Below are positions 1 through 64,000 of a DNA stretch of 64,000 nucleotides, piece after piece. The notes under the pieces are model-generated. The model saw only the letters and a program-made list of their open reading frames with translations, was not told where the DNA came from and made no database searches. The DNA is taken from assembly GCA_021561035.1 (NCBI GenBank), contig CP067346.1:961001-1025000 (forward strand). Reading direction: 5' to 3'. Numbering within the stretch: position 1 is the stretch's first letter; each line of letters begins with the position of its first letter. A program made the position numbers and the translations under genes. The stretch is from Clostridioides sp. ES-S-0054-01 (GTDB taxonomy: Bacteria; Bacillota; Clostridia; Peptostreptococcales; Peptostreptococcaceae).

Positions 1-1
1 A

Positions 2-331
2 TTAGATAATATATTAGATGAAGGTCTAGATAACAGGTTCAATAGACATGAAGACATGGCAAACTTAGTTAGAAACTGGGCTAAAAAACACTTCCAAATT
101 TTTACCAATGAAAATCACTTATCCAATACACTTACTGTTATAGAAAATACTCAAGGTATTAGTGTATCAAATTTAAATTCAAAATTACAAGAACGAGGAT
201 TCCAAATAGCAAATGGCTATGGAGATTTAAAAGAAAAAACTTTTAGAATTTCACATATGGGTGACTATACTGTCGAAGATGTACAAGAATTATTAGATAA
301 TATTGATGATATATTAGGTTTTAATCAGTAA
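2..331 (+). CDS. serC: Phosphoserine aminotransferase (SerC-like), C-terminal part
   Basis: The reading frame is open from the first complete codon (base 2) to a TAA at 329-331, so this is the 3' end of a gene that starts before the window. The visible 109 residues match the small C-terminal domain of class-V PLP aminotransferases of the SerC / alanine-glyoxylate type, including the ISHMGDYT segment (residues near 265 in nucleotide position) followed by a helix of the VQELLDNI type. The lysine that binds PLP would lie upstream and cannot be checked. The next gene is serA, the preceding step of serine biosynthesis, which supports phosphohydroxypyruvate as substrate. The ATG at 56 is internal and not the start. 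Family assignment is fairly sure; exact substrate is inferred from context. Confidence 0.8.
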   Translation, partial: LDNILDEGLDNRFNRHEDMANLVRNWAKKHFQIFTNENHLSNTLTVIENTQGISVSNLNSKLQERGFQIANGYGDLKEKTFRISHMGDYTVEDVQELLDNIDDILGFNQ

Positions 332-570
332 TATTGTAAAAATATGTATATTTTAAGATAAATTTAGAATATATAATAAAATATATTTTATAAAAATTAC
401 ATATTAAATTTTTAACAAACAATAGAGAAATTTGATATGTTTTTAATGAAAAAATATTTTGAAAATTATATAAACAGAAAGTTAAATTAAGTAGAGTATT
501 TTATTGATGAAAATACTTTAAAAAATAAAAATTGGGAAAATTAAGTGAATATAAATTGGAGGAGTTTGTT

Positions 571-1512
571 ATGTATAATATATTAATTACTGATGGAATA
601 GAGAAAGAAGCAGTGAGAAAATTGAGAGAGTTAAATTTTAATGTGATAGAGCAGTTTTATGAAAAAGATGTTTTAGGAGAGAAACTTAAAGATGTTGATG
701 TACTTGTAGTACGTTCAGCTACTAAAGTTACTAAGGATGTAATAGATAAAGCATTAGAGGGCAAAAAGTTGAAGCTGATAGTAAGAGGTGGAGTAGGGTT
801 AGATAATATAGATGTTAAATATGCACAGGCTAAGGGCATAAAAGTTATGAATACTCCAAATGCAAGTAGTATATCTGTTGCAGAACTTACAATAGGTCAA
901 TTATTTGTTCTTGCAAGATTCATAAATACTGCAAATGTAACTATGAGAGATGGAAAATGGGAAAAGAAAAAATACAAAGGTACAGAAATTAATGGAAAGA
1001 CACTTGGACTTATAGGTTTTGGAAGAATTGCAAAAGAAGTTGCAAAGAGAGCAGAATTATTAGGTATGGATATTGTATATACTGACATAATGGGTGAAGC
1101 ACAAGGTTTTAACAATTATAGATTCTGTGATATGGAAGAGGTTTTAGAAAAGGCAGATTTCTTATCTTTACACATTCCATTTGATAAGAATAAGGGGGCA
1201 GTAATAACTGAAAAAGAAATAAATAAGATGAAAAAAGGGGCTTATTTAATAAACTGTGCAAGAGGTGGTTTAGTTGATGAAAAAGATTTACTAAAAGCAT
1301 TAGATGAAGGTAAATTATCAGCAGCTGCTATAGATGTTTATGAACAAGAACCTACATTAAATCTAGACTTAGTAAATCATCCAAGAGTTTCTCCTACACC
1401 TCATATTGGGGCATCTACAGTAGAGGCTCAAGAAAGAATAGGAGAGGAAATAGTAAAGGTGATTCAAGATTTCTTTCTTGACTTCAACAATCTAATAGGG
1501 GTAGCATTATAA
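571..1512 (+). CDS. serA: D-3-phosphoglycerate dehydrogenase
   Basis: This 313-residue protein is a short-form SerA that oxidises 3-phosphoglycerate to 3-phosphohydroxypyruvate with NAD+, the first step of serine synthesis. It has the D-2-hydroxyacid dehydrogenase layout: an N-terminal catalytic segment, a Rossmann fold with GLIGFGRIAKEVAKRA (about residue 145), an arginine-containing NCARGG motif, a glutamate in DVYEQEP and a catalytic histidine in TPHIGAST. No C-terminal ACT domain is present, so feedback inhibition by serine through that domain is not expected. The frame is open from 532, but the ATG at 571 is preceded by GGAGG at 558-562 and is the better start. It follows serC after 239 bases and precedes the DUF1015 gene by 31 bases. 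Confidence 0.93.
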   Translation: MYNILITDGIEKEAVRKLRELNFNVIEQFYEKDVLGEKLKDVDVLVVRSATKVTKDVIDKALEGKKLKLIVRGGVGLDNIDVKYAQAKGIKVMNTPNASSISVAELTIGQLFVLARFINTANVTMRDGKWEKKKYKGTEINGKTLGLIGFGRIAKEVAKRAELLGMDIVYTDIMGEAQGFNNYRFCDMEEVLEKADFLSLHIPFDKNKGAVITEKEINKMKKGAYLINCARGGLVDEKDLLKALDEGKLSAAAIDVYEQEPTLNLDLVNHPRVSPTPHIGASTVEAQERIGEEIVKVIQDFFLDFNNLIGVAL

Positions 1513-1543
1513 AATATTTTGTATAATTAGGAGGAAATTAGTA

Positions 1544-2794
1544 ATGGCAACGATTAAACCATTTAAGGCGATTAGACCAAATAAATATATAGTAGATAAA
1601 GTAGCAGCACTTCCTTACGATGTTATGAATAGTAAAGAAGCTAGAAGACTTGCACAAGGGAATCCATATTCATTTTTGCATATAGATAAATCAGAAATTG
1701 ATTTAGATGAAAACATAGATTTATATGATGAAAAAGTTTATTTAAAAGCGCGAGAAAATTTAGATAAGTTTCGAAAACAAGAAATTCTAGTAAAAGATGA
1801 CAAAGAGAGTATATATATATATAAACAAATCATGGATGGTAGAGCTCAAGTTGGCATAGTAGCATGTATATCAGTTGATGAAAGTTTAAATGGAACAATA
1901 AAAAAACATGAGTACACTCGACCAGAGAAAGAAATTGATAGGACTAAACATATAAAATATTGTGATGCTAATACGGGAACTATACTTGTAACTTATAAAC
2001 ATCAAAGGTTGATAGATGACATAATCAATGATTTTATGGATAATAATGAACCTTTATATGATTTTATAACAGATGACAAGATAGAGCATACAGTATGGAA
2101 GATTGATAATGATGATATAATATGTAACTTAGTAGATGAATTTGGAAAATTAGATTATCTATACATTGCAGATGGTCATCATAGGACAGCTTCAGCAGAA
2201 AATGTAGCTAAAGAAATGAGGGCTAAAAATCCAAATTATACTGGAAAAGAAGAATTTAATTACTTTATAGCAATGATTGCACCAGATGAGAATTTAATGG
2301 TTTTGGATTATAATAGAGTTATCAAAGACTTAAATGGTTTAAGTGAGGAAGAATTTATAGACAAAATAAAAGAAAATTTTGAACTAGAAGAAATAGAAGG
2401 AAAAGAAAAATATAAACCTGACAAAAAAGGAACTTTCGGAATGTATCTAGGAGATAAATGGTACAAAATGAAAGCAAATAAAAATTTATTAGCAATAGAA
2501 GACCCTGTTGACTCATTAGATATTTCCATATTACAAGACTATGTTATTGATGCTATTTTAGGGATTGACAATCCTAGAGTAGATAAAAGAATTGATTTCA
2601 TCGGTGGAATTAGAGGTCTTGAAGAATTAGAAAAAAGAGTTAATGAAGATATGAAGGTAGCGTTTGCAATGTATCCTACTAGTATTGAGGATTTAATAAG
2701 AGTAGCAGATGCAGACAAGATAATGCCAGCTAAGTCAACATGGTTTGAACCTAAAGTAAGATGTGGGCTATTTCTACATGAAATAAATGAATAA
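1544..2794 (+). CDS. DUF1015 family protein with DGHHR motif, in the serine operon
   Basis: A 416-residue cytoplasmic protein of the DUF1015 family. Around residue 208 it has the sequence IADGHHRTASA; the DGHHR core is the motif used by ParB/sulfiredoxin-fold nucleotide-dependent phosphotransferases such as archaeal SerK and staphylococcal SbnI, which act on serine or O-phosphoserine. It begins 31 bases after serA behind an AGGAGG at 1530-1535 and ends just before a strong terminator, so serC-serA-DUF1015 form one transcription block. No phosphoserine phosphatase gene is visible here. Family membership is clear from the whole-length appearance; a role in handling O-phosphoserine or free serine is inference from motif plus neighbours. 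Confidence 0.8.
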   Translation: MATIKPFKAIRPNKYIVDKVAALPYDVMNSKEARRLAQGNPYSFLHIDKSEIDLDENIDLYDEKVYLKARENLDKFRKQEILVKDDKESIYIYKQIMDGRAQVGIVACISVDESLNGTIKKHEYTRPEKEIDRTKHIKYCDANTGTILVTYKHQRLIDDIINDFMDNNEPLYDFITDDKIEHTVWKIDNDDIICNLVDEFGKLDYLYIADGHHRTASAENVAKEMRAKNPNYTGKEEFNYFIAMIAPDENLMVLDYNRVIKDLNGLSEEEFIDKIKENFELEEIEGKEKYKPDKKGTFGMYLGDKWYKMKANKNLLAIEDPVDSLDISILQDYVIDAILGIDNPRVDKRIDFIGGIRGLEELEKRVNEDMKVAFAMYPTSIEDLIRVADADKIMPAKSTWFEPKVRCGLFLHEINE

Positions 2795-2800
2795 TTAATA

Positions 2801-2846
2801 AAGGGCTAAAAAGTGAGTTTTACACTTTTTAGCCCTTGTTTTTTGC
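2801..2846 (+). terminator. Rho-independent terminator of the serine operon
   Basis: A perfect 15-bp stem (AAGGGCTAAAAAGTG with its complement CACTTTTTAGCCCTT, arms 2801-2815 and 2823-2837) is followed by GTTTTTTG. It lies 6 bases after the DUF1015 stop codon. Confidence 0.92.
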
Positions 2847-3511
2847 TTGGAATTGTATATGAAATATAAATTCTAGAAGTTGACATTCTTAATAATAGTT
2901 ACCTTTTTTTTAAAAATGGATAATTTTAGGGAATAGATAGTGATATTCTATGTTATAATTTAGGATGAAAATTTATATAATTGTATTTGTGCATTTAGAA
3001 GGTTTTAAACATGTATTTATAAAAATAAAAAGTAAAAGGACATTACAGTATTTTACTAGAATTATTATCTGGGAAGCTAAATTCTGAGTATTAATCTAAA
3101 GTAAAGGTTTTTTATAGAGCTAAAATTTTACATGTAGAAAATTAATTTGCTAAATTAATCACATAATAATCAAAGACAAAATGTTTTTTAGAGGGAATGA
3201 TTAGATAGTATTTTTTTTGTTATGAAATTAAGTGGAGAGTAATTAATTAGAAAAGGAATGAATAATAATTAGTATACTACATTATCACTTTTTGATAAGT
3301 TAAAAATAAAATTAAAGTTTTTAATATTAATTAAGAATGATGAAATATGAATAAAGATTTTACAAATAAATCTAAAGTTATGTTATTTAATTCTAATATA
3401 GGAAGAAGGTAAATGTATATTGAAAAGTCATAAAAATAGAGATAAACAACCTAAATAAATGCAAATGCTTGAAAAATGAATAATATAATTATATATAATG
3501 AGGATGTGAGT
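2847..3511. other. Long non-coding gap before the diguanylate cyclase gene
   Basis: About 665 very A/T-rich bases between a terminator and the next start codon. A TATAAT-like hexamer occurs at 2954-2959 but without a convincing -35 at 17 bp. I see no coding frame, tRNA, c-di-GMP-I riboswitch core or repeat. It is unusually long for this gene-dense window and may hold a leader RNA or an unrecognised small RNA. Confidence 0.4.
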
Positions 3512-6500
3512 ATGATGAACAGACTAAAGCCAAGAATTCTAGGTATTAGTATCTTGTTTATTATTATAATTATTTTAACCTGTGGAGCTATTTTTAAGTT
3601 TAAATTTAAATTGGATAATAAGTTAAAAGAAACCACATATACATATTTGTCAGAGTTTACAGAACACAATATAATTAATCTCAAGACAAGACTTAGTGGT
3701 CAATTTGACATGCTTGAATCTATTGCTAACTTCATTGGAAATTTGAGTAATGTAAATGATGAAATGGTGATTGATTTAATGGATTATGGGGTAAAGCGAA
3801 GTTCTTTAATTAGAATGACTATTTCTACATTAGATGGGAAAAGTTATTCTAATGATGGAATCATCAGTAATATTCAAGATAGAGATTATTTTAAAAAAGC
3901 TAAAAATGGACAAAGGAATATATCAGAACCTTCAAAATCTATTGTTAATAATAAAGAAATAATAGTTTTATCTACCCCAATTTATAAAAGTGGGAAAATA
4001 GTTGGTATTTTAAGCGGAATTTATGATTCAAAAAAGTTAAATGAATTGTTAGGATTATCTGCATTTGATAAAAAAGCAGATGTTTTTATTGCCGAGAAAA
4101 ATGGAGATATAATTGCTCAAAATACAAATAGTAAAATGCTATCATGTATATTTAAGCTTTTTGATAAAGATAATTGTGATGAAGTGGACTGTCTAAAAAC
4201 TATAAAAGAAAATATGAAAAGTTATAAATCTGGATATTCTAATTATAACTTAGATAATGAAAAATTTATCTTAAACTATCAGCCACTTGGAATTAATGAT
4301 TGGTATGTTTTTTCTGTTGTACCAAATGAAATAGTATCTATTCAGTCAGAGAATATATCTTATGATGTATATATATTTGCATTAGAAATATTACTAGTTA
4401 TATTGATTTTTATAGTATATATAGCCTGTATTATAAATAATAATACTAAGGTTATTATAAATGAAAAAGAAAAATTTAAAGCGCTTACTGACAATATACT
4501 AGGAGGGGTTAAAAACTGTTTAAAAGATGAATATATGACTATGACATATGTAAGTCAGGGATTTCTAGAACTTACAGGTTACTCTGATGAAGATTTAAAT
4601 AAAATATTTAAAAATAGATTTAAAGACATGATTTACAAAGAAGATATATACAAGTTTAATTGTATTATTCTAAATCAATTAGAAAAACAAGATAAAATTG
4701 AAGTTGAATATAGAATTGTAAAAAAAGATGGAAGTATAATTTGGGTTTTGGAGAGAAGCAAGTCTATAAAAGACAGTAAAGAAAATGAGTGTATTCAGGG
4801 AGTTTTAACTGATATAACAGAACTTAAGAAAATACAGGGAGAGTTACATTCAAAAAGATTTGAAATACAGGCTATCAATGATAGTATTGTTGGTGGAATA
4901 GTCATAACTGAGATAAATGACGATTTTGACTGTATATATTTAAATGAAGGTTATTTAAATATGATTGGATATACACGTAAACAACTAAAAGATGAGTTGA
5001 ATAATAAATTAATCAAACTTATTTTTAAAGATGATAGAACAGAGCTAATTAATAGTATAAACAAACAACTTAAAGTAAGTGATACATTTGCATCTGAACA
5101 AAGAGTTGAAAAGAGAGATGGTACTATTATATGGATTTTATTGAAAGGAAGAAAAATAATTTATGAAAATGGAAAATCTGTACTTTGTAGTGTTATTGTA
5201 GATATTACTTCTGCTAAATTATTAGAGCAAGAGCTTAAAAAGAGTGAAGAGCGTCATGAAATTATTATAAAACAGACGCAAAATATCATAATAGAATGGG
5301 ATATAGAAAAAGACCAAATTAATATATCACCTAATTGGTATAATAAGTTTGGCTATGACCCTATAACTGAAAATGCAACAAAAAATATAATAAAATCAGT
5401 GGATATATATCATGATGATATGGATAAGTTTATTTCGTTAGTTAAACTTACTTCAGAAGGTAGTGAATATGAAGAGTGTGAAATTAGACTTAGAATTAGA
5501 GATACTACGTATGCTTGGTTTAGTATAAAGGCGACAACGTTGTTTGATAATAATGGGAAACCTTATAAGGTAGTAGGAAGTTTGACTGATATTGATGAGT
5601 CAAAACGAGAGGCTGAAAAGTTAAAAGAAAGAGCAGAAAAAGACCCTCTGACAGACTTGTATAATAAAAAAGCATCACAATCACTTATAGAAGAATACAT
5701 AACATTGGATAAAAAAAGAAAAGGTGCTTTAATGATTATTGATATTGATGACTTTAAAGGAATAAATGACAATTTAGGACACTTGTATGGAGATGCTGTA
5801 TTAAGTGAAATTGCAAGCGACCTAATCAATCTATTTAGAGCATCTGATATAGTAGGAAGAATTGGTGGAGATGAGTTTATCGTTTTTATGAAGGATATTT
5901 CTGAAGCAAGAGATATTATAAATAAAGCAGAAGAATTGGTTAAAGCATTTGAAAGGTCTTTTTTAGGTAAAGGACAAAATTATAAAATATCTTTGAGTGT
6001 AGGAATTGCTAGATTTCCACAAGATGGTATGGACTATATGAAGTTATTTAGAAATGCAGATATAGCTCTTTACTCAGCTAAGGGAAAAGGTAAGAATTGT
6101 TATACATTGTATGATAAAAAAATTGATAAAGTACAATATATAACTAGCACAAGAAATTCAGGTGAGAATGCCAATGTAAAGACGTCTTTTAAAGAACATA
6201 TCACAAATCATATATTTGATATACTATATGAATCAAGTGATATAGAAGTGGCAGTAAATTTAATTCTCAGTATTGTGGGTAAACACTTTAATGTGAGTCG
6301 TGTCTATATATTTGAAAACTCAGATGATAATTTAGCATGTAAAAATACATTTGAATGGTGTAACGAAGGTATAACTTCAGAAATTAATAATCTTAAAAAT
6401 ATTTGTTACAATGATTTAGGCAACTATCTTTTAAACTTTAATGCTGATGGGCTATTTTATTGTAATGATATTGATAATTTAGGTAGTGATGTGAAAAAAA

Positions 6501-7054
6501 TACTTAAGCCACAAGGTATACGTTCAATATTACAATGTAAAATTTTAGAAGGTGATGAATTTAGAGGGTTCATAGGATTTGACGAATGTTCATATAATCG
6601 TATGTGGACTAATGATGAAGTGAATACATTGACTTTTCTATCTAAAACACTCAGCATGTTTTTATTAAAAATGCGTATTCAGAGTAAGCTAGAAGAGTCT
6701 TTAAAGATTCAAAAGTCTGTAATGGATAATATGGATATATGGGCGTATGTTGTTGATAGGAACACCTATGAATTATTATTTATTAATAAAAAAATGCTTG
6801 AGTCAGCACCAAACACTCATGTGGGTGATTTATGTTATAAAGCTCTATGGAATAATCAAAATAAACCTTGTAAAAAATGTCCTATGAGACATCTAAAAGA
6901 GGGTGATGATACTTGTAAATCATTTATGCGCAATAGAAAGTTTGATGTGAAGGCAAATATAACTACAACCACTTTGAAATGGTTTGATGGGAAAGATGCA
7001 TGCTTAATCTTTGGAAGTGAAGTAAGTAGCATTGAATCTGAAAAAAATATTTAA
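3512..7054 (+). CDS. Membrane Cache-PAS-PAS-PAS-GGDEF-GAF sensor diguanylate cyclase
   Basis: This 1180-residue protein is expected to make cyclic di-GMP from two GTP in response to an external signal. The order is: a membrane segment (about 8-30), an extracellular Cache-like sensor (about 35-280), a second membrane segment (about 285-310), three PAS/PAC modules (about 320-730), a GGDEF domain (about 730-895), a GAF-like domain (about 920-1065) and a C-terminal PAS-like tail with a cluster of cysteines (CKKCPM). The catalytic GGDEF motif is intact at 785-789 and the inhibitory RxxD site (RASD, 776-779) sits exactly five residues before it, so it should be active and product-inhibited. No EAL domain is present. 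The frame is open from 3476; the ATG at 3512 has an AGG at 3501 with 8-base spacing and is preferred. The gene is monocistronic, flanked by terminators. Confidence 0.88.
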   Translation: MMNRLKPRILGISILFIIIIILTCGAIFKFKFKLDNKLKETTYTYLSEFTEHNIINLKTRLSGQFDMLESIANFIGNLSNVNDEMVIDLMDYGVKRSSLIRMTISTLDGKSYSNDGIISNIQDRDYFKKAKNGQRNISEPSKSIVNNKEIIVLSTPIYKSGKIVGILSGIYDSKKLNELLGLSAFDKKADVFIAEKNGDIIAQNTNSKMLSCIFKLFDKDNCDEVDCLKTIKENMKSYKSGYSNYNLDNEKFILNYQPLGINDWYVFSVVPNEIVSIQSENISYDVYIFALEILLVILIFIVYIACIINNNTKVIINEKEKFKALTDNILGGVKNCLKDEYMTMTYVSQGFLELTGYSDEDLNKIFKNRFKDMIYKEDIYKFNCIILNQLEKQDKIEVEYRIVKKDGSIIWVLERSKSIKDSKENECIQGVLTDITELKKIQGELHSKRFEIQAINDSIVGGIVITEINDDFDCIYLNEGYLNMIGYTRKQLKDELNNKLIKLIFKDDRTELINSINKQLKVSDTFASEQRVEKRDGTIIWILLKGRKIIYENGKSVLCSVIVDITSAKLLEQELKKSEERHEIIIKQTQNIIIEWDIEKDQINISPNWYNKFGYDPITENATKNIIKSVDIYHDDMDKFISLVKLTSEGSEYEECEIRLRIRDTTYAWFSIKATTLFDNNGKPYKVVGSLTDIDESKREAEKLKERAEKDPLTDLYNKKASQSLIEEYITLDKKRKGALMIIDIDDFKGINDNLGHLYGDAVLSEIASDLINLFRASDIVGRIGGDEFIVFMKDISEARDIINKAEELVKAFERSFLGKGQNYKISLSVGIARFPQDGMDYMKLFRNADIALYSAKGKGKNCYTLYDKKIDKVQYITSTRNSGENANVKTSFKEHITNHIFDILYESSDIEVAVNLILSIVGKHFNVSRVYIFENSDDNLACKNTFEWCNEGITSEINNLKNICYNDLGNYLLNFNADGLFYCNDIDNLGSDVKKILKPQGIRSILQCKILEGDEFRGFIGFDECSYNRMWTNDEVNTLTFLSKTLSMFLLKMRIQSKLEESLKIQKSVMDNMDIWAYVVDRNTYELLFINKKMLESAPNTHVGDLCYKALWNNQNKPCKKCPMRHLKEGDDTCKSFMRNRKFDVKANITTTTLKWFDGKDACLIFGSEVSSIESEKNI

Positions 7055-7073
7055 AATACTGTATTATATATTT

Positions 7074-7151
7074 ACTTAAAATCACAATTTGAATTTATTA
7101 GACTTAAAATGTCTATATAAATTATTTAAGTTGTGGTTTTAAGTATTTTTT
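7074..7151 (+). terminator. Terminator after the GGDEF gene
   Basis: Arms ACTTAAAATCACAA (7074-7087) and TTGTGGTTTTAAGT (7131-7144) pair over 14 bp with one G-U pair, followed by ATTTTTT. The loop is long (43 bases) and contains a smaller hairpin (AGACTTAAAATGTCT). Confidence 0.65.
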
Positions 7152-7239
7152 ATGATATAATTAAGCGTTAAGAACAAAATTAAAAGATACTTTTGTATAA
7201 GAAAAATATTTGTTAAATATATATTGAGCAGGTGATAAT

Positions 7240-9183
7240 ATGGAAAATAGGTTTTTACCAATAAGCAAACAAGATATGATAGATAGAGGATGGGAAGAAT
7301 TAGATTTTGTTCTAGTTACAGGAGATGCTTATGTAGACCATCATAGTTTTGGAACAGCAATAATATCTAGAGTTTTAGAAAATGCTGGGTATAAAGTTGG
7401 GATAATAGCTCAACCAAACTGGAAGACTACAGATGATTTTATGAAGCTAGGAAAACCTAGACTTGGGTTTTTAGTCAATGCAGGAAATATGGATTCAATG
7501 GTCAATCATTATTCTGTAAGCAAAAAACATAGAGACAAGGATATGTATTCTCCAGGTGGAAAAATGGGTTATAGACCAGATAGAGCTACTATAGTATATT
7601 GTAATAAAATAAGAGAAGCATACAGTGATGTTGCAATAGTAATAGGTGGAATTGAAGCTAGTTTAAGAAGATTTGCACACTACGATTATTGGAGTGATAA
7701 GGTTAGAAAGTCTATGTTAATAGATAGTGGAGCAGATTTACTAGTTTATGGTATGAGTGAAAAGCAGATTGTAGAAGTAGCCAATGCACTTAATGATGGA
7801 TATGACCCAAAATATATTAGACATATTGATGGGACATGCTATATTGCAGATACATTGGAAGAGATATATGATAAATATATATTAATTCCATCATATAAAG
7901 AAATATGTGAAGATAAAATGAAGTATGTAGAAGCTTTTAAAATTCAATATGATGAACAAGACCCATTTAGAGGAAATATAATTGTTCAACCTCATGGAAG
8001 TAAGTATTTAGTTCAAAATAAGCCAGAGAAACCACTTAGCAGGGAAGAATTAGACGAAGTATATGGATTGCCATATCAAAAGACATACCATCCTGTATAT
8101 GAAAAATTTGGTGGGATACCAGCTATAGAAGAAGTAAAATTTAGTATAGTAAGTTCAAGAGGATGCTTTGGTAGTTGTTCATTTTGTGCAATAACATTTC
8201 ATCAAGGTAGGGCAGTGCAAAGTAGAAGTGAAAAATCAATTATTGATGAAGCAATAGGAATAACAAATTTAACTGATTTTAAAGGGTATATACATGATGT
8301 TGGAGGTCCAACAGCTAATTTTAGAAGACCAGCTTGTAACAAACAAATTACTAAAGGTGCTTGTAAAAATAGACAATGTTTATCGCCATCACCATGTAAA
8401 AATCTAGATGCAGACCACAGTGAATATCTACACTTACTTAGAGCTGTAAGAAAATTACCTAAAATAAAAAAGGTGTTTGTGCGTTCTGGTATTAGATACG
8501 ATTATGTAATGGCAGATAAGAACAATAAGTTTCTTAGAGAATTGATAGAGCATCATGTAAGTGGTCAACTAAAGGTAGCTCCAGAACATATATCAGAAGA
8601 AGTTTTAAAGTATATGCAAAAACCAGCAGGAAAAACTTATGATAAATTTAGACAGAAGTTTTTTGCTATAAATGAAGAGTTAGGTAAGAAGCAATATTTG
8701 ATACCATACTTAATGTCTAGTCATCCTGGTTCTACCTTAAGTAGTGCTATAGAGTTAGCTGAGTATTTAAGGGATACTCACTATCAACCAGAGCAGGTTC
8801 AGGATTTTTATCCAACTCCTGGGACTCTATCTACAACTATGTTTTATACAGGTATAGACCCACTTACAATGAAACCAGTTTATGTGCCTAAATCAAAACG
8901 AGACAAGGCAATGCAAAGAGCTTTATTACAGTATAGAGCACCTAGAAATTATGATTTAGTGTACTCTGCATTAGTTGAAGCAGGAAGAGAAGACTTAATA
9001 GGCTTTGGGCATAGATGTCTTATAAAGCCAAAAGATGAAAAGCCTTATTTTAATAGAAATAATTCTAAAAAAAATGTATCTAAGGGTGTAAATAAAAACA
9101 AAAAAACTAATACAAATAACAGAACTAATAAAAATCAACAAAAAAGTTCAACTAAAAAAAGAAAAACATTAGAATATAAATAA
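7240..9183 (+). CDS. YgiQ family radical SAM protein
   Basis: A 647-residue radical SAM enzyme of the YgiQ (UPF0313) type. An N-terminal B12-binding-like domain covers roughly residues 15-290 and the SAM core follows, with CFGSCSFC near residue 309 giving the CxxxCxxC cluster motif. A second cysteine group (CNKQ, CKNRQC, CKN) near 367-387 matches the accessory cysteines usual in this family. The last 45 residues are a lysine/asparagine-rich tail, probably a flexible nucleic-acid-binding or low-complexity extension. The substrate of this family is not established. The start at 7240 has AGGTGA at 7220-7225... spacing and a good N-terminus for the family. It stands alone between a terminator and the ABC importer genes. 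Confidence 0.88.
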
Positions 9184-9278
9184 AAATGTTTAGATAAGAA
9201 GGATTATTCGATAAATTAACAGAAATTAATATAAATAAATATAATTATTTTATAATATGTTACCTTTGGGAGGAAGAG

Positions 9279-10274
9279 ATGAAAAAGTATATTTCTATAA
9301 TATTATTAGTAGCAGTGACTGTGATTTTTTTTGTAGGATGCTCACCAGGAAAAGATGAATCTCAAGAGAAAGAGTTATCAGTTGTCAAAGAAGTAAAAGT
9401 AGCTGTTCCAGATGGATTGCCAGCAGTATCAATAGCTAAACTTGCAAATGAAAATCCAGAGATTAAAGGTGGATATGAAACAGTGTATAGCATTGAAAAG
9501 ACACCAGAGGCGATTTCCACTAGAGTGATGAAAAAAGATGTAGATATAGCTATAGTTCCTTCAAACATGGCTGCAATAGCATATAATAAAACTTCAGCAT
9601 ATAATATAGTTGGAACTGTGGGAATGGGCTCGTTTTATTTAGTATCAACAGAAAATATAAAAGACTATTCTGATTTAGTTGGTAAAGAAGTTGGATGCAC
9701 TGGAAAAGGACTTACTCCAGATTTAACTATAAAAAACATTTTATTACAAAAGGGTATAAATTATTCAGATATAAATTTTAATTATGTAAATTCAGCAAGT
9801 GAATTGGTACCATTATTGGCTACTGGTAAAGTTAAAACAGGTATTGTTCCAGAACCTGCACTTAGTGCGTTGATGTCTAAAAATCCCGATATAAAAATTA
9901 TAAAAAGTTTAAATGACTCGTGGAAGGAAGTAAGTGGCTCAAAAGACGGTTATCCTCAATCTACTCTAATTGTAAACTCTGAATTCTTGAAAGATAATAA
10001 AGATTTTGTGGATTCTTTTGTAGGTCAATTATCAAATAGTATAGATTGGGCAAATAAAAGCCCTGAAGAATTAGGTGCATATTCTGAAAAAATAAAAATA
10101 TCTACTGAATCAAAGATAATAGGAAAATCTCTTGAAAGAGCTAATTTAAAATATATTCCAGTTAAAGACATGATTAAAGACTATAAAAATTACTATGAGA
10201 AATTAGCTGATTTTGATGATAAGACATTAGGAGGCAAAGTACCAGATGAAGCAATATACTTTGTTGAGAAATAA
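9279..10274 (+). CDS. ABC importer substrate-binding lipoprotein (SsuA/NMT1-like)
   Basis: A 331-residue periplasmic-binding-type protein of the SsuA/ThiY/NMT1 fold, expected to be tethered to the outer face of the membrane. It opens with a lipoprotein signal peptide (MKKYISIILLV...FFVGC; the lipid-modified cysteine is residue 21). The following segment has the VAVPDGLPAVSIAKLA start typical of this fold, and MKKDVDIAIVPSNMAA and GIVPEPALSALM further along. Ligands in the family include alkanesulfonates, nitrate, taurine and pyrimidines; the sequence does not say which. AGGAGG occurs just before the ATG. The permease gene overlaps its 3' end by 29 bases, so the three genes 9279-11717 form one operon. 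Confidence 0.85.
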   Translation: MKKYISIILLVAVTVIFFVGCSPGKDESQEKELSVVKEVKVAVPDGLPAVSIAKLANENPEIKGGYETVYSIEKTPEAISTRVMKKDVDIAIVPSNMAAIAYNKTSAYNIVGTVGMGSFYLVSTENIKDYSDLVGKEVGCTGKGLTPDLTIKNILLQKGINYSDINFNYVNSASELVPLLATGKVKTGIVPEPALSALMSKNPDIKIIKSLNDSWKEVSGSKDGYPQSTLIVNSEFLKDNKDFVDSFVGQLSNSIDWANKSPEELGAYSEKIKISTESKIIGKSLERANLKYIPVKDMIKDYKNYYEKLADFDDKTLGGKVPDEAIYFVEK

Positions 10275-11031
10275 AAAGAATAAAGAACAATTTATAGATA
10301 AATTAGAGGTAACACTTTCTTGTGTTATCCTCTTATTTTTATGGCAAATTATTGCTTTAAAAATTAATAATGATATTTTTTTACCAACGGTAGGTCAAGT
10401 ATTTAATAGTATAAAAGAAATTATACTGAATTCTAGTTTCTATACAGACATACTTTATTCTATGGGGAGATGTTTTTTTAGTTTTTTATTTGCTATGATT
10501 TTTGCTATTATATTTTCAATCGTGTCTTATTTAAGTAGGTTTTTTAGAAATTTATTAAAACCAATAAATGCTTTGACACGTTCAATACCAACTATGATAT
10601 TGGTAGTACTTGCACTTATTTGGTTTGAAAAGGATAGCACACCTTTTATAGTTGGATTTACTATAGTTTTTCCGATATTGTATGATAATGTTTTAGGAGC
10701 TATATTGGATATAGACAAGAACTTACTAGAAATGGCGAATGTGTATAAAATAAGGTTTATAGATAAGGTATTAAAAATTTATTTACCAGCCATAAAATTT
10801 CAAATTATATCTATACTAGTATCAACCTTTTCTTTAAGTTTGAAAGTTGCTATAGCAGGAGAGGTATATAGTCAACCTACATATGGTATTGGAACTATGA
10901 TACAGGCTGAAAAAATTAACTTTAATACATCTGGAATATTTGCGTGGATAATTATTGTTCTTTTAATTTCTGCCATTTTGCAAATAGCTCAAAAGTTTTT
11001 AGCAAGGAGAACTTTTTTATGGAAAAGATAA
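10246..11031 (+). CDS. ABC importer permease (SsuC/TauC-like)
   Basis: A 261-residue inner-membrane permease with about six membrane spans. The binding-protein-dependent transport signature appears around residues 160-185 (DKNLLEMANVYKI, the EAA loop that contacts the ATPase). Its start overlaps the substrate-binding-protein gene by 29 bases; the ribosome binding site AGGAGG (10229-10234) lies inside that gene, 11 bases from the ATG. Works with the lipoprotein before it and the ATPase after it to import an unidentified small anion or metabolite. Confidence 0.86.
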   Translation: MKQYTLLRNKKNKEQFIDKLEVTLSCVILLFLWQIIALKINNDIFLPTVGQVFNSIKEIILNSSFYTDILYSMGRCFFSFLFAMIFAIIFSIVSYLSRFFRNLLKPINALTRSIPTMILVVLALIWFEKDSTPFIVGFTIVFPILYDNVLGAILDIDKNLLEMANVYKIRFIDKVLKIYLPAIKFQIISILVSTFSLSLKVAIAGEVYSQPTYGIGTMIQAEKINFNTSGIFAWIIIVLLISAILQIAQKFLARRTFLWKR

Positions 11032-11717
11032 AGTTAAGTATTGAGAATATAAATAAAAGATATGATAATCGTGTGATATTTAGAAATTTTAATATTGATT
11101 TTTATATGAATGAGGTTAATTGTATCCTCGGAAAATCTGGTTGTGGGAAAACTACACTTTTAAATATAATAAGTGGGATTATTAAAAATGATACTGACAA
11201 TTTAAATATCAAAGAAAATTTAAATAAAGTAGGAAATAAGTTGGAAGCTAGTTACATATTTCAAGATGATAGGCTTATAGATTGGTTAACAGTAGAAGAA
11301 AATATAAAGATAGTTGTAAATAAATACTACAATAAAACTCAACTAAATAAAATTTGTGATGAATATTTAGAATTGGTTGGAATTAGTGAGTATAAAAAAT
11401 TCTATCCTCAGATGCTTAGTGGAGGTATTAGACAAAGAGTAAATATTGCTAGAGCTTTTATATATCCATCAAGAAACATTATAATGGATGAGCCTTTTAA
11501 ATCTATTGACGTAAAGAATATACATCTTATAATGAATAATTTCAAAAATATATTAAGTAAAGAAAAAAGAACTGTGTTATTTGTAACTCATAATATTGAA
11601 GAAGCATTATTTTTAGCGGATAGGATATTTATTTTAGGAGATTCTCCAATTATAATAAAAAAAATATTAAAAAATTCTAAGGAATTGGAAAAAAATGAAG
11701 TTTTGAAGTTGATATAG
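11019..11717 (+). CDS. ABC importer ATPase (SsuB-like)
   Basis: A 232-residue nucleotide-binding subunit that drives the importer. Visible motifs are Walker A (GKSGCGKTT, about residue 36), the Q-loop (FQDD), the signature LSGGIRQR and Walker B NIIMDEP, with the switch histidine in VTHN. The open frame extends upstream to 10944, but AAGGAG at 11004-11009 with a 9-base gap points to the ATG at 11019, giving a normal N-terminus and a 13-base overlap with the permease gene. It is somewhat short and lacks a C-terminal regulatory domain, as is usual for this subgroup. Confidence 0.88.
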   Translation: MEKIKLSIENINKRYDNRVIFRNFNIDFYMNEVNCILGKSGCGKTTLLNIISGIIKNDTDNLNIKENLNKVGNKLEASYIFQDDRLIDWLTVEENIKIVVNKYYNKTQLNKICDEYLELVGISEYKKFYPQMLSGGIRQRVNIARAFIYPSRNIIMDEPFKSIDVKNIHLIMNNFKNILSKEKRTVLFVTHNIEEALFLADRIFILGDSPIIIKKILKNSKELEKNEVLKLI

Positions 11718-11839
11718 ATTTATAATAATACTATCGTTTTAAAATATACTTAGTTAAAATCTATAAGACTGTATTAAAATAGTACAGAATATTCAAAAAG
11801 GTGTATAATATTCGTATTTTATAAAAAGGAAGTGAAGAT

Positions 11840-12313
11840 ATGGTTAAGACTAATGCTATGAGAATATTAGATTCAAATAAGATTGATTATAAAGTAATGT
11901 CTTATGAAGTAAAAAGTGAACATGTAGATGGTGTTGAGGTAGCACATGATATAGGAAGAAATGTAAATGAAGTGTATAAGACCTTAGTAACTCAAGGAGT
12001 TAGTAAGAATATATATGTGTATGTAATACCAGTACATGAAAACCTAGACTTAAAAAAGGCTGCAAAAGTAGCTAAAGAAAAAAGTGTGGAGATGATTCAT
12101 GTAAAAGATATAAATAAGTTTACAGGTTATATTAGAGGTGGATGCTCCCCTATAGGTATGAAAAAACTTTATAAAACTTTTGTAAATGAAAGTGCAAAAA
12201 ATTTAGATACAATTATTGTGAGTGCAGGAAAAATAGGCTATCAAATAGAACTATCGCCATTTGATTTACAAAGGCTTATAAAAGTAGAATTTGTAGATGT
12301 GGTAAAAAAATAA
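11840..12313 (+). CDS. ybaK: Cys-tRNA(Pro)/Cys-tRNA(Cys) deacylase YbaK
   Basis: A 157-residue cytoplasmic trans-editing protein of the YbaK/EbsC group that hydrolyses mischarged aminoacyl-tRNA, chiefly Cys-tRNA(Pro). The family landmarks are the early VAHDIGRNVNEVYKTLV segment with the catalytic lysine (about residue 46), and the GYIRGGCSPIG glycine loop (about 102-112). Length is normal for the family. GGAAGTGA precedes the ATG. It appears to be transcribed alone. Confidence 0.9.
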   Translation: MVKTNAMRILDSNKIDYKVMSYEVKSEHVDGVEVAHDIGRNVNEVYKTLVTQGVSKNIYVYVIPVHENLDLKKAAKVAKEKSVEMIHVKDINKFTGYIRGGCSPIGMKKLYKTFVNESAKNLDTIIVSAGKIGYQIELSPFDLQRLIKVEFVDVVKK

Positions 12314-12508
12314 GAATCACATATAAAATATAGAGCTTTTATTCTTAATAATAAGTATTATATTGTTAATAAAATGAATAATGATTTTGAAATAAATGTT
12401 CAGTTACTTGTATGTAATTGATATAAAAATATTGAGAACTTTTAAAAATAATGGTAAAGTGTAAGTATAATCACGAATATTTTTGTAAAGTAATGGAGGG
12501 ATGTTCGC

Positions 12509-13348
12509 TTGAGGAAAATAAAATCTGAACAAATAGTCGAACAAGTAAAAAAACTTTGTATAGAAGCGAGCCTATATTTAGGAGAAGATGTTTTAAGCTG
12601 TATAAAAGAGAAAGCCAAAAGTGAAAAGAGTGAAGTTGGAAAAAATATATTAAATATATTAGTTGAAAACGCTGAAATAGCTAAAGAAAAAAATATACCA
12701 ATATGCCAAGATACTGGTATGGCTGTATTTTTTGTTGAAATAGGACAAGAGGTTGTAATTGAAGGAGATACTCTTACTGATGCTATAAATGAGGGAGTAA
12801 AACAAGGGTATGAAGAAGGTTATTTAAGAAAATCTGTTGTAAGCCCGATTAGTAGAGTGAATACAAAAGATAATACACCTGCTGTTATTCATTATGATAT
12901 GGTAAAAGGTGATAAAATTAAAATAGAATTTGCAGCAAAGGGATTTGGAAGCGAAAATATGAGTAAAATGAAAATGTTAAAACCATCAGATGGGTTAGAA
13001 GGAATTAAAAAATTCATAATAGATACAGTTTCAGAAGCTGGACCTAATCCATGCCCTCCTATGGTAATTGGAGTTGGTATAGGTGGGACTGTGGATAAAT
13101 GTGCTCAAATAGCTAAAAAGGCACTTTTTAGAGAACTAGGTGAATTTAATCAGGACGAAAATATAGCAAAACTTGAAAGTGAATTATTAACATCTATTAA
13201 TAAGCTTGGTATAGGACCTCAAGGCTTAGGTGGCACTACAACAGCTTTGGGATTAAACATAGAGACTTTTCCTACACATATAGCAGGTCTTCCTGTTGTT
13301 GTAAATATAAACTGCCATGCATCAAGACATAAAAAGGTAGTAATTTAG
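12509..13348 (+). CDS. fumA: Class I fumarate hydratase, alpha subunit
   Basis: A 279-residue protein matching the alpha part of two-subunit class I (iron-sulfur) fumarases and L-tartrate dehydratases. It carries the conserved cysteines expected to hold a [4Fe-4S] cluster (PICQDTGM near residue 70, GPNPCPP near residue 187, and NCHASRH at the C-terminus). The gene uses a TTG start at 12509, supported by GGAGGG at 12495-12500 with 8-base spacing; the nearby ATG at 12501 is out of frame and stops at once. The beta subunit follows 10 bases later and malic enzyme after that, so the block interconverts fumarate, malate and pyruvate. Tartrate dehydratase is the alternative, but the malic enzyme neighbour favours fumarase. 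Confidence 0.87.
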
Positions 13349-13358
13349 GAGGAAAAAA

Positions 13359-13907
13359 ATGATAAAAATAACTACGCCTGTAAGTGAAATTGATATATCA
13401 AAATTGAATTGTGGAGATACAATTAGTTTGAGTGGTATACTTTATACAGCAAGAGATGCTGCTCATAAAAGATTGATAGATTGCATAAATAAAGGTGAAG
13501 AATTACCATTTAATGTATATGGTCAAGGAATATATTATGTGGGACCTACTCCTACAAAGCCAGGAGAAGTTATAGGTGCATCTGGACCGACAACGAGTTA
13601 TAGAATGGATGACTTGACTATACCTCTTTTAGAAAGAGGTCTTAGACTTATGATAGGTAAAGGAAAAAGAAGTGATGAAGTTATAGAAGGAATGCAAAAA
13701 TATGGAGCAGTTTATCTTGCTGCAATAGGTGGAGCTGGAGCATATATTTCAAATTCAATAAAATCATGTGAAATTATTGCATATGAAGATTTAGGAGCTG
13801 AAGCTATAAGAAAGATTGTAGTAGAAGACCTTAAGCTTACAGTAGCTATAGATAGTTATGGAAATAATATATATGAGCAAGGTCGAGCACTTTATGAATG
13901 TAAATAA
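13359..13907 (+). CDS. fumB: Class I fumarate hydratase, beta subunit
   Basis: A 182-residue beta subunit that completes the iron-sulfur fumarase with the preceding gene; in enteric bacteria these two parts are fused in one chain. Characteristic segments are LSGILYTARDAAHKR (about 27-41), YYVGPTPTKPGEVIGASGPTTS (about 62-83, contains the substrate-binding loop) and GGAGAYI. It begins 10 bases after the alpha subunit behind GGAGGAAAAAA, indicating translational coupling. Confidence 0.88.
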   Translation: MIKITTPVSEIDISKLNCGDTISLSGILYTARDAAHKRLIDCINKGEELPFNVYGQGIYYVGPTPTKPGEVIGASGPTTSYRMDDLTIPLLERGLRLMIGKGKRSDEVIEGMQKYGAVYLAAIGGAGAYISNSIKSCEIIAYEDLGAEAIRKIVVEDLKLTVAIDSYGNNIYEQGRALYECK

Positions 13908-13973
13908 AATTTATAAATTTATATGAATATTAAAATTAAAAGATAGTTGTATATATTTTAAGGAGGAAAGTTG

Positions 13974-15155
13974 ATGTCTAAGGATTATGCAAAATTGGCA
14001 TTAGAAATGCATGAAATCAATAAAGGAAAAATAAATGTAGAAAGCAAAGTAGAAATCAAAACTAAGGATGATTTGTCAACAGCATATACACCAGGTGTTG
14101 CAGAACCTTGTTTAAAAATACATGAAAGTCAAGATGATGTTTATAGATATACTTCTAAAGGGAATCTAGTAGCAGTAGTTAGCGATGGAAGTGCTGTGCT
14201 TGGATTAGGCAATATTGGTGCTGAAGCATCTATACCTGTTATGGAAGGTAAGGCTATACTATTTAAACAATTTGCAAATGTAGATGCCTTTCCGATATGT
14301 CTAAAGACTAATGATGTAGATGAGATAGTTAAATCTGTTGAATTAATGGAACCAGTATTTGGAGGAATAAATTTGGAAGACATATCTTCTCCAAGATGTT
14401 TTGAGATAGAAGAGAGACTAAAAGAGTCTTTAGGTATTCCTGTTTTTCATGATGACCAACATGGAACAGCAATAATAGTTGCAGCAGCTATAATAAATTC
14501 AATAAAGTTAATTGAAAACAAAAAAATAGAAGATTTAGAAATAGTCATAAACGGAGCAGGGGCTGCTGGTATAGCTATAGCAAAGATACTACTTAATATG
14601 AATGTTAAGAATATAGTATTATGTGATAGAAGTGGTGCATTAGAAGCTAGCATAGAAAATCTAAATTATGTTCAAAAAGAAATGTTAGAAGTAACAAACA
14701 TAAGAAATGAAAAAGGTTCTTTAAAAGATATTATAAAAGGAAAAGATGTATTTATAGGTGTTTCAGGTCCAGGAGCTGTTACAAAGGAAATGGTTGAAAG
14801 TATGTCTGAAAAGCCGATAATATTAGCAATGGCAAACCCTACTCCAGAGATAATGCCAGAAGAAGCTAAGCTAGGTGGAGCATTCATAGTGGGAACAGGT
14901 CGCTCAGACTTCCCTAATCAAGTTAATAATGTCTTGGCTTTCCCGGGAATATTTAGAGGGGCACTTGATGTTAAGGCTAAAGAAATAAATGAAGAGATGA
15001 AGATAGCTGCTGCATATGCAATTGCCAATACAATAAGTGATGAAGAAATATGCCCAGAGTATATATTACCAGATGTATTTAATAAGAATGTAGTAAAAAA
15101 TGTTGCTAAAGCAGTTAAAGAAGCAGCTATAAAAACTAAAGTAAATAGAATATAA
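13974..15155 (+). CDS. NAD(P)-dependent malic enzyme
   Basis: A 393-residue short bacterial malic enzyme (malate + NAD(P)+ to pyruvate + CO2). The N-terminal domain has TAYTPGVAEP (tyrosine as catalytic acid) and GNIGAEASIPVMEGKA (catalytic lysine), then FHDDQHGTAII for metal binding; the Rossmann domain has INGAGAAGIAIAKIL (about 190) and ends with FPGIFRGALD. The E. coli MaeB phosphotransacetylase-like extension is absent. AGGAGG at 13961-13966 places the start at ATG 13974 rather than the TTG just before it. Downstream is a terminator, so fumarase and malic enzyme form a C4-acid operon. Confidence 0.93.
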   Translation: MSKDYAKLALEMHEINKGKINVESKVEIKTKDDLSTAYTPGVAEPCLKIHESQDDVYRYTSKGNLVAVVSDGSAVLGLGNIGAEASIPVMEGKAILFKQFANVDAFPICLKTNDVDEIVKSVELMEPVFGGINLEDISSPRCFEIEERLKESLGIPVFHDDQHGTAIIVAAAIINSIKLIENKKIEDLEIVINGAGAAGIAIAKILLNMNVKNIVLCDRSGALEASIENLNYVQKEMLEVTNIRNEKGSLKDIIKGKDVFIGVSGPGAVTKEMVESMSEKPIILAMANPTPEIMPEEAKLGGAFIVGTGRSDFPNQVNNVLAFPGIFRGALDVKAKEINEEMKIAAAYAIANTISDEEICPEYILPDVFNKNVVKNVAKAVKEAAIKTKVNRI

Positions 15156-15181
15156 TTTTTTATAAATTATTAAAAACTAAA

Positions 15182-15240
15182 AATAAAAAGACTAATGAAA
15201 TTATGTCCAGTGGAATGATTTTATTAGTCTTTTTATTTTT
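15182..15240 (+). terminator. Terminator after malic enzyme
   Basis: Arms 15182-15196 (AATAAAAAGACTAAT) and 15223-15237 (ATTAGTCTTTTTATT) are fully complementary over 15 bp, followed by TTT. Confidence 0.85.
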
Positions 15241-15264
15241 AATATGACACAATAATGTCATATT
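15241..15264. promoter_or_regulatory. Perfect 9-bp palindrome, probable operator
   Basis: AATATGACA (15241-15249), a 6-base spacer, and TGTCATATT (15256-15264) form a perfect inverted repeat. A TATAAT at 15273-15278 follows, so the palindrome would cover the -35 zone of the promoter for the zinc-ribbon gene. No matching regulator gene is adjacent. Confidence 0.6.
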
Positions 15265-15324
15265 AGTCTTGATATAATTTGAATATGGTTAGGAGCCAAA
15301 GAAAAATATAAGGAGTGATTTAAA

Positions 15325-15588
15325 ATGGAAGAAACTAAATTTTGCCAATGTTGTGCTATGCCAATGGGACAAACTGATGAATTATATGGGACAAATAAAG
15401 ATGGAAGTAAAAGTACTGATTATTGTAGTTATTGTTTTAAAGACGGTGAGTTTACAGCTGATATAAGTATGGAAGAGATGATAGAAGTTTGTATCCCTCA
15501 TATGCTTCAAAGCAATAAGGGTATGACTGAAGATGAAGCAAGAACAATGATGAACAATTTCTTTCCAACATTAAAACGCTGGAAATAA
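15325..15588 (+). CDS. Small zinc-ribbon domain protein
   Basis: An 87-residue protein made almost entirely of a putative zinc-ribbon domain: CQCCAMPM at residues 7-14 and YCSYCFKDG at about 33-41 supply the four metal-binding cysteines, followed by a helical C-terminal half. Small proteins of this kind are common in clostridia and have no established function; sometimes they are fused to AraC or GyrI-like domains. AAGGAGTGA precedes the ATG. The gene is monocistronic between two terminators and has a palindromic site over its promoter. Confidence 0.82.
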   Translation: MEETKFCQCCAMPMGQTDELYGTNKDGSKSTDYCSYCFKDGEFTADISMEEMIEVCIPHMLQSNKGMTEDEARTMMNNFFPTLKRWK

Positions 15589-15642
15589 TTTTATGCAAAA
15601 TTAGTTACACGCATATTATGAAACGTGGTGTTAACAATAAGC

Positions 15643-15676
15643 GGTGGTATGTTATATAGCATACCACCTGTTTTGT
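15643..15676 (+). terminator. Terminator after the zinc-ribbon gene
   Basis: GGTGGTATG (15643-15651) pairs perfectly with CATACCACC (15660-15668) around an 8-base loop, followed by TGTTTTG. Confidence 0.8.
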
Positions 15677-15964
15677 TGCTTGTTATTTCAAATTGTAAAA
15701 ATCTAAAATATGTTATTTATATTCTACTTCTCTATCCATGTATTTTTATACCTCAAGTCAAATTCCACTACAAAATCATCATTTTCAATTCGATGTTTAA
15801 TAGCATTAACAGATAAAGAGTTATAAAATTTTCTATTTTTCAGATAAAATAATACAGGTCAAGCTGATTTCTAGTTACTATTGAGTTTTTGAAAAAGTAA
15901 AATTATAATAAATTAAGTATAATAGCTTATGAGAAGTAAAAATAATTAAAATAGAGGTGATTAA
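15677..15964. other. Non-coding gap before the two-component system
   Basis: A/T-rich spacer with no supported gene. The 63-codon open frame that begins at 15625 runs through the terminator hairpin and has no ribosome binding site, so it is not annotated. Confidence 0.5.
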
Positions 15965-16648
15965 ATGAGTAGTATATTGTTAGTTGAAGATGATTTAAGC
16001 TTGATATATGGATTAGAATTCTCTATACAAAAAAGTGGATTTAATGTAGACATAGCGAGGACTGTAAAAGAAGCTATGCAAATGTATGAGGAAAAAAATT
16101 ATGACCTATTGCTTTTAGATGTATCCTTACCTGATGGTAATGGATTTCAGATTTGCGAGAAAGTACGAGAGGTTTCTAATATACCCATTATATTTTTGAC
16201 TGCTTCAGATGAAGAGGTAAATGTAGTGATGGGGCTTGATATGGGGGGAGATGATTATATAACAAAACCTTTTAAGTTAAATGAATTAATTTCAAGAATA
16301 AAAGCATTACTTAGACGTTATAATGTTGCAAATAATGTAACTGAATTAAGTTCAAATAATATTACTATTAAATTACTTGAAAATCGTGTTTTTAAAGGTG
16401 AATTTGAGGTGGAACTTACCACAGCAGAATATAAATTATTGTGCTTATTTATGAAAAATAAAAATATTGTACTTACTAGAAAAAACATATTGGACAAGTT
16501 ATGGGATGGAAATGGTAGCTTTATAGATGACAATACATTATCCGTATATGTAAGACGATTGAGAAATAAAATTGAAGATAATCCTGAAAATCCTAATTTT
16601 CTATTGACCGTTAGAAGAATGGGTTATAAATGGAATGTAATTAAGTGA
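15965..16648 (+). CDS. OmpR-family response regulator
   Basis: A 227-residue regulator with an N-terminal receiver (phospho-acceptor D52 in LLLLDVSLPDG, acidic pair EDD at 8-10, switch threonine in FLTASD, lysine in ITKPF) and a C-terminal winged helix ending in RRMGYKW. AGAGGTGA precedes the ATG. The kinase gene starts 10 bases later and an ABC transporter follows, the usual arrangement for modules that sense and export membrane-active compounds. It probably activates the transporter genes. Confidence 0.92.
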   Translation: MSSILLVEDDLSLIYGLEFSIQKSGFNVDIARTVKEAMQMYEEKNYDLLLLDVSLPDGNGFQICEKVREVSNIPIIFLTASDEEVNVVMGLDMGGDDYITKPFKLNELISRIKALLRRYNVANNVTELSSNNITIKLLENRVFKGEFEVELTTAEYKLLCLFMKNKNIVLTRKNILDKLWDGNGSFIDDNTLSVYVRRLRNKIEDNPENPNFLLTVRRMGYKWNVIK

Positions 16649-16658
16649 GGGTATTAAT

Positions 16659-17900
16659 ATGAAGATATTTTCTGACAGAGATATAAAAATATTTTTTTTA
16701 ATAGTTACATCTATTTTAGTAATGTTTATTATAATAGGGCAAATAGTGGTTATAAGTATAACTAACAATTATAAAAAAACGTTGATAGAACATGACTATA
16801 ATATAGCTGGATACTTATATAGTATAGGTGTTGATAAATCCAAAATACCATCAACATTTGTTACAGGTGAAAATAAATATATTTTAAAAGGAAAAGAAAT
16901 CCTGAATACAGCTGGATATGACTTTGATACAAATGTTAACTTTATGCCAAGTGTAAAATCGTTTCAAAGTAAATATATAAAAACTATGTGTATCTATTTG
17001 TTGGTATTTTTTACTATGATTATTTTTATACTATATGTGTATTTTTTTAGGCAACAAAGTAAGATAGAAGAAGCCAGTGATAAAATTAATTCATTTATAA
17101 ATGGAAATATAAATGAAAGACTAAATACATATGAAGAAGGGAGCTTATCAAAATTATTTAGTTCAATAGATGTTATGTCAACATCTTTAAATACACATAT
17201 ATTAAAAGAAAAACAGAATAAAGAATTTCTTAAAAATACAATTTCAGATATATCGCATCAATTAAAAACTCCACTTACAGCTTTAATAATGTACAATCAG
17301 ATATTACAAGAAGAAAGTCATAATAGTGATGTTGTAGAAGATTTTGTACAAAAAAGTCAAAGTGAACTAGAACGCATTGAAATCTTGATTAAGAATTTAT
17401 TAAAGATTACAAAGATAGATTCAAAAACAATAATTCTCAATAAAAATAATATTAATCTTAAAAATTTGGTTAAAAAAGTTTTGTATAGCTTTGAAACTAG
17501 AGCAGAAAAAGAGGGGAAGAGTATTTCTATAAATGGTTCAGAAAACACATTACTATTCTGTGATTATGAATGGATGTCCGAGGTTTTAAGTAATCTTATA
17601 AAGAATGCATTAGATAATACAAAAGAAAATGATAAAATAACGATAGAGTGGATTGAGACGCCTATAAGCACCACTGTTTCAGTTAGAGATACTGGAAATG
17701 GAATTCATGTTGAGGACATACATCATATATTCAAAAGGTTTTATAGAAGTAAGTTTTCAAAAAATAGTCAAGGTCTAGGCTTGGGATTACCACTAGTTAA
17801 ATCTATTGTAGAGCAGCATAATGGTACTATTTCCGTAGAAAGCAGATTATCACAAGGAAGCATATTCACTATAAGCTTTTTAAAGCTTACTAATATGTAA
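16659..17900 (+). CDS. Sensor histidine kinase of the TCS-ABC module
   Basis: A 413-residue membrane kinase: first span about residues 10-32, an extracellular loop of about 70 residues, second span about 107-128, then a HAMP-like linker, the dimerisation/phospho-acceptor domain with H200 (SDISHQLKTPL) and the ATPase domain with N box (NLIKNALDN), DTGNG and GLGLGLPLVKSI. Because it has a real extracellular loop, it differs from the loop-less BceS kinases. It follows the regulator by 10 bases and presumably phosphorylates it. Ligand unknown. Confidence 0.9.
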   Translation: MKIFSDRDIKIFFLIVTSILVMFIIIGQIVVISITNNYKKTLIEHDYNIAGYLYSIGVDKSKIPSTFVTGENKYILKGKEILNTAGYDFDTNVNFMPSVKSFQSKYIKTMCIYLLVFFTMIIFILYVYFFRQQSKIEEASDKINSFINGNINERLNTYEEGSLSKLFSSIDVMSTSLNTHILKEKQNKEFLKNTISDISHQLKTPLTALIMYNQILQEESHNSDVVEDFVQKSQSELERIEILIKNLLKITKIDSKTIILNKNNINLKNLVKKVLYSFETRAEKEGKSISINGSENTLLFCDYEWMSEVLSNLIKNALDNTKENDKITIEWIETPISTTVSVRDTGNGIHVEDIHHIFKRFYRSKFSKNSQGLGLGLPLVKSIVEQHNGTISVESRLSQGSIFTISFLKLTNM

Positions 17901-17971
17901 GATAAGATACATCTTGCAGTAAGGTAGATGGATTATTATTATATTAATCAATTAGAAAGGAGAGATAGCAA

Positions 17972-18655
17972 ATGGATATTCTTGTGGTTAATAATTTATG
18001 TAAAACATATGGAAATGGAGATACAAAAGTAGAGGCATTGAAAGATGTATCATTTATAGTTTCAAAAGGAGAATTTGTGACTGTAGTTGGAGAATCTGGT
18101 TCAGGAAAGAGTACGCTATTAAATCTCTTAGGAGGTCTTGATACTCCAACATCAGGGAAAATATTTATTGATGGTAAAGAAATATGTTCAATGAAAGAGG
18201 AAAAACAGACTATTTTTAGACGTCGTAACATAGGGTTTATCTTTCAGTCATATAACCTTATACCAGAATTAACTGTGGAGCAAAATATAATATTCCCATT
18301 ACTATTGGATTATAAAAAACCAGATACTATTTATTTAAATGAAGTATTGACTATTTTAGGTCTTAAAGATAGGAAAAATCATCTTCCAAATCAATTATCT
18401 GGTGGTCAACAACAAAGGGTTGCAATTGGAAGAGCTTTGATTACAAAGCCAAGTATTATATTGGCAGATGAGCCAACAGGAAATCTTGACAGTAAGAATA
18501 GTAACGATGTAATTGCACTTTTAAAAGTAACTGCAGAAAAGTATAATCAAACTATTATTATGATAACTCATAATACGAATATAGCTTCTACAGCAGATAG
18601 AATACTACAGGTTTCTGATGGAGTGCTTACAGACCTGGGGGTGAATAGAGAATGA
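17972..18655 (+). CDS. ABC transporter ATPase (MacB/LolD/BceA type)
   Basis: A 227-residue ATPase of the family that partners FtsX-fold permeases. Motifs: Walker A GESGSGKST (about 38), Q-loop FQSYNLIPELTVEQN, signature LSGGQQQR and Walker B ILADEPTGNLDS, which is diagnostic of the MacB/LolD/BceA group. GAAAGGAGAG precedes the ATG, and its stop overlaps the permease start (ATGA at 18652-18655), so the two are translationally coupled. Confidence 0.93.
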   Translation: MDILVVNNLCKTYGNGDTKVEALKDVSFIVSKGEFVTVVGESGSGKSTLLNLLGGLDTPTSGKIFIDGKEICSMKEEKQTIFRRRNIGFIFQSYNLIPELTVEQNIIFPLLLDYKKPDTIYLNEVLTILGLKDRKNHLPNQLSGGQQQRVAIGRALITKPSIILADEPTGNLDSKNSNDVIALLKVTAEKYNQTIIMITHNTNIASTADRILQVSDGVLTDLGVNRE

Positions 18656-20982
18656 GAAGCTACTTAGAACTAGTACCACAATATGCAAAAGTACACAAGA
18701 AAAAAAATAAAACCACAATTTTATGTATTATTATTGCTGTATGCTTAGTTACTGCTATTTTTGGACTTGCAGACATGGCTATACAATGTCAAAAGATACA
18801 ATTTATTAAAGATTATGGAAATTGGCACATATTAATTAAAAATTTTGATGAAAAGTCTATATCAGAAATAAATAGTAGAGTAGATATAGCTCATCATGGT
18901 AGGGTACAAGTAGTTGACAATGCAGAGTTTAAATCAAAGGAGATTTTGATACAAGGTTTAGATGAAGAAGTAGCAAAACAATTTAATTTAGAAATAATAA
19001 AGGGTCGTTATCCTATTGGGGAGAATGAGACTTTAATAGATGAGGATGCAGTTAAAAGCTTTAATCTAAAAATAGGCGATTTTATCAAAATAAAATTAGC
19101 AGATGGTAGAAATAAAAATTATAAGATAGTAGGTGAATATTCATCAATATCAAATTTAAGAGCTTTAGATAAGCATGGATTAATACTTTCAATATTGGGT
19201 ACACAAGCTATTAAAAAATCAGGAACATACGATTCTTATTATATTACATTTAAAGAAAAGGCTAATATTAGAAAAGCTACTTCTGATATTAAAAATACCT
19301 TCAATTTAAGTGATAAACAAATTGGTAAAAATGAAACTTTACTTTCTATTATAGGTCAAGGTGACTCTGACTTTTCTAGACCACTGTATTTAACAGCAGG
19401 ATTACTTTTTGTACTTGTTTTAGTAGCAAGTATTATCATGATATATAATAGTTTCAACATGAGTGTAATTGAGAGAATTAAATTTTTTGGTCTGTTGCGT
19501 TGCCTAGGGGCATCAAAAGCTCAAGTTAAAAAATTTGTTGTTTTAGAAAGTTTAATTTTAAGTGTAAAAGCTATTCCAATAGGCTTAGTATTAGGAAGTT
19601 TTGTAACTATTATATCTTCTATATTTCTTAAATATGTTAATGTGTTATTCAGTTCGATGCCAATTTTAAAAGTTAGTTTTATAGGGATTGCATTTGGAAT
19701 AATTGTAGGATTTTTAACTGTAATATTATCAGCTATTGTTCCAGCAAAAAAAGCTTCTCGTGTATCTCCGCTTAGCGCTGTACGTGGGAATCTAATGTCC
19801 AAGGAAATTTTAAATAATGGAAAGACAAGTAAAGTTGCAAATACAGGAAGTTCTAAAATTGAGACTTCTATGGGATTAAATCATGCTTTTTCGAGAAAGA
19901 AATCTTTTGTACTTATGACTTCTTCATTTGCTATTAGTATTATACTATTTTTAGGGTTTAGTGTGCTTATAGATCTTATGTATCAAGGACTTAAGCCTAT
20001 AAAGCCAGAAGCTTCTCATATATCTATTGTTGACCCTAATTTTAAGTCTGTTTTAACCAAGGATGACATTAAGGAAATAAGTAATATCAAAGGAATAAAA
20101 AAAGTATACAGTAGAATGATGACGGATGTAGAGGCTACATATAATGAAAAGAAGGCAAAACCACAATTAATTTCTTATGAAAAGCATCAATTTAATTGGG
20201 CAAAAAAATATCTATTAAAAGGAGAAATTAATGAAGATAAATTACAATCAGAAAATATTGCATTAGTAGAAGAAGGTTATGGATTTGATATAGGAGATAA
20301 GATATATATTAAAAATGGAAATTATGAAAAAGAGCTAGAGATAGGAGGTATACTTTCCTCAATTCCTTTTGATACTAAAGATAAACATATAGGAAATATT
20401 ATAACATCTGAAAATACTTTTACGAATATAACAGGTATAAAGGATTATGTAATAATTGACACTCAGGTTGATAAAAATGCTCCTAGAGATTTGATTGAAA
20501 ATATAAGAAGTGTAGTAGATGATAATTTAGAGATTAGAGATAAAAGACAAAGTAACTCTGAGGCTAAAAATTCGTTTTATACTATGGCAACATTTATATA
20601 TGGATTTGTGTTTATTATTGCGATTATAAGCATGTTTAATATCATAAATAGTATGAATATAAGTGTTACAAGTAGAAAGAATTACTATGGTGTTATGCGT
20701 GCAGTAGGTATATCTAACAAACAATTAAGAAAAATGGTAATAGTAGAGGCAAGTTCATATGCAGTGAGTGGGTGTTTATTAGGTGGCATACTAGGGTTAA
20801 TGTTGCATAGGTATATGTTTATATCGTTAGTAAGCTTAAGATTTCATTTAGAATGGCAAATACCTTTTAATCTGCTACTTATCACTGTAATAACTATGAT
20901 AATAATAACTTTATTATCAGTAAGAAAACCAATTAAAAAGATTTGTGACTTAGATATAATAGATTCAATAAATGCACAATAA
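18652..20982 (+). CDS. FtsX-domain ABC permease (double, about eight spans)
   Basis: A 776-residue permease with two FtsX modules. Spans appear at about 23-43, then an extracellular domain, 248-270, 297-325, 340-367, a second module starting at 420-442, another extracellular domain, and three spans at 648-672, 700-722 and 740-762. This duplicated 4+4 layout resembles macrolide/lipoprotein or peptide transporters rather than the 10-span BceB. With the ATPase encoded just upstream it forms the effector of the two-component module. A role in resistance to antimicrobial peptides is an inference from gene order only. Confidence 0.87.
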   Translation: MRSYLELVPQYAKVHKKKNKTTILCIIIAVCLVTAIFGLADMAIQCQKIQFIKDYGNWHILIKNFDEKSISEINSRVDIAHHGRVQVVDNAEFKSKEILIQGLDEEVAKQFNLEIIKGRYPIGENETLIDEDAVKSFNLKIGDFIKIKLADGRNKNYKIVGEYSSISNLRALDKHGLILSILGTQAIKKSGTYDSYYITFKEKANIRKATSDIKNTFNLSDKQIGKNETLLSIIGQGDSDFSRPLYLTAGLLFVLVLVASIIMIYNSFNMSVIERIKFFGLLRCLGASKAQVKKFVVLESLILSVKAIPIGLVLGSFVTIISSIFLKYVNVLFSSMPILKVSFIGIAFGIIVGFLTVILSAIVPAKKASRVSPLSAVRGNLMSKEILNNGKTSKVANTGSSKIETSMGLNHAFSRKKSFVLMTSSFAISIILFLGFSVLIDLMYQGLKPIKPEASHISIVDPNFKSVLTKDDIKEISNIKGIKKVYSRMMTDVEATYNEKKAKPQLISYEKHQFNWAKKYLLKGEINEDKLQSENIALVEEGYGFDIGDKIYIKNGNYEKELEIGGILSSIPFDTKDKHIGNIITSENTFTNITGIKDYVIIDTQVDKNAPRDLIENIRSVVDDNLEIRDKRQSNSEAKNSFYTMATFIYGFVFIIAIISMFNIINSMNISVTSRKNYYGVMRAVGISNKQLRKMVIVEASSYAVSGCLLGGILGLMLHRYMFISLVSLRFHLEWQIPFNLLLITVITMIIITLLSVRKPIKKICDLDIIDSINAQ

Positions 20983-21004
20983 ATATAGTTATTAATTTAA
21001 ATTA

Positions 21005-21060
21005 AAAAAACGAAGTAAATATGAAATAGAAAATATTTTTCATTTTTACTTCGTTTTTTA
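21005..21060. terminator. Bidirectional terminator between permease and cvfB
   Basis: AAAAAACGAAGTAAA (about 21005-21019) and TTTACTTCGTTTTTT (about 21045-21059) are complementary over 15 bp and have A-runs on one side and T-runs on the other, so the structure can stop transcription from both converging genes. Confidence 0.85.
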
Positions 21061-21143
21061 TATTATAAAATTTTTATAAAGATAATATAACTCTAAACAT
21101 TATATGACAGTGTGAGCATTTAAATTAAAATACTTTAAATATT

Positions 21144-21986
21144 CTACTTTAGATAAGTTCCTTCTTCATCTTGATAAATTAATCCTTTTTTCATAAGCAC
21201 TCCAAGAGCACGTTTAAAATTTTTCTTGCTTGAATTAAATAATATAGAAATATCTTTAGGGTCAGACTTATCATTAAATCTCATATATCCATCAGAGCCA
21301 TCTAAATAACTTAAAATTTTATTTTCTAAAGTATCAAGTTCATCTTTTCTATTTCCTCTAGGAGAAAGCCCTAGTTTTCCATCTTCATATACCTTTATAA
21401 CATGTAAATTTTCAAGAACATCACCAGTTTTTAATTCAGTAAAGTATTCATTATGAAGTATTACACCAGCATATTTATTATCTACACATATCATAGCAGA
21501 ATTATTAGTTTGAAACCCATATACAACTCCAGTTACTATATCTCCTACATTGTAAGTATGGTCTGTTAATAGGTATGAATCTATATCTGTAGTAGCAGCA
21601 ATTCTTTTGCTTTTATCCAAATATATATAAAATAAATATTTTTCGTCTCTAAATAATGGATAAGTCTTAGCTTTAAAAGGAACTAGTATGTCCTTAGGAA
21701 GACCCATATCTATAAAAGTGCCAATGTCTGTATTATCAACTACTTTCAAATATGCTACATCCCCAACCTTCGCCAAAGGAGGTATTAAAGTTGCAGCAGT
21801 TCTGTCATCAGAATCTTTAAATATGAAAGCATCTACTTCATCACCTATATTTATTTCATTTTTTCCGATTAATCTATTATGAAGAAGTATATCGTCTTTT
21901 GTATTATTAGTTTGTCCATCCAAAAAATATCCAAATTCAGTTTTTCTTTTTACTGTAAGTTTATTAAAATCACCTATGTTTATCAA
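21144..21986 (-). CDS. cvfB: S1-domain RNA-binding protein, CvfB/YitL family
   Basis: A 280-residue cytoplasmic protein with the CvfB organisation: three S1-like OB modules (about 1-65, 70-135, 145-212) and a C-terminal winged-helix (about 220-280, ending in RALGVLMKKGLIYQDEEGTYLK when read in part). CvfB in Staphylococcus affects virulence gene expression through RNA binding; the molecular target is not settled. The gene uses a TTG start (21984-21986 on the complement) behind GAGG; the nearby ATG is out of frame. It is transcribed alone, converging with the ABC transporter operon. Confidence 0.87.
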   Translation of the reverse strand: MINIGDFNKLTVKRKTEFGYFLDGQTNNTKDDILLHNRLIGKNEINIGDEVDAFIFKDSDDRTAATLIPPLAKVGDVAYLKVVDNTDIGTFIDMGLPKDILVPFKAKTYPLFRDEKYLFYIYLDKSKRIAATTDIDSYLLTDHTYNVGDIVTGVVYGFQTNNSAMICVDNKYAGVILHNEYFTELKTGDVLENLHVIKVYEDGKLGLSPRGNRKDELDTLENKILSYLDGSDGYMRFNDKSDPKDISILFNSSKKNFKRALGVLMKKGLIYQDEEGTYLK

Positions 21987-22204
21987 ATTAAAATCATCCT
22001 CTCATTTTATATTTATAATTTAGCCATAATATACTTATTGTAGTAGTTTGTCACAGTATCTATATTAGTATTAGTGAAATTTGCAATAAATAATATAGTT
22101 ATTTATGTATTTTTCAATTCTCTAGCTTCTTATATAGTATAAACTCCAATTTCTTTTTTGTCTTTAGGTTTTACTAAAATTTTTACAAAATAAGTTAAAA
22201 AGTA

Positions 22205-22233
22205 TTGAAATAAAATTTCTTTTAAAGTATAAT
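22205..22233 (+). promoter_or_regulatory. SigmaA promoter of the nagRAB operon
   Basis: TTGAAA (22205-22210), a 17-base spacer and TATAAT (22228-22233). It is immediately followed by two GntR-type operators, so repressor binding would block initiation. Confidence 0.8.
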
Positions 22234-22261
22234 TGGTATATACCAAAATTGGTATATACCA
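22233..22261. promoter_or_regulatory. Tandem NagR operators
   Basis: Two copies of TTGGTATATACCA, at 22233-22245 and 22249-22261, spaced 16 bases start to start. Each has a perfect 12-bp palindrome (TGGTATATACCA), matching the form of DasR/YvoA-type operators. They lie just downstream of the -10 box and upstream of the nagR start, consistent with autoregulation. Confidence 0.82.
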
Positions 22262-22281
22262 TATCGAAAAGTGGTGACTAT

Positions 22282-23016
22282 ATGAAAATAGTAAATAAAT
22301 CTAGTAGCATACCATTGCATACTCAATTAAGTTCAATAATAAGAGAGATGATAGAAACTGGTGAGCTTAAAGAGGGCGATGCAATAATGCCAGAAAGAGA
22401 ACTTTGTAACATACAAAATGTAAGTCGTATGACAGTAAATAAAACTATTGTTGGATTAGTTACAGAAGGTCTTCTTTATAGGGTACAAGGTAAGGGGACA
22501 TTTGTTGCAAAGCAAAAAAAGAAGTATCAGTTTTCAAATGTAAAAGGTTTTACTGATGTCATGAAAGAAAAGGGAGTAGACATAAAAACGGATATATTAT
22601 CCTTTGAGATGGAACTACCAGATGATTTAGTTAAAAGAAAGCTTGGAATAAGCGATAATACCACAAATATATATAAGATTGTTAGACTTAGATATACTGA
22701 TGGAGAACCATTTGGATTAGAAATAGTATATCTATCAGAAGAAATGTGTAAGGGTCTTACAAAAGGGATATTAGATAATTCTTCATTATATAGGGTTTTA
22801 AATGAAAAATATGGCTATAAGATACAAAAAGCTGAACAAGTAATGGAGCCAGTAATACTTTCAGATGAAGAAAGTAAGCTTCTAGAAACAGATGAAGGTG
22901 CTTTAGCTCTTAAACTTCATAGAAATTCCTATAATAGAGAAGGTAACCCTATAGAATATACCATATCAATATTTAGAACAGATAAATACCAATATGAAAT
23001 AGTATTGAGTGAGTAG
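22282..23016 (+). CDS. nagR: GntR/HutC-family repressor of amino-sugar genes
   Basis: A 244-residue regulator: N-terminal winged helix (about 8-75, with MPERELCNIQNVSRMTVNK recognition region) and a C-terminal UTRA domain (about 90-240) that in NagR/DasR binds glucosamine-6-phosphate or GlcNAc-6-phosphate. The open frame begins at 22249 inside the operator, but the ATG at 22282 follows GTGGTGA and fits the family N-terminus. It heads an operon with nagA and nagB and has tandem palindromic operators at its own promoter. Confidence 0.9.
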   Translation: MKIVNKSSSIPLHTQLSSIIREMIETGELKEGDAIMPERELCNIQNVSRMTVNKTIVGLVTEGLLYRVQGKGTFVAKQKKKYQFSNVKGFTDVMKEKGVDIKTDILSFEMELPDDLVKRKLGISDNTTNIYKIVRLRYTDGEPFGLEIVYLSEEMCKGLTKGILDNSSLYRVLNEKYGYKIQKAEQVMEPVILSDEESKLLETDEGALALKLHRNSYNREGNPIEYTISIFRTDKYQYEIVLSE

Positions 23017-23025
23017 GTGAATAAT

Positions 23026-24159
23026 ATGAAATGTTTAATTAATGGAAAGATAATATTAAAAAATCAAATCTTAGAAAATAAAGTATTAGTATTTGATGAA
23101 AAAATAATTGATATAGCCGATAGCATACCAAAAGATTGTGAAGTTATAGATGCTGATGGAAAATATATATCTCCAGGGCTTATTGATATTCATATACATG
23201 GAAACATGGGGAAAGATACAATGGATTCAACTGATGAATCTATTGAAACAATTTCAAAGTCAATAATGAGACATGGAGTAACATCTTTTCTTCCAACTAC
23301 AATGACTATGGATAAAGAACATGTTTATGATGCACTTGAAGTTATTAAAAAAGCCCAAAATAGAAAGCTTGAAGGGGCGCAGGTATTAGGAGCGCATTTA
23401 GAAGGTCCTTTTATAAATGAAAATTATAAGGGGGCACAAAATGAAAAGTTTATAATAAATTCAAAATACGAATTTATAAAAGAATACAAAGATGTTATAA
23501 AAGTTATAACTTATGCTCCAGAAAAAGACATTGATTTTGATTTTACTAGAGAAATAAAAAGATGTACAGATATAGTTTTATCTATTGGTCATAGTAATGC
23601 AAATTATGAGCAAGCTAAAGAAGCTATAAACTTAGGGGTAACAAATGTAACTCATATGTTCAATGCAATGACTGGTTTAAACCATAGAGACCCAGGTGTT
23701 GTTGGTGCAGCACTTACAACTGATGTGTACAGTGAGTTAATAGCAGATACAATCCATATAAATAAAGATTTATTTCAATTTATATTAAACAATAAAGGGA
23801 AAGAAAGACTGATTTTAATAACAGATTCTATAGAAGCTGGTGGTCTTGAGGATGGAAATTATGCTCTTGGAGGTCAGAAAGTCATAGTTAAGGGTAATGA
23901 AGCTAGACTTGAAAATGGAGCATTAGCTGGAAGTGTGTTGTCTTTAAATAAAATGGTATTTAACTTCTTAGATAATACAAATCTTAAAGTGAATGAAGCG
24001 ATTAATTTAGCATCTTTAAATCCCGCAACATCTCTAGGTATAAATGGCAAAAAAGGAAGCTTAGAAATAGGTAAGGATGCAGATATAGCTATATTTGATG
24101 AGAACTTAGATTGCAAGATGACGCTTTGCTTGGGAAAAGTTGTATATAAAAATATATAA
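23026..24159 (+). CDS. nagA: N-acetylglucosamine-6-phosphate deacetylase
   Basis: A 377-residue amidohydrolase that removes acetate from GlcNAc-6-phosphate. The metal site is visible as DIHIHG near residue 55, GAHLEGPF (about 122), IGHSNA (about 190), THMFNAM (about 210) and the catalytic aspartate in LITDSIEAGG (about 267). AGGTGA at 23015-23020 overlaps the nagR stop and places the start at ATG 23026. Its product feeds NagB, encoded 97 bases downstream. Confidence 0.95.
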   Translation: MKCLINGKIILKNQILENKVLVFDEKIIDIADSIPKDCEVIDADGKYISPGLIDIHIHGNMGKDTMDSTDESIETISKSIMRHGVTSFLPTTMTMDKEHVYDALEVIKKAQNRKLEGAQVLGAHLEGPFINENYKGAQNEKFIINSKYEFIKEYKDVIKVITYAPEKDIDFDFTREIKRCTDIVLSIGHSNANYEQAKEAINLGVTNVTHMFNAMTGLNHRDPGVVGAALTTDVYSELIADTIHINKDLFQFILNNKGKERLILITDSIEAGGLEDGNYALGGQKVIVKGNEARLENGALAGSVLSLNKMVFNFLDNTNLKVNEAINLASLNPATSLGINGKKGSLEIGKDADIAIFDENLDCKMTLCLGKVVYKNI

Positions 24160-24256
24160 TTTATAAAGATAAATTTTAAATAAAAGCAATATAAAAAATA
24201 ATAATAAATTAAACTTATAGCAGTTAAAGTATTAGCTAAAATTTAGGAGGAACAAA

Positions 24257-25006
24257 ATGAGAATATTAGTATGTAAAGATTATGATGGAATGAGTAAAAA
24301 AGCAGCTGAGATGATAGCAGCTCAAATAGTTTTAAAACCAAATTCAATATTGGGACTAGCTACAGGAAGTACACCAGTAGGTATGTATAGAGATTTAGTA
24401 AAAAAATACAATGATAATATAGTAGATTTTTCAGATGTGATGAGCTTTAATTTAGATGAATATTATAAGTTACCAATATCTAATGACCAAAGTTATGATT
24501 ATTTTATGAAAGAGAATCTATTTAATCATGTAAACATCAAGCCAGAAAATACTCATCTACCAAATGGAATGGCTGATAATATTGAAAAAGAATGTATAAA
24601 CTATGAAAATTCTATAGATGCAGTTGGTGGTATAGATGTACAAGTACTTGGAATAGGTCGTAATGCTCATATAGGTTTTAATGAACCTGATAATAAATTT
24701 GCAAAAAGAACTCATGTGGTTGAACTTACGGAATCTACAATAGAAGCTAATGCAAGATTCTTTAAATCAAGAGAAGATGTTCCTAAAAAGGCTGTAAGTA
24801 TGGGGATTGGTTCAATATTAAAGTCTAAAAAAATATTACTTTTAGCTTCAGGAGAAGAAAAAGCTGATGCAGTGTATAAAACTGTTTATGGAGATATAAC
24901 TCCAGAAGTTCCTGGTTCTATACTTCAACTTCATAAAGATACTATAGTTATAGTAGATGAAGCAGCGGCAAGTAAATTGAATCCAAAAGATTATAAATTA
25001 GTATAA
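24257..25006 (+). CDS. nagB: Glucosamine-6-phosphate deaminase
   Basis: A 249-residue enzyme that converts glucosamine-6-phosphate to fructose-6-phosphate and ammonia. Landmarks: LGLATGSTPVGMY (about 34-46), SFNLDEYY, the catalytic GIGRNAHIGFNEP loop (about 133-145) and the C-terminal VDEAAAS. Length is close to Bacillus NagB (242). GGAGGA precedes the ATG. With nagR and nagA it completes catabolism of cell-wall-derived GlcNAc. Confidence 0.95.
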   Translation: MRILVCKDYDGMSKKAAEMIAAQIVLKPNSILGLATGSTPVGMYRDLVKKYNDNIVDFSDVMSFNLDEYYKLPISNDQSYDYFMKENLFNHVNIKPENTHLPNGMADNIEKECINYENSIDAVGGIDVQVLGIGRNAHIGFNEPDNKFAKRTHVVELTESTIEANARFFKSREDVPKKAVSMGIGSILKSKKILLLASGEEKADAVYKTVYGDITPEVPGSILQLHKDTIVIVDEAAASKLNPKDYKLV

Positions 25007-25026
25007 GAATAGAATGTAGTTTAAGT

Positions 25027-25078
25027 AAAAAATAGCTGTCTTTAAATAATTAAATTTATTTAAGGACAGCTATTTTTA
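25027..25078 (+). terminator. Terminator of the nag operon
   Basis: A long stem of about 20 bp built on AATAGCTGTCTTTAAATAA and TTATTTAAGGACAGCTATT (one G-U pair), closed by a short loop and followed by TTTT. Confidence 0.88.
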
Positions 25079-25196
25079 TTAAAATTAGTTAGTTATTATC
25101 TTTTACAAAAGCTCGTTATCAAGAAGTATCCAAATAATATATTAAAAATTATTATATTTCTATCCTAAGCGTAACAAACTCTATAATAATTTATTT

Positions 25197-25218
25197 TTGC
25201 CTTAAAATTGCCTTAAAA
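25197..25218 (+). promoter_or_regulatory. Tandem 11-bp direct repeat, likely response-regulator box
   Basis: TTGCCTTAAAA occurs twice without a gap (25197-25207 and 25208-25218). Direct repeats at 11-bp period are the usual binding geometry of OmpR/PhoB-type regulators. A TATAAT at 25258-25263 lies about 40 bases downstream, and the next gene encodes such a regulator, so autoregulation is plausible. Confidence 0.5.
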
Positions 25219-25376
25219 TCTAAACAAGTTTAAAACTAATGTGATGTGAAAAGCTGATATAATTTAAATAGTAGTAAAAAAATAAGATTTAGATTATATA
25301 TATTGAGATTTAATTGTTTAATAAATATATTTACACTATTCAATTTAAATTAAAAGTCTATTAAGGAGTGAGTTTT

Positions 25377-26081
25377 ATGCAGAAGTTAATTTATATAGCG
25401 GATGATGAAGATAATATAAGAAATTTGGTAAAGACATTCTTAAAAAATGAAGGTCATGATGTTATTGATTTTAAAACAGGTGATGAACTTTTAGAACAAT
25501 TTAATATAAAAGAATGTGATTTAGTAATACTAGATATAATGATGCCTGGCTCAAGTGGTTTTGAAGTATGTACAAAACTTCGTGAGAAAAGTACAGTTCC
25601 AATAATCATGCTTACTGCAAGAGATACAGATATAGATTATGTTACAGGAATAACCTTGGGTAGTGATGATTATTTTACAAAGCCATTTAGCCCAATGTCT
25701 TTAGTTATGAGAGTAAAATCTATATTTAGGAGGATAGAATTTGAAAAGAAACAAAATTATGATAAGTACAGTGACTTGGTAGATATGAAATTGAAATTTG
25801 GAGATGTGACAATAAATAAAAAAAATAAAATAGTTACAAGTAAAAATATAAATATAGACCTTACACCAAATGAATATAATCTATTAACGTATTTATTTGA
25901 AAATAGAGATAGAGCAGTTTCTAGAGATGAATTATTAAACAAAATATGGGGATATGATATAGAGGTTGAGACAAGGGCTGCTGATGATACAGTAAAGAGA
26001 TTACGTAAAAAAATTTTAGATACAAATATTTTAATAGAAACTGTATGGGGATTTGGATTTAGATTAAAGGAGAAAAATTAA
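25377..26081 (+). CDS. OmpR-family response regulator
   Basis: A 234-residue regulator with receiver domain (DDE at 8-10, phospho-acceptor D53 in VILDIMMPG, MLTARD, and FTKPF) and a winged-helix output domain (TPNEYNLLTYLFENRDR ... VWGFGFRLK). A GTG at 25368 is in frame but sits one base from the AAGGAG (25361-25366); ATG 25377, ten bases away, is preferred. The kinase gene starts one base after its stop codon. Confidence 0.92.
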   Translation: MQKLIYIADDEDNIRNLVKTFLKNEGHDVIDFKTGDELLEQFNIKECDLVILDIMMPGSSGFEVCTKLREKSTVPIIMLTARDTDIDYVTGITLGSDDYFTKPFSPMSLVMRVKSIFRRIEFEKKQNYDKYSDLVDMKLKFGDVTINKKNKIVTSKNINIDLTPNEYNLLTYLFENRDRAVSRDELLNKIWGYDIEVETRAADDTVKRLRKKILDTNILIETVWGFGFRLKEKN

Positions 26082-26082
26082 G

Positions 26083-27570
26083 ATGGAAAATAAAAATGAC
26101 AAAAATATATTTGGAAAGATTAAATCCACATTTAAATTAAAATTCTCAAAGAAGAATATAAGCATAAAAACTAGAATTTTGTTGAGCGTATTGTGTTTAA
26201 TAATTATAGTTTTTATGATAATATTAGTATCTTTTAACGTATTGCTTGATACATATATAAAAACAACTGCAAATGAAGAGTTGACAAAGTCTACAGAAAT
26301 AGTAGAACATATGGATAGTAATTTTAGACCGATTAAGCCTCCTCAAGATGATGGAAATCTTCCTCCAAAAGCATTATCTAATTTTATGAGAAATGTACAA
26401 GATAAAGTTAGGATGGCAGAAACACAATCAGAGGCTGATGCTATGGTGGTTGATTCCAAGTATAACTTGATATTTCCAACAAGAGAAGATGATTTTTTAA
26501 AAAATATTGATGAGATGGAGTCGATTAGAGAGTGTATTCAAAGTGAAAAATTAGATTTAAACTTAGATGAAAATACACGCATATCTACCAGAAATAAGGA
26601 TTACTATATTTCAACAGTAAAAATTACTAGTATATATGGTGAGCAAGATAAGTATCTTATACTTTTTATAGACATATCAAAAACTCTAAATCTAACTCAA
26701 AAGATAAATACTGTATTAATATCTGTAATGTGTTTTGCTGGAATATTAGCAATATTTACAGCTGTAATTTTATCTGAGAAAATTGCCAAACCTATAAAAG
26801 AGCTGTGTGAATTTGCAAAAAAAATGGGTCAAGGAGATTTCAAAAGAACCTACTTTGATTTTTCAGATAAGGAATTAGTAGAGCTTTCAAATGTTATGAA
26901 TAAGAGTGCTGAGTATCTGGATAAGTATGATAATGAGCAAAAAATATTTTTTCAAAATGCATCTCATGAATTGAGGACACCACTTATGTCTATTAAAGGC
27001 TATGCAGAAGCTATAAAGTATGATGTTATAGATAGTAAGCATGCAAGTGATATAATACTTGAAGAAAGTGATAGGTTAAGTGATATGGTTGAAGACTTAT
27101 TATACATTTCTAAAATAGATAATATAACTAAAGATTATGAACTTGTAGAATGTGATTTAAGAGAAGTACTTTCAAATTGTGGAGCTAGGCAAAATGTGAG
27201 GGCTATAAATAAGGGCATAGAACTTATTTATGAGTTTGATGAAGAAATGGTTCTATTTGAATGTGATGAAAAAAACATCTCCAAAGCGTTTATGAATCTT
27301 ATAGAAAATGCTTTGAGGTATGCTAAGAGTGAAATAAAAATAGTATGCAAGTATAATCAAAGAAATATAGTCGTGATAGTAGAAGATGATGGAATTGGAA
27401 TCAACAAAGAAGATTTACCTCATGTTTTTGAAAGGTTTTATAAGGGAGTAGGGGGGAATCATGGAATTGGACTATCAATAGTTAAGTCCATTGTAAATAA
27501 GCATGGTGGACGTATATACGTAGAAAATGGTAAAAAAGGAGCTAAGTTTACTATATTATTTAAGTTATAA
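26083..27570 (+). CDS. Sensor histidine kinase with HAMP domain
   Basis: A 495-residue membrane kinase. After a basic cytoplasmic N-terminus, span 1 lies at about 33-56, an extracellular domain of about 150 residues with a proline-rich stretch (RPIKPPQDDGNLPPK) follows, span 2 is at about 209-232, then HAMP, the phospho-acceptor domain with H295 (ASHELRTPL) and a complete ATPase domain (NLIENALRYA, DDGIGI, GIGLSIVKSI). It is coupled to the response regulator gene (one-base gap). The signal is unknown. Confidence 0.92.
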   Translation: MENKNDKNIFGKIKSTFKLKFSKKNISIKTRILLSVLCLIIIVFMIILVSFNVLLDTYIKTTANEELTKSTEIVEHMDSNFRPIKPPQDDGNLPPKALSNFMRNVQDKVRMAETQSEADAMVVDSKYNLIFPTREDDFLKNIDEMESIRECIQSEKLDLNLDENTRISTRNKDYYISTVKITSIYGEQDKYLILFIDISKTLNLTQKINTVLISVMCFAGILAIFTAVILSEKIAKPIKELCEFAKKMGQGDFKRTYFDFSDKELVELSNVMNKSAEYLDKYDNEQKIFFQNASHELRTPLMSIKGYAEAIKYDVIDSKHASDIILEESDRLSDMVEDLLYISKIDNITKDYELVECDLREVLSNCGARQNVRAINKGIELIYEFDEEMVLFECDEKNISKAFMNLIENALRYAKSEIKIVCKYNQRNIVVIVEDDGIGINKEDLPHVFERFYKGVGGNHGIGLSIVKSIVNKHGGRIYVENGKKGAKFTILFKL

Positions 27571-27665
27571 AAAAATTAAAGAAAATATAGAGATGTTGTA
27601 AATAGAGATTCATGTGAGAGTAAGATTTTCATGCTACTATGTAGCTATAGAAAGGTGGATTGATT

Positions 27666-28211
27666 ATGAATTTATTAATCTATAAACGATTTATAAAGTA
27701 TGCAAGACTACAAGCAGTTTTTCTTGGAGGTATAGGAGTTGCTCTTTTATTATTTCCCAAATTTTTACTTGGGAGTATGTTTTATGTAATTGTTGGATAT
27801 ATAATTTTGAGTGGTGTTTTGCTTATTATTGATTTTATCAGAGAAAAGACAACTAAATCTATTCTTAATTATGGAAGTCTTGTTTTAGCGAGTTTACTTA
27901 TTGTGTTTGGCTGTACCTCAATTGTTTTTTCACGTTATTTAGTCAATGTATCGCCTATTTATCTTGGTGCATTGTTACTCATTAAAGCTGTTATATACTT
28001 TGTGATTGCTTTGTGTGCTACTACATTCTGGCAGAAAAGTATCTTAACTATTTTTGCAAGTATAGCTCTTTTAGGGGGGATGGCTGTTGTTATTTTTACA
28101 TTTGGATTTGGTATTGGAGGTATTGTAGGTCTTACACGAGTTTCAGGATTTGCCTCATTGCTTTCGTGTATATATATACTTGTAGCATATCTAATTCATA
28201 AAAGATGTTAA
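27666..28211 (+). CDS. HdeD/DUF308-like membrane protein
   Basis: A 181-residue, very hydrophobic protein with about five or six membrane spans arranged as short hairpins, resembling the DUF308 (HdeD) family. The frame extends to a TTG at 27660, but ATG 27666 with AAAGGTGG upstream is the likelier start. It lies 95 bases after the kinase gene and before a strong terminator, so it may be part of the same regulon. Family call is based on length and pattern, function unknown. Confidence 0.6.
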   Translation: MNLLIYKRFIKYARLQAVFLGGIGVALLLFPKFLLGSMFYVIVGYIILSGVLLIIDFIREKTTKSILNYGSLVLASLLIVFGCTSIVFSRYLVNVSPIYLGALLLIKAVIYFVIALCATTFWQKSILTIFASIALLGGMAVVIFTFGFGIGGIVGLTRVSGFASLLSCIYILVAYLIHKRC

Positions 28212-28258
28212 TCTGTATATTTTTATATGTTTCAGTGAAGTTAATTAATATAAGTAGG

Positions 28259-28303
28259 GGTGTAAGTAAATTTATATTAATATAAGCTTACTTACACCTT
28301 TTT
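28259..28303 (+). terminator. Terminator after the HdeD-like gene
   Basis: GGTGTAAGTAA (28259-28269) pairs with TTACTTACACC (28288-28298), followed by TTTTT. Confidence 0.88.
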
Positions 28304-28456
28304 AATTAAATGAATTACCACATATGACCATACATTCTTAGTTTATATAGACATAACCAAGGAATATAGAAAGCCTCTACATTCATATTCTTCTCCAAAG
28401 AAAAAGATGTTTTCGTAATCAAATTTATAAAATTGATATCTTTCCAGTCTAATATT

Positions 28457-29287
28457 TTACAGTTTAACTTCTGCTGAGATTTGGGTTAGATATTCATTAG
28501 AATCTCTAACACTTATGTCATATAGTAGATATTCTTCATAAATAAAATCCCCCATACATAAATTATTCTGATTAAAAAAATTTAATAACTTTTCATAAGT
28601 TTTGTAAATAGTTTCATAACTTCCTTTATGATAAGCAATTACATAAAGCCCTTTTGGCTTGATTGATATAGGATATTTCTTGTATTCTTTATTGACTTTT
28701 GTAAATAAATATGAATATGATTCAAAATCTTTATTAATTATATCTTCACCCTTAATGATTGAGCCAATCGTACCATAATCACTCAATTCATAGTTATCCA
28801 TAAAGTTAATACATTCATATAAAAAATTTTCTTCTTCATCTTCAAAAAATTGTTCTTTATATGTAATAGGCGTTTTGACTAAGTACTCTTCTTCATGTTC
28901 TTCTAAAGTAATAGTATTCGCATCTATATTACATGCATTTTTAGTAAATGAAATTGTAGATTCCATTAGAGCCTGAATATTATTTAGTTTTTCAATTTCG
29001 TTGTTAATATCAATAGTTTTCTTTTCTAAAAGTTCAATTAGTAAATTAGGAGTTCGATTGTCTATATAAGCTTTAATTTCTTTTAAAGGCATTTTGACTT
29101 CCTTAAGTGAAGAAATTATACCAAAAATGCTTAGTTGATGGTATGAGTAGTATCTATATCCATTTTCTTTTTTTAATTCTGGAGAGAAAAGACCTATATC
29201 ATCATAATAGAAAAGTGTTTTTTTATTGACTCCACAAATCTTTGCGAATTCTCCAGTTGTAAAATAATTTTTTGAAACTTGACTCAT
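28457..29287 (-). CDS. MerR-family regulator of the divergent ABC exporter
   Basis: A 276-residue one-component regulator: MerR winged helix at the N-terminus ([21 protein letters not shown], residues about 10-30 shown in part), a coiled-coil dimerisation helix (about 85-125) and a C-terminal half of the GyrI/BmrR effector-binding type ([19 protein letters not shown]). Such proteins bind hydrophobic drugs and activate efflux genes. It is divergent from two ABC exporter genes, and the intergenic region has a 19-bp-spaced promoter with a dyad, which strongly suggests it controls them. AGGAGG precedes the ATG on the complement. Confidence 0.88.
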
Positions 29288-29302
29288 AATTATAATTCCT
29301 CC

Positions 29303-29333
29303 TTGACTATCCTGTTACAGTATAGTTTATCAT
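29303..29333 (+). promoter_or_regulatory. MerR-type 19-bp-spacer promoter with dyad operator
   Basis: TTGACT (29303-29308) and TATCAT (29328-29333) are separated by 19 bases instead of 17. Within this, ACTATcCTGTtACAGtATAGT (29306-29326) is a 21-base dyad with a single mismatched pair. MerR regulators activate exactly this kind of over-long promoter by twisting the DNA. Confidence 0.82.
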
Positions 29334-29359
29334 AATATTTTGTAAAGGAGTGTGAATAT

Positions 29360-31087
29360 ATGAAAAAATTAATTCGTTTTTTAAGACCATATAGAGTTTT
29401 AATTGTTATAGTTTTGATATTTACGTTTTTGCAAACACTTGGAACTTTATATATACCAACACTTACAGCAAGTATAGTAAATAATGGTGTAGTAAAAGGA
29501 GATATAGATTATATTGTAAAAACAGGTTTAATAATGTTGATAGTAGCTGGTATAACAGCTTTATCAGCTGTGTTGGTTTGTAAAGTATCAGCAAATCTCT
29601 CATCTGGATTTTGTAGAGATATTAGAGAAGCAGTATTTATAAAATCACAAGATTTGTCAATAAATGATTTTAATAATATAGGCACAGCTTCAATGATTAC
29701 TAGAAGCACTAGTGATATTACTTTAATAGGTCAATCTGTGTTTATGTTTATTCAATTAGTATTACCAGCACCAATTATAACAGTTTCTGGTCTATTCTTA
29801 GCATATTCTATAGATAAAGTAATGACAATTATTATTGTTGTAGTGATGTTTCTATTCATGTTATCAGCCTTTTTGGTTGGTAAAAAGCTTATCAAGTTGT
29901 TTAAAATGATGCAAGTAAAAATGGATAATATGAATAGAGTATTACGTGAGGTAGTAACTGGAGTAAGAGTTATAAGAGCTTTTAATAGAAGCCGTTTTGA
30001 AAAAAAGAGATTTGATAAGACTGCAATAGATTATTCTGAAACAGCAATCTCAATAAATAAAATATTTGCAGTACTTATGCCTATTGTGATGTTAATAATG
30101 AATTTGGGTATAGTAAGTATTATTTGGTTTGGTGGGATGCGAGTAAGTAATGGGAATATGGAGATAGGTCATATAATGGCACTTGTTGAGTACTGTATCT
30201 TAATCCTATTTTATTTAATTATGGGCGTAATGGTATTTATGTATATACCTAGAGCAGGTGCTTGTGCAGATAGAGTAAATCAAATATTAGATATAGAACC
30301 TGAAATTGTAGATGGAAATGGCTGTAAAGATATTATTTCAGAGAGAGGTCATTTAGTATTTAAAAATGTAACATTTTCATATGCTCAATCAGAAGAACCT
30401 GTTTTAAGTAATATAACATTTGAAGCAAAATCTGGAGAAGTAACTGCAATTATAGGAAGTACTGGTTCAGGTAAATCTACTATTGCAAATATAATACCAC
30501 GTTTTTTTGAAATTCAATCTGGAGAAATATCTATAAATGGTCAAGATATTAAGAACATGTCTCAAAAAGAGCTTAGAGATAAGATTGGATTTGTACCACA
30601 AAAAGCCTTTTTATTTAGTGGGACAATAGAAGAAAATATAAGATATGGAAAAGAAGATGCAAGTATTGAAGAAGTAGAGCATGCTGCAAGTATAGCTCAA
30701 GCTGATGAGTTCATTTCTGATATGGAAGATAAGTATGACTCATTTGTAGCACAAGGTGGAAATAATTTATCAGGTGGTCAAAAACAGAGAATATCCATTG
30801 CAAGAGCATTGGTTAGAAAGCCTGAAGTATATGTCTTTGATGATAGTTTTTCTGCATTAGATTTTAAAACAGATAAAAGACTTAGAAAAGCATTGAAGAA
30901 TGAAATTAAAGATTCATCAGCTATAATTATAGCACAGCGTATAAGTACAATCATGGATGCTAATCAAATTATAGTTTTGAATGATGGAAAAATTGTAGGT
31001 ATTGGAAAACATAAAGATTTACTTGAAAATTGTGAAGTTTATAAGCAAATTGCAGATTCCCAGCTTAGTAAAGAAGAACTTGCATAG
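29360..31087 (+). CDS. Heterodimeric ABC exporter subunit, degenerate ATP site
   Basis: A 575-residue half-transporter: a six-span exporter domain (about 1-310) fused to an ATPase (about 330-575). Walker A is GSTGSGKST, the signature LSGGQKQR is canonical, but Walker B reads VYVFDDSFSALD: the catalytic glutamate is an aspartate, and the H-loop position is IIAQRIS (Q in place of histidine). Those substitutions define the non-hydrolytic site of heterodimeric exporters such as BmrCD, LmrCD and TM287/288. The partner follows 35 bases later. Expected to export drugs or peptides under control of the divergent MerR protein. Confidence 0.92.
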   Translation: MKKLIRFLRPYRVLIVIVLIFTFLQTLGTLYIPTLTASIVNNGVVKGDIDYIVKTGLIMLIVAGITALSAVLVCKVSANLSSGFCRDIREAVFIKSQDLSINDFNNIGTASMITRSTSDITLIGQSVFMFIQLVLPAPIITVSGLFLAYSIDKVMTIIIVVVMFLFMLSAFLVGKKLIKLFKMMQVKMDNMNRVLREVVTGVRVIRAFNRSRFEKKRFDKTAIDYSETAISINKIFAVLMPIVMLIMNLGIVSIIWFGGMRVSNGNMEIGHIMALVEYCILILFYLIMGVMVFMYIPRAGACADRVNQILDIEPEIVDGNGCKDIISERGHLVFKNVTFSYAQSEEPVLSNITFEAKSGEVTAIIGSTGSGKSTIANIIPRFFEIQSGEISINGQDIKNMSQKELRDKIGFVPQKAFLFSGTIEENIRYGKEDASIEEVEHAASIAQADEFISDMEDKYDSFVAQGGNNLSGGQKQRISIARALVRKPEVYVFDDSFSALDFKTDKRLRKALKNEIKDSSAIIIAQRISTIMDANQIIVLNDGKIVGIGKHKDLLENCEVYKQIADSQLSKEELA

Positions 31088-31122
31088 TGTGAAGAATTAA
31101 TCTGTGTATTTGGAGGTGTAAT

Positions 31123-32985
31123 ATGAGTGAAAAAAGAACAGAGAAACAAGATATAGAAGTACTTAGTTTTGAAGATGGTATGTCAGCAGAAAAAGCTAAG
31201 GATGCAAAAAAAACTACTAAAAGATTATTAAAATACATGGCAAAACAAAAGTTTAAAATATTAATTATTTTTATTTCAGTATTGATAAGTTCAGCACTTA
31301 CAGTTTTAGCACCTATGATTATGGGAAAAGCTATTGACCAGTTATTTAATGGAATTAAAACTGCACTTCAAACAGGTACAAAATTCAGTGTGAATTTTAG
31401 TACTATGGGAGGCATAATATCAATACTTCTAGGGTTGTACTTGATTAGTGCAATATTTATATATATACAACAATATATTATGTCAGGAGTTGCACAAAAT
31501 TTAGTACTTAACATGAGAAAAGACTTGAGTGATAAACTCAATAAACTTCCTCTTAAGTACTATGATTCCCATAAAAAGGGAGAAACACTTAGCATAGTTA
31601 CAAATGATTTAGAAAAAGTAGCAGATAGTTTACAAGAAGGATTGATGCAACTTATTACAGCAGTAGTCACAGTAGTTGGTTCTATTGTAATGATGATAAT
31701 TATAAGTGTACCACTTACGATAGTATCAGCTGTAACATTGGTTGTTTCACTGGGTATTACTGTTGTAATTGCAAGAAAATCACAAGAAAGATTCTCAGAA
31801 AATCAGAAGGCACTAGGAGAATTAAATAGCAATATAGAGGAGATATTTACTGGTCAAATAGTGGTTAAAGCGTTTAGCAAAGAAAAAGATACTATAAAAA
31901 ATTTCAAAACATTAAATCAAAATCTTTATAATGCTAGCAGAAAAGCTCAATTCTCATCATATGCAATATCTCCAATTATTAGATTTATAAATCAAATTGG
32001 GTATGTTATTATAGCAGTTGTAGGTGGTGTATTTGCATCAACTGGAGCAATGACCCTTGGTAGTATACAAGCTTTTATTCAGTATGTAAATCAAGCATCA
32101 GAGCCTACTACAGAGATATCTTATATTGTAAATATGCTTCAAGCAGCAATTGCATCTGCAGAGAGAGTTTTTACAGTTATGGATGAAGTAGAAGAAATAA
32201 AGGATAAAGAAGATTCAAGAGTTATCAACATGCCTAAAGGAAAAGTAGAATTTGAGCATGTTAAATTTGGATATAGTGATGATTCTATTCTTATGAAAGA
32301 CATTAATATTAAATTGAATGCAGGGGATAAAATTGCAATTGTTGGTCCTACAGGAGCTGGAAAGACAACTCTTGTAAATTTACTTATGAGGTTTTATGAG
32401 ATACAAGATGGAAGAATTACTATTGATGGTGTTAATATAAAAGACTTAAAGCGTGGAGAACTTAGAACTATGTTTGGTATGGTTCTTCAAGATACATGGC
32501 TGTTTAATGGAAGTATAAAAGAAAATATTGCATATAGTAAGTCAGATGCTACAATGGAGGAGATTGTAAGAGCAGCAAAATCAGCAAGAGTAGATCACTT
32601 TATAAGAACCTTACCTCAAGGATATGATACTATATTGACTGAGGATGCTTCTAATTTATCTCAAGGACAAAAACAACTTCTAACAATTGCCAGGGCAATA
32701 CTTTCAGACCCGTCAGTGTTAATTCTCGATGAAGCAACATCTAGTGTGGATACTAGAACAGAAGTGGAGATTCAAAAGGCAATGAATAACTTAATGAAGG
32801 GAAGAACTAGTTTTGTTATTGCACATAGATTATCAACTATTCGTGATGCAGATTTAATATTAGTAATGAAAGAAGGTACTATTATCGAACAAGGAAATCA
32901 CAAGGAACTTATTGAGAATAAAGGATTTTATGAAGAACTTTATAATAGCCAATTTTCAAGTGAATATGACGAAGAAGTTGTGTAA
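31123..32985 (+). CDS. Heterodimeric ABC exporter subunit, catalytic ATP site
   Basis: A 620-residue half-transporter with a polar N-terminal extension of about 35 residues, six spans (about 45-350) and an ATPase (about 370-620). Walker A is GPTGAGKTT, Walker B VLILDEATSSVD retains the catalytic glutamate and the H-loop is VIAHRLS. Its signature is LSQGQKQL rather than LSGGQ, which pairs with the degenerate site of the other subunit, as expected for an asymmetric heterodimer. Gap to the first subunit is 35 bases with GGAGGTG before the ATG. Confidence 0.93.
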   Translation: MSEKRTEKQDIEVLSFEDGMSAEKAKDAKKTTKRLLKYMAKQKFKILIIFISVLISSALTVLAPMIMGKAIDQLFNGIKTALQTGTKFSVNFSTMGGIISILLGLYLISAIFIYIQQYIMSGVAQNLVLNMRKDLSDKLNKLPLKYYDSHKKGETLSIVTNDLEKVADSLQEGLMQLITAVVTVVGSIVMMIIISVPLTIVSAVTLVVSLGITVVIARKSQERFSENQKALGELNSNIEEIFTGQIVVKAFSKEKDTIKNFKTLNQNLYNASRKAQFSSYAISPIIRFINQIGYVIIAVVGGVFASTGAMTLGSIQAFIQYVNQASEPTTEISYIVNMLQAAIASAERVFTVMDEVEEIKDKEDSRVINMPKGKVEFEHVKFGYSDDSILMKDINIKLNAGDKIAIVGPTGAGKTTLVNLLMRFYEIQDGRITIDGVNIKDLKRGELRTMFGMVLQDTWLFNGSIKENIAYSKSDATMEEIVRAAKSARVDHFIRTLPQGYDTILTEDASNLSQGQKQLLTIARAILSDPSVLILDEATSSVDTRTEVEIQKAMNNLMKGRTSFVIAHRLSTIRDADLILVMKEGTIIEQGNHKELIENKGFYEELYNSQFSSEYDEEVV

Positions 32986-33085
32986 TTGATAACATTACTT
33001 ATATGTGATTTTAAGTATAATCAAAATAATTAGGATGATAATAAAGGCGTTATCTCAAAGCTGTGCTAAGATTGTATCATAAGAA

Positions 33086-33142
33086 AAATAGAGATAGTAA
33101 GAATTGTTTTAATAATTAAAAATAATCTCACTATCTCTATTT
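33086..33142. terminator. Terminator between ABC exporter and amidase genes
   Basis: AAATAGAGATAGT (33086-33098) pairs with ACTATCTCTATTT (33130-33142). On the minus strand the stem is followed by TTCTT and so it suits the amidase gene best; it can also serve the exporter operon. Confidence 0.7.
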
Positions 33143-33161
33143 AGATTCTTAAAAAACTCTT

Positions 33162-34700
33162 TTATGGAGTTACTCTTCCTTGAATATTTTTTTCAAAGCT
33201 ATATCCAATATCTAAGACCTTTTTATCCTCACCAGACAGTGTCATAAACGTAACGCCAATAGGAGTACCCTTTCCATCTACTCCAAATGGTACATTTAAT
33301 TCAGGATATCCTGATGCTGATGCCATTGTAGAACCAGAACTATTTAAAAAAACAATAGCATCTAAGTTCTTTTCTCTAAAAGTTTTATTAAGGATTGATT
33401 TTGCTTTCTGGATTGAATCATCTATTTGATTCATGTTACTTTTTTCCACTTTATTAGCTTCTTCCAATAAGTCTTGACCATATTTAATTCTTCTTTTGGA
33501 GTCAGCATTATTAAATTTAATTAAGTCACTCAATTTTTTTATTGGCATATTATACTTGTTAGCGAAGTCTTCAAAGTCTTTTTTAAAGGATAAGTTGATA
33601 GTATTTATTATGTTAATGCCTTCTTCGTTGAGACTAATAGGAACAACAGTGACATTCATATTTTCTAATTCTTGTTTTATATTTTTAAGAATCTTTTTAT
33701 CATTATACTCATAGCTTAATAATCCAATTTTCATACCATTTAGTAATTTACTGTCAAAGTCCAATGATATATTTTCGTTTGAAATCGCATTGTAAGCAAT
33801 TGCTACATCTTGTACTGTTTTTGCTATTGGACCTGCTGTATCAATTTTTTTGACTAGTGGTATAATTCCATCATTAGATATTTTGTCTCTGGATGGTTTA
33901 AATCTCACTACTGAATTTGCTGATGCTGGAGCTACAATGGAACCATCTGTTTCTGTTCCTATGGAGATTGGAACTATATTTGCAGTAACAGAAACTGCAC
34001 TACCACTACTGGAACCAGATGGAGAGATTTTTAAAGGTCCAAAAGGATTAACTGTTTGACCTTTTTTACCACTATACCCGCTAGGCATTATTCCTGAAAT
34101 ATAATTTGCGAATTCAGACAGATTATTTTTTCCCAATATAATAGCACCCTGCTTTTTCAAATCTTTTACTAAATTAGCATCTTCATTAGGAATAAAATCT
34201 GCAAAGGCAACAGTACCTGCACTTGTTGGCATATTAGAGGTATTAATATTATCCTTTAACATGACAGGAATACCAAAAAGTGGAGAAGGTATTATTTTAT
34301 CCTGTGAAGACAATTTTAATCTCTCTGAATCCATATTTCTGGCATCAGCAATTGCATCTGGATTTACTTCTACCACAGAATTATATCCATGTTTAGTTTG
34401 GTCTATCATTTTAATTCTATAAAGATATATTGCTGTAATTTCCTCATAAGTTATTAGTCCATTTTCTACTGATTTTTGGATTTCATCAATACTCTTTTCA
34501 ACTACATATTTTTCTTTATTAGCCACTATACTATCTATATCTAATTTACTCAATTGTTGATTTATAGATTTAATTAGTTTATCATTTTGATAAGAAATCC
34601 ATTCTTCTCCAGGTGGAATAACGTTTTTGATGTATGCATATACACAAATTAAAAGGATTGAAATAAATATGATTATTCCAATAATAATCTTTCTTTTCAT
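33162..34700 (-). CDS. Membrane-anchored amidase (amidase signature family)
   Basis: A 512-residue amidase with an uncleaved N-terminal anchor (about residues 4-24), so the enzyme should act outside the cell. The Ser-cisSer-Lys triad is recognisable: K149 in VMLKDNINT, the glycine/serine loop GSSSGS at 229-234 and the nucleophile S254 in TETDGSIVAPA. This is the GatA/amidase family rather than a peptidoglycan amidase. Substrate unknown. It is monocistronic; GGAGGT lies before the ATG on the complement. Confidence 0.88.
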   Translation of the reverse strand: MKRKIIIGIIIFISILLICVYAYIKNVIPPGEEWISYQNDKLIKSINQQLSKLDIDSIVANKEKYVVEKSIDEIQKSVENGLITYEEITAIYLYRIKMIDQTKHGYNSVVEVNPDAIADARNMDSERLKLSSQDKIIPSPLFGIPVMLKDNINTSNMPTSAGTVAFADFIPNEDANLVKDLKKQGAIILGKNNLSEFANYISGIMPSGYSGKKGQTVNPFGPLKISPSGSSSGSAVSVTANIVPISIGTETDGSIVAPASANSVVRFKPSRDKISNDGIIPLVKKIDTAGPIAKTVQDVAIAYNAISNENISLDFDSKLLNGMKIGLLSYEYNDKKILKNIKQELENMNVTVVPISLNEEGINIINTINLSFKKDFEDFANKYNMPIKKLSDLIKFNNADSKRRIKYGQDLLEEANKVEKSNMNQIDDSIQKAKSILNKTFREKNLDAIVFLNSSGSTMASASGYPELNVPFGVDGKGTPIGVTFMTLSGEDKKVLDIGYSFEKNIQGRVTP

Positions 34701-34972
34701 ATTTTACCTCCGAAATTGTATTTATTCTAATTGTTTACTAATATAGGTTACTATCTATCAATTTAAATATCAATTGCATATCAATAGAATTTATAACTAT
34801 ATGTATCGTAAATTAAGCTAGGAATTATTTACTAATGAGCTATATATGACGAAATAATAATACTGTTCTTACAAAAAATCTCAATATAGAAAGTATTCCC
34901 TAAAAAGATACAATATAGTATAGTAACAAATTATAAATTTTTACATATATATTAAATGGAGTTGCAACGAAT
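34701..34972. other. Intergenic region between amidase and LysR genes
   Basis: An A/T-rich spacer that should hold the amidase promoter (minus strand). I see no gene or convincing conserved element in it. Confidence 0.4.
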
Positions 34973-35009
34973 AAATAAATAGACTTATTTTAAATAAATC
35001 TATCTATTT
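34973..35009 (-). terminator. Terminator of the LysR gene
   Basis: Two 18-base arms, 34973-34990 and 34992-35009, are complementary with two G-U pairs, starting right at the LysR stop codon. The run of T after it is weak, so strength is uncertain. Confidence 0.55.
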
Positions 35010-35891
35010 TTAATTTTCAACAACTAAATCAATAAATAATTGCATAAGGGGACTAATCCACTTATTTTTATGATGACCACATACTGCAACAATACTCCTA
35101 CCATCTAACTCTGTATGTATTGCACATAGTTCTCCTGTCTTCAAATCATCTTCTACTGCTAACGTAGGAAGATATGATATTCCCATATCATTTTTCACTA
35201 AATTTTTAATAGTAGGTATACTCCGAAGTTCAATCGTATGGTCTAGAGTAATATTCTTTTCATTTAAATATGATTCAAACATCTGTCTAAAAATGCATGC
35301 TGGTTCATCTATTATGAAAGGAATATTTAATTCTTGGTTTGGAGTAATAAAATCAGGAAATTGTTTTTTTACTTTTGGTGATGCAACTAGTGTTAAATGT
35401 GATTCTCCAACAGTATAGGTAGAAATAGAATTTCCTAGTCCTCCAATATCTTTATAAAATATTCCTAAATCAATGCTTCCTGCAAGCAAAGAATTTCTAA
35501 TATCATAGCAATTCATTGAGCGAAGAAATAGTCGGGCATTTGGTGCCATTTCATGAAATTGTTTTAAGATAGGAGGCATTTTATAACAAATAAGAGTTTC
35601 TCCCATTGCTATATGCAAATCACCACGTAACTCAGATAAGTCAGTACCAAAATTCTTCATTTTATCAACAGAACATAGAACATCATCCACATAAGGTATT
35701 AGATTTTTACCAGCTTTAGTTAGAACCATTTTTCTTCCTATTTTTTCAAATAAATGTGTAGATAGTTCTTGTTCTAGCTGTTGTACTTGAAATGTTATCG
35801 TTGATTGTGTGTAATTGAGCTTATTTGCTGCTTTAGAAAAACTGCCTTCCTCTATTATGGTTTTAAAAGTTTGTAGGTATTTAAGATACAT
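35010..35891 (-). CDS. LysR-family transcriptional regulator
   Basis: A 293-residue regulator with an N-terminal helix-turn-helix (GSFSKAANKLNYTQSTITFQ, about residues 18-37) and a C-terminal periplasmic-binding-like effector domain (about 90-290). The frame runs seven codons further upstream, but GAGG (complement of 35899-35902) is spaced correctly for the ATG at 35891. No divergent target gene with a clear metabolic role is adjacent; the next plus-strand gene (VTC domain) begins 375 bases away, so the target is unknown. Confidence 0.88.
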   Translation of the reverse strand: MYLKYLQTFKTIIEEGSFSKAANKLNYTQSTITFQVQQLEQELSTHLFEKIGRKMVLTKAGKNLIPYVDDVLCSVDKMKNFGTDLSELRGDLHIAMGETLICYKMPPILKQFHEMAPNARLFLRSMNCYDIRNSLLAGSIDLGIFYKDIGGLGNSISTYTVGESHLTLVASPKVKKQFPDFITPNQELNIPFIIDEPACIFRQMFESYLNEKNITLDHTIELRSIPTIKNLVKNDMGISYLPTLAVEDDLKTGELCAIHTELDGRSIVAVCGHHKNKWISPLMQLFIDLVVEN

Positions 35892-36266
35892 ATTTAACCT
35901 CATTTCATTCAATATAATTGAAGTATAAATTTAAATATTTCGATTTTTTTATAGCATTATAATATAAAAGGAGAGTGATTGCAAGTGTTGAGTGAAGTTT
36001 TATTATCTTTTTTTGATTTCTAAAACTACTATTTGTTAGCCATCCAGAATCTAATACTATATAAAATTCAATTTTCAAATGAAGATATAAGATATTATTA
36101 AAAATTAGATAAATAAATTTACATTTATTTTTTCAATCTAATCTTATTTGCCACATATATGCCATAAAGATGCACTTATTTTACGGAGATTTAACGAAGT
36201 CAAGTGAAGTATACTCTAAATATAAAATAAATCAAACATATTTAAATGAATTGAGAGGTGATAATA
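35892..36266. other. Intergenic region between LysR and the VTC-CotH cluster
   Basis: About 375 bases holding the divergent promoters. A TATACT-like box near 36209 may be the -10 of the VTC gene. Nothing coding or repeated was recognised. Confidence 0.4.
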
Positions 36267-36956
36267 ATGGATAAGAAGTTAAACTATAGATTTGAGATGA
36301 AACACAAAATAACTAAGGCAGATGTACTAGCTTTAAAATCAAGACTTTATCCAATAATGAAGAAAGATAGAAACGCATCAAAAGATGGAAAATATCTTAT
36401 CAGAAGTTTGTATTTTGATACACCTGAAGATAAAGCACTTTTAGATAAGTTAAATGGAGTTGCAATGAGAGAAAAGTTTAGAATAAGATTTTATAACAAT
36501 GACCCTTCTTATATAAAGTTGGAAAAAAAAATAAAGCATTATAATATGACATCAAAGTTATCAGTTAGTTTAACAAAAAAAGAAGTAATAAAGATACTGA
36601 ATAATGACATTGAATTTCTAAAAGAATCGACAAATTGTTTATTAAGAGAATTTTATTTAAAAGTAAAATGTGAAAGGTTGGAGGCAAAAAGTATTGTTGA
36701 TTACGATAGAGAAGCCTTTGTTTATCCAGTTGGAAATGTTAGGGTTACAATTGATAGCGATATTAAAACCTCTGTAAATTCAACAGATTTATTTAATAAA
36801 GATTTACCAACTGTTTCAGTAGTTGATGAGAATATGACTGTATTAGAGGTTAAATACGATGAGTTTATACCAGATTTTATAAAGGATTTAATTCAAATTA
36901 ATAAAACTACTTCTACAGCAGTTTCAAAGTATGCTTCAAGTAGATTGTATATTTAA
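36267..36956 (+). CDS. VTC-domain protein (polyphosphate polymerase-like)
   Basis: A 229-residue protein that corresponds to a stand-alone VTC catalytic domain of the CYTH/triphosphate-tunnel superfamily. Typical features are YRFEMKHKI at the start, LIRSLYFDTPED (about 45-56), REKFRIRFYN (about 70-79), LEKKIKH and a closing VLEVKYDEFIP. In yeast, VTC makes polyphosphate from ATP; bacterial homologues in this setting are uncharacterised. GAGAGGTG before ATG 36267 decides the start over an in-frame GTG at 36258. It is followed by a DUF4956 membrane protein and CotH, a recurrent clostridial trio. Confidence 0.85.
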   Translation: MDKKLNYRFEMKHKITKADVLALKSRLYPIMKKDRNASKDGKYLIRSLYFDTPEDKALLDKLNGVAMREKFRIRFYNNDPSYIKLEKKIKHYNMTSKLSVSLTKKEVIKILNNDIEFLKESTNCLLREFYLKVKCERLEAKSIVDYDREAFVYPVGNVRVTIDSDIKTSVNSTDLFNKDLPTVSVVDENMTVLEVKYDEFIPDFIKDLIQINKTTSTAVSKYASSRLYI

Positions 36957-37054
36957 AAATAAAATCTAAGATTTATATTAATCAATACATCAATAAAGCT
37001 AAAAAAAGAATAAATTAACAAATAAATTAAAAAATAGGAAGGATGATTTTAATT

Positions 37055-37729
37055 ATGACATTTAACGATATTTTTAAATCAAGTTTTATAGAAAACGTAT
37101 CAGGTTTTTCATTTATAGATAGTACTTTAGCACTAGGTTCAGCATTTTTAGTGGGTTTGTTTATATATATGGTTTATAAAAAGACATATATGGGAATTAT
37201 GTATTCTCGACCATTTAATGTTTCGCTTGTAGCACTTACAATGCTTACAACTTTTGTAATATTAGCAGTTACATCAAACGTAGTTTTATCTCTAGGTATG
37301 GTTGGTGCTTTATCTATAGTAAGATTTAGAACAGCAATTAAAGACCCAATGGATTTAGTATTTCTATTTTGGTCATTGGGTTCAGGAATAGTTTTGGGAG
37401 CAGGTTTGATTCCATTAGCTGTTATGGGTTCAGTAATTATGGGATTGATTTTAATATTCTTTTCAAATAAAACAATATCTGAAACACCATATATATTGAT
37501 GGTAAATTGTAATAATGAAGATTCAGAAGATATTGCAACTGATAAAATTAAAAAAGTATTTTCTAAATATCAAATAAAATCAAAAAGTGTTACGCCAGAA
37601 AAAGGTATAGAATTGGTATTTGAAGTACGAATGAAGGATGGAGAGACAAGTTTTATAAATGATTTAAGTCAAGTAGATGGAGTTACTAATGCAGTTCTTG
37701 TAAGTTATAATGGTGACTATGTGGCATAG
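37055..37729 (+). CDS. DUF4956 membrane protein
   Basis: A 224-residue protein with four membrane spans in the first 140 residues and a soluble C-terminal domain of about 80 residues with an alternating strand-helix pattern (MgtC-C/ACT-like in appearance). The segment SLGMVGALSIVRFRTAIKDP is the hallmark of DUF4956. GGAAGG at 37037-37042 sits right at an in-frame ATG 37043, so the ATG at 37055 is the likelier start. It lies between the VTC and CotH genes and probably forms a membrane complex with them. Confidence 0.85.
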   Translation: MTFNDIFKSSFIENVSGFSFIDSTLALGSAFLVGLFIYMVYKKTYMGIMYSRPFNVSLVALTMLTTFVILAVTSNVVLSLGMVGALSIVRFRTAIKDPMDLVFLFWSLGSGIVLGAGLIPLAVMGSVIMGLILIFFSNKTISETPYILMVNCNNEDSEDIATDKIKKVFSKYQIKSKSVTPEKGIELVFEVRMKDGETSFINDLSQVDGVTNAVLVSYNGDYVA

Positions 37730-37745
37730 AGAGGAGTAATCTTTT

Positions 37746-39599
37746 ATGAAAGATAAAAAATTTACCCTTCTTATCTCAATAATGATTATATTTTTATGTG
37801 CAGTAGTTGGAGTTTACAGTACATATGGTAATAAAAGTGTTGATTTATATAGCAATGTATATATTGAAAAATATTTTGATAGAGACAAGGTTATGGAAGT
37901 TAATATAGAGATAGATGAAAGCGACTTGGAGGACATGAATGAAAATGCTATAAAAGAAGAATTTAAGTCTGCAAAAGTAACTGTAAATGGAGATACATAT
38001 GGAAATGTAGGTATAAGAACTAAAGGAAATTCAAGTCTTACATCTGTAGCAAATAGTGATAGCAATAGATATAGCTATAAGATTAATTTTGATAAATATA
38101 ATACTAGTCAAAGTATGGAAGGGCTTACTCAATTAAATCTTAATAATTGCTATTCTGACCCATCTTATATGAGAGAGTTTTTAACATATAGTATTTGTGA
38201 AGAAATGGGATTAGCCACTCCAGAATTTGCATATGCTAAAGTCTCTATAAATGGTGAATATCATGGTTTGTATTTAGCAGTAGAAGGACTAAAAGAATCT
38301 TATCTTGAAAATAATTTTGGAGATGTAACTGGAGACTTATATAAATCAGATGAAGGAGCCTCATTACAATATGAGGGTGATGACCCAGATAGTTACTCAA
38401 ATCTAATCATTGAAAGTGATAAAAAAACAGCTGATTGGTCTAAAATTACAAAACTACTAAAATCTTTAGATAAAGGTGAAGATATTGAAAAATATCTTGA
38501 TGTAGATTCTGTCCTCAAAAATATAGCAATAAATACCGCTTTATTAAATCTAGATAGTTATCAAGGTAGTTTTGCTCATAATTACTATTTATATGAACAA
38601 GATGGAGTGTTTTCTATGTTACCATGGGATTTTAATATGTCATTTGGTGGATTTAGTGGTTTTGGTGGAGGCAGTCAATCTATAGCCATTGATGAACCTA
38701 CAACGGGTAATTTGGAAGATAGACCTTTAATATCTGCATTATTAAAAAATGATACATATAAAGCTAAGTATCATGAATATCTAGAAGAAATAGTAATCAA
38801 GTATTTGGATTCAGATTATCTAGAAAATATGACAACAAAATTACATGACTTGATAGCATCATATGTAAAAGAAGACCCAACAGCATTTTATACCTATGAA
38901 GAATTTGAGAAAAATATAACATCTTCAATTGAAGATTCTAGTGATAATAAGGGATTTGGTGATAAAAAGTTTAATAATAATGATTCTAATAATAAAGACT
39001 CTAATAACAATGATTCTAATAACAATAATTCTAACAATAATGACTCTAACAATAAAAATAAGAGTTTTGAAAACAAAAGTAATGAAAAAGAAGTTAATGC
39101 TGAATTAACATTAAGCGAAGTCAAAACTAATACGGATAATGATACTCAAAATAATACTAAAGATAATAGTGAAAATGAGAATAATACAAATACCAATAAA
39201 GGTGGAAAATCAATACCAGGAGTTTTAGAAGTTGCAGAAAATATGAGTAAAACTATAAAATCTCAATTAAGTGGAGAATCTTCTTCAACAAAGGAAAATT
39301 CTGATGATGAGAGTTCAAGTGAAAGTAAAGACACAGAAAAGTCGGGTGAGCATATGAATGGTATGCCAGAGCCACCTGAAGGTATGGATGGTAAAATGCC
39401 ACCAGGAATGGGAAATATGGATAGAGGGCAAGGTAATCAAAAGGAAGCTGGAGGTTTTGGTAATAAAGGAGGCGGCTCTATGAATAAAACAACAACGTAC
39501 TCCAAATTAATTCTAGGTGGAGCTTCAATGATAATCATGTCTATTATGTTAGTGGGTGTATCAAAGATAAACCAAAGGAGATTTATAAAGTCAAAATAG
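37746..39599 (+). CDS. CotH-family protein kinase, membrane-anchored
   Basis: A 617-residue protein with an N-terminal anchor (about 7-25), a CotH kinase-like domain (about 40-390), a long polar low-complexity region (about 390-570) and a C-terminal membrane segment (about 590-608). Kinase landmarks include GIRTKGNSS, YKINFDKY, an acidic DSYQGSFAHNYYLYE block and the SMLPWDFNMSFGG metal-binding motif. CotH in Bacillus phosphorylates spore coat proteins; this one is apparently tethered to the membrane and its target is unknown. The low-complexity part has about six N/D/S repeats (39000-39060) and a later M/P/G-rich patch. It starts 16 bases after the DUF4956 gene. Confidence 0.87.
   Translation: MKDKKFTLLISIMIIFLCAVVGVYSTYGNKSVDLYSNVYIEKYFDRDKVMEVNIEIDESDLEDMNENAIKEEFKSAKVTVNGDTYGNVGIRTKGNSSLTSVANSDSNRYSYKINFDKYNTSQSMEGLTQLNLNNCYSDPSYMREFLTYSICEEMGLATPEFAYAKVSINGEYHGLYLAVEGLKESYLENNFGDVTGDLYKSDEGASLQYEGDDPDSYSNLIIESDKKTADWSKITKLLKSLDKGEDIEKYLDVDSVLKNIAINTALLNLDSYQGSFAHNYYLYEQDGVFSMLPWDFNMSFGGFSGFGGGSQSIAIDEPTTGNLEDRPLISALLKNDTYKAKYHEYLEEIVIKYLDSDYLENMTTKLHDLIASYVKEDPTAFYTYEEFEKNITSSIEDSSDNKGFGDKKFNNNDSNNKDSNNNDSNNNNSNNNDSNNKNKSFENKSNEKEVNAELTLSEVKTNTDNDTQNNTKDNSENENNTNTNKGGKSIPGVLEVAENMSKTIKSQLSGESSSTKENSDDESSSESKDTEKSGEHMNGMPEPPEGMDGKMPPGMGNMDRGQGNQKEAGGFGNKGGGSMNKTTTYSKLILGGASMIIMSIMLVGVSKINQRRFIKSK
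38961..39060 (+). repeat. Asn/Asp/Ser-coding short tandem repeats
   Basis: Inside the CotH-like gene, units of the type AATAATGATTCTAATAAC recur about six times and encode NNDSNN-like peptides. Such tracts are prone to length changes. Confidence 0.75.
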
Positions 39600-39620
39600 A
39601 ATAATACACAAATAATATTG

Positions 39621-39657
39621 ATACTGTTAAGTAAATCCTTACTTAGCAGTATTTTTT
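39621..39657 (+). terminator. Terminator after the CotH gene
   Basis: ATACTGTTAAGTAA (39621-39634) and TTACTTAGCAGTAT (39639-39652) pair over 14 bp with one G-U, 4-base loop, then TTTTT. Confidence 0.92.
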
Positions 39658-39764
39658 GTAAAAATTTATATAGTTTTTGTATTGCCTCTTTGTATCTTGT
39701 TAAATACCAATATATCCTGCTTTTACTATTTTTTATTTCATAAATCTCATTTCTGAACTGAAAC

Positions 39765-40265
39765 TTATTTAGTTAATCCATAAATACAAAGGTTATAAAT
39801 TTTATCATTTTTAACAACTGCTTTTTTCATAATGCCTTCTAATGAAAAATTGTTCTTTTCTAAAACTCTTCTAGAAGCAATGTTTGGCTCATAAACCAAT
39901 CCAGTGATACGAATAATATCTAATTCTAAAAAAGCAATGTCACATATTTTCTTTACAGCTTCTGTCATAATTCCATTTGACCAACTACTTGTAAGAAGTA
40001 GATAACCAATTTCTGCATCTTTTTCATAAACATCTGATTTTTGTTCAATAGAAATATTGCCTACAATATTTTCGTCAACTGTAATTGAACGAAATACTCC
40101 ATCTTTTCCATCATGCTCAAGTACCATATTTAACCACCAGTCAGCACTAGCTTTTGTATATGGGGATGGAATCCTATTTGAAAGATATTTTTTATCAACT
40201 AAATTACATAGTGATATAAGGCTTTCCTTATCATTTAAAGTCCATTTATTTAATTTTATATTCAT
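39765..40265 (-). CDS. GNAT-family N-acetyltransferase (RimJ/RimL type)
   Basis: A 166-residue acetyltransferase. The acetyl-CoA loop is degenerate but present around YLLTSSWSNGIMTEAVKKI (about 92-110), preceded by the AEIGYLL strand and followed by the NIASRRVLEKNNFSLEG motif that marks the RimJ/RimL (GNAT_3) subgroup. It probably acetylates a protein N-terminus, amino acid or small amine. GGGGGG precedes the ATG on the complement. It is a single gene without operon partners. Confidence 0.88.
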   Translation of the reverse strand: MNIKLNKWTLNDKESLISLCNLVDKKYLSNRIPSPYTKASADWWLNMVLEHDGKDGVFRSITVDENIVGNISIEQKSDVYEKDAEIGYLLLTSSWSNGIMTEAVKKICDIAFLELDIIRITGLVYEPNIASRRVLEKNNFSLEGIMKKAVVKNDKIYNLCIYGLTK

Positions 40266-40692
40266 ACAAATTTCCCCCCATAAAATTCTAATTTATCTAT
40301 TTTCCATATTTTATCATAAGCCTAGTTTAAAGTCATTCTTTTTCTGTTATCAGAGGAATATTCATCAATTTAAAAGTTCTTTATAGTTTTTGCTATGGAG
40401 GTTATAGAGATAATGGAAATAATAAATTATGAAAATCACTTAACTCAATAAAAAATCACTTAACTCAATAAGAGGTACTATAAAATATAGATTTCTAGCA
40501 ATTTTTTATTTGTTCAATATTTTTAGGTAATAGAAGCCTTATTCTGTATTTAATGAATTAATTAATTTATAATTAGAGATACTAAACTTTATAAATATTA
40601 ATATAAACACCTTTAAACTGTGTATTTTCCAAAGCCTTTAAAATACTTGTATTTATTCTAAATAAAAAAATAAAAAAATGTCAAAAAAACTC
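40266..40692. other. Non-coding region upstream of the pot regulator
   Basis: About 430 bases without a supported gene. It holds a 20-base-period tandem duplication at 40432-40470 and runs of A; the rest is featureless A/T-rich sequence. Confidence 0.4.
40432..40470. repeat. Tandem 19-base direct repeat
   Basis: AAAATCACTTAACTCAATA occurs at 40432-40450 and again, identical, at 40452-40470, with one base between. It is not inside a gene. The origin could be replication slippage or a paired protein site. Confidence 0.85.
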
Positions 40693-40721
40693 TTGTATTA
40701 TATCCAAATTTTATATATAAT
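40693..40721 (+). promoter_or_regulatory. SigmaA promoter of the pot operon
   Basis: TTGTAT (40693-40698), a 17-base spacer and TATAAT (40716-40721), about 85 bases before the first start codon. Confidence 0.7.
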
Positions 40722-40750
40722 TACCTATGTTGTTTAGAAATTTTAAACTC

Positions 40751-40781
40751 AATGTTTAGTAAACAAAATGTTTAGTAAAAT
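40751..40781. promoter_or_regulatory. Palindromic operator, 1.5 copies, upstream of the XRE-cupin gene
   Basis: TGTTTAGTAAACA (40753-40765) is a perfect odd-centred palindrome; AATGTTTAGTAAA is repeated directly at 40751-40763 and 40767-40779 (16-base period). It lies between the promoter and the regulator start, so binding by the regulator would repress the pot operon. Confidence 0.65.
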
Positions 40782-40805
40782 AAAACAGAAACTAGGAGGT
40801 GCAAC

Positions 40806-41345
40806 ATGGATATAGGTGAAAAGATAAAAAGATTAAGAACAGAAAAACAACTGACCCAGGAGGAGTTAGCCAATAGATGTGAACTGTCAAAGGGATTTAT
40901 TTCTCAATTAGAAAATAACTTAACATCACCATCCATAGCTACCCTTATAGATATACTTGAAATACTAGGTACAAATTTAAGGGAATTTTTTAATGAAATA
41001 GATGATGAAAGAATTAGTTTTACAAAAGAAGATATGTTTGAAACTGAAGACGAAGATTTAAAATATAAACTTAAGTGGTTAATTCCAAATTCACAAAAAA
41101 ATGAAATGGAGCCAATAATAATAACATTGTATCCAGGAGGACAGTATAAAGAAGAAAAGCCACATGAAGGCGAAGAATTTGGATATGTATTAGCAGGCTC
41201 GATATATGTCCATATAGGCGAAAAGAAAAATAAGGTAAAAAAGGGAGAAAGCTTTTACTTTAGACCAAGAGCAAATCACTATATATCAAACGAAGGTAAA
41301 ACGACAGCAAAAGTGATTTGGGTAAGTACGCCACCATCATTTTAG
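40806..41345 (+). CDS. XRE-cupin regulator of polyamine uptake (PuuR-like)
   Basis: A 179-residue protein with an N-terminal helix-turn-helix (LTQEELANRCELSKGFISQLE, about residues 17-37 in part) and a C-terminal cupin (about 105-178, with KPHEGEEFGYVLAG and FYFRPRANHY). This pairing is found in PuuR-type regulators that sense polyamines. It is the first gene of the operon with potABCD, starting behind AGGAGGTG, and a palindromic repeat lies just upstream. Control of potABCD by polyamine availability is the natural reading. Confidence 0.88.
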   Translation: MDIGEKIKRLRTEKQLTQEELANRCELSKGFISQLENNLTSPSIATLIDILEILGTNLREFFNEIDDERISFTKEDMFETEDEDLKYKLKWLIPNSQKNEMEPIIITLYPGGQYKEEKPHEGEEFGYVLAGSIYVHIGEKKNKVKKGESFYFRPRANHYISNEGKTTAKVIWVSTPPSF

Positions 41346-41363
41346 AATAGAGGTGTTTAATAA

Positions 41364-42407
41364 TTGGTAGAAAATATAATAGAATTAAGGGATATATCTA
41401 AGCATTATGAGGAACTTACTGTTTTAGATAATTTCAATTTAGATATAAAGAAAAATGAATTTTTAACTTTACTTGGACCAAGTGGATGTGGAAAAACTAC
41501 TACATTAAAAATAATAGCAGGATTTGAGTATGCTGATGATGGTAAAGTTTTATTTGAAGGTAAAGAGATAAACAATTTGCCACCATATGAAAGACAAGTA
41601 AATACAGTATTTCAAAAATATGCTTTATTTCCACATATGGATGTGTATGAAAATGTAGCCTTTGGACTAAAAATTAAAAAGACTCCAAAAGATGTAATAG
41701 ATGCTAAAGTAAAAGAGGTTTTAAAACTTGTTGCACTAGAAGGCTTCGAAAGACGACAAGTTGATTCATTAAGTGGAGGACAGCAACAGAGAATTGCAAT
41801 AGCAAGAGCTTTAGTTAATGAACCGAAAGTATTGTTACTAGATGAACCACTTGGAGCACTTGATTTAAAGTTAAGACAAGAAATGCAAATAGAATTAAAG
41901 AGAATTCAAAAAAAATTAGGAATAACATTTGTGTTTGTAACTCATGACCAAGAAGAGGCTCTTACTATGTCAGATACTATTGTTGTAATGTACAAGGGCA
42001 AAATTCAACAAATGGGAACACCTCAAGATATATACAATGAACCTAAAAATTCATTTGTAGCTAAGTTTATAGGTGAAAGTAATATATTTGATGGAATTAT
42101 GATAGAAGATTATAAAGTTAATTTCTGTAATAGAGATTTTGAGTGTGTTGATAAAGGCTTTGAAAAAAACGAAAATATAGAAGTAGTAATAAGACCAGAA
42201 GATATAAAAATGGTAAAGCCAGAAGAAGGAATGTTAAAGGGGAAAGTTACATCTACAGTGTTTAAAGGAGTGCATTACGAGATAGAGTTGAATGAAAATG
42301 GAAGATTGTGGATACTTCATAATACTAAAAATGCTGAGGTTGGAACAGAACTAGGCATGGACATATATCCAGAAGACATCCATATAATGAGAAAAGAGAA
42401 TAACTAA
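41364..42407 (+). CDS. potA: Spermidine/putrescine ABC transporter ATPase
   Basis: A 347-residue ATPase of the polyamine importer: Walker [10 protein letters not shown] (about 36), [19 protein letters not shown], signature LSGGQQQR, Walker [13 protein letters not shown] and a C-terminal TOBE domain (about 270-345). It uses a TTG start with AGGTG at 41351-41355 and 8-base spacing. The permease potB begins one base after the stop. Confidence 0.93.
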
Positions 42408-42408
42408 G

Positions 42409-43245
42409 ATGAAAAGAAAATCTTTCTTAGCATATCCATATGTAATTTGGAGTGCGATATTTGTAATAATCCCTTTAATACTAGTAGTATTTTTCAGTTT
42501 TACAAAAGAATCAGGTGGAGGTTATGCCTTTACACTTGAGAATTATAAAGAAGTAATCGACCCTATATATATTAAAGTTTTTGGGCGTTCTATTCTTTTA
42601 GCAGGAGGAGCGACATTGATATGCCTTGTAGTTGGTTATCCAGTGGCATATATAATTTCAAAAGCTCATGTAAGTAGAAGAGGTTCGTTAATATTATTAT
42701 TTATTCTTCCTATGTGGATGAACTTTCTTTTAAGAACATATGCATGGGTTGCTATATTAGGAAAAAATGGACTTTTAAATACATTTTTAGGTTGGTTTGG
42801 AATACAACCATTGGCAATTTTATATACTAACGTTGCTATACTTTTAGGTATGGTATATAACTTTTTACCATTTATGGTACTTCCAATATACACTGCACTA
42901 TCAAAGATGGATAATGATTTGATAAATGCTGCTCATGACTTGGGTGCAAATAATATGACAGTGTTTAGAAAAATTATATTTCCTTTGAGTTTGCCAGGTG
43001 TAATGTCTGGAATAACTATGGTATTTATGCCAGCAGTCACTACTTTTGCAATATCAAGGCTGTTAGGTGGAGGTAAAATAATGCTAGTTGGAGATTTGAT
43101 TGAACAACAATTTACAGTAGTTGGAGATTGGAACTTTGGCTCAGCTATATCGATATTTATGATGATAGTAATATTAATATCTATGTCTATAATGTCAAAA
43201 TTTGGAGATGAATCTGACAAAGAAGGCGGTGGGTTACTATTTTAA
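42409..43245 (+). CDS. potB: Spermidine/putrescine ABC transporter permease PotB
   Basis: A 278-residue permease with six membrane spans and the permease signature in the loop around residue 180 (AAHDLGANNMTVFRKIIFPLSLPG, residues in part). It is PotB rather than PotC by position after potA, by its longer N-terminal part and by the PMWMNFLLRTYAW segment. It begins one base after potA and its end overlaps the probable start of potC. Confidence 0.92.
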   Translation: MKRKSFLAYPYVIWSAIFVIIPLILVVFFSFTKESGGGYAFTLENYKEVIDPIYIKVFGRSILLAGGATLICLVVGYPVAYIISKAHVSRRGSLILLFILPMWMNFLLRTYAWVAILGKNGLLNTFLGWFGIQPLAILYTNVAILLGMVYNFLPFMVLPIYTALSKMDNDLINAAHDLGANNMTVFRKIIFPLSLPGVMSGITMVFMPAVTTFAISRLLGGGKIMLVGDLIEQQFTVVGDWNFGSAISIFMMIVILISMSIMSKFGDESDKEGGGLLF

Positions 43246-44024
43246 AATTAAAGAAAATAACTTCTAATATATATTTAGCATTAGTATTCTTATTTTTGTA
43301 TGCACCCATATTTGCCTTGGTACTATTTTCTTTCAATGATTCAAAATCAATGGCAAGATGGAATGGATTTACATGGAAGTGGTATGGTCAATTACTTCAA
43401 AATGAGAGTATAATGAGTGCTTTATATTACACTATTGTAATAGCTATATTAGCATCTGTAATATCTACAATAGTAGGAACTATAAGTGCCATAGGAATAC
43501 ATAAGATGAGAGGTAAGAGTAAAAAAATAATACTAAACGTAAACTATCTTCCTATTTTAAATACAGAGATAGTTACAGCAGTAGCTCTTATGAGTCTATT
43601 TGTGTTTGTAAAAATGGAATTTGGATTTACAACAATGCTATTGGCACATATAATGTTTTGTTTGCCATATGTTATACTTTCAGTTTTACCAAAAATGAAG
43701 CAATTACCTGATAATATAGAAGATGCAGCTATGGACTTAGGTGCAACACCTATATATGCTCTTAGAAAAGTAATTTTACCACAAATAAAGCCAGGTATAG
43801 TTTCTGGATTTTTAATTGCATTTACTATGTCAATAGATGACTTTATAATAAGTTTCTTTAATGCTGGAAATGGTGTAAGCAATCTTTCTATAGAAATCTA
43901 CGGAATGGCTAGAAGAGGTATAAAACCTGAAATAAATGCATTATCAACAATAATGTTTGCAGTAGTTTTAGGGTTACTTTTACTGGCTAATAAGAAAGAA
44001 TCTATAGTAAGGGGGACTAAATAA
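43239..44024 (+). CDS. potC: Spermidine/putrescine ABC transporter permease PotC, probable ATT start
   Basis: A six-span permease with AAMDLGATPIYALRKVILPQIKPG as the ATPase-contact loop. The first usual start codon in frame is a TTG at 43296, which would cut into the first membrane span (LALVFLFLYAPIFALVLF). The frame is open back to 43218 with no ATG, GTG or TTG before 43296. An ATT at 43239, preceded by GGCGGTGGG at 43225-43233, would give 261 residues (E. coli PotC has 264) beginning with a basic ILKLKKITSN leader and would overlap potB by seven bases. The start is therefore inferred to be ATT. potD begins at the last base of the stop. Confidence 0.82.
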   Translation: MLKLKKITSNIYLALVFLFLYAPIFALVLFSFNDSKSMARWNGFTWKWYGQLLQNESIMSALYYTIVIAILASVISTIVGTISAIGIHKMRGKSKKIILNVNYLPILNTEIVTAVALMSLFVFVKMEFGFTTMLLAHIMFCLPYVILSVLPKMKQLPDNIEDAAMDLGATPIYALRKVILPQIKPGIVSGFLIAFTMSIDDFIISFFNAGNGVSNLSIEIYGMARRGIKPEINALSTIMFAVVLGLLLLANKKESIVRGTK

Positions 44025-45076
44025 TGATTAAATTTAAAAAAGTAATATCCCTTGTAACTGTAGGTATGATGACAGTTACTTTATTTACAGGATGTAATAA
44101 AGCAACTGATTCTACAAAAGTTTTAAATGTATATAATGTTGGAGATTATATAGATGAATCTCTTATAGATAAGTTTGAAAAAGAAACAGGAATAGATGTT
44201 CAATATTCAACTTATGATACTAATGAAATGATGTATCAAAAAGTAAAAAGTGGTAGTACACACTACGATTTAGTCTTTCCTTCAGATTATATGGTAGAGA
44301 AGATGAAAAATGAAGGTCTTTTGGAAAAATTAGATTTTAAAAATATACCTAACATGAAGTATTTAGATAAGAGTTTTTTAAATCCTATATACGATGAAAC
44401 TAATGAATATAGTGTTGCATATATGTGGGGAACTCTTGGAATATTGTATAATAAAAAAGAAGTTAAAGAGTCTATAGATAGCTGGAATATGCTTTGGAAT
44501 CCAAAGTATAAGGGCAATATAATGGTGTTTGACTCTGTTAGAGATACTATAGGAATAACTCTTAAAAAATTAGGATACAGTATGAATAGTGTAAATCCAA
44601 AAGAAATAAATGAAGCGAAAAATCTTTTAATGAAGCAAAAAGACTTGGTATTAGCATATGTAAATGATGAAGGTAAAGACAGATTGCTTGGTGGAGAAGT
44701 GGCAATGGGTATGCTGTATTCTGGAGATGCAGTTACATTAATGGAGCAAAATCCTGACCTTGATTATGTTATACCTAAAGAAGGTACTAATAAATGGGTA
44801 GATGCTATGTGTGTACCGACAACAGCACAAAATAAGAAAGAAGCTGAGCTGTTTATAAACTTTTTATTAGATCCAGAGAATGCAAAAGTAAATGCTGAGT
44901 ACATTGGATATTCAACACCCAATACAGGAGCACTAAAATTATTAGACCCAGAAATAACTGAGAATTCTGTTGCATATCCATCTAAAGAAGTACTTAATAA
45001 ATGTGAAACTTTTGAAGATATTGGTCAAAATATAAAATTGTATGACAAGGCTTGGATAGAGCTAAAATCAAAATAG
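44024..45076 (+). CDS. potD: Spermidine/putrescine-binding lipoprotein
   Basis: A 350-residue binding protein with a lipoprotein signal (lipid-modified cysteine in LFTGC at residue 23) and the PotD/PotF fold: VLNVYNVGDYIDESLIDKFE at the mature start, YDLVFPSDYMVEKM, and YMWGTLGILYN with the aromatic residues that stack on polyamines. The start overlaps the potC stop (TAATG), completing the five-gene operon. A terminator follows. Confidence 0.93.
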   Translation: MIKFKKVISLVTVGMMTVTLFTGCNKATDSTKVLNVYNVGDYIDESLIDKFEKETGIDVQYSTYDTNEMMYQKVKSGSTHYDLVFPSDYMVEKMKNEGLLEKLDFKNIPNMKYLDKSFLNPIYDETNEYSVAYMWGTLGILYNKKEVKESIDSWNMLWNPKYKGNIMVFDSVRDTIGITLKKLGYSMNSVNPKEINEAKNLLMKQKDLVLAYVNDEGKDRLLGGEVAMGMLYSGDAVTLMEQNPDLDYVIPKEGTNKWVDAMCVPTTAQNKKEAELFINFLLDPENAKVNAEYIGYSTPNTGALKLLDPEITENSVAYPSKEVLNKCETFEDIGQNIKLYDKAWIELKSK

Positions 45077-45104
45077 GGTCTTGTTGATTTAAGTAAGTTT
45101 ACTT

Positions 45105-45162
45105 AATAAAACTGTTCTTTTTTAGAAATTGATTTTCTAATTATTGAACAGTTTTATTTTTT
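45105..45162 (+). terminator. Terminator of the pot operon
   Basis: AATAAAACTGTTC (45105-45117) pairs with GAACAGTTTTATT (45146-45158), followed by TTTTTG. Confidence 0.88.
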
Positions 45163-45252
45163 GTTTAGCTGTATCTTTATTTTGAGTCTATTTTCATAAC
45201 AATTTGAAGTCCAATAAGTTTAATTGATTACTATTTTTATAATAACAACTAT

Positions 45253-45313
45253 AAAGAGGCTGTCTCAAAATTGGATATGTCCCTGTCAAGTAGACAGACT
45301 TAAAAAAGGCTAT
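45253..45313 (+). repeat. IS left inverted repeat
   Basis: Matches the reverse complement of 46530-46591 in blocks: AAAGAGGCT, TCTCAA, AGTAGACA and AAAAGGCTAT, with small gaps between. Confidence 0.7.
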
Positions 45314-45315
45314 CT

Positions 45316-46143
45316 TTACGCACAATGAGTTCGATATTCAATCGGACTCATTCCGTTTTTTAATTGTATTCTTTCATTATTATAAAAATAAATATAATCA
45401 TTTATTAGACTAATCATTTTCTTTGGATCTGTAGTATCAATTAAATATATTAATTCAGATTTAAAATGACTGAAAAAACTTTCTATGGGAGCATTATCCC
45501 AGCAGTTGCCCCTTCGGGACATTGATTGTATAATACCATTATCCTTAAGCCTTTTAGAGTAAGATCTACTTGTATATTGTGAACCTTGATCTGTATGTAA
45601 AATACAATCTTTAGCTAAATTCATATTTATTAGTTGATTTACTGTATTATTAACTAATTTAGTATCCATTTTTGTACTTATCTCATATGCCACTATTTCA
45701 CCATTAAATAAATCTTTGGCTACATTCATATATAAGAATTTTTTACCGATAGGTATGTATGTTATATCCATACAAATTTTTTCTAATGGTTGATTAGCTC
45801 TAAATTCACGATTTAATATATTATCATATATCTCATATGATTTAAACTTACGTCTATATACTTTCTTTCTAATAATAGATTTAATACCTAGTTCTTTCAT
45901 CAACCTATATACTCTCTTATGATTAATAGGGGTATCAAGTATTTTATTTATATAAGTACAAATTCTTTTTCTACCGTAAGTTCCTCTATATTTTTTATGT
46001 ATTTCAATTATATAATCCTTAATAATTCTATCTTTGATACCCCTATCGGAAGTTTTTTTAGAATAACTTAGCCATTTATAGTAACCGCTTCTTGACACAC
46101 CTATCAACTTACACATACTAGAAATACTATACTTCCTAGACAT
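45316..46143 (-). CDS. IS150-type transposase OrfB (DDE integrase core)
   Basis: A 275-residue catalytic part of the transposase. The HTH_21-like N-terminal region is followed by the rve core with its DDE residues: D in MDITYIPIG, D in HTDQGSQYTS and E in NAPIESFFSHFKSE. The frame is open upstream of the ATG (46143) back to the frameshift site at 46200-46206, so it is mainly made as an OrfA-OrfB fusion. No stop or deletion is visible, so the enzyme may be active. Confidence 0.92.
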   Translation of the reverse strand: MSRKYSISSMCKLIGVSRSGYYKWLSYSKKTSDRGIKDRIIKDYIIEIHKKYRGTYGRKRICTYINKILDTPINHKRVYRLMKELGIKSIIRKKVYRRKFKSYEIYDNILNREFRANQPLEKICMDITYIPIGKKFLYMNVAKDLFNGEIVAYEISTKMDTKLVNNTVNQLINMNLAKDCILHTDQGSQYTSRSYSKRLKDNGIIQSMSRRGNCWDNAPIESFFSHFKSELIYLIDTTDPKKMISLINDYIYFYNNERIQLKNGMSPIEYRTHCA

Positions 46144-46169
46144 AAGTTTAATTGTTTTAAATTTATCGC

Positions 46170-46487
46170 TTACTTTGACTTGTCCAATAGGGTACTTAAC
46201 TTTTTTAAGAATTCATTCTCCATGCGTAAGTACTTCAATTCTTCTTCAACAGATTTAAATTTTCTATTATCATTTTCTAGACTAATATTTTTAAATCTGC
46301 CCCTAGTTTCATCATTAAATGCAGTTTTACCTTTATTTTTATAATCTTTTACCCAGTTTTGAACTTGTGTTTTGCTTCTTATATTCAGCATCTCAGCAAT
46401 TTTGTATGATGAGTATCCTTCTTTTATATATAAGTTTACAGCTTTTAGTTTAAGTTCTTTGCTATATTTTTTGTGTTTTTTAGACAT
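46170..46487 (-). CDS. IS150-type OrfA (helix-turn-helix protein)
   Basis: A 105-residue DNA-binding part of the transposase with a helix-turn-helix (YSSYKIAEMLNIRSKTQVQNW, about residues 25-45, in part) and a C-terminal leucine-zipper helix (EELKYLRMENEFLKKL). Alone it usually acts as a repressor; with OrfB through frameshifting it forms the transposase. Confidence 0.9.
   Translation of the reverse strand: MSKKHKKYSKELKLKAVNLYIKEGYSSYKIAEMLNIRSKTQVQNWVKDYKNKGKTAFNDETRGRFKNISLENDNRKFKSVEEELKYLRMENEFLKKLSTLLDKSK
46200..46206 (-). other. Programmed -1 frameshift site of the IS
   Basis: On the coding (minus) strand the heptamer is A AAA AAG, positioned in the OrfA frame as TTA AAA AAG. After a -1 slip the frame continues VKYPIGQVKVSDKFKTIKLM into OrfB without a stop. 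Confidence 0.85.
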
Positions 46488-46529
46488 AGAAAAACCCCCT
46501 TAGAGTATACGCTTTTTAGACCTATTATA

Positions 46530-46591
46530 ATAGCCTTTTATTTAAATGTCTACTATAAGGGGATTATACTAAAATTGAGATAAGCCTCTTT
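46530..46591 (-). repeat. IS right inverted repeat
   Basis: Partner of the left repeat at 45253-45313; see the element entry for the uncertain outer limit. Confidence 0.7.
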
Positions 46592-46812
46592 TGTATTGTT
46601 GGAATGATGAAAATATATTTGATTTCATAGAAAAAAGAGTGATTCATGAGCTAAAAAATTCGCTTTGAGACACTATTTTTTATTAAATTATAGTCATAAG
46701 TAATTTAACTAGTTTTTTGATAAGTGAAAAACTTATTTGTATAATGACTTTAATAATAATTAGAAAAAATGGGCAATTTAATAGAATAATTGGAGGTGTA
46801 AATTTATAAAAA

Positions 46813-47091
46813 ATGAATAGGATAAATAAAAAAATAGATTTATTAATATTGACTTTGCTTATTTTTATATTTTTAATTGTTGGAATAGTAATACTATCGA
46901 TTAGGACAGAAAATAAATTGAATGTGTTTATAATGTTAACAATAATTTTTTTCATAATAATGTTAACTTATTTATCAAATTCAGTAGTGGGATTGATAAC
47001 AAGTTCAATAATTATATTTATGTATACATACTATATTTTATATAACAATATTACTCACAATATGGATGTTGAATTTATATCATATATGTGA
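46813..47091 (+). pseudogene. Membrane-domain remnant at the head of a polysaccharide locus
   Basis: A 92-codon frame encodes three membrane spans (MNRINKKIDLLILTLLIFIF start) and stops at a TGA at 47089-47091. Read through that TGA, the same frame continues for 25 hydrophobic codons (IIAIPISSIIMGNL) to 47169, as if a TGG tryptophan codon had mutated. The piece looks like the N-terminal membrane part of a larger protein, plausibly a membrane GGDEF regulator of the kind that accompanies exopolysaccharide operons, but no catalytic domain is left to prove it. GGAGGTG precedes the ATG. Confidence 0.55.
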
Positions 47092-47132
47092 ATAATAGCA
47101 ATACCAATATCTTCAATTATAATGGGTAATTT

Positions 47133-47270
47133 ATGTATTTTACATACTCCCAATTTTGGTTGCTTGTAGCTATAAAAGGAATGATAGAGTATATAAAAGA
47201 TATAATTTTAAAAGAGAAGTTAAATGGTATAAAACAGAAAGATTTTGATTCATGTACAGGAGGAATTAAC
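47133..47270 (+). pseudogene. Probable glycosyltransferase C-terminal remnant
   Basis: This 46-codon stretch is in frame with, and directly upstream of, the BcsB-like gene, but it is not its N-terminus because a ribosome binding site and signal peptide follow. YSQFWLLVAIKGMIEYIKDI plus the basic tail resembles the last membrane helix and cytoplasmic end of a processive family-2 glycosyltransferase (BcsA/PgaC-like). The rest of such a gene is missing, apparently deleted between about 47091 and 47133. Assignment rests on resemblance over a short segment. Confidence 0.45.
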
Positions 47271-48893
47271 ATGAAAAAATTTATTATATCAATTATATCT
47301 TTAGTATTGTTTTTTTCAAATGTATTACTTATAGACGAAGTAAAGGCTGATGAGACTAAAGTTAAAAATTATAAATTTGAAAGAGACATCACTATTGATG
47401 GCGTTATAGGAAGTAATAGTACTTTTTTTGAGGTAAATAAAAATTGGGATATTGAAGAAGTTTTATTACATCTTAATTTTAGCAAGAGTCAAATATTAAA
47501 TGGAGATGTTTCAAGTTTAACTGTTTCAATAAATGAATATCCATATCCATATGCAGAAATTGAAAATAATCTTAAATTAGATACAACTATGGTAGTACCA
47601 GATAATATGACTAGAGGAGAGTCTACAGCTGTATTCAATTTAGCCTCAGAATTTGGAAAAATAACAAAAAATGATAGTTTAAAGTTAGATGTTAAATTAT
47701 ATTCAGAAATGAAAAATTGGTCAGATGATAATATTATATATATTGGTAAACCTGAAAATACAGCAGAAGAAATCTTGGATATTTTAAGTACAAAGGAACA
47801 AACTCTATTATCTTCAAACTGTCTAATCAAGCAGGTAGATTCACCATACAATAATAAGAAGAAGATGATGTTGGTAATTGGTAGTAATGAAGAAGATTTA
47901 ATAAAGGCATCAAATTTATTAATAGAAAAGAGACTTTCTAATCAAGTTCTATCATCATCAATACTTGTAAACAAAGACACCAATATAAAAATCAATGGGG
48001 AACAAGAACTAAATTTAGGTCATTTAACATTAAAGGACTTGGGATATTCGGATTTTTTGTTGGAAGGAGAATTTAATCAACAAGCTTTATTCGATATCAA
48101 AATACCAAAGGGTAAGGTACTAGATAATGGTTCAAAGATTGTCTTGAATTTAAGATATTCTGACAATTTAGACTTTGAAAAATCTTTAGTTACAGTAAAA
48201 GAAAATGAATCTTTGTCTTTTGAAAGTTATCCATATCCATTTGTTAGAGATGATGAGTTTAATGATTTAACTGTGATAATGCCAGACTATTCAGGTTCAC
48301 AAGCTATGACTTGGATGTCTAGACTAGGTGCTAATTTAGGTGCAAATATAAATTCACATAATGGAAAGATAAATGTAATTAGAGGAAAAGAGTTTAATGA
48401 CAAGTATGAGGATACCAATATTATAGTTTTTGGAGTGCCACATAATAGCTCTGTTATAAAGAAGTTAAATAATAATTTAAATATAAAGTTCAATAAAAAT
48501 TACTCTAACTTTTTACCAAATGATAAAATAAGCTTTATTGATGATTATGGAAAAAATATTTCTGCGATTCAATTGATAAAATCACCTTATAATAATCAAA
48601 AAAATATCATGGTAATTAGTTCAATAAATGAAAAAAACTTATATTTGGGAATGGATTATTTGTTGAATAAAAGTAAAGCTAATGATTTAAAAGGAGATAC
48701 ATTGACAATTGATGAATATGGAGAGGTAGAAGATTTAGCTTATAATGTAAGAGCTAAGAAAGAAGTGAAAGATTCAAACTGGAATATCAGTATAAATAAG
48801 ACAACCAAAGTATTTTTAATGATTTCTTTTATTACTATAATTGTAGCTATAATATTGTCAATGTTATATATAAAAAAGTACAAAAGAAGATAA
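47271..48893 (+). CDS. BcsB-like cell-surface polysaccharide protein
   Basis: A 540-residue exported protein with a signal peptide (cleavage near VKA-DE, residue 26), two repeated beta-rich modules (each begins with a jelly-roll-like stretch and ends with a flavodoxin-like SPYNNKKKMMLVIGSN or SPYNNQKNIMVISS), and a C-terminal membrane anchor (about 513-533) followed by KKYKRR. This duplicated layout is that of BcsB, the membrane-anchored partner of cellulose synthase-like enzymes. It starts at ATG 47271 behind AGGAGG. The gene is full length, but the expected BcsA partner is absent next to it. Confidence 0.8.
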   Translation: MKKFIISIISLVLFFSNVLLIDEVKADETKVKNYKFERDITIDGVIGSNSTFFEVNKNWDIEEVLLHLNFSKSQILNGDVSSLTVSINEYPYPYAEIENNLKLDTTMVVPDNMTRGESTAVFNLASEFGKITKNDSLKLDVKLYSEMKNWSDDNIIYIGKPENTAEEILDILSTKEQTLLSSNCLIKQVDSPYNNKKKMMLVIGSNEEDLIKASNLLIEKRLSNQVLSSSILVNKDTNIKINGEQELNLGHLTLKDLGYSDFLLEGEFNQQALFDIKIPKGKVLDNGSKIVLNLRYSDNLDFEKSLVTVKENESLSFESYPYPFVRDDEFNDLTVIMPDYSGSQAMTWMSRLGANLGANINSHNGKINVIRGKEFNDKYEDTNIIVFGVPHNSSVIKKLNNNLNIKFNKNYSNFLPNDKISFIDDYGKNISAIQLIKSPYNNQKNIMVISSINEKNLYLGMDYLLNKSKANDLKGDTLTIDEYGEVEDLAYNVRAKKEVKDSNWNISINKTTKVFLMISFITIIVAIILSMLYIKKYKRR

Positions 48894-48929
48894 TGTGATA
48901 AATTTATTATTTTAAAAGAGGTATATAAT

Positions 48930-49265
48930 TTGAAGAAATATATAAACGAATTTAAATTAAAAAGAAATATTTTAATCTCAGTAATGGTTTTAATTTTTAT
49001 ATTTATAATTTACTTTATAAGTATTGAGTTAAAAGATAGAAGTCTAATAGATAATCAATATAAGGGTAAGATTAAATCGGCCAATTTATCTGTAGATTAT
49101 GAAATAAATCAAGTTATGAAGGATATAGATAAATTAGGATTGAATACAGTAAATGTACCTATAATTATAAATGTAGATGCCATTAATTCTGATATTATGT
49201 CAATAGATAATAATAGTAAAGAGAAAGCAATTAAGCTAATAAAAAAATTAATAGGAGAGATATAA
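48930..49265 (+). pseudogene. N-terminal remnant of a membrane-anchored glycosidase-like protein
   Basis: A 111-codon frame with a TTG start (AGAGG upstream, 8-base spacing), a membrane anchor (about 14-32) and the beginning of what looks like a TIM-barrel glycoside hydrolase: INQVMKDIDKLGLNTVNVPI, then NSKEKAIKLIKKL. That beginning resembles GH5-type endoglucanases of cellulose-like operons. It ends after only two strand-helix units, exactly where the ribosome binding site of the next gene (GGAGAG, 49254-49259) begins, consistent with a deletion of the remaining domain. Confidence 0.6.
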
Positions 49266-49715
49266 ATGAATGATGTCAAGGTTATGACTGTATTTGGGAC
49301 TAGACCTGAAGCTATCAAAGTAGCTCCTTTAATAGCTGATGAAGTATTTGGGAAATCTCCTAAAAGAATTCATATTATAGAACCTTTAGAAGTAGTTGAT
49401 TTTCATAATTTTTTAAATAAATCTTATATGATAATGACTGATAGTGGGGGAATACAGGAAGAAGCTCCGTCGTTAGGTAAACCAGTTCTTGTGTTGCGTG
49501 ATAAAACAGAAAGAACAGAAGGGATTGAAGCAAAGACGCTTAAATTAGTAGGTACTAATGAAAAAAGAATATATAATTCAGTGAGTAATTTATTGATAAA
49601 TAAAGTCAATTATGTTCAGATGAGTAAAGCATCTAATCCATATGGGGATGGAAGAGTAAGTAAATATATAGTAGATATAATAATGAAAAAATTTAACTCT
49701 AAATATTTAAATTAA
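49266..49715 (+). pseudogene. UDP-N-acetylglucosamine 2-epimerase with a large internal deletion
   Basis: A 149-codon frame. The first 20 residues (KVMTVFGTRPEAIKVAPLI) are the N-terminus of WecB/MnaA; the rest (DEVFGKS, then IEPLEVVDFHNFLNKS, TDSGGIQEEAP, VLRDKTERTEGIEA, NPYGDG) is the C-terminal half. About 200 residues of the normal 370-390, including most of the first Rossmann domain, are missing with the frame kept. Such a protein should not be active. It ends the decayed locus. Confidence 0.88.
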
Positions 49716-49824
49716 GTTTTGTCTGTTTAATTTGAAATTTATATTAGATAGAAATTAAAATGTTAACCACTTGATATTAACATTTATGATAATATAAGGA
49801 ATACAATTTTTAAGGGGGAATAAT

Positions 49825-50799
49825 ATGGCTAGAAAATTAATAAAAAATTTAGGTAAAAGTAAAAGTGTAAAGAGAGTAAAGCTTTTATTTAAAAAGGTTT
49901 TTATTACTGTATTCATAGTAGCAAGTATAGTTGCTATTTTTAATATAACAAAATATTTTGAAGAATTATACAAAGTAAGAGATTTAAAAAGTACTAAAAT
50001 TGAATACTATATGGATGTAGCTGATGAAGCAGGGGATGGAAAAGTCCAATTAAGTTGGAAGGCCTTACTTGCTATAGATATGGTAATTCATGATGAAGAT
50101 TTAAGCAATATAAAAAAGAAAGATACATTGGATATAGGGGAAAAGTTTATAGGTGAAGATAAAAATGATAAGGGAGAAAAAGTGTATAAGGTAAAAAAGT
50201 TTAATAAGGTATTAAGTGAATTGAGATTTGACTCTTCCCAAAAAAGTAGAGCAAGAAAATATATGAAGGATTTAGAGTACACATATCTTGGAGATAAACA
50301 ATTAAATAGTAGTGATGAAAAAATTAAATTTATAAAGAAATTAGAAGACTCGGCTATAAGAGAATATATTGATTATGGAATATTACCATCTATAACAATT
50401 GGACAAGCTATATTAGAGTCTGGATGGGGAAATTCTAAACTTACAAAACAGAGTAATAATTTATTTGGTATAAAAGCAGATAAAGCATGGAAAGGAAAAA
50501 GCGTGGAAATTTCAACTTCAGAGCATTATAATGAAAAAGTTGTAGCGAGTTTTAGGTCGTATAATTCACTACAGGATTCGGTCAAAGACCATAGTTTGTT
50601 TTTGGTCAATAATAAAAGATATAGAAAACATGGATTGTTTGAGGCGAAAGATTATATTAGTCAAGCTCAGGCATTAGAAAATGCAGGATATAGTACAGCA
50701 GAAGATAAAAAAGGAAATCGCATATATTCAGAACTATTAATAGAAGTTATTAGAAGTTATAATTTACAACTAATAGACAATAAAGTGGAGACAAAATAA
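49825..50799 (+). CDS. Membrane-anchored beta-N-acetylglucosaminidase (glucosaminidase domain)
   Basis: A 324-residue peptidoglycan hydrolase: basic N-terminus, one membrane span (about 27-46), a helical spacer and a glucosaminidase domain of family GH73 type (about 180-318). The catalytic glutamate is in GQAILESGWGNSKL (about residue 198), followed by SNNLFGIKAD and the aromatic SYNSLQDSVKDHSLFL segment. LytG/FlgJ-like enzymes cut the GlcNAc-MurNAc bond. AAGGGGG precedes the ATG. It stands alone upstream of the rRNA operon. Confidence 0.88.
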   Translation: MARKLIKNLGKSKSVKRVKLLFKKVFITVFIVASIVAIFNITKYFEELYKVRDLKSTKIEYYMDVADEAGDGKVQLSWKALLAIDMVIHDEDLSNIKKKDTLDIGEKFIGEDKNDKGEKVYKVKKFNKVLSELRFDSSQKSRARKYMKDLEYTYLGDKQLNSSDEKIKFIKKLEDSAIREYIDYGILPSITIGQAILESGWGNSKLTKQSNNLFGIKADKAWKGKSVEISTSEHYNEKVVASFRSYNSLQDSVKDHSLFLVNNKRYRKHGLFEAKDYISQAQALENAGYSTAEDKKGNRIYSELLIEVIRSYNLQLIDNKVETK

Positions 50800-50885
50800 T
50801 TGTTAATTTTATATGAAGATATAGCAAGAAAAGATTATTTTCTACAAAAGAATAGAAAAATTGTAAAAAAAACTAAAAAAATGTA

Positions 50886-50914
50886 TTGACTTGTTATTTA
50901 AAAGGTGATATTAT
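50886..50914 (+). promoter_or_regulatory. rRNA operon promoter
   Basis: TTGACT (50886-50891), 17-base spacer, TATTAT (50909-50914), about 125 bases before the 16S 5' end. No second tandem promoter was recognised between 50800 and this one. Confidence 0.78.
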
Positions 50915-50950
50915 TATTACTGTACTCGAAAGAGAACAAAATGAACTTTG

Positions 50951-50966
50951 AAAATTAAACAGTAGG
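50951..50966 (+). other. 16S processing stem, 5' arm
   Basis: AAAATTAAACAGTAGG is perfectly complementary to CCTACTGTTTAATTTT at 52556-52571. The two arms bracket the 16S gene and should form the RNase III processing stalk. Confidence 0.85.
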
Positions 50967-51039
50967 TTAATTTATAAACAAGAAACAAACCATAAAGCCA
51001 GATATTTTGATAACAATAGTATCTGAGCCTGATAAACTT

Positions 51040-52552
<1,513 letters not shown>

Positions 52553-52555
52553 TTA

Positions 52556-52571
52556 CCTACTGTTTAATTTT
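52556..52571 (+). other. 16S processing stem, 3' arm
   Basis: CCTACTGTTTAATTTT, the partner of 50951-50966. Confidence 0.85.
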
Positions 52572-52714
52572 GAGGGTTCGTTTTTACGAATACTCATTGT
52601 TAGCACTTTAAGCAACGGAATTTATTCGTTGGCGCTGTGCGTTAGCACTTTAAGTAACGGAATAATCTGAGTGTATACGAAGGTTGTTCGTTGACGCTGT
52701 GCGTTAGCACTTTG

Positions 52715-52730
52715 AAAACTGCATATATAT
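52715..52730 (+). other. 23S processing stem, 5' arm
   Basis: AAAACTGCATATATAT pairs with ATATATATGTAGTTTT at 55750-55765 (one G-U pair), bracketing the 23S gene. Confidence 0.8.
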
Positions 52731-52826
52731 TTTTAGTGATATGACATCTAATTTGTAATATATAAAGCTGATAACTTTTTAAAATTATCAAGTTGATAGA
52801 CTTTAATCTATCAAACCTTTTTAACT

Positions 52827-55722
<2,896 letters not shown>

Positions 55723-55749
55723 ATATTTATTTGATGTTCATTAATTAAG

Positions 55750-55765
55750 ATATATATGTAGTTTT
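55750..55765 (+). other. 23S processing stem, 3' arm
   Basis: Partner of 52715-52730. Confidence 0.8.
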
Positions 55766-55814
55766 TAGAGTGCTAACTCTAAAAAGTTAGCTTTACTAAT
55801 TTATAAAATTTAAT

Positions 55815-55888
55815 GCGGGTGTAGCTCAATGGTAGAGTTCTGGCCTTCCAAGCCAGCTGTGAGGGTTCGATCCCCTTCACCCGCTCCA
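55815..55888 (+). tRNA. tRNA-Gly (anticodon TCC)
   Basis: A full cloverleaf: acceptor GCGGGTG paired with CACCCGC, D arm around GTAGCTCAATGGTAGAG, anticodon stem CTGGC/GCCAG with loop CTTCCAA (anticodon TCC, reads GGA/GGG), T arm GAGGGTTCGATCCCC-type and an encoded CCA at 55886-55888. It lies between the 23S and 5S genes and is co-transcribed with them. Confidence 0.96.
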
Positions 55889-56023
<135 letters not shown>

Positions 56024-56261
56024 TGTTGTATTAAATTTAATAAAAGTACAATTACTATATTTTTTTGTATTTTATAGATTTTTTTGGCAATAAATGATAT
56101 AGTGGAAATAATTAAATATATTCAGTATATTTAATTTTTTTATTTTTTGTTTTGTAAGTTTATTTTTTATATACTTATTTATAATTTTAACTAGATACAT
56201 TTTGACATATTAAAAATTAAAAAGACTAAATTAAAAATTTATGTTAAATAAGGAGATTGAT

Positions 56262-58280
56262 ATGAGAAGAAATACAAAATTATTAACAACAGGAATTCTT
56301 TCAATGGCGATTGTTGCACCTACAATGGCGTTTGCCACTGAATCTAATGCTATGGAAAATAGTGAAGATTTAAATATAAACTTGGAGAAAAAAAGTATAG
56401 TTTTAGGTAGTACATCAAAAGTTAGTGTCAAATTTAAAGAAAAACTAGATGCAGATAGCATTACATTAAAATATAAATGTTACGATATGCCATTAGATAC
56501 AACTCTAAATTACAACCAATCAACTGGTTCATATGAAGGAACTATCAATTATAATAAAGACCCAGAATATCTAAATGTTTGGGAATTACAAGGGATAACA
56601 ATAAATAGTGAAAATAATCCTAAAACTTTAAACAAACAAGACCTAGAAAAGATGGGATTAAATTTAAAAGATTACAATGTAACACAGGAATGTATAATTG
56701 AAGATATAACTTCAAGAAAAGATGTAAATAAGTATTTGAGAAAGACTTCTGCACCTATCACAGAACTTACAGGAAGTGATAGATATGAAACGGCAGTTAA
56801 AATAAGTAAAGAGGGTTGGAAAAATGGTTCAGATAAGGTAATTGTGATAAGTGGAGATGTAAGTATTGATGGTATTATATCAACTCCATTAGCAACTACA
56901 TATAATGCACCAATACTTTTAGTTGAAAAAAATAATGTGCCTGTTAGTGTAAAATCAGAATTAAAGCGTCTAAACCCTAAAGATGTAATTATAGTTGGAA
57001 ATGAGAATTCTATTTCTAAAACTACTGCCAATCAAATTAAATCGGTTGTAAACGCTAGTCAAACACGTCTAAGTGGCTCTAATAGATATGAGACATCTTT
57101 ATTGATAGCAAAAGAAATAGATAAAAATCACGATGTAGATAAAGTATATATAACAAATGCTAATGGTGGAGAAGTAGATGCGCTTACTATAGCAGCAAAA
57201 GCAGGGCAAGACAAGCAACCAATTATATTGACTGACAAAAATAGTATTACAGAGAATACATACAAATGGTTGGAAAATGAGGATTTACAAAAGGCTTATT
57301 TTATAGGTGGTCCTCAAATGATATCAACAAATATTATAAATAAGGTAAATGACATAACTAAGGAGAGTGTTACTAATAATAGAGTATATGGAGCAGATAG
57401 ACATGAAACAAATGCAAATGTCATAAAAAAATTCTATACAGAAGATGAATTAGAAGCCGTTTTAGTAGCTAAATCAGATGTACTTGTTGATGCTTTAGCA
57501 GCAGGTCCATTGGCAGCTAATTTAAAATCTCCAATACTTATAACACCAAAAACATATGTGTCTGCGTACCATAAAGATAATTTAGAAGCTAAATCAGCTA
57601 ATAAAGTATACAAAATAGGAGGAGGACTGACTTCAAAGGTAATGAGTTCTATAGCATCATCATTATCTAAACACAATACGACTCCAACAGACCCAGAAAC
57701 TAGTGGGGCTAAGACAGTTATGATTGACCCAGGGCATGGTGGTTCAGATACTGGAACAACAGGGAAACCATTAGGTGGTATTAAAGAAAAAGATTATACT
57801 TTAAATACTTCACTTGCAACGACTGAATATTTACGTTCAAAGGGAATCAATGTAATTATGACTAGAGACACAGACAAGACTTTATCACTTGGAAATAGAA
57901 CTGCTTTGTCTAATTCCTTAAGACCAGATTTATTTACAAGTATACATTATAATGCGTCTGATACAACTGGAAATGGTGTAGAAGTATTTTATAAACTTAA
58001 AGATAAAGATGGGGGAACTACTAAGACTCTAGCTAGTAATATATTAAATAGAATTTTAGAAAAGTTCAATCTAAAGAATAGAGGTATAAAAACAAGAACG
58101 CTATCAACTGACCCTACAAAAGATTATTTGTATGTTTTAAGAACTAATGATATGCCAGCTGTACTTGTAGAATGTGCATTTTTAGATAATGAGAAAGATA
58201 TGAGCTTGCTTAATACATCAGATAAAGTAAAAGATATGGGTACACAAATCGGTAAAGGAATAGAAGAATCGTTAAAGTAA
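56262..58280 (+). CDS. cwp16: Cwp16-like cell-wall N-acetylmuramoyl-L-alanine amidase
   Basis: A 672-residue surface protein. A signal peptide (MRRNTKLLTTGILSMAIVAP, cleavage near AFA-TE) is followed by a unique region, three CWB2 repeats (about 165-265, 265-370, 370-475; each starts with a motif such as LTGSDRYETA, LSGSNRYETS, VYGADRHETN) that anchor C. difficile wall proteins to the PSII polymer, and an Amidase_3 zinc enzyme (about 485-672). Zinc ligands and catalytic residues are seen in DPGHGG, KEKDYTLN, SIHYNA and VLVECAFLDN. AGGAGA before ATG 56262 decides the start. Position right after an rRNA operon and domain order agree with Cwp16. Confidence 0.88.
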   Translation: MRRNTKLLTTGILSMAIVAPTMAFATESNAMENSEDLNINLEKKSIVLGSTSKVSVKFKEKLDADSITLKYKCYDMPLDTTLNYNQSTGSYEGTINYNKDPEYLNVWELQGITINSENNPKTLNKQDLEKMGLNLKDYNVTQECIIEDITSRKDVNKYLRKTSAPITELTGSDRYETAVKISKEGWKNGSDKVIVISGDVSIDGIISTPLATTYNAPILLVEKNNVPVSVKSELKRLNPKDVIIVGNENSISKTTANQIKSVVNASQTRLSGSNRYETSLLIAKEIDKNHDVDKVYITNANGGEVDALTIAAKAGQDKQPIILTDKNSITENTYKWLENEDLQKAYFIGGPQMISTNIINKVNDITKESVTNNRVYGADRHETNANVIKKFYTEDELEAVLVAKSDVLVDALAAGPLAANLKSPILITPKTYVSAYHKDNLEAKSANKVYKIGGGLTSKVMSSIASSLSKHNTTPTDPETSGAKTVMIDPGHGGSDTGTTGKPLGGIKEKDYTLNTSLATTEYLRSKGINVIMTRDTDKTLSLGNRTALSNSLRPDLFTSIHYNASDTTGNGVEVFYKLKDKDGGTTKTLASNILNRILEKFNLKNRGIKTRTLSTDPTKDYLYVLRTNDMPAVLVECAFLDNEKDMSLLNTSDKVKDMGTQIGKGIEESLK

Positions 58281-58370
58281 ATAAAAATATTTAAAATCTT
58301 AACGTAAATTTATTTTTGTAAATTAATGTTAAAGTTAAAAAATGAACTATAAGTGTATCAACAACAAAGA

Positions 58371-58427
58371 CTATATATACATTGCTGCATATATGAATGT
58401 AAAGCTGTGTGTATATAGCTTTTTTTG
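58371..58427 (+). terminator. Probable terminator after cwp16
   Basis: CTATATATAC (58371-58380) and GTGTATATAG (about 58409-58418) pair with a mismatch, then CTTTTTTTG. The long loop lowers confidence. Confidence 0.55.
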
Positions 58428-58521
58428 TAATTAAATGCAATAATTTGATTGTACTTTGTAAAATACACATTATGATATAATTAGATAATATACACTTAAT
58501 TTAATTGAGGAAGGTGATTAT

Positions 58522-60435
58522 GTGGAATACTTATTTGAAAAAAGTAGTTTAAAAGAATATAGAAATGAATCTTTAGATAAATATAGAGAATTATTAGATA
58601 AAACTGAGAATAATTCAAGAAATATTCTTTTATTAGTACCAAACAATAATACAAAGATAAGGTATGAAAGGTCTTTAAAATTAGATTATAGTGAAGAATT
58701 AAAGATAACAACATATATAGGTTTTGTGAAAAAGGAATTATTAAAATATTGGCCACTTATAATAGAAAAGTGTGATGAAATAAATAAAAAAACTGTATCT
58801 CCAACTTTTATATCAAATAGTCTAAGTGAATATTTAATAGTGCAAAAAGTTAAGGAAAAAAGGGTACAAGAAGGCTATTTTGAAGATATTACAGGAACAA
58901 ATAAATCAATAGCAAATAGTATAATGACAAATATAAATAAATCTGCATTTAATTTAGTTGACTTCGATTTTATTGGAGAAAAAATATATTCATCAAAGAA
59001 AAATAAAAATAGTATATATAGATTTTCATACACTCAAATGGATGAAATTGTATCATATTATATAAACTCATTACTATCAAATTCACTTTTAGATAATGCA
59101 CTAAGTGTATATATGTACAATCAGTATTTACTTAATGATGATTTTTATATAAAGAATTTATTTAAAGAAGTTAGGTATATAATAGTGGATAGTCTTGAAA
59201 ATTCAAGTAATGTAGAAGTTGATTTTATTACAAAAGCATTAAATAATGTACTAGAAAGTTATATGTATATTGATTATAGCAAAGATTATTCTGCATTTAA
59301 TAATGTAGATATGGACTATATAAAGGAAAAGATAATATCAAAACTTAAAACTGAAGAAGAAGATATTAATAAGAAGAATATTGGAATAGAAGATTTATAC
59401 TTATTACCTGCAACTATAGAATTAAATCAATCAAGCCAATTATACAATGAAATGTTAGATTTAATAAGTAAAAAAATCATATCTCTCATAGAAGATGGTA
59501 CATCTCCAAGAGATATAGCGATTATATCTCCTATAAACAATACTATATTGGAGCATCAAATTAGAGATTCTTTGATAGAAAAAAATATAGATGTTTTTAA
59601 TACTAAGAAAGATAAAAAAGCTGTAGATTATCCATATGGAAATGCATTAGTAGTGGCTACATGTATATTCTATGGGTATTTAGATTTTATAAAAGATGAT
59701 GAGTATTTAAGCTTTTTAGAAACTCTTTTAGATATAAATAGGATAAAAGCATTTAAGATTTTCAATGAAACAAGACATTTAAGTATTGATAATATGGGTG
59801 AACATAGTCAGTATCGTGATATTTTACAGTATATTGAAGAAAAAAAGAAGAGTGACATAAAAATACATGAATTTTTAATTCAGTTTTATATAGATAAGAT
59901 GCTAAGTTTAAAAGAAGGTAAAAAGAATGTTGGGTTATGTAAAAAGATAATAGCTGAAAGTGAATCTTTTAGTGAAAGTATAAGTTTACTTGGTATGAGA
60001 AAAGAAAAGATATTTATAGAAGCTTTGAAGACTACGATAAACGATTATTACTCTGTCGTTGATATAGAAGAGTTAAAATCCAAAGACAAAGTAGTAATAA
60101 CCACTCCTTATTCATATATATCATCAAATATAGATAGAAGTATACAAATATGGGTGGATATAGGAAGTAATGCTTGGAATATGAAAATAGAAAAGGATAT
60201 AAGCAATTTAATTGTACTTAGAAAATCTTTTGAGGAAAAAAAGATTTATACAAATGAAATGGAAGAATACTATAAGAAATATTATCTATACAATACAGTG
60301 TATAATTTGCTATTAAGTGCAAAGAAAATCTATGCGTATAAAAGTGAGTATACGATTAATGGCTATATCCAAGAAAGTATGTTATATAGTATACTTTTAA
60401 AAATCTCACATAAAGGAGATAAAAATTATGATTAA
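58522..60435 (+). CDS. AddB-like protein with lost P-loop (helicase-nuclease operon)
   Basis: A 637-residue protein I do not recognise by name. Its N-terminus lines up with that of the AddB encoded at the window end: AddB has a P-loop (GRSGSGKST), a linker helix and SIILLVPEQYTFEAE; here the P-loop place holds EKSSLKEYRNESLDKY, then RNILLLVPNNNTKIRYE and KITTYIGFVKK. The C-terminal part (YSYISSNIDRSIQIWVDIGS, then LLLSAKKIYAYKSEYTING) resembles helicase motifs V-VI in degenerate form. It probably is a scaffold/recognition subunit comparable to RecC or the inactive half of AddB. GTG start at 58522 behind GAGGAAGGTGA; the nearby ATG is out of frame. It overlaps the next gene by 8 bases. Confidence 0.65.
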   Translation: MEYLFEKSSLKEYRNESLDKYRELLDKTENNSRNILLLVPNNNTKIRYERSLKLDYSEELKITTYIGFVKKELLKYWPLIIEKCDEINKKTVSPTFISNSLSEYLIVQKVKEKRVQEGYFEDITGTNKSIANSIMTNINKSAFNLVDFDFIGEKIYSSKKNKNSIYRFSYTQMDEIVSYYINSLLSNSLLDNALSVYMYNQYLLNDDFYIKNLFKEVRYIIVDSLENSSNVEVDFITKALNNVLESYMYIDYSKDYSAFNNVDMDYIKEKIISKLKTEEEDINKKNIGIEDLYLLPATIELNQSSQLYNEMLDLISKKIISLIEDGTSPRDIAIISPINNTILEHQIRDSLIEKNIDVFNTKKDKKAVDYPYGNALVVATCIFYGYLDFIKDDEYLSFLETLLDINRIKAFKIFNETRHLSIDNMGEHSQYRDILQYIEEKKKSDIKIHEFLIQFYIDKMLSLKEGKKNVGLCKKIIAESESFSESISLLGMRKEKIFIEALKTTINDYYSVVDIEELKSKDKVVITTPYSYISSNIDRSIQIWVDIGSNAWNMKIEKDISNLIVLRKSFEEKKIYTNEMEEYYKKYYLYNTVYNLLLSAKKIYAYKSEYTINGYIQESMLYSILLKISHKGDKNYD

Positions 60436-62665
60436 TATAAATTATAGAGAAGACCAGATACCAATCATAAATTATGATAATGGTACTATGGCAGTACCAG
60501 CAGTGCCAGGCGCTGGAAAAACATTTATAATAACAAATTTAGTAGCTAAATTATTACTTGAACAGAAACATAAGGGCGGTAAAATATTAGTTCTTACATA
60601 TATGAATAGTGCTGTAAACAATTTTAAAGGTAGAATAAGAAAGATTCTTGAAGAGAATAAAATAGATGACACTAGTTCATATGAAGTAATGACTATACAC
60701 AGTTTGGCTGTAAAAATAATAAAGGAAAAACCAGAAGTTGTAATGTTAAGTGAGGATTTTAATATAGCTGATGATTTACAAAAAAATATTATATTAAATG
60801 AATGTATAAGTAGATTTAGATTTGAAGGTGGAGAAAGAGCTTTTAGATGGTTTTTAAAGGAACAAAAAGATGAGCGTTGGAAAGAAATAACTCTCGAAGC
60901 TTGGGAAAGAGGTTTTTTTGAATTTGCAGGAAATGCAATAAGTGAGCTTAAGTATAAGGGAATTTCTCCAGATAAACTTGAAGAAATATTGGCAAGAGGA
61001 CACAAAGGAATGCTTAAAATTATTCTCCCAATATATAAATTATATGATAGAAAGTTAAAGCAAAATGGATTATTAGACTATGATGACATATTAATTTTAG
61101 CAGAAAAAACTTTAAGCTTAGATGAAGGGCTTAGAAAGAAGTTTCAAACCAGATACAAATACATCTTTGAAGATGAATGTCAGGATTCAAATGAAATTCA
61201 AGGTAATATAATAAAAATTATATCTAGTGAAAATAAAAATTTAGTTAGAGTTGGAGATATAAATCAAAGTATAACAGGAACATTTTCATCATCAGACCCT
61301 AGATTTTTTAAAGAGTTTATAAATAATGCAGATTTCTGTTATAGGATGGATATGTCAAATCGAAGTTCAAAAGATATACTTGATTTAGCAAATATCCTTG
61401 TGGAATATGTTACAAAGGAATTTAGACAGGAAGAATGCAGACATGCCCTTGAAGATATGCAAATAAAAACTGTACCAAATGGAATGGGATATAAAGAAAA
61501 TCCTAATCCAGAGCATTACAACATAAACGTAAAGTGGTATGAGAGTTGGAAAAATGAAATAGAGCAAACTGCTAAATATGTTAAAGGTATAAAAAACAAA
61601 TACCCAGATAAAAGTATAGGTATATTAGTTCCATTTAATGAGCAAGTTACACAAGTTGCTAAAGAACTTAGGGAGTATAATCTAGCCTTTGAAGAATTAG
61701 GGCCAAATTCTTTGAGTAAGAGGAAGGTTATAAACAATATAGCATTTATTATTGATTTTATGTTACATTGTGATGATATAGAAAAGTTAATAATTGTACT
61801 TGAGAAGGTTTTTATAAATACTGATAATGAAGAAGAGTTAAAGAATTTTTTAGAAAAATTAAGAAACTATTCTACAGAAGAAATTATCTACAATTTTGAA
61901 TTTAGTAAGTTAGATAATGATTTAATAGAAGGAAATGAAGAAAGTGATATATATTTAAGCTTCAAAAGAGGAATAGATATTATAAAATATATATTAGAAT
62001 ATCCAATAATAAGGTTAGACCTTTTAGTTTTGTTTATTGGAAAAAAACTTAATTTAGAAAAAGAAGATAAGGCTGTACTTGATTATATATCTTTTTATAT
62101 AAAGTATCTAGTATCAGAAAATATAAATATGGATTTAGAAGATGTATATAATTTATTGTTTGATGTAAAAAATAAGGTATTCAATCACATAATAGATGTA
62201 GTATATGAGATAAATGGATATGAGCCAGAGCCTGGGAGTATAACACTATGTAATTACCATAAATCAAAGGGGATGGAGTGGGATTGCGTATTTTTATTAG
62301 GTCTTATTGAATATAATTTCCCTGACAATATCAATCAAAAATTTCAGAGTGATAAATGGTATCTAAAAGAAAAATATAAAAATCCTATGGCAATTATTAA
62401 ATCAGAAATTGAAGCTATATTAAAAGGAAGTATTTCAACTGATTATGCTTATAAAACAAAGATTGATTCTATAAATGAAAAGATTAGACTTTTATATGTA
62501 GGAATCACTAGAGCAAAGGAGATGTTAATACTTTCAGGAAGTGCTTATAGAGATGAAAATGATATAGGAAACAAGAGAAAAGAGCAAAAACCATGTATAT
62601 ATTTAGGCAGATTGAACCGTCATATTACTGAAAAGAGGTTAAATATATATAAAGAATTTAATTAA
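60428..62665 (+). CDS. UvrD/PcrA-type ATP-dependent DNA helicase
   Basis: A 745-residue SF1A helicase with all motifs in order: Q motif YREDQIPII, Walker A PAVPGAGKT (about 29), motif Ia LTYMNSAVNNF, Walker B FEDECQDSN (about 248), motif III VGDINQSITGTF, motif IV MSNRSSKDI, motif V NYHKSKGMEWDCVFLLGL (about 607) and motif VI LLYVGITRAKEML (about 690). There is no C-terminal nuclease domain, unlike AddA (about 1200 residues); the nuclease appears to be supplied by the next gene. It overlaps the upstream AddB-like gene by 8 bases with AAAGGAG inside that gene, which indicates coupled synthesis. Confidence 0.92.
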   Translation: MININYREDQIPIINYDNGTMAVPAVPGAGKTFIITNLVAKLLLEQKHKGGKILVLTYMNSAVNNFKGRIRKILEENKIDDTSSYEVMTIHSLAVKIIKEKPEVVMLSEDFNIADDLQKNIILNECISRFRFEGGERAFRWFLKEQKDERWKEITLEAWERGFFEFAGNAISELKYKGISPDKLEEILARGHKGMLKIILPIYKLYDRKLKQNGLLDYDDILILAEKTLSLDEGLRKKFQTRYKYIFEDECQDSNEIQGNIIKIISSENKNLVRVGDINQSITGTFSSSDPRFFKEFINNADFCYRMDMSNRSSKDILDLANILVEYVTKEFRQEECRHALEDMQIKTVPNGMGYKENPNPEHYNINVKWYESWKNEIEQTAKYVKGIKNKYPDKSIGILVPFNEQVTQVAKELREYNLAFEELGPNSLSKRKVINNIAFIIDFMLHCDDIEKLIIVLEKVFINTDNEEELKNFLEKLRNYSTEEIIYNFEFSKLDNDLIEGNEESDIYLSFKRGIDIIKYILEYPIIRLDLLVLFIGKKLNLEKEDKAVLDYISFYIKYLVSENINMDLEDVYNLLFDVKNKVFNHIIDVVYEINGYEPEPGSITLCNYHKSKGMEWDCVFLLGLIEYNFPDNINQKFQSDKWYLKEKYKNPMAIIKSEIEAILKGSISTDYAYKTKIDSINEKIRLLYVGITRAKEMLILSGSAYRDENDIGNKRKEQKPCIYLGRLNRHITEKRLNIYKEFN

Positions 62666-62755
62666 TGCGATGTTTAATATATTGTTGAAAATAGGATAGA
62701 ACAGTATATGCAGTAAATAGTTATTAAAAATAAAGTTAAGAGAGAAGTGATATGA

Positions 62756-63586
62756 GTGAATGATAGATTAAAATATTTTTCTTACAGTCAAAATTCAATC
62801 AACACATATAAATCATGTCCATTGAAATTTAAATATAAATATATTGATAGAATAAATTGGAAAAGTGATGATACTGATAATAGAGAATATTACGAAAGTT
62901 TAAAAACTGGAAGAGATTTTCATTTAATTTGTGAAAGATATTTTAGCAATATACCTCTTGGAATCTATTTTAATGAGGGTGATAAAAAGGGTAAAAAATT
63001 TTTAAAGTGGATTGAAAATATAAAAAAAATTGTTCCTATTGAAGAAGAAAAAATATATCTACCAGAATATGAAGTAAGGATGACTTTAAATGGAGATACA
63101 ATACAAGCAAAGTATGATTTAGTTGTAATTGGAAAAAAAAGTATAGAGATATGGGATTGGAAAACTGAGTCTAAAAAGATTGACTATAAAAATGTAGAAA
63201 ATAGAATACAAACAATTGTTTATATGTTTTTAGCAAAAGAAGTAATACCGAAAGTTTTAAAAATAGACGTAAATGTTAAAGATATAAATATGAGATATTA
63301 TCAGCCTGAATTTGATGATTTACCAATTACCATTTTATATAATGCACAAAAACATGAAGCAAATAAAAGTAAAATTCAAAACTATATAAGCATGATAAAG
63401 AATACTAATTATGAGGAACATACATACGAAGACAATCTATACAATGATATAGAAAAGGTATATAATAAAGAAGAACGTATGTGCTATAGAAATAAAAAGC
63501 ATTGCGAGTATTGTGAATTTAATAAGTTATGTAATGGTAAAGAAATAGATTATAGTATTTTGGAGGCGGAAATTTATGGGACTTAG
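62756..63586 (+). CDS. Stand-alone PD-(D/E)XK nuclease with Fe-S cysteines (AddB/Cas4-like)
   Basis: A 276-residue nuclease of the RecB/AddB C-terminal type. Active-site residues are visible: H in GRDFHLICERYF (about residue 57), D in AKYDLVVIG (about 120), D and K in EIWDWKTES (about 133) and QTIVY (motif QxxxY, about 149). The cysteine set for an iron-sulfur cluster is present: C in KSCPLKFKYKY (residue 21) and C-x2-C-x5-C in HCEYCEFNKLCNG near the end, the same spacing as in AddB. Cas4 is an alternative fold relative, but no CRISPR genes are near. GTG start at 62756. Its last 11 bases overlap addB. Confidence 0.87.
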   Translation: MNDRLKYFSYSQNSINTYKSCPLKFKYKYIDRINWKSDDTDNREYYESLKTGRDFHLICERYFSNIPLGIYFNEGDKKGKKFLKWIENIKKIVPIEEEKIYLPEYEVRMTLNGDTIQAKYDLVVIGKKSIEIWDWKTESKKIDYKNVENRIQTIVYMFLAKEVIPKVLKIDVNVKDINMRYYQPEFDDLPITILYNAQKHEANKSKIQNYISMIKNTNYEEHTYEDNLYNDIEKVYNKEERMCYRNKKHCEYCEFNKLCNGKEIDYSILEAEIYGT

Positions 63587-64000
63587 GTTTATATTAGGTA
63601 GAAGTGGAAGTGGAAAATCCACCTATATGTTAGATGAGATTAAAAAAGAAGCTCAAAAAAATGAAACGACATCAATTATACTTTTAGTTCCAGAACAGTA
63701 CACATTTGAGGCTGAAAATAGGGTAAGTAAACTATTTTTAGGAAAAGAAAAGGATAAGTATTTGAGAGTTAGGGTGCTTAGTTTTAAAACACTGAGTAAT
63801 ATAGTTTTTTCTCAAGCAGGAGGATTGACAGATATAAATATAAATTCTAGTGGAAAAGCAATGATGGTATATAGGGCTATTGAAGATGTAAGTGAAGAAT
63901 TAAATGTATTTTCAAAATCAAAATCGCAATCTGGTTTTGTAAGCTCAATTACAGATATGATATCAGAAATGAAACAGTATAATATAAGCCCTGAGATGTT
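63576..64000 (+). CDS. addB: ATP-dependent helicase-nuclease subunit AddB, N-terminal part
   Basis: Starts at ATG 63576 behind GGAGGCGG and is open to the end of the window (141 codons), so the gene is truncated here. The beginning MGLRFILGRSGSGKSTYML has the intact P-loop of AddB, followed by IILLVPEQYTFEAENRVSKL and LRVRVLSFKTL, the family signature. AddAB processes double-strand breaks for recombination and degrades foreign linear DNA. addA is expected just beyond the window. It overlaps the upstream nuclease gene by 11 bases. Confidence 0.9.
   Translation, partial: MGLRFILGRSGSGKSTYMLDEIKKEAQKNETTSIILLVPEQYTFEAENRVSKLFLGKEKDKYLRVRVLSFKTLSNIVFSQAGGLTDININSSGKAMMVYRAIEDVSEELNVFSKSKSQSGFVSSITDMISEMKQYNISPEM

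Follow-up and report, generated by a model that had tools for sequence, protein, structure and literature searches.

Three adjacent genes directly upstream of addB in Clostridioides sp. ES-S-0054-01 form a conserved module that encodes a predicted inactive helicase, a helicase motor, and a free nuclease. We consider it probable that the three products (P0001, P0002, and P0003) act together as a single helicase-nuclease built from separate chains, which would process double-strand DNA ends for recombination as an alternative to AddAB and RecBCD. The analyzed stretch (here, the window) covers 64,000 nucleotides of a 3.93-Mb genome and holds the following features.

58522..60435, + strand, P0001, scaffold subunit, 637 aa, GTG start
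58525..58590, + strand, approximate site of the lost P-loop at the P0001 N terminus, aligned to the AddB P-loop (profile alignment)
60428..62665, + strand, P0002, predicted motor subunit, 745 aa, ATG start
60503..60523, + strand, Walker A of P0002, VPGAGKT, residues 26 to 32
62756..63586, + strand, P0003, putative free PD-(D/E)XK nuclease, 276 aa, GTG start
62816..62818, + strand, first Fe-S-type cysteine of P0003, C21
63155..63163, + strand, catalytic D134-W-K136 of P0003
63503..63532, + strand, Fe-S-type cysteines C250, C253, and C259 of P0003
63576..64000, + strand, start of addB, which runs beyond the window end and is followed by addA, sbcD, and sbcC

The first-pass annotation of this DNA had described three codirectional genes leading into addB through an 8-base overlap, a 90-base gap, and an 11-base overlap, and the open reading frames (ORFs) reproduce these junctions to the base. 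The ORFs 3′ of P0003 are AddB and AddA (TIGR02773 and TIGR02785, both above cutoff); the genes after addA are presumably sbcD and sbcC, named from sequence and position. PF12705 matched three sites in the window's own genome, namely, AddB, AddA, and P0003. For the LexA-box consensus, no match within one mismatch was found in 58281 to 58521 (a scan run without an SOS control), and 52 matches were observed across the window versus 67 expected. Promoter-like sites were fewer than in shuffled sequence, and the single terminator-like site was at chance level.

The order and strand of the scaffold, helicase, and nuclease genes were identical in 67/67 usable loci (L036 to L062, L093 to L101, L103 to L106, L120 to L143, L146, L148, and L149), and their dN/dS values were 0.07 to 0.20, so the three genes form a real conserved module beyond chance. 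The earlier annotation would have dropped its reading had the three genes failed to co-occur across related genomes; they keep company in every usable locus. Compared with two same-genus genomes, dN/dS was 0.13 to 0.14 for the scaffold, 0.07 to 0.08 for the helicase, and 0.17 to 0.20 for the nuclease (AddB, 0.07 to 0.09; AddA, 0.08 to 0.10), and the module genes are under purifying selection. Scaffold and helicase genes lie within 100 bases of each other or overlap in 64/67 loci, and helicase and nuclease genes do so in 63/67 (starts were assigned mechanically, which exaggerates some of the overlaps). Loci and genomes are mutually related, and the counts are not independent. Left out of the 67 were L102 (short contig), L107 (helicase in three frames, contig end), L108 (lone UvrD-like gene), L109 (Ilyobacter plasmid), L144 and L145 (scaffold over two frames, order kept), L147 (contig starts within the helicase), and L195 (Salinibacter, found later). 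The helicase gene broken into three frames (L107:1-2231, draft genome G247) is either a pseudogene or an assembly error. In G344, the scaffold and helicase genes are separated by 1.4 kb of inserted DNA that has small ORFs in both orientations (L096:10833-12265).

P0001 is predicted, from profile alignment and a modeled fold, to be an AddB-like, catalytically inactive SF1A helicase core that lacks a nuclease domain. On its own, the P0001 sequence had no Pfam match, and it contains no P-loop. A profile of 67 P0001 sequences aligned to the AddB profile (96.8%; E value, 2.9e-10; 569 columns; reversed control, 0.4%) over columns 15 to 674 of 1,174; P0001 thus aligns to the helicase-like half of AddB and stops where that region stops. 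A shallow, family-only profile of 28 sequences gave an hhalign probability of 1.5% against AddB and, in a PDB profile search, an E value of 0.35 to UvrD. The AddB label is not exclusive, because the 67-locus profile also matched the module's own helicase at 98.5%. An AlphaFold model of P0001 (pLDDT, 85.7; pTM, 0.84) gave full-length fold matches to Rep/PcrA/UvrD, AdnAB, RecB, AddA, and AddB, some at high rmsd. The best matches were Rep/PcrA, generic SF1A helicases matched at least as well as AddB did, and RecC was not among the 50 fold matches listed. An AddB-like protein lacking a P-loop was what the first-pass annotation had proposed, to be given up if the predicted structure proved unrelated to AddB or RecC; alignment, fold, and the missing P-loop all agree with that description, and the modeled fold is related to that of AddB. 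The P-loop was found in 0/28 addBA-linked scaffolds, the window's included, versus 39/40 unlinked copies (37 by pattern and 2 more upstream of the mechanical start), and the sole unlinked scaffold without it, in L139, has R for K. Since every addBA-linked copy belongs to one family, the loss may have been a single event.

P0002 is predicted to be an intact SF1A helicase of the UvrD/PcrA type. The UvrD N and C domains scored above cutoff (PF00580, 162 bits; PF13361, 85 bits), Pfam yielded no PD-(D/E)XK nuclease match, in line with the complete but nuclease-free SF1A helicase described earlier, and motif I and II patterns were present in 67/67 relatives. Among 37 helicases placed in a tree, the 14 module motors formed one branch (100/100) apart from 10 AddA, 4 PcrA-like, and 9 divergent AddA-like proteins, with long branches limiting any deeper reading. 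In the curated TIGR02773/TIGR02785 test, P0002 scored 108.6 bits versus a cutoff of 707.65, and P0001 matched neither model. None of the three proteins passed RecD models, and the similarity of P0002 to RecD/RecD2 was weak (13 to 17 bits). Because the motor branch is separate from AddA, we refrain from describing the module as a split AddAB; the earlier proposal of a split paralogue also fits poorly with P0001, which matches generic SF1A helicases as well as AddB or better.

P0003 is a putative RecB-type nuclease on its own chain and carries four cysteines of the Fe-S type. PF12705 scored 82.5 bits, above cutoff, and residues G52, H56, E104, D121, D134, W135, K136, Q152, and Y156 were invariant in 68/68 alignment rows. 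All four cysteines (C21, C250, C253, and C259) occurred in 60/68 rows, and their presence in P0003 upholds the earlier call of a free PD-(D/E)XK nuclease with an Fe-S pattern. A single genus (L059, L103 to L106, L148, and L149) accounts for six rows without the cysteines and one row with one of them; one further row is interrupted by a contig end. That genus retains the nuclease active-site residues and has a rapidly evolving scaffold, frequently a short one. PADLOC Cas4-type matches to P0003 were weak (E values, 2e-5 to 0.009).

Downstream of the module, addB was found in 27/67 loci, all from the window's family. The remaining 40 loci do not adjoin addBA; 28 of them have a codirectional recJ downstream, with 38 extending far enough to judge. 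One gene or the other followed in 55/67. Spacing between module and recJ was −127 to +46 bases in 27 loci and 675 bases in L130, and both recJ products scanned contained DHH, DHHA1, and RecJ_OB domains. Within the stretches covered, recJ was absent from the 27 addBA-linked loci and from 10/38 testable unlinked loci; L051, L053 to L055, L060, L061, L097, L100, L124, and L143 showed neither gene, addB or recJ. The commoner arrangement is thus module plus recJ outside the window's family and module plus addBA in most of that family. As recJ is a common housekeeping gene, adjacency alone proves no joint action. A housekeeping helicase-nuclease that serves stalled forks, R-loops, or 5′ flaps with RecJ, and has no part in double-strand-end resection, is a rather unlikely alternative. 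It would suit the resemblance of P0002 to PcrA/Rep in family scans, the Rep/PcrA fold matches of P0001, and the coexistence of module and AddAB in most of the window's family. However, a dead helicase, a motor, and a RecB-type nuclease are the parts list of end-resection enzymes, the downstream gene in those 55 loci is addB or recJ, and 13 genomes carry the module without an AddA/RecB-type match (see below), all of which speaks against this alternative.

A module gene was present in 67/71 genomes of the window's family (57 through P0001 relatives, 4 more by profile, and, of the 10 left, 6 through the module helicase); the four genomes without it (G019, G034, G035, and G036) all have AddB. At the class level, 18 relatives among 391 genomes were read as real, one of them a short fragment, and the remaining matches listed were short stretches, mostly of 500- to 1,100-aa frames. 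In the phylum draw, the module was present in 28/398 genomes, the window's own included. Its range spans the window's family, other Bacillota, and Salinibacter (Rhodothermota), at least two phyla. Plasmid pSR56 of Salinibacter ruber M8 carries all three module genes in unchanged order, with recJ next (E values at the locus, 5.3e-118, 1.2e-175, and 1.7e-49). On an Ilyobacter polytropus plasmid (L109:8914-10887), a scaffold gene with a P-loop was found without the helicase and nuclease nearby, the single case against linkage.

The patchy distribution across the phylum and the plasmid-borne module copy would be expected of an anti-phage defense system that degrades foreign linear DNA, as would the PADLOC models that scored best on P0002, which were GajB, and the related UvrD-Cas4-like fusions placed in defense loci by section 8 of PMC5704561. 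We nevertheless regard defense as quite unlikely. The same section judges the context of an unfused Clostridiales pair not indicative of defense, the module is nearly universal in its family, and PADLOC gave no match to GajA (ATPase-TOPRIM) for P0001 or P0003. Within the family, pairwise distances of the three module proteins are closely correlated with the AddB and AddA distances (r of 0.96 to 0.98 over 26 linked loci), as vertical inheritance predicts. No match to P0001 or P0003 was found by tblastn in 50,697 phage records, from which remote copies could escape, and none to P0001 in a pattern scan of viral_contigs that reaches close relatives only; among plasmids, tblastn of P0001 found Ilyobacter alone. 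These phage and plasmid negatives are weak, because the same kind of search, with P0001 and P0003, failed to pick up the divergent copy in Salinibacter, which was recovered via P0002.

In 13 module-bearing genomes of ≥90% completeness, no frame of >1,000 aa gave an AddA/RecB-type match, with two weak exceptions, AddA-profile matches in 1,604- to 1,614-aa frames of G344 and G394 (Acetivibrio alkalicellulosi; G182 is A. mesophilus). For 10 of the 13 (G001, G002, G059 to G064, G344, and G394), AddA matches were listed down to an E value of about 4e-5, and no AddB-sized AddB match was found; the other three (G457, G503, and G727) had no AddA match at an E value of ≤1e-11 and no AddB match at ≤1e-20. 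The AddA profile detects RecB-type proteins, as it also matched E. coli, Corynebacterium, and other controls. Proteins weakly matching the module helicase profile are encoded in G344 and G394 at L178:573-5399 (1,608 aa) and L181:1512-6317 (1,601 aa).

The phylum comparison used 398 genomes from three draws of equal size, the same genomes by their handles. Classical AddB (E value, ≤1e-20) was found in 3/27 module-bearing versus 247/370 other genomes (Fisher P value, 1e-8), and AddA-type proteins (E value, ≤1e-31) were found in 11/27 versus 308/370 (P value, 3e-6) at equal scoring depth, or in 12/27 when more candidates were scored; these P values ignore phylogeny, the 27 genomes span 17 families, and divergent AddAB-like genes occur below both thresholds. 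TIGR02773 at an E value of ≤1e-20 was thus absent from 24/27. AddA-like genes, mostly in AddAB-like pairs, were found at ten loci (L170 to L177, L179, and L180) in seven of the 27 module-bearing genomes plus G156 and G215, and AddA-profile frames of 946 to 1,130 aa were found in G497, G626, G794, G674, G804, G784, G532, and G559; the match in G819 was the module's own frame. For this reason, the claim of a module without AddAB is narrowed to the 13 genomes, leaving out G541, G572, G819, and G257 (clean-looking, <90% complete) and G791 (86% complete). Strict mutual exclusion of module and AddAB was rejected, AddA-like genes being found in module-bearing genomes, and in the window's family the two mostly occur together. 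AddAB, or a divergent pair resembling it, accompanies the module in many genomes, so the two need not share a job. The Bacillota loci L170 to L172, L174 to L177, L179, and L180 hold divergent AddAB-like pairs, or likely pairs, that fall below the curated AddB/AddA cutoffs or are missed at strict thresholds.

Accessory subunits of AddAB, such as an extra nuclease and a Chi-response regulator, were the other role suggested in the first-pass annotation and are very unlikely as a general one: the module does run into addB in 27 loci, and the scaffold P-loop is missing from exactly these copies and that of the window (0/28 versus 39/40), but that correlation concerns one clade and possibly one event, 40/67 loci are not beside addBA, and the 13 near-complete genomes have the module without AddA or AddB matches of the right size.

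Our best reading remains an alternative multisubunit end-resection machine acting with RecJ or beside AddAB, for which we infer the complex and its activity, polarity, division of labor, and physiological role. The initial observation that AddAB-type parts occur together holds, as a dead helicase, a motor, and an Fe-S-type nuclease in one conserved unit. P0002 would translocate 3′ to 5′ on one strand and, judging by its intact SF1A motifs, unwind the duplex; P0001, by analogy with AddB and RecC, would be the inactive-helicase partner that holds, threads, or reads a strand; and P0003, given its invariant catalytic residues, would cut the unwound strand. RecJ is a resection exonuclease and, where encoded 3′ of the module, would degrade the 5′ strand, leaving a 3′ tail for RecA. 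Counted against the end-resection reading are the loss of the Fe-S cysteines in one genus, the Ilyobacter scaffold on its own, and the loci without recJ. Only tentatively do we suggest that the module is a further class of double-strand-end resection machine besides RecBCD, AddAB, and AdnAB, with three chains and often RecJ as a fourth component, and the sole such machine in some bacteria, e.g., A. alkalicellulosi.

Conserved, present in genomes that lack an AddA/RecB match, and often adjacent to recJ, the module is a concrete candidate for starting recombination without RecBCD or AddAB, a question already posed in a section of PMC1193525 headed "Recombination without Presynaptic Recombination Proteins?" According to PMC6344619, C. 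difficile 630 delta-erm deleted for addAB shows UV and metronidazole sensitivity yet still induces SOS, from which the authors propose another exonuclease, with RecJ as one candidate. The module is a candidate for that SOS-sustaining activity, if the strain carries it. It is also a natural experiment in which motor, scaffold, and nuclease are split.

The earlier annotation knew of no described version of such a machine; for the three- or four-gene module, its scaffold, its recJ link, and its distribution, we likewise found no description in open-license PMC papers, but a pair is in print, an unfused UvrD plus Cas4-like operon in Clostridiales with a possible DNA repair role (Hudaiberdiev et al., 2017, PMC5704561). 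That pair is probably the helicase-nuclease pair of the module, which is likewise UvrD-like with an unfused PF12705 nuclease, in Clostridiales and in a nondefense context; section 8 of that paper makes no mention of the dead-helicase gene, the addBA or recJ neighbors, or presence without AddAB. Gabija shares with the module a UvrD-type helicase, GajB. AdnA and AdnB both give full-length matches to the P0001 fold. Each of the two AdnAB chains combines a motor and a nuclease, whereas the module is spread over three chains with the nuclease on its own. RecBCD is alike in having three subunits, a dead-helicase partner (RecC), an SF1A motor, and a nuclease; the module, however, lacks a RecD-type SF1B second motor, and its nuclease is unfused to the motor. 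AddAB, which adjoins the module here, shares the SF1A motor, the dead helicase partner, and the RecB-type Fe-S nuclease, and by profile alignment P0001 matches the inactive SF1 helicase-like N-terminal region of AddB. AddB, in contrast to P0001, carries its Fe-S nuclease at the C terminus of the same chain, and the AddA motor is fused to a RecB-type nuclease; the module motor has none, lies on another branch than AddA, and falls short of the curated AddA/AddB cutoffs, and the module's nuclease is a gene of its own.
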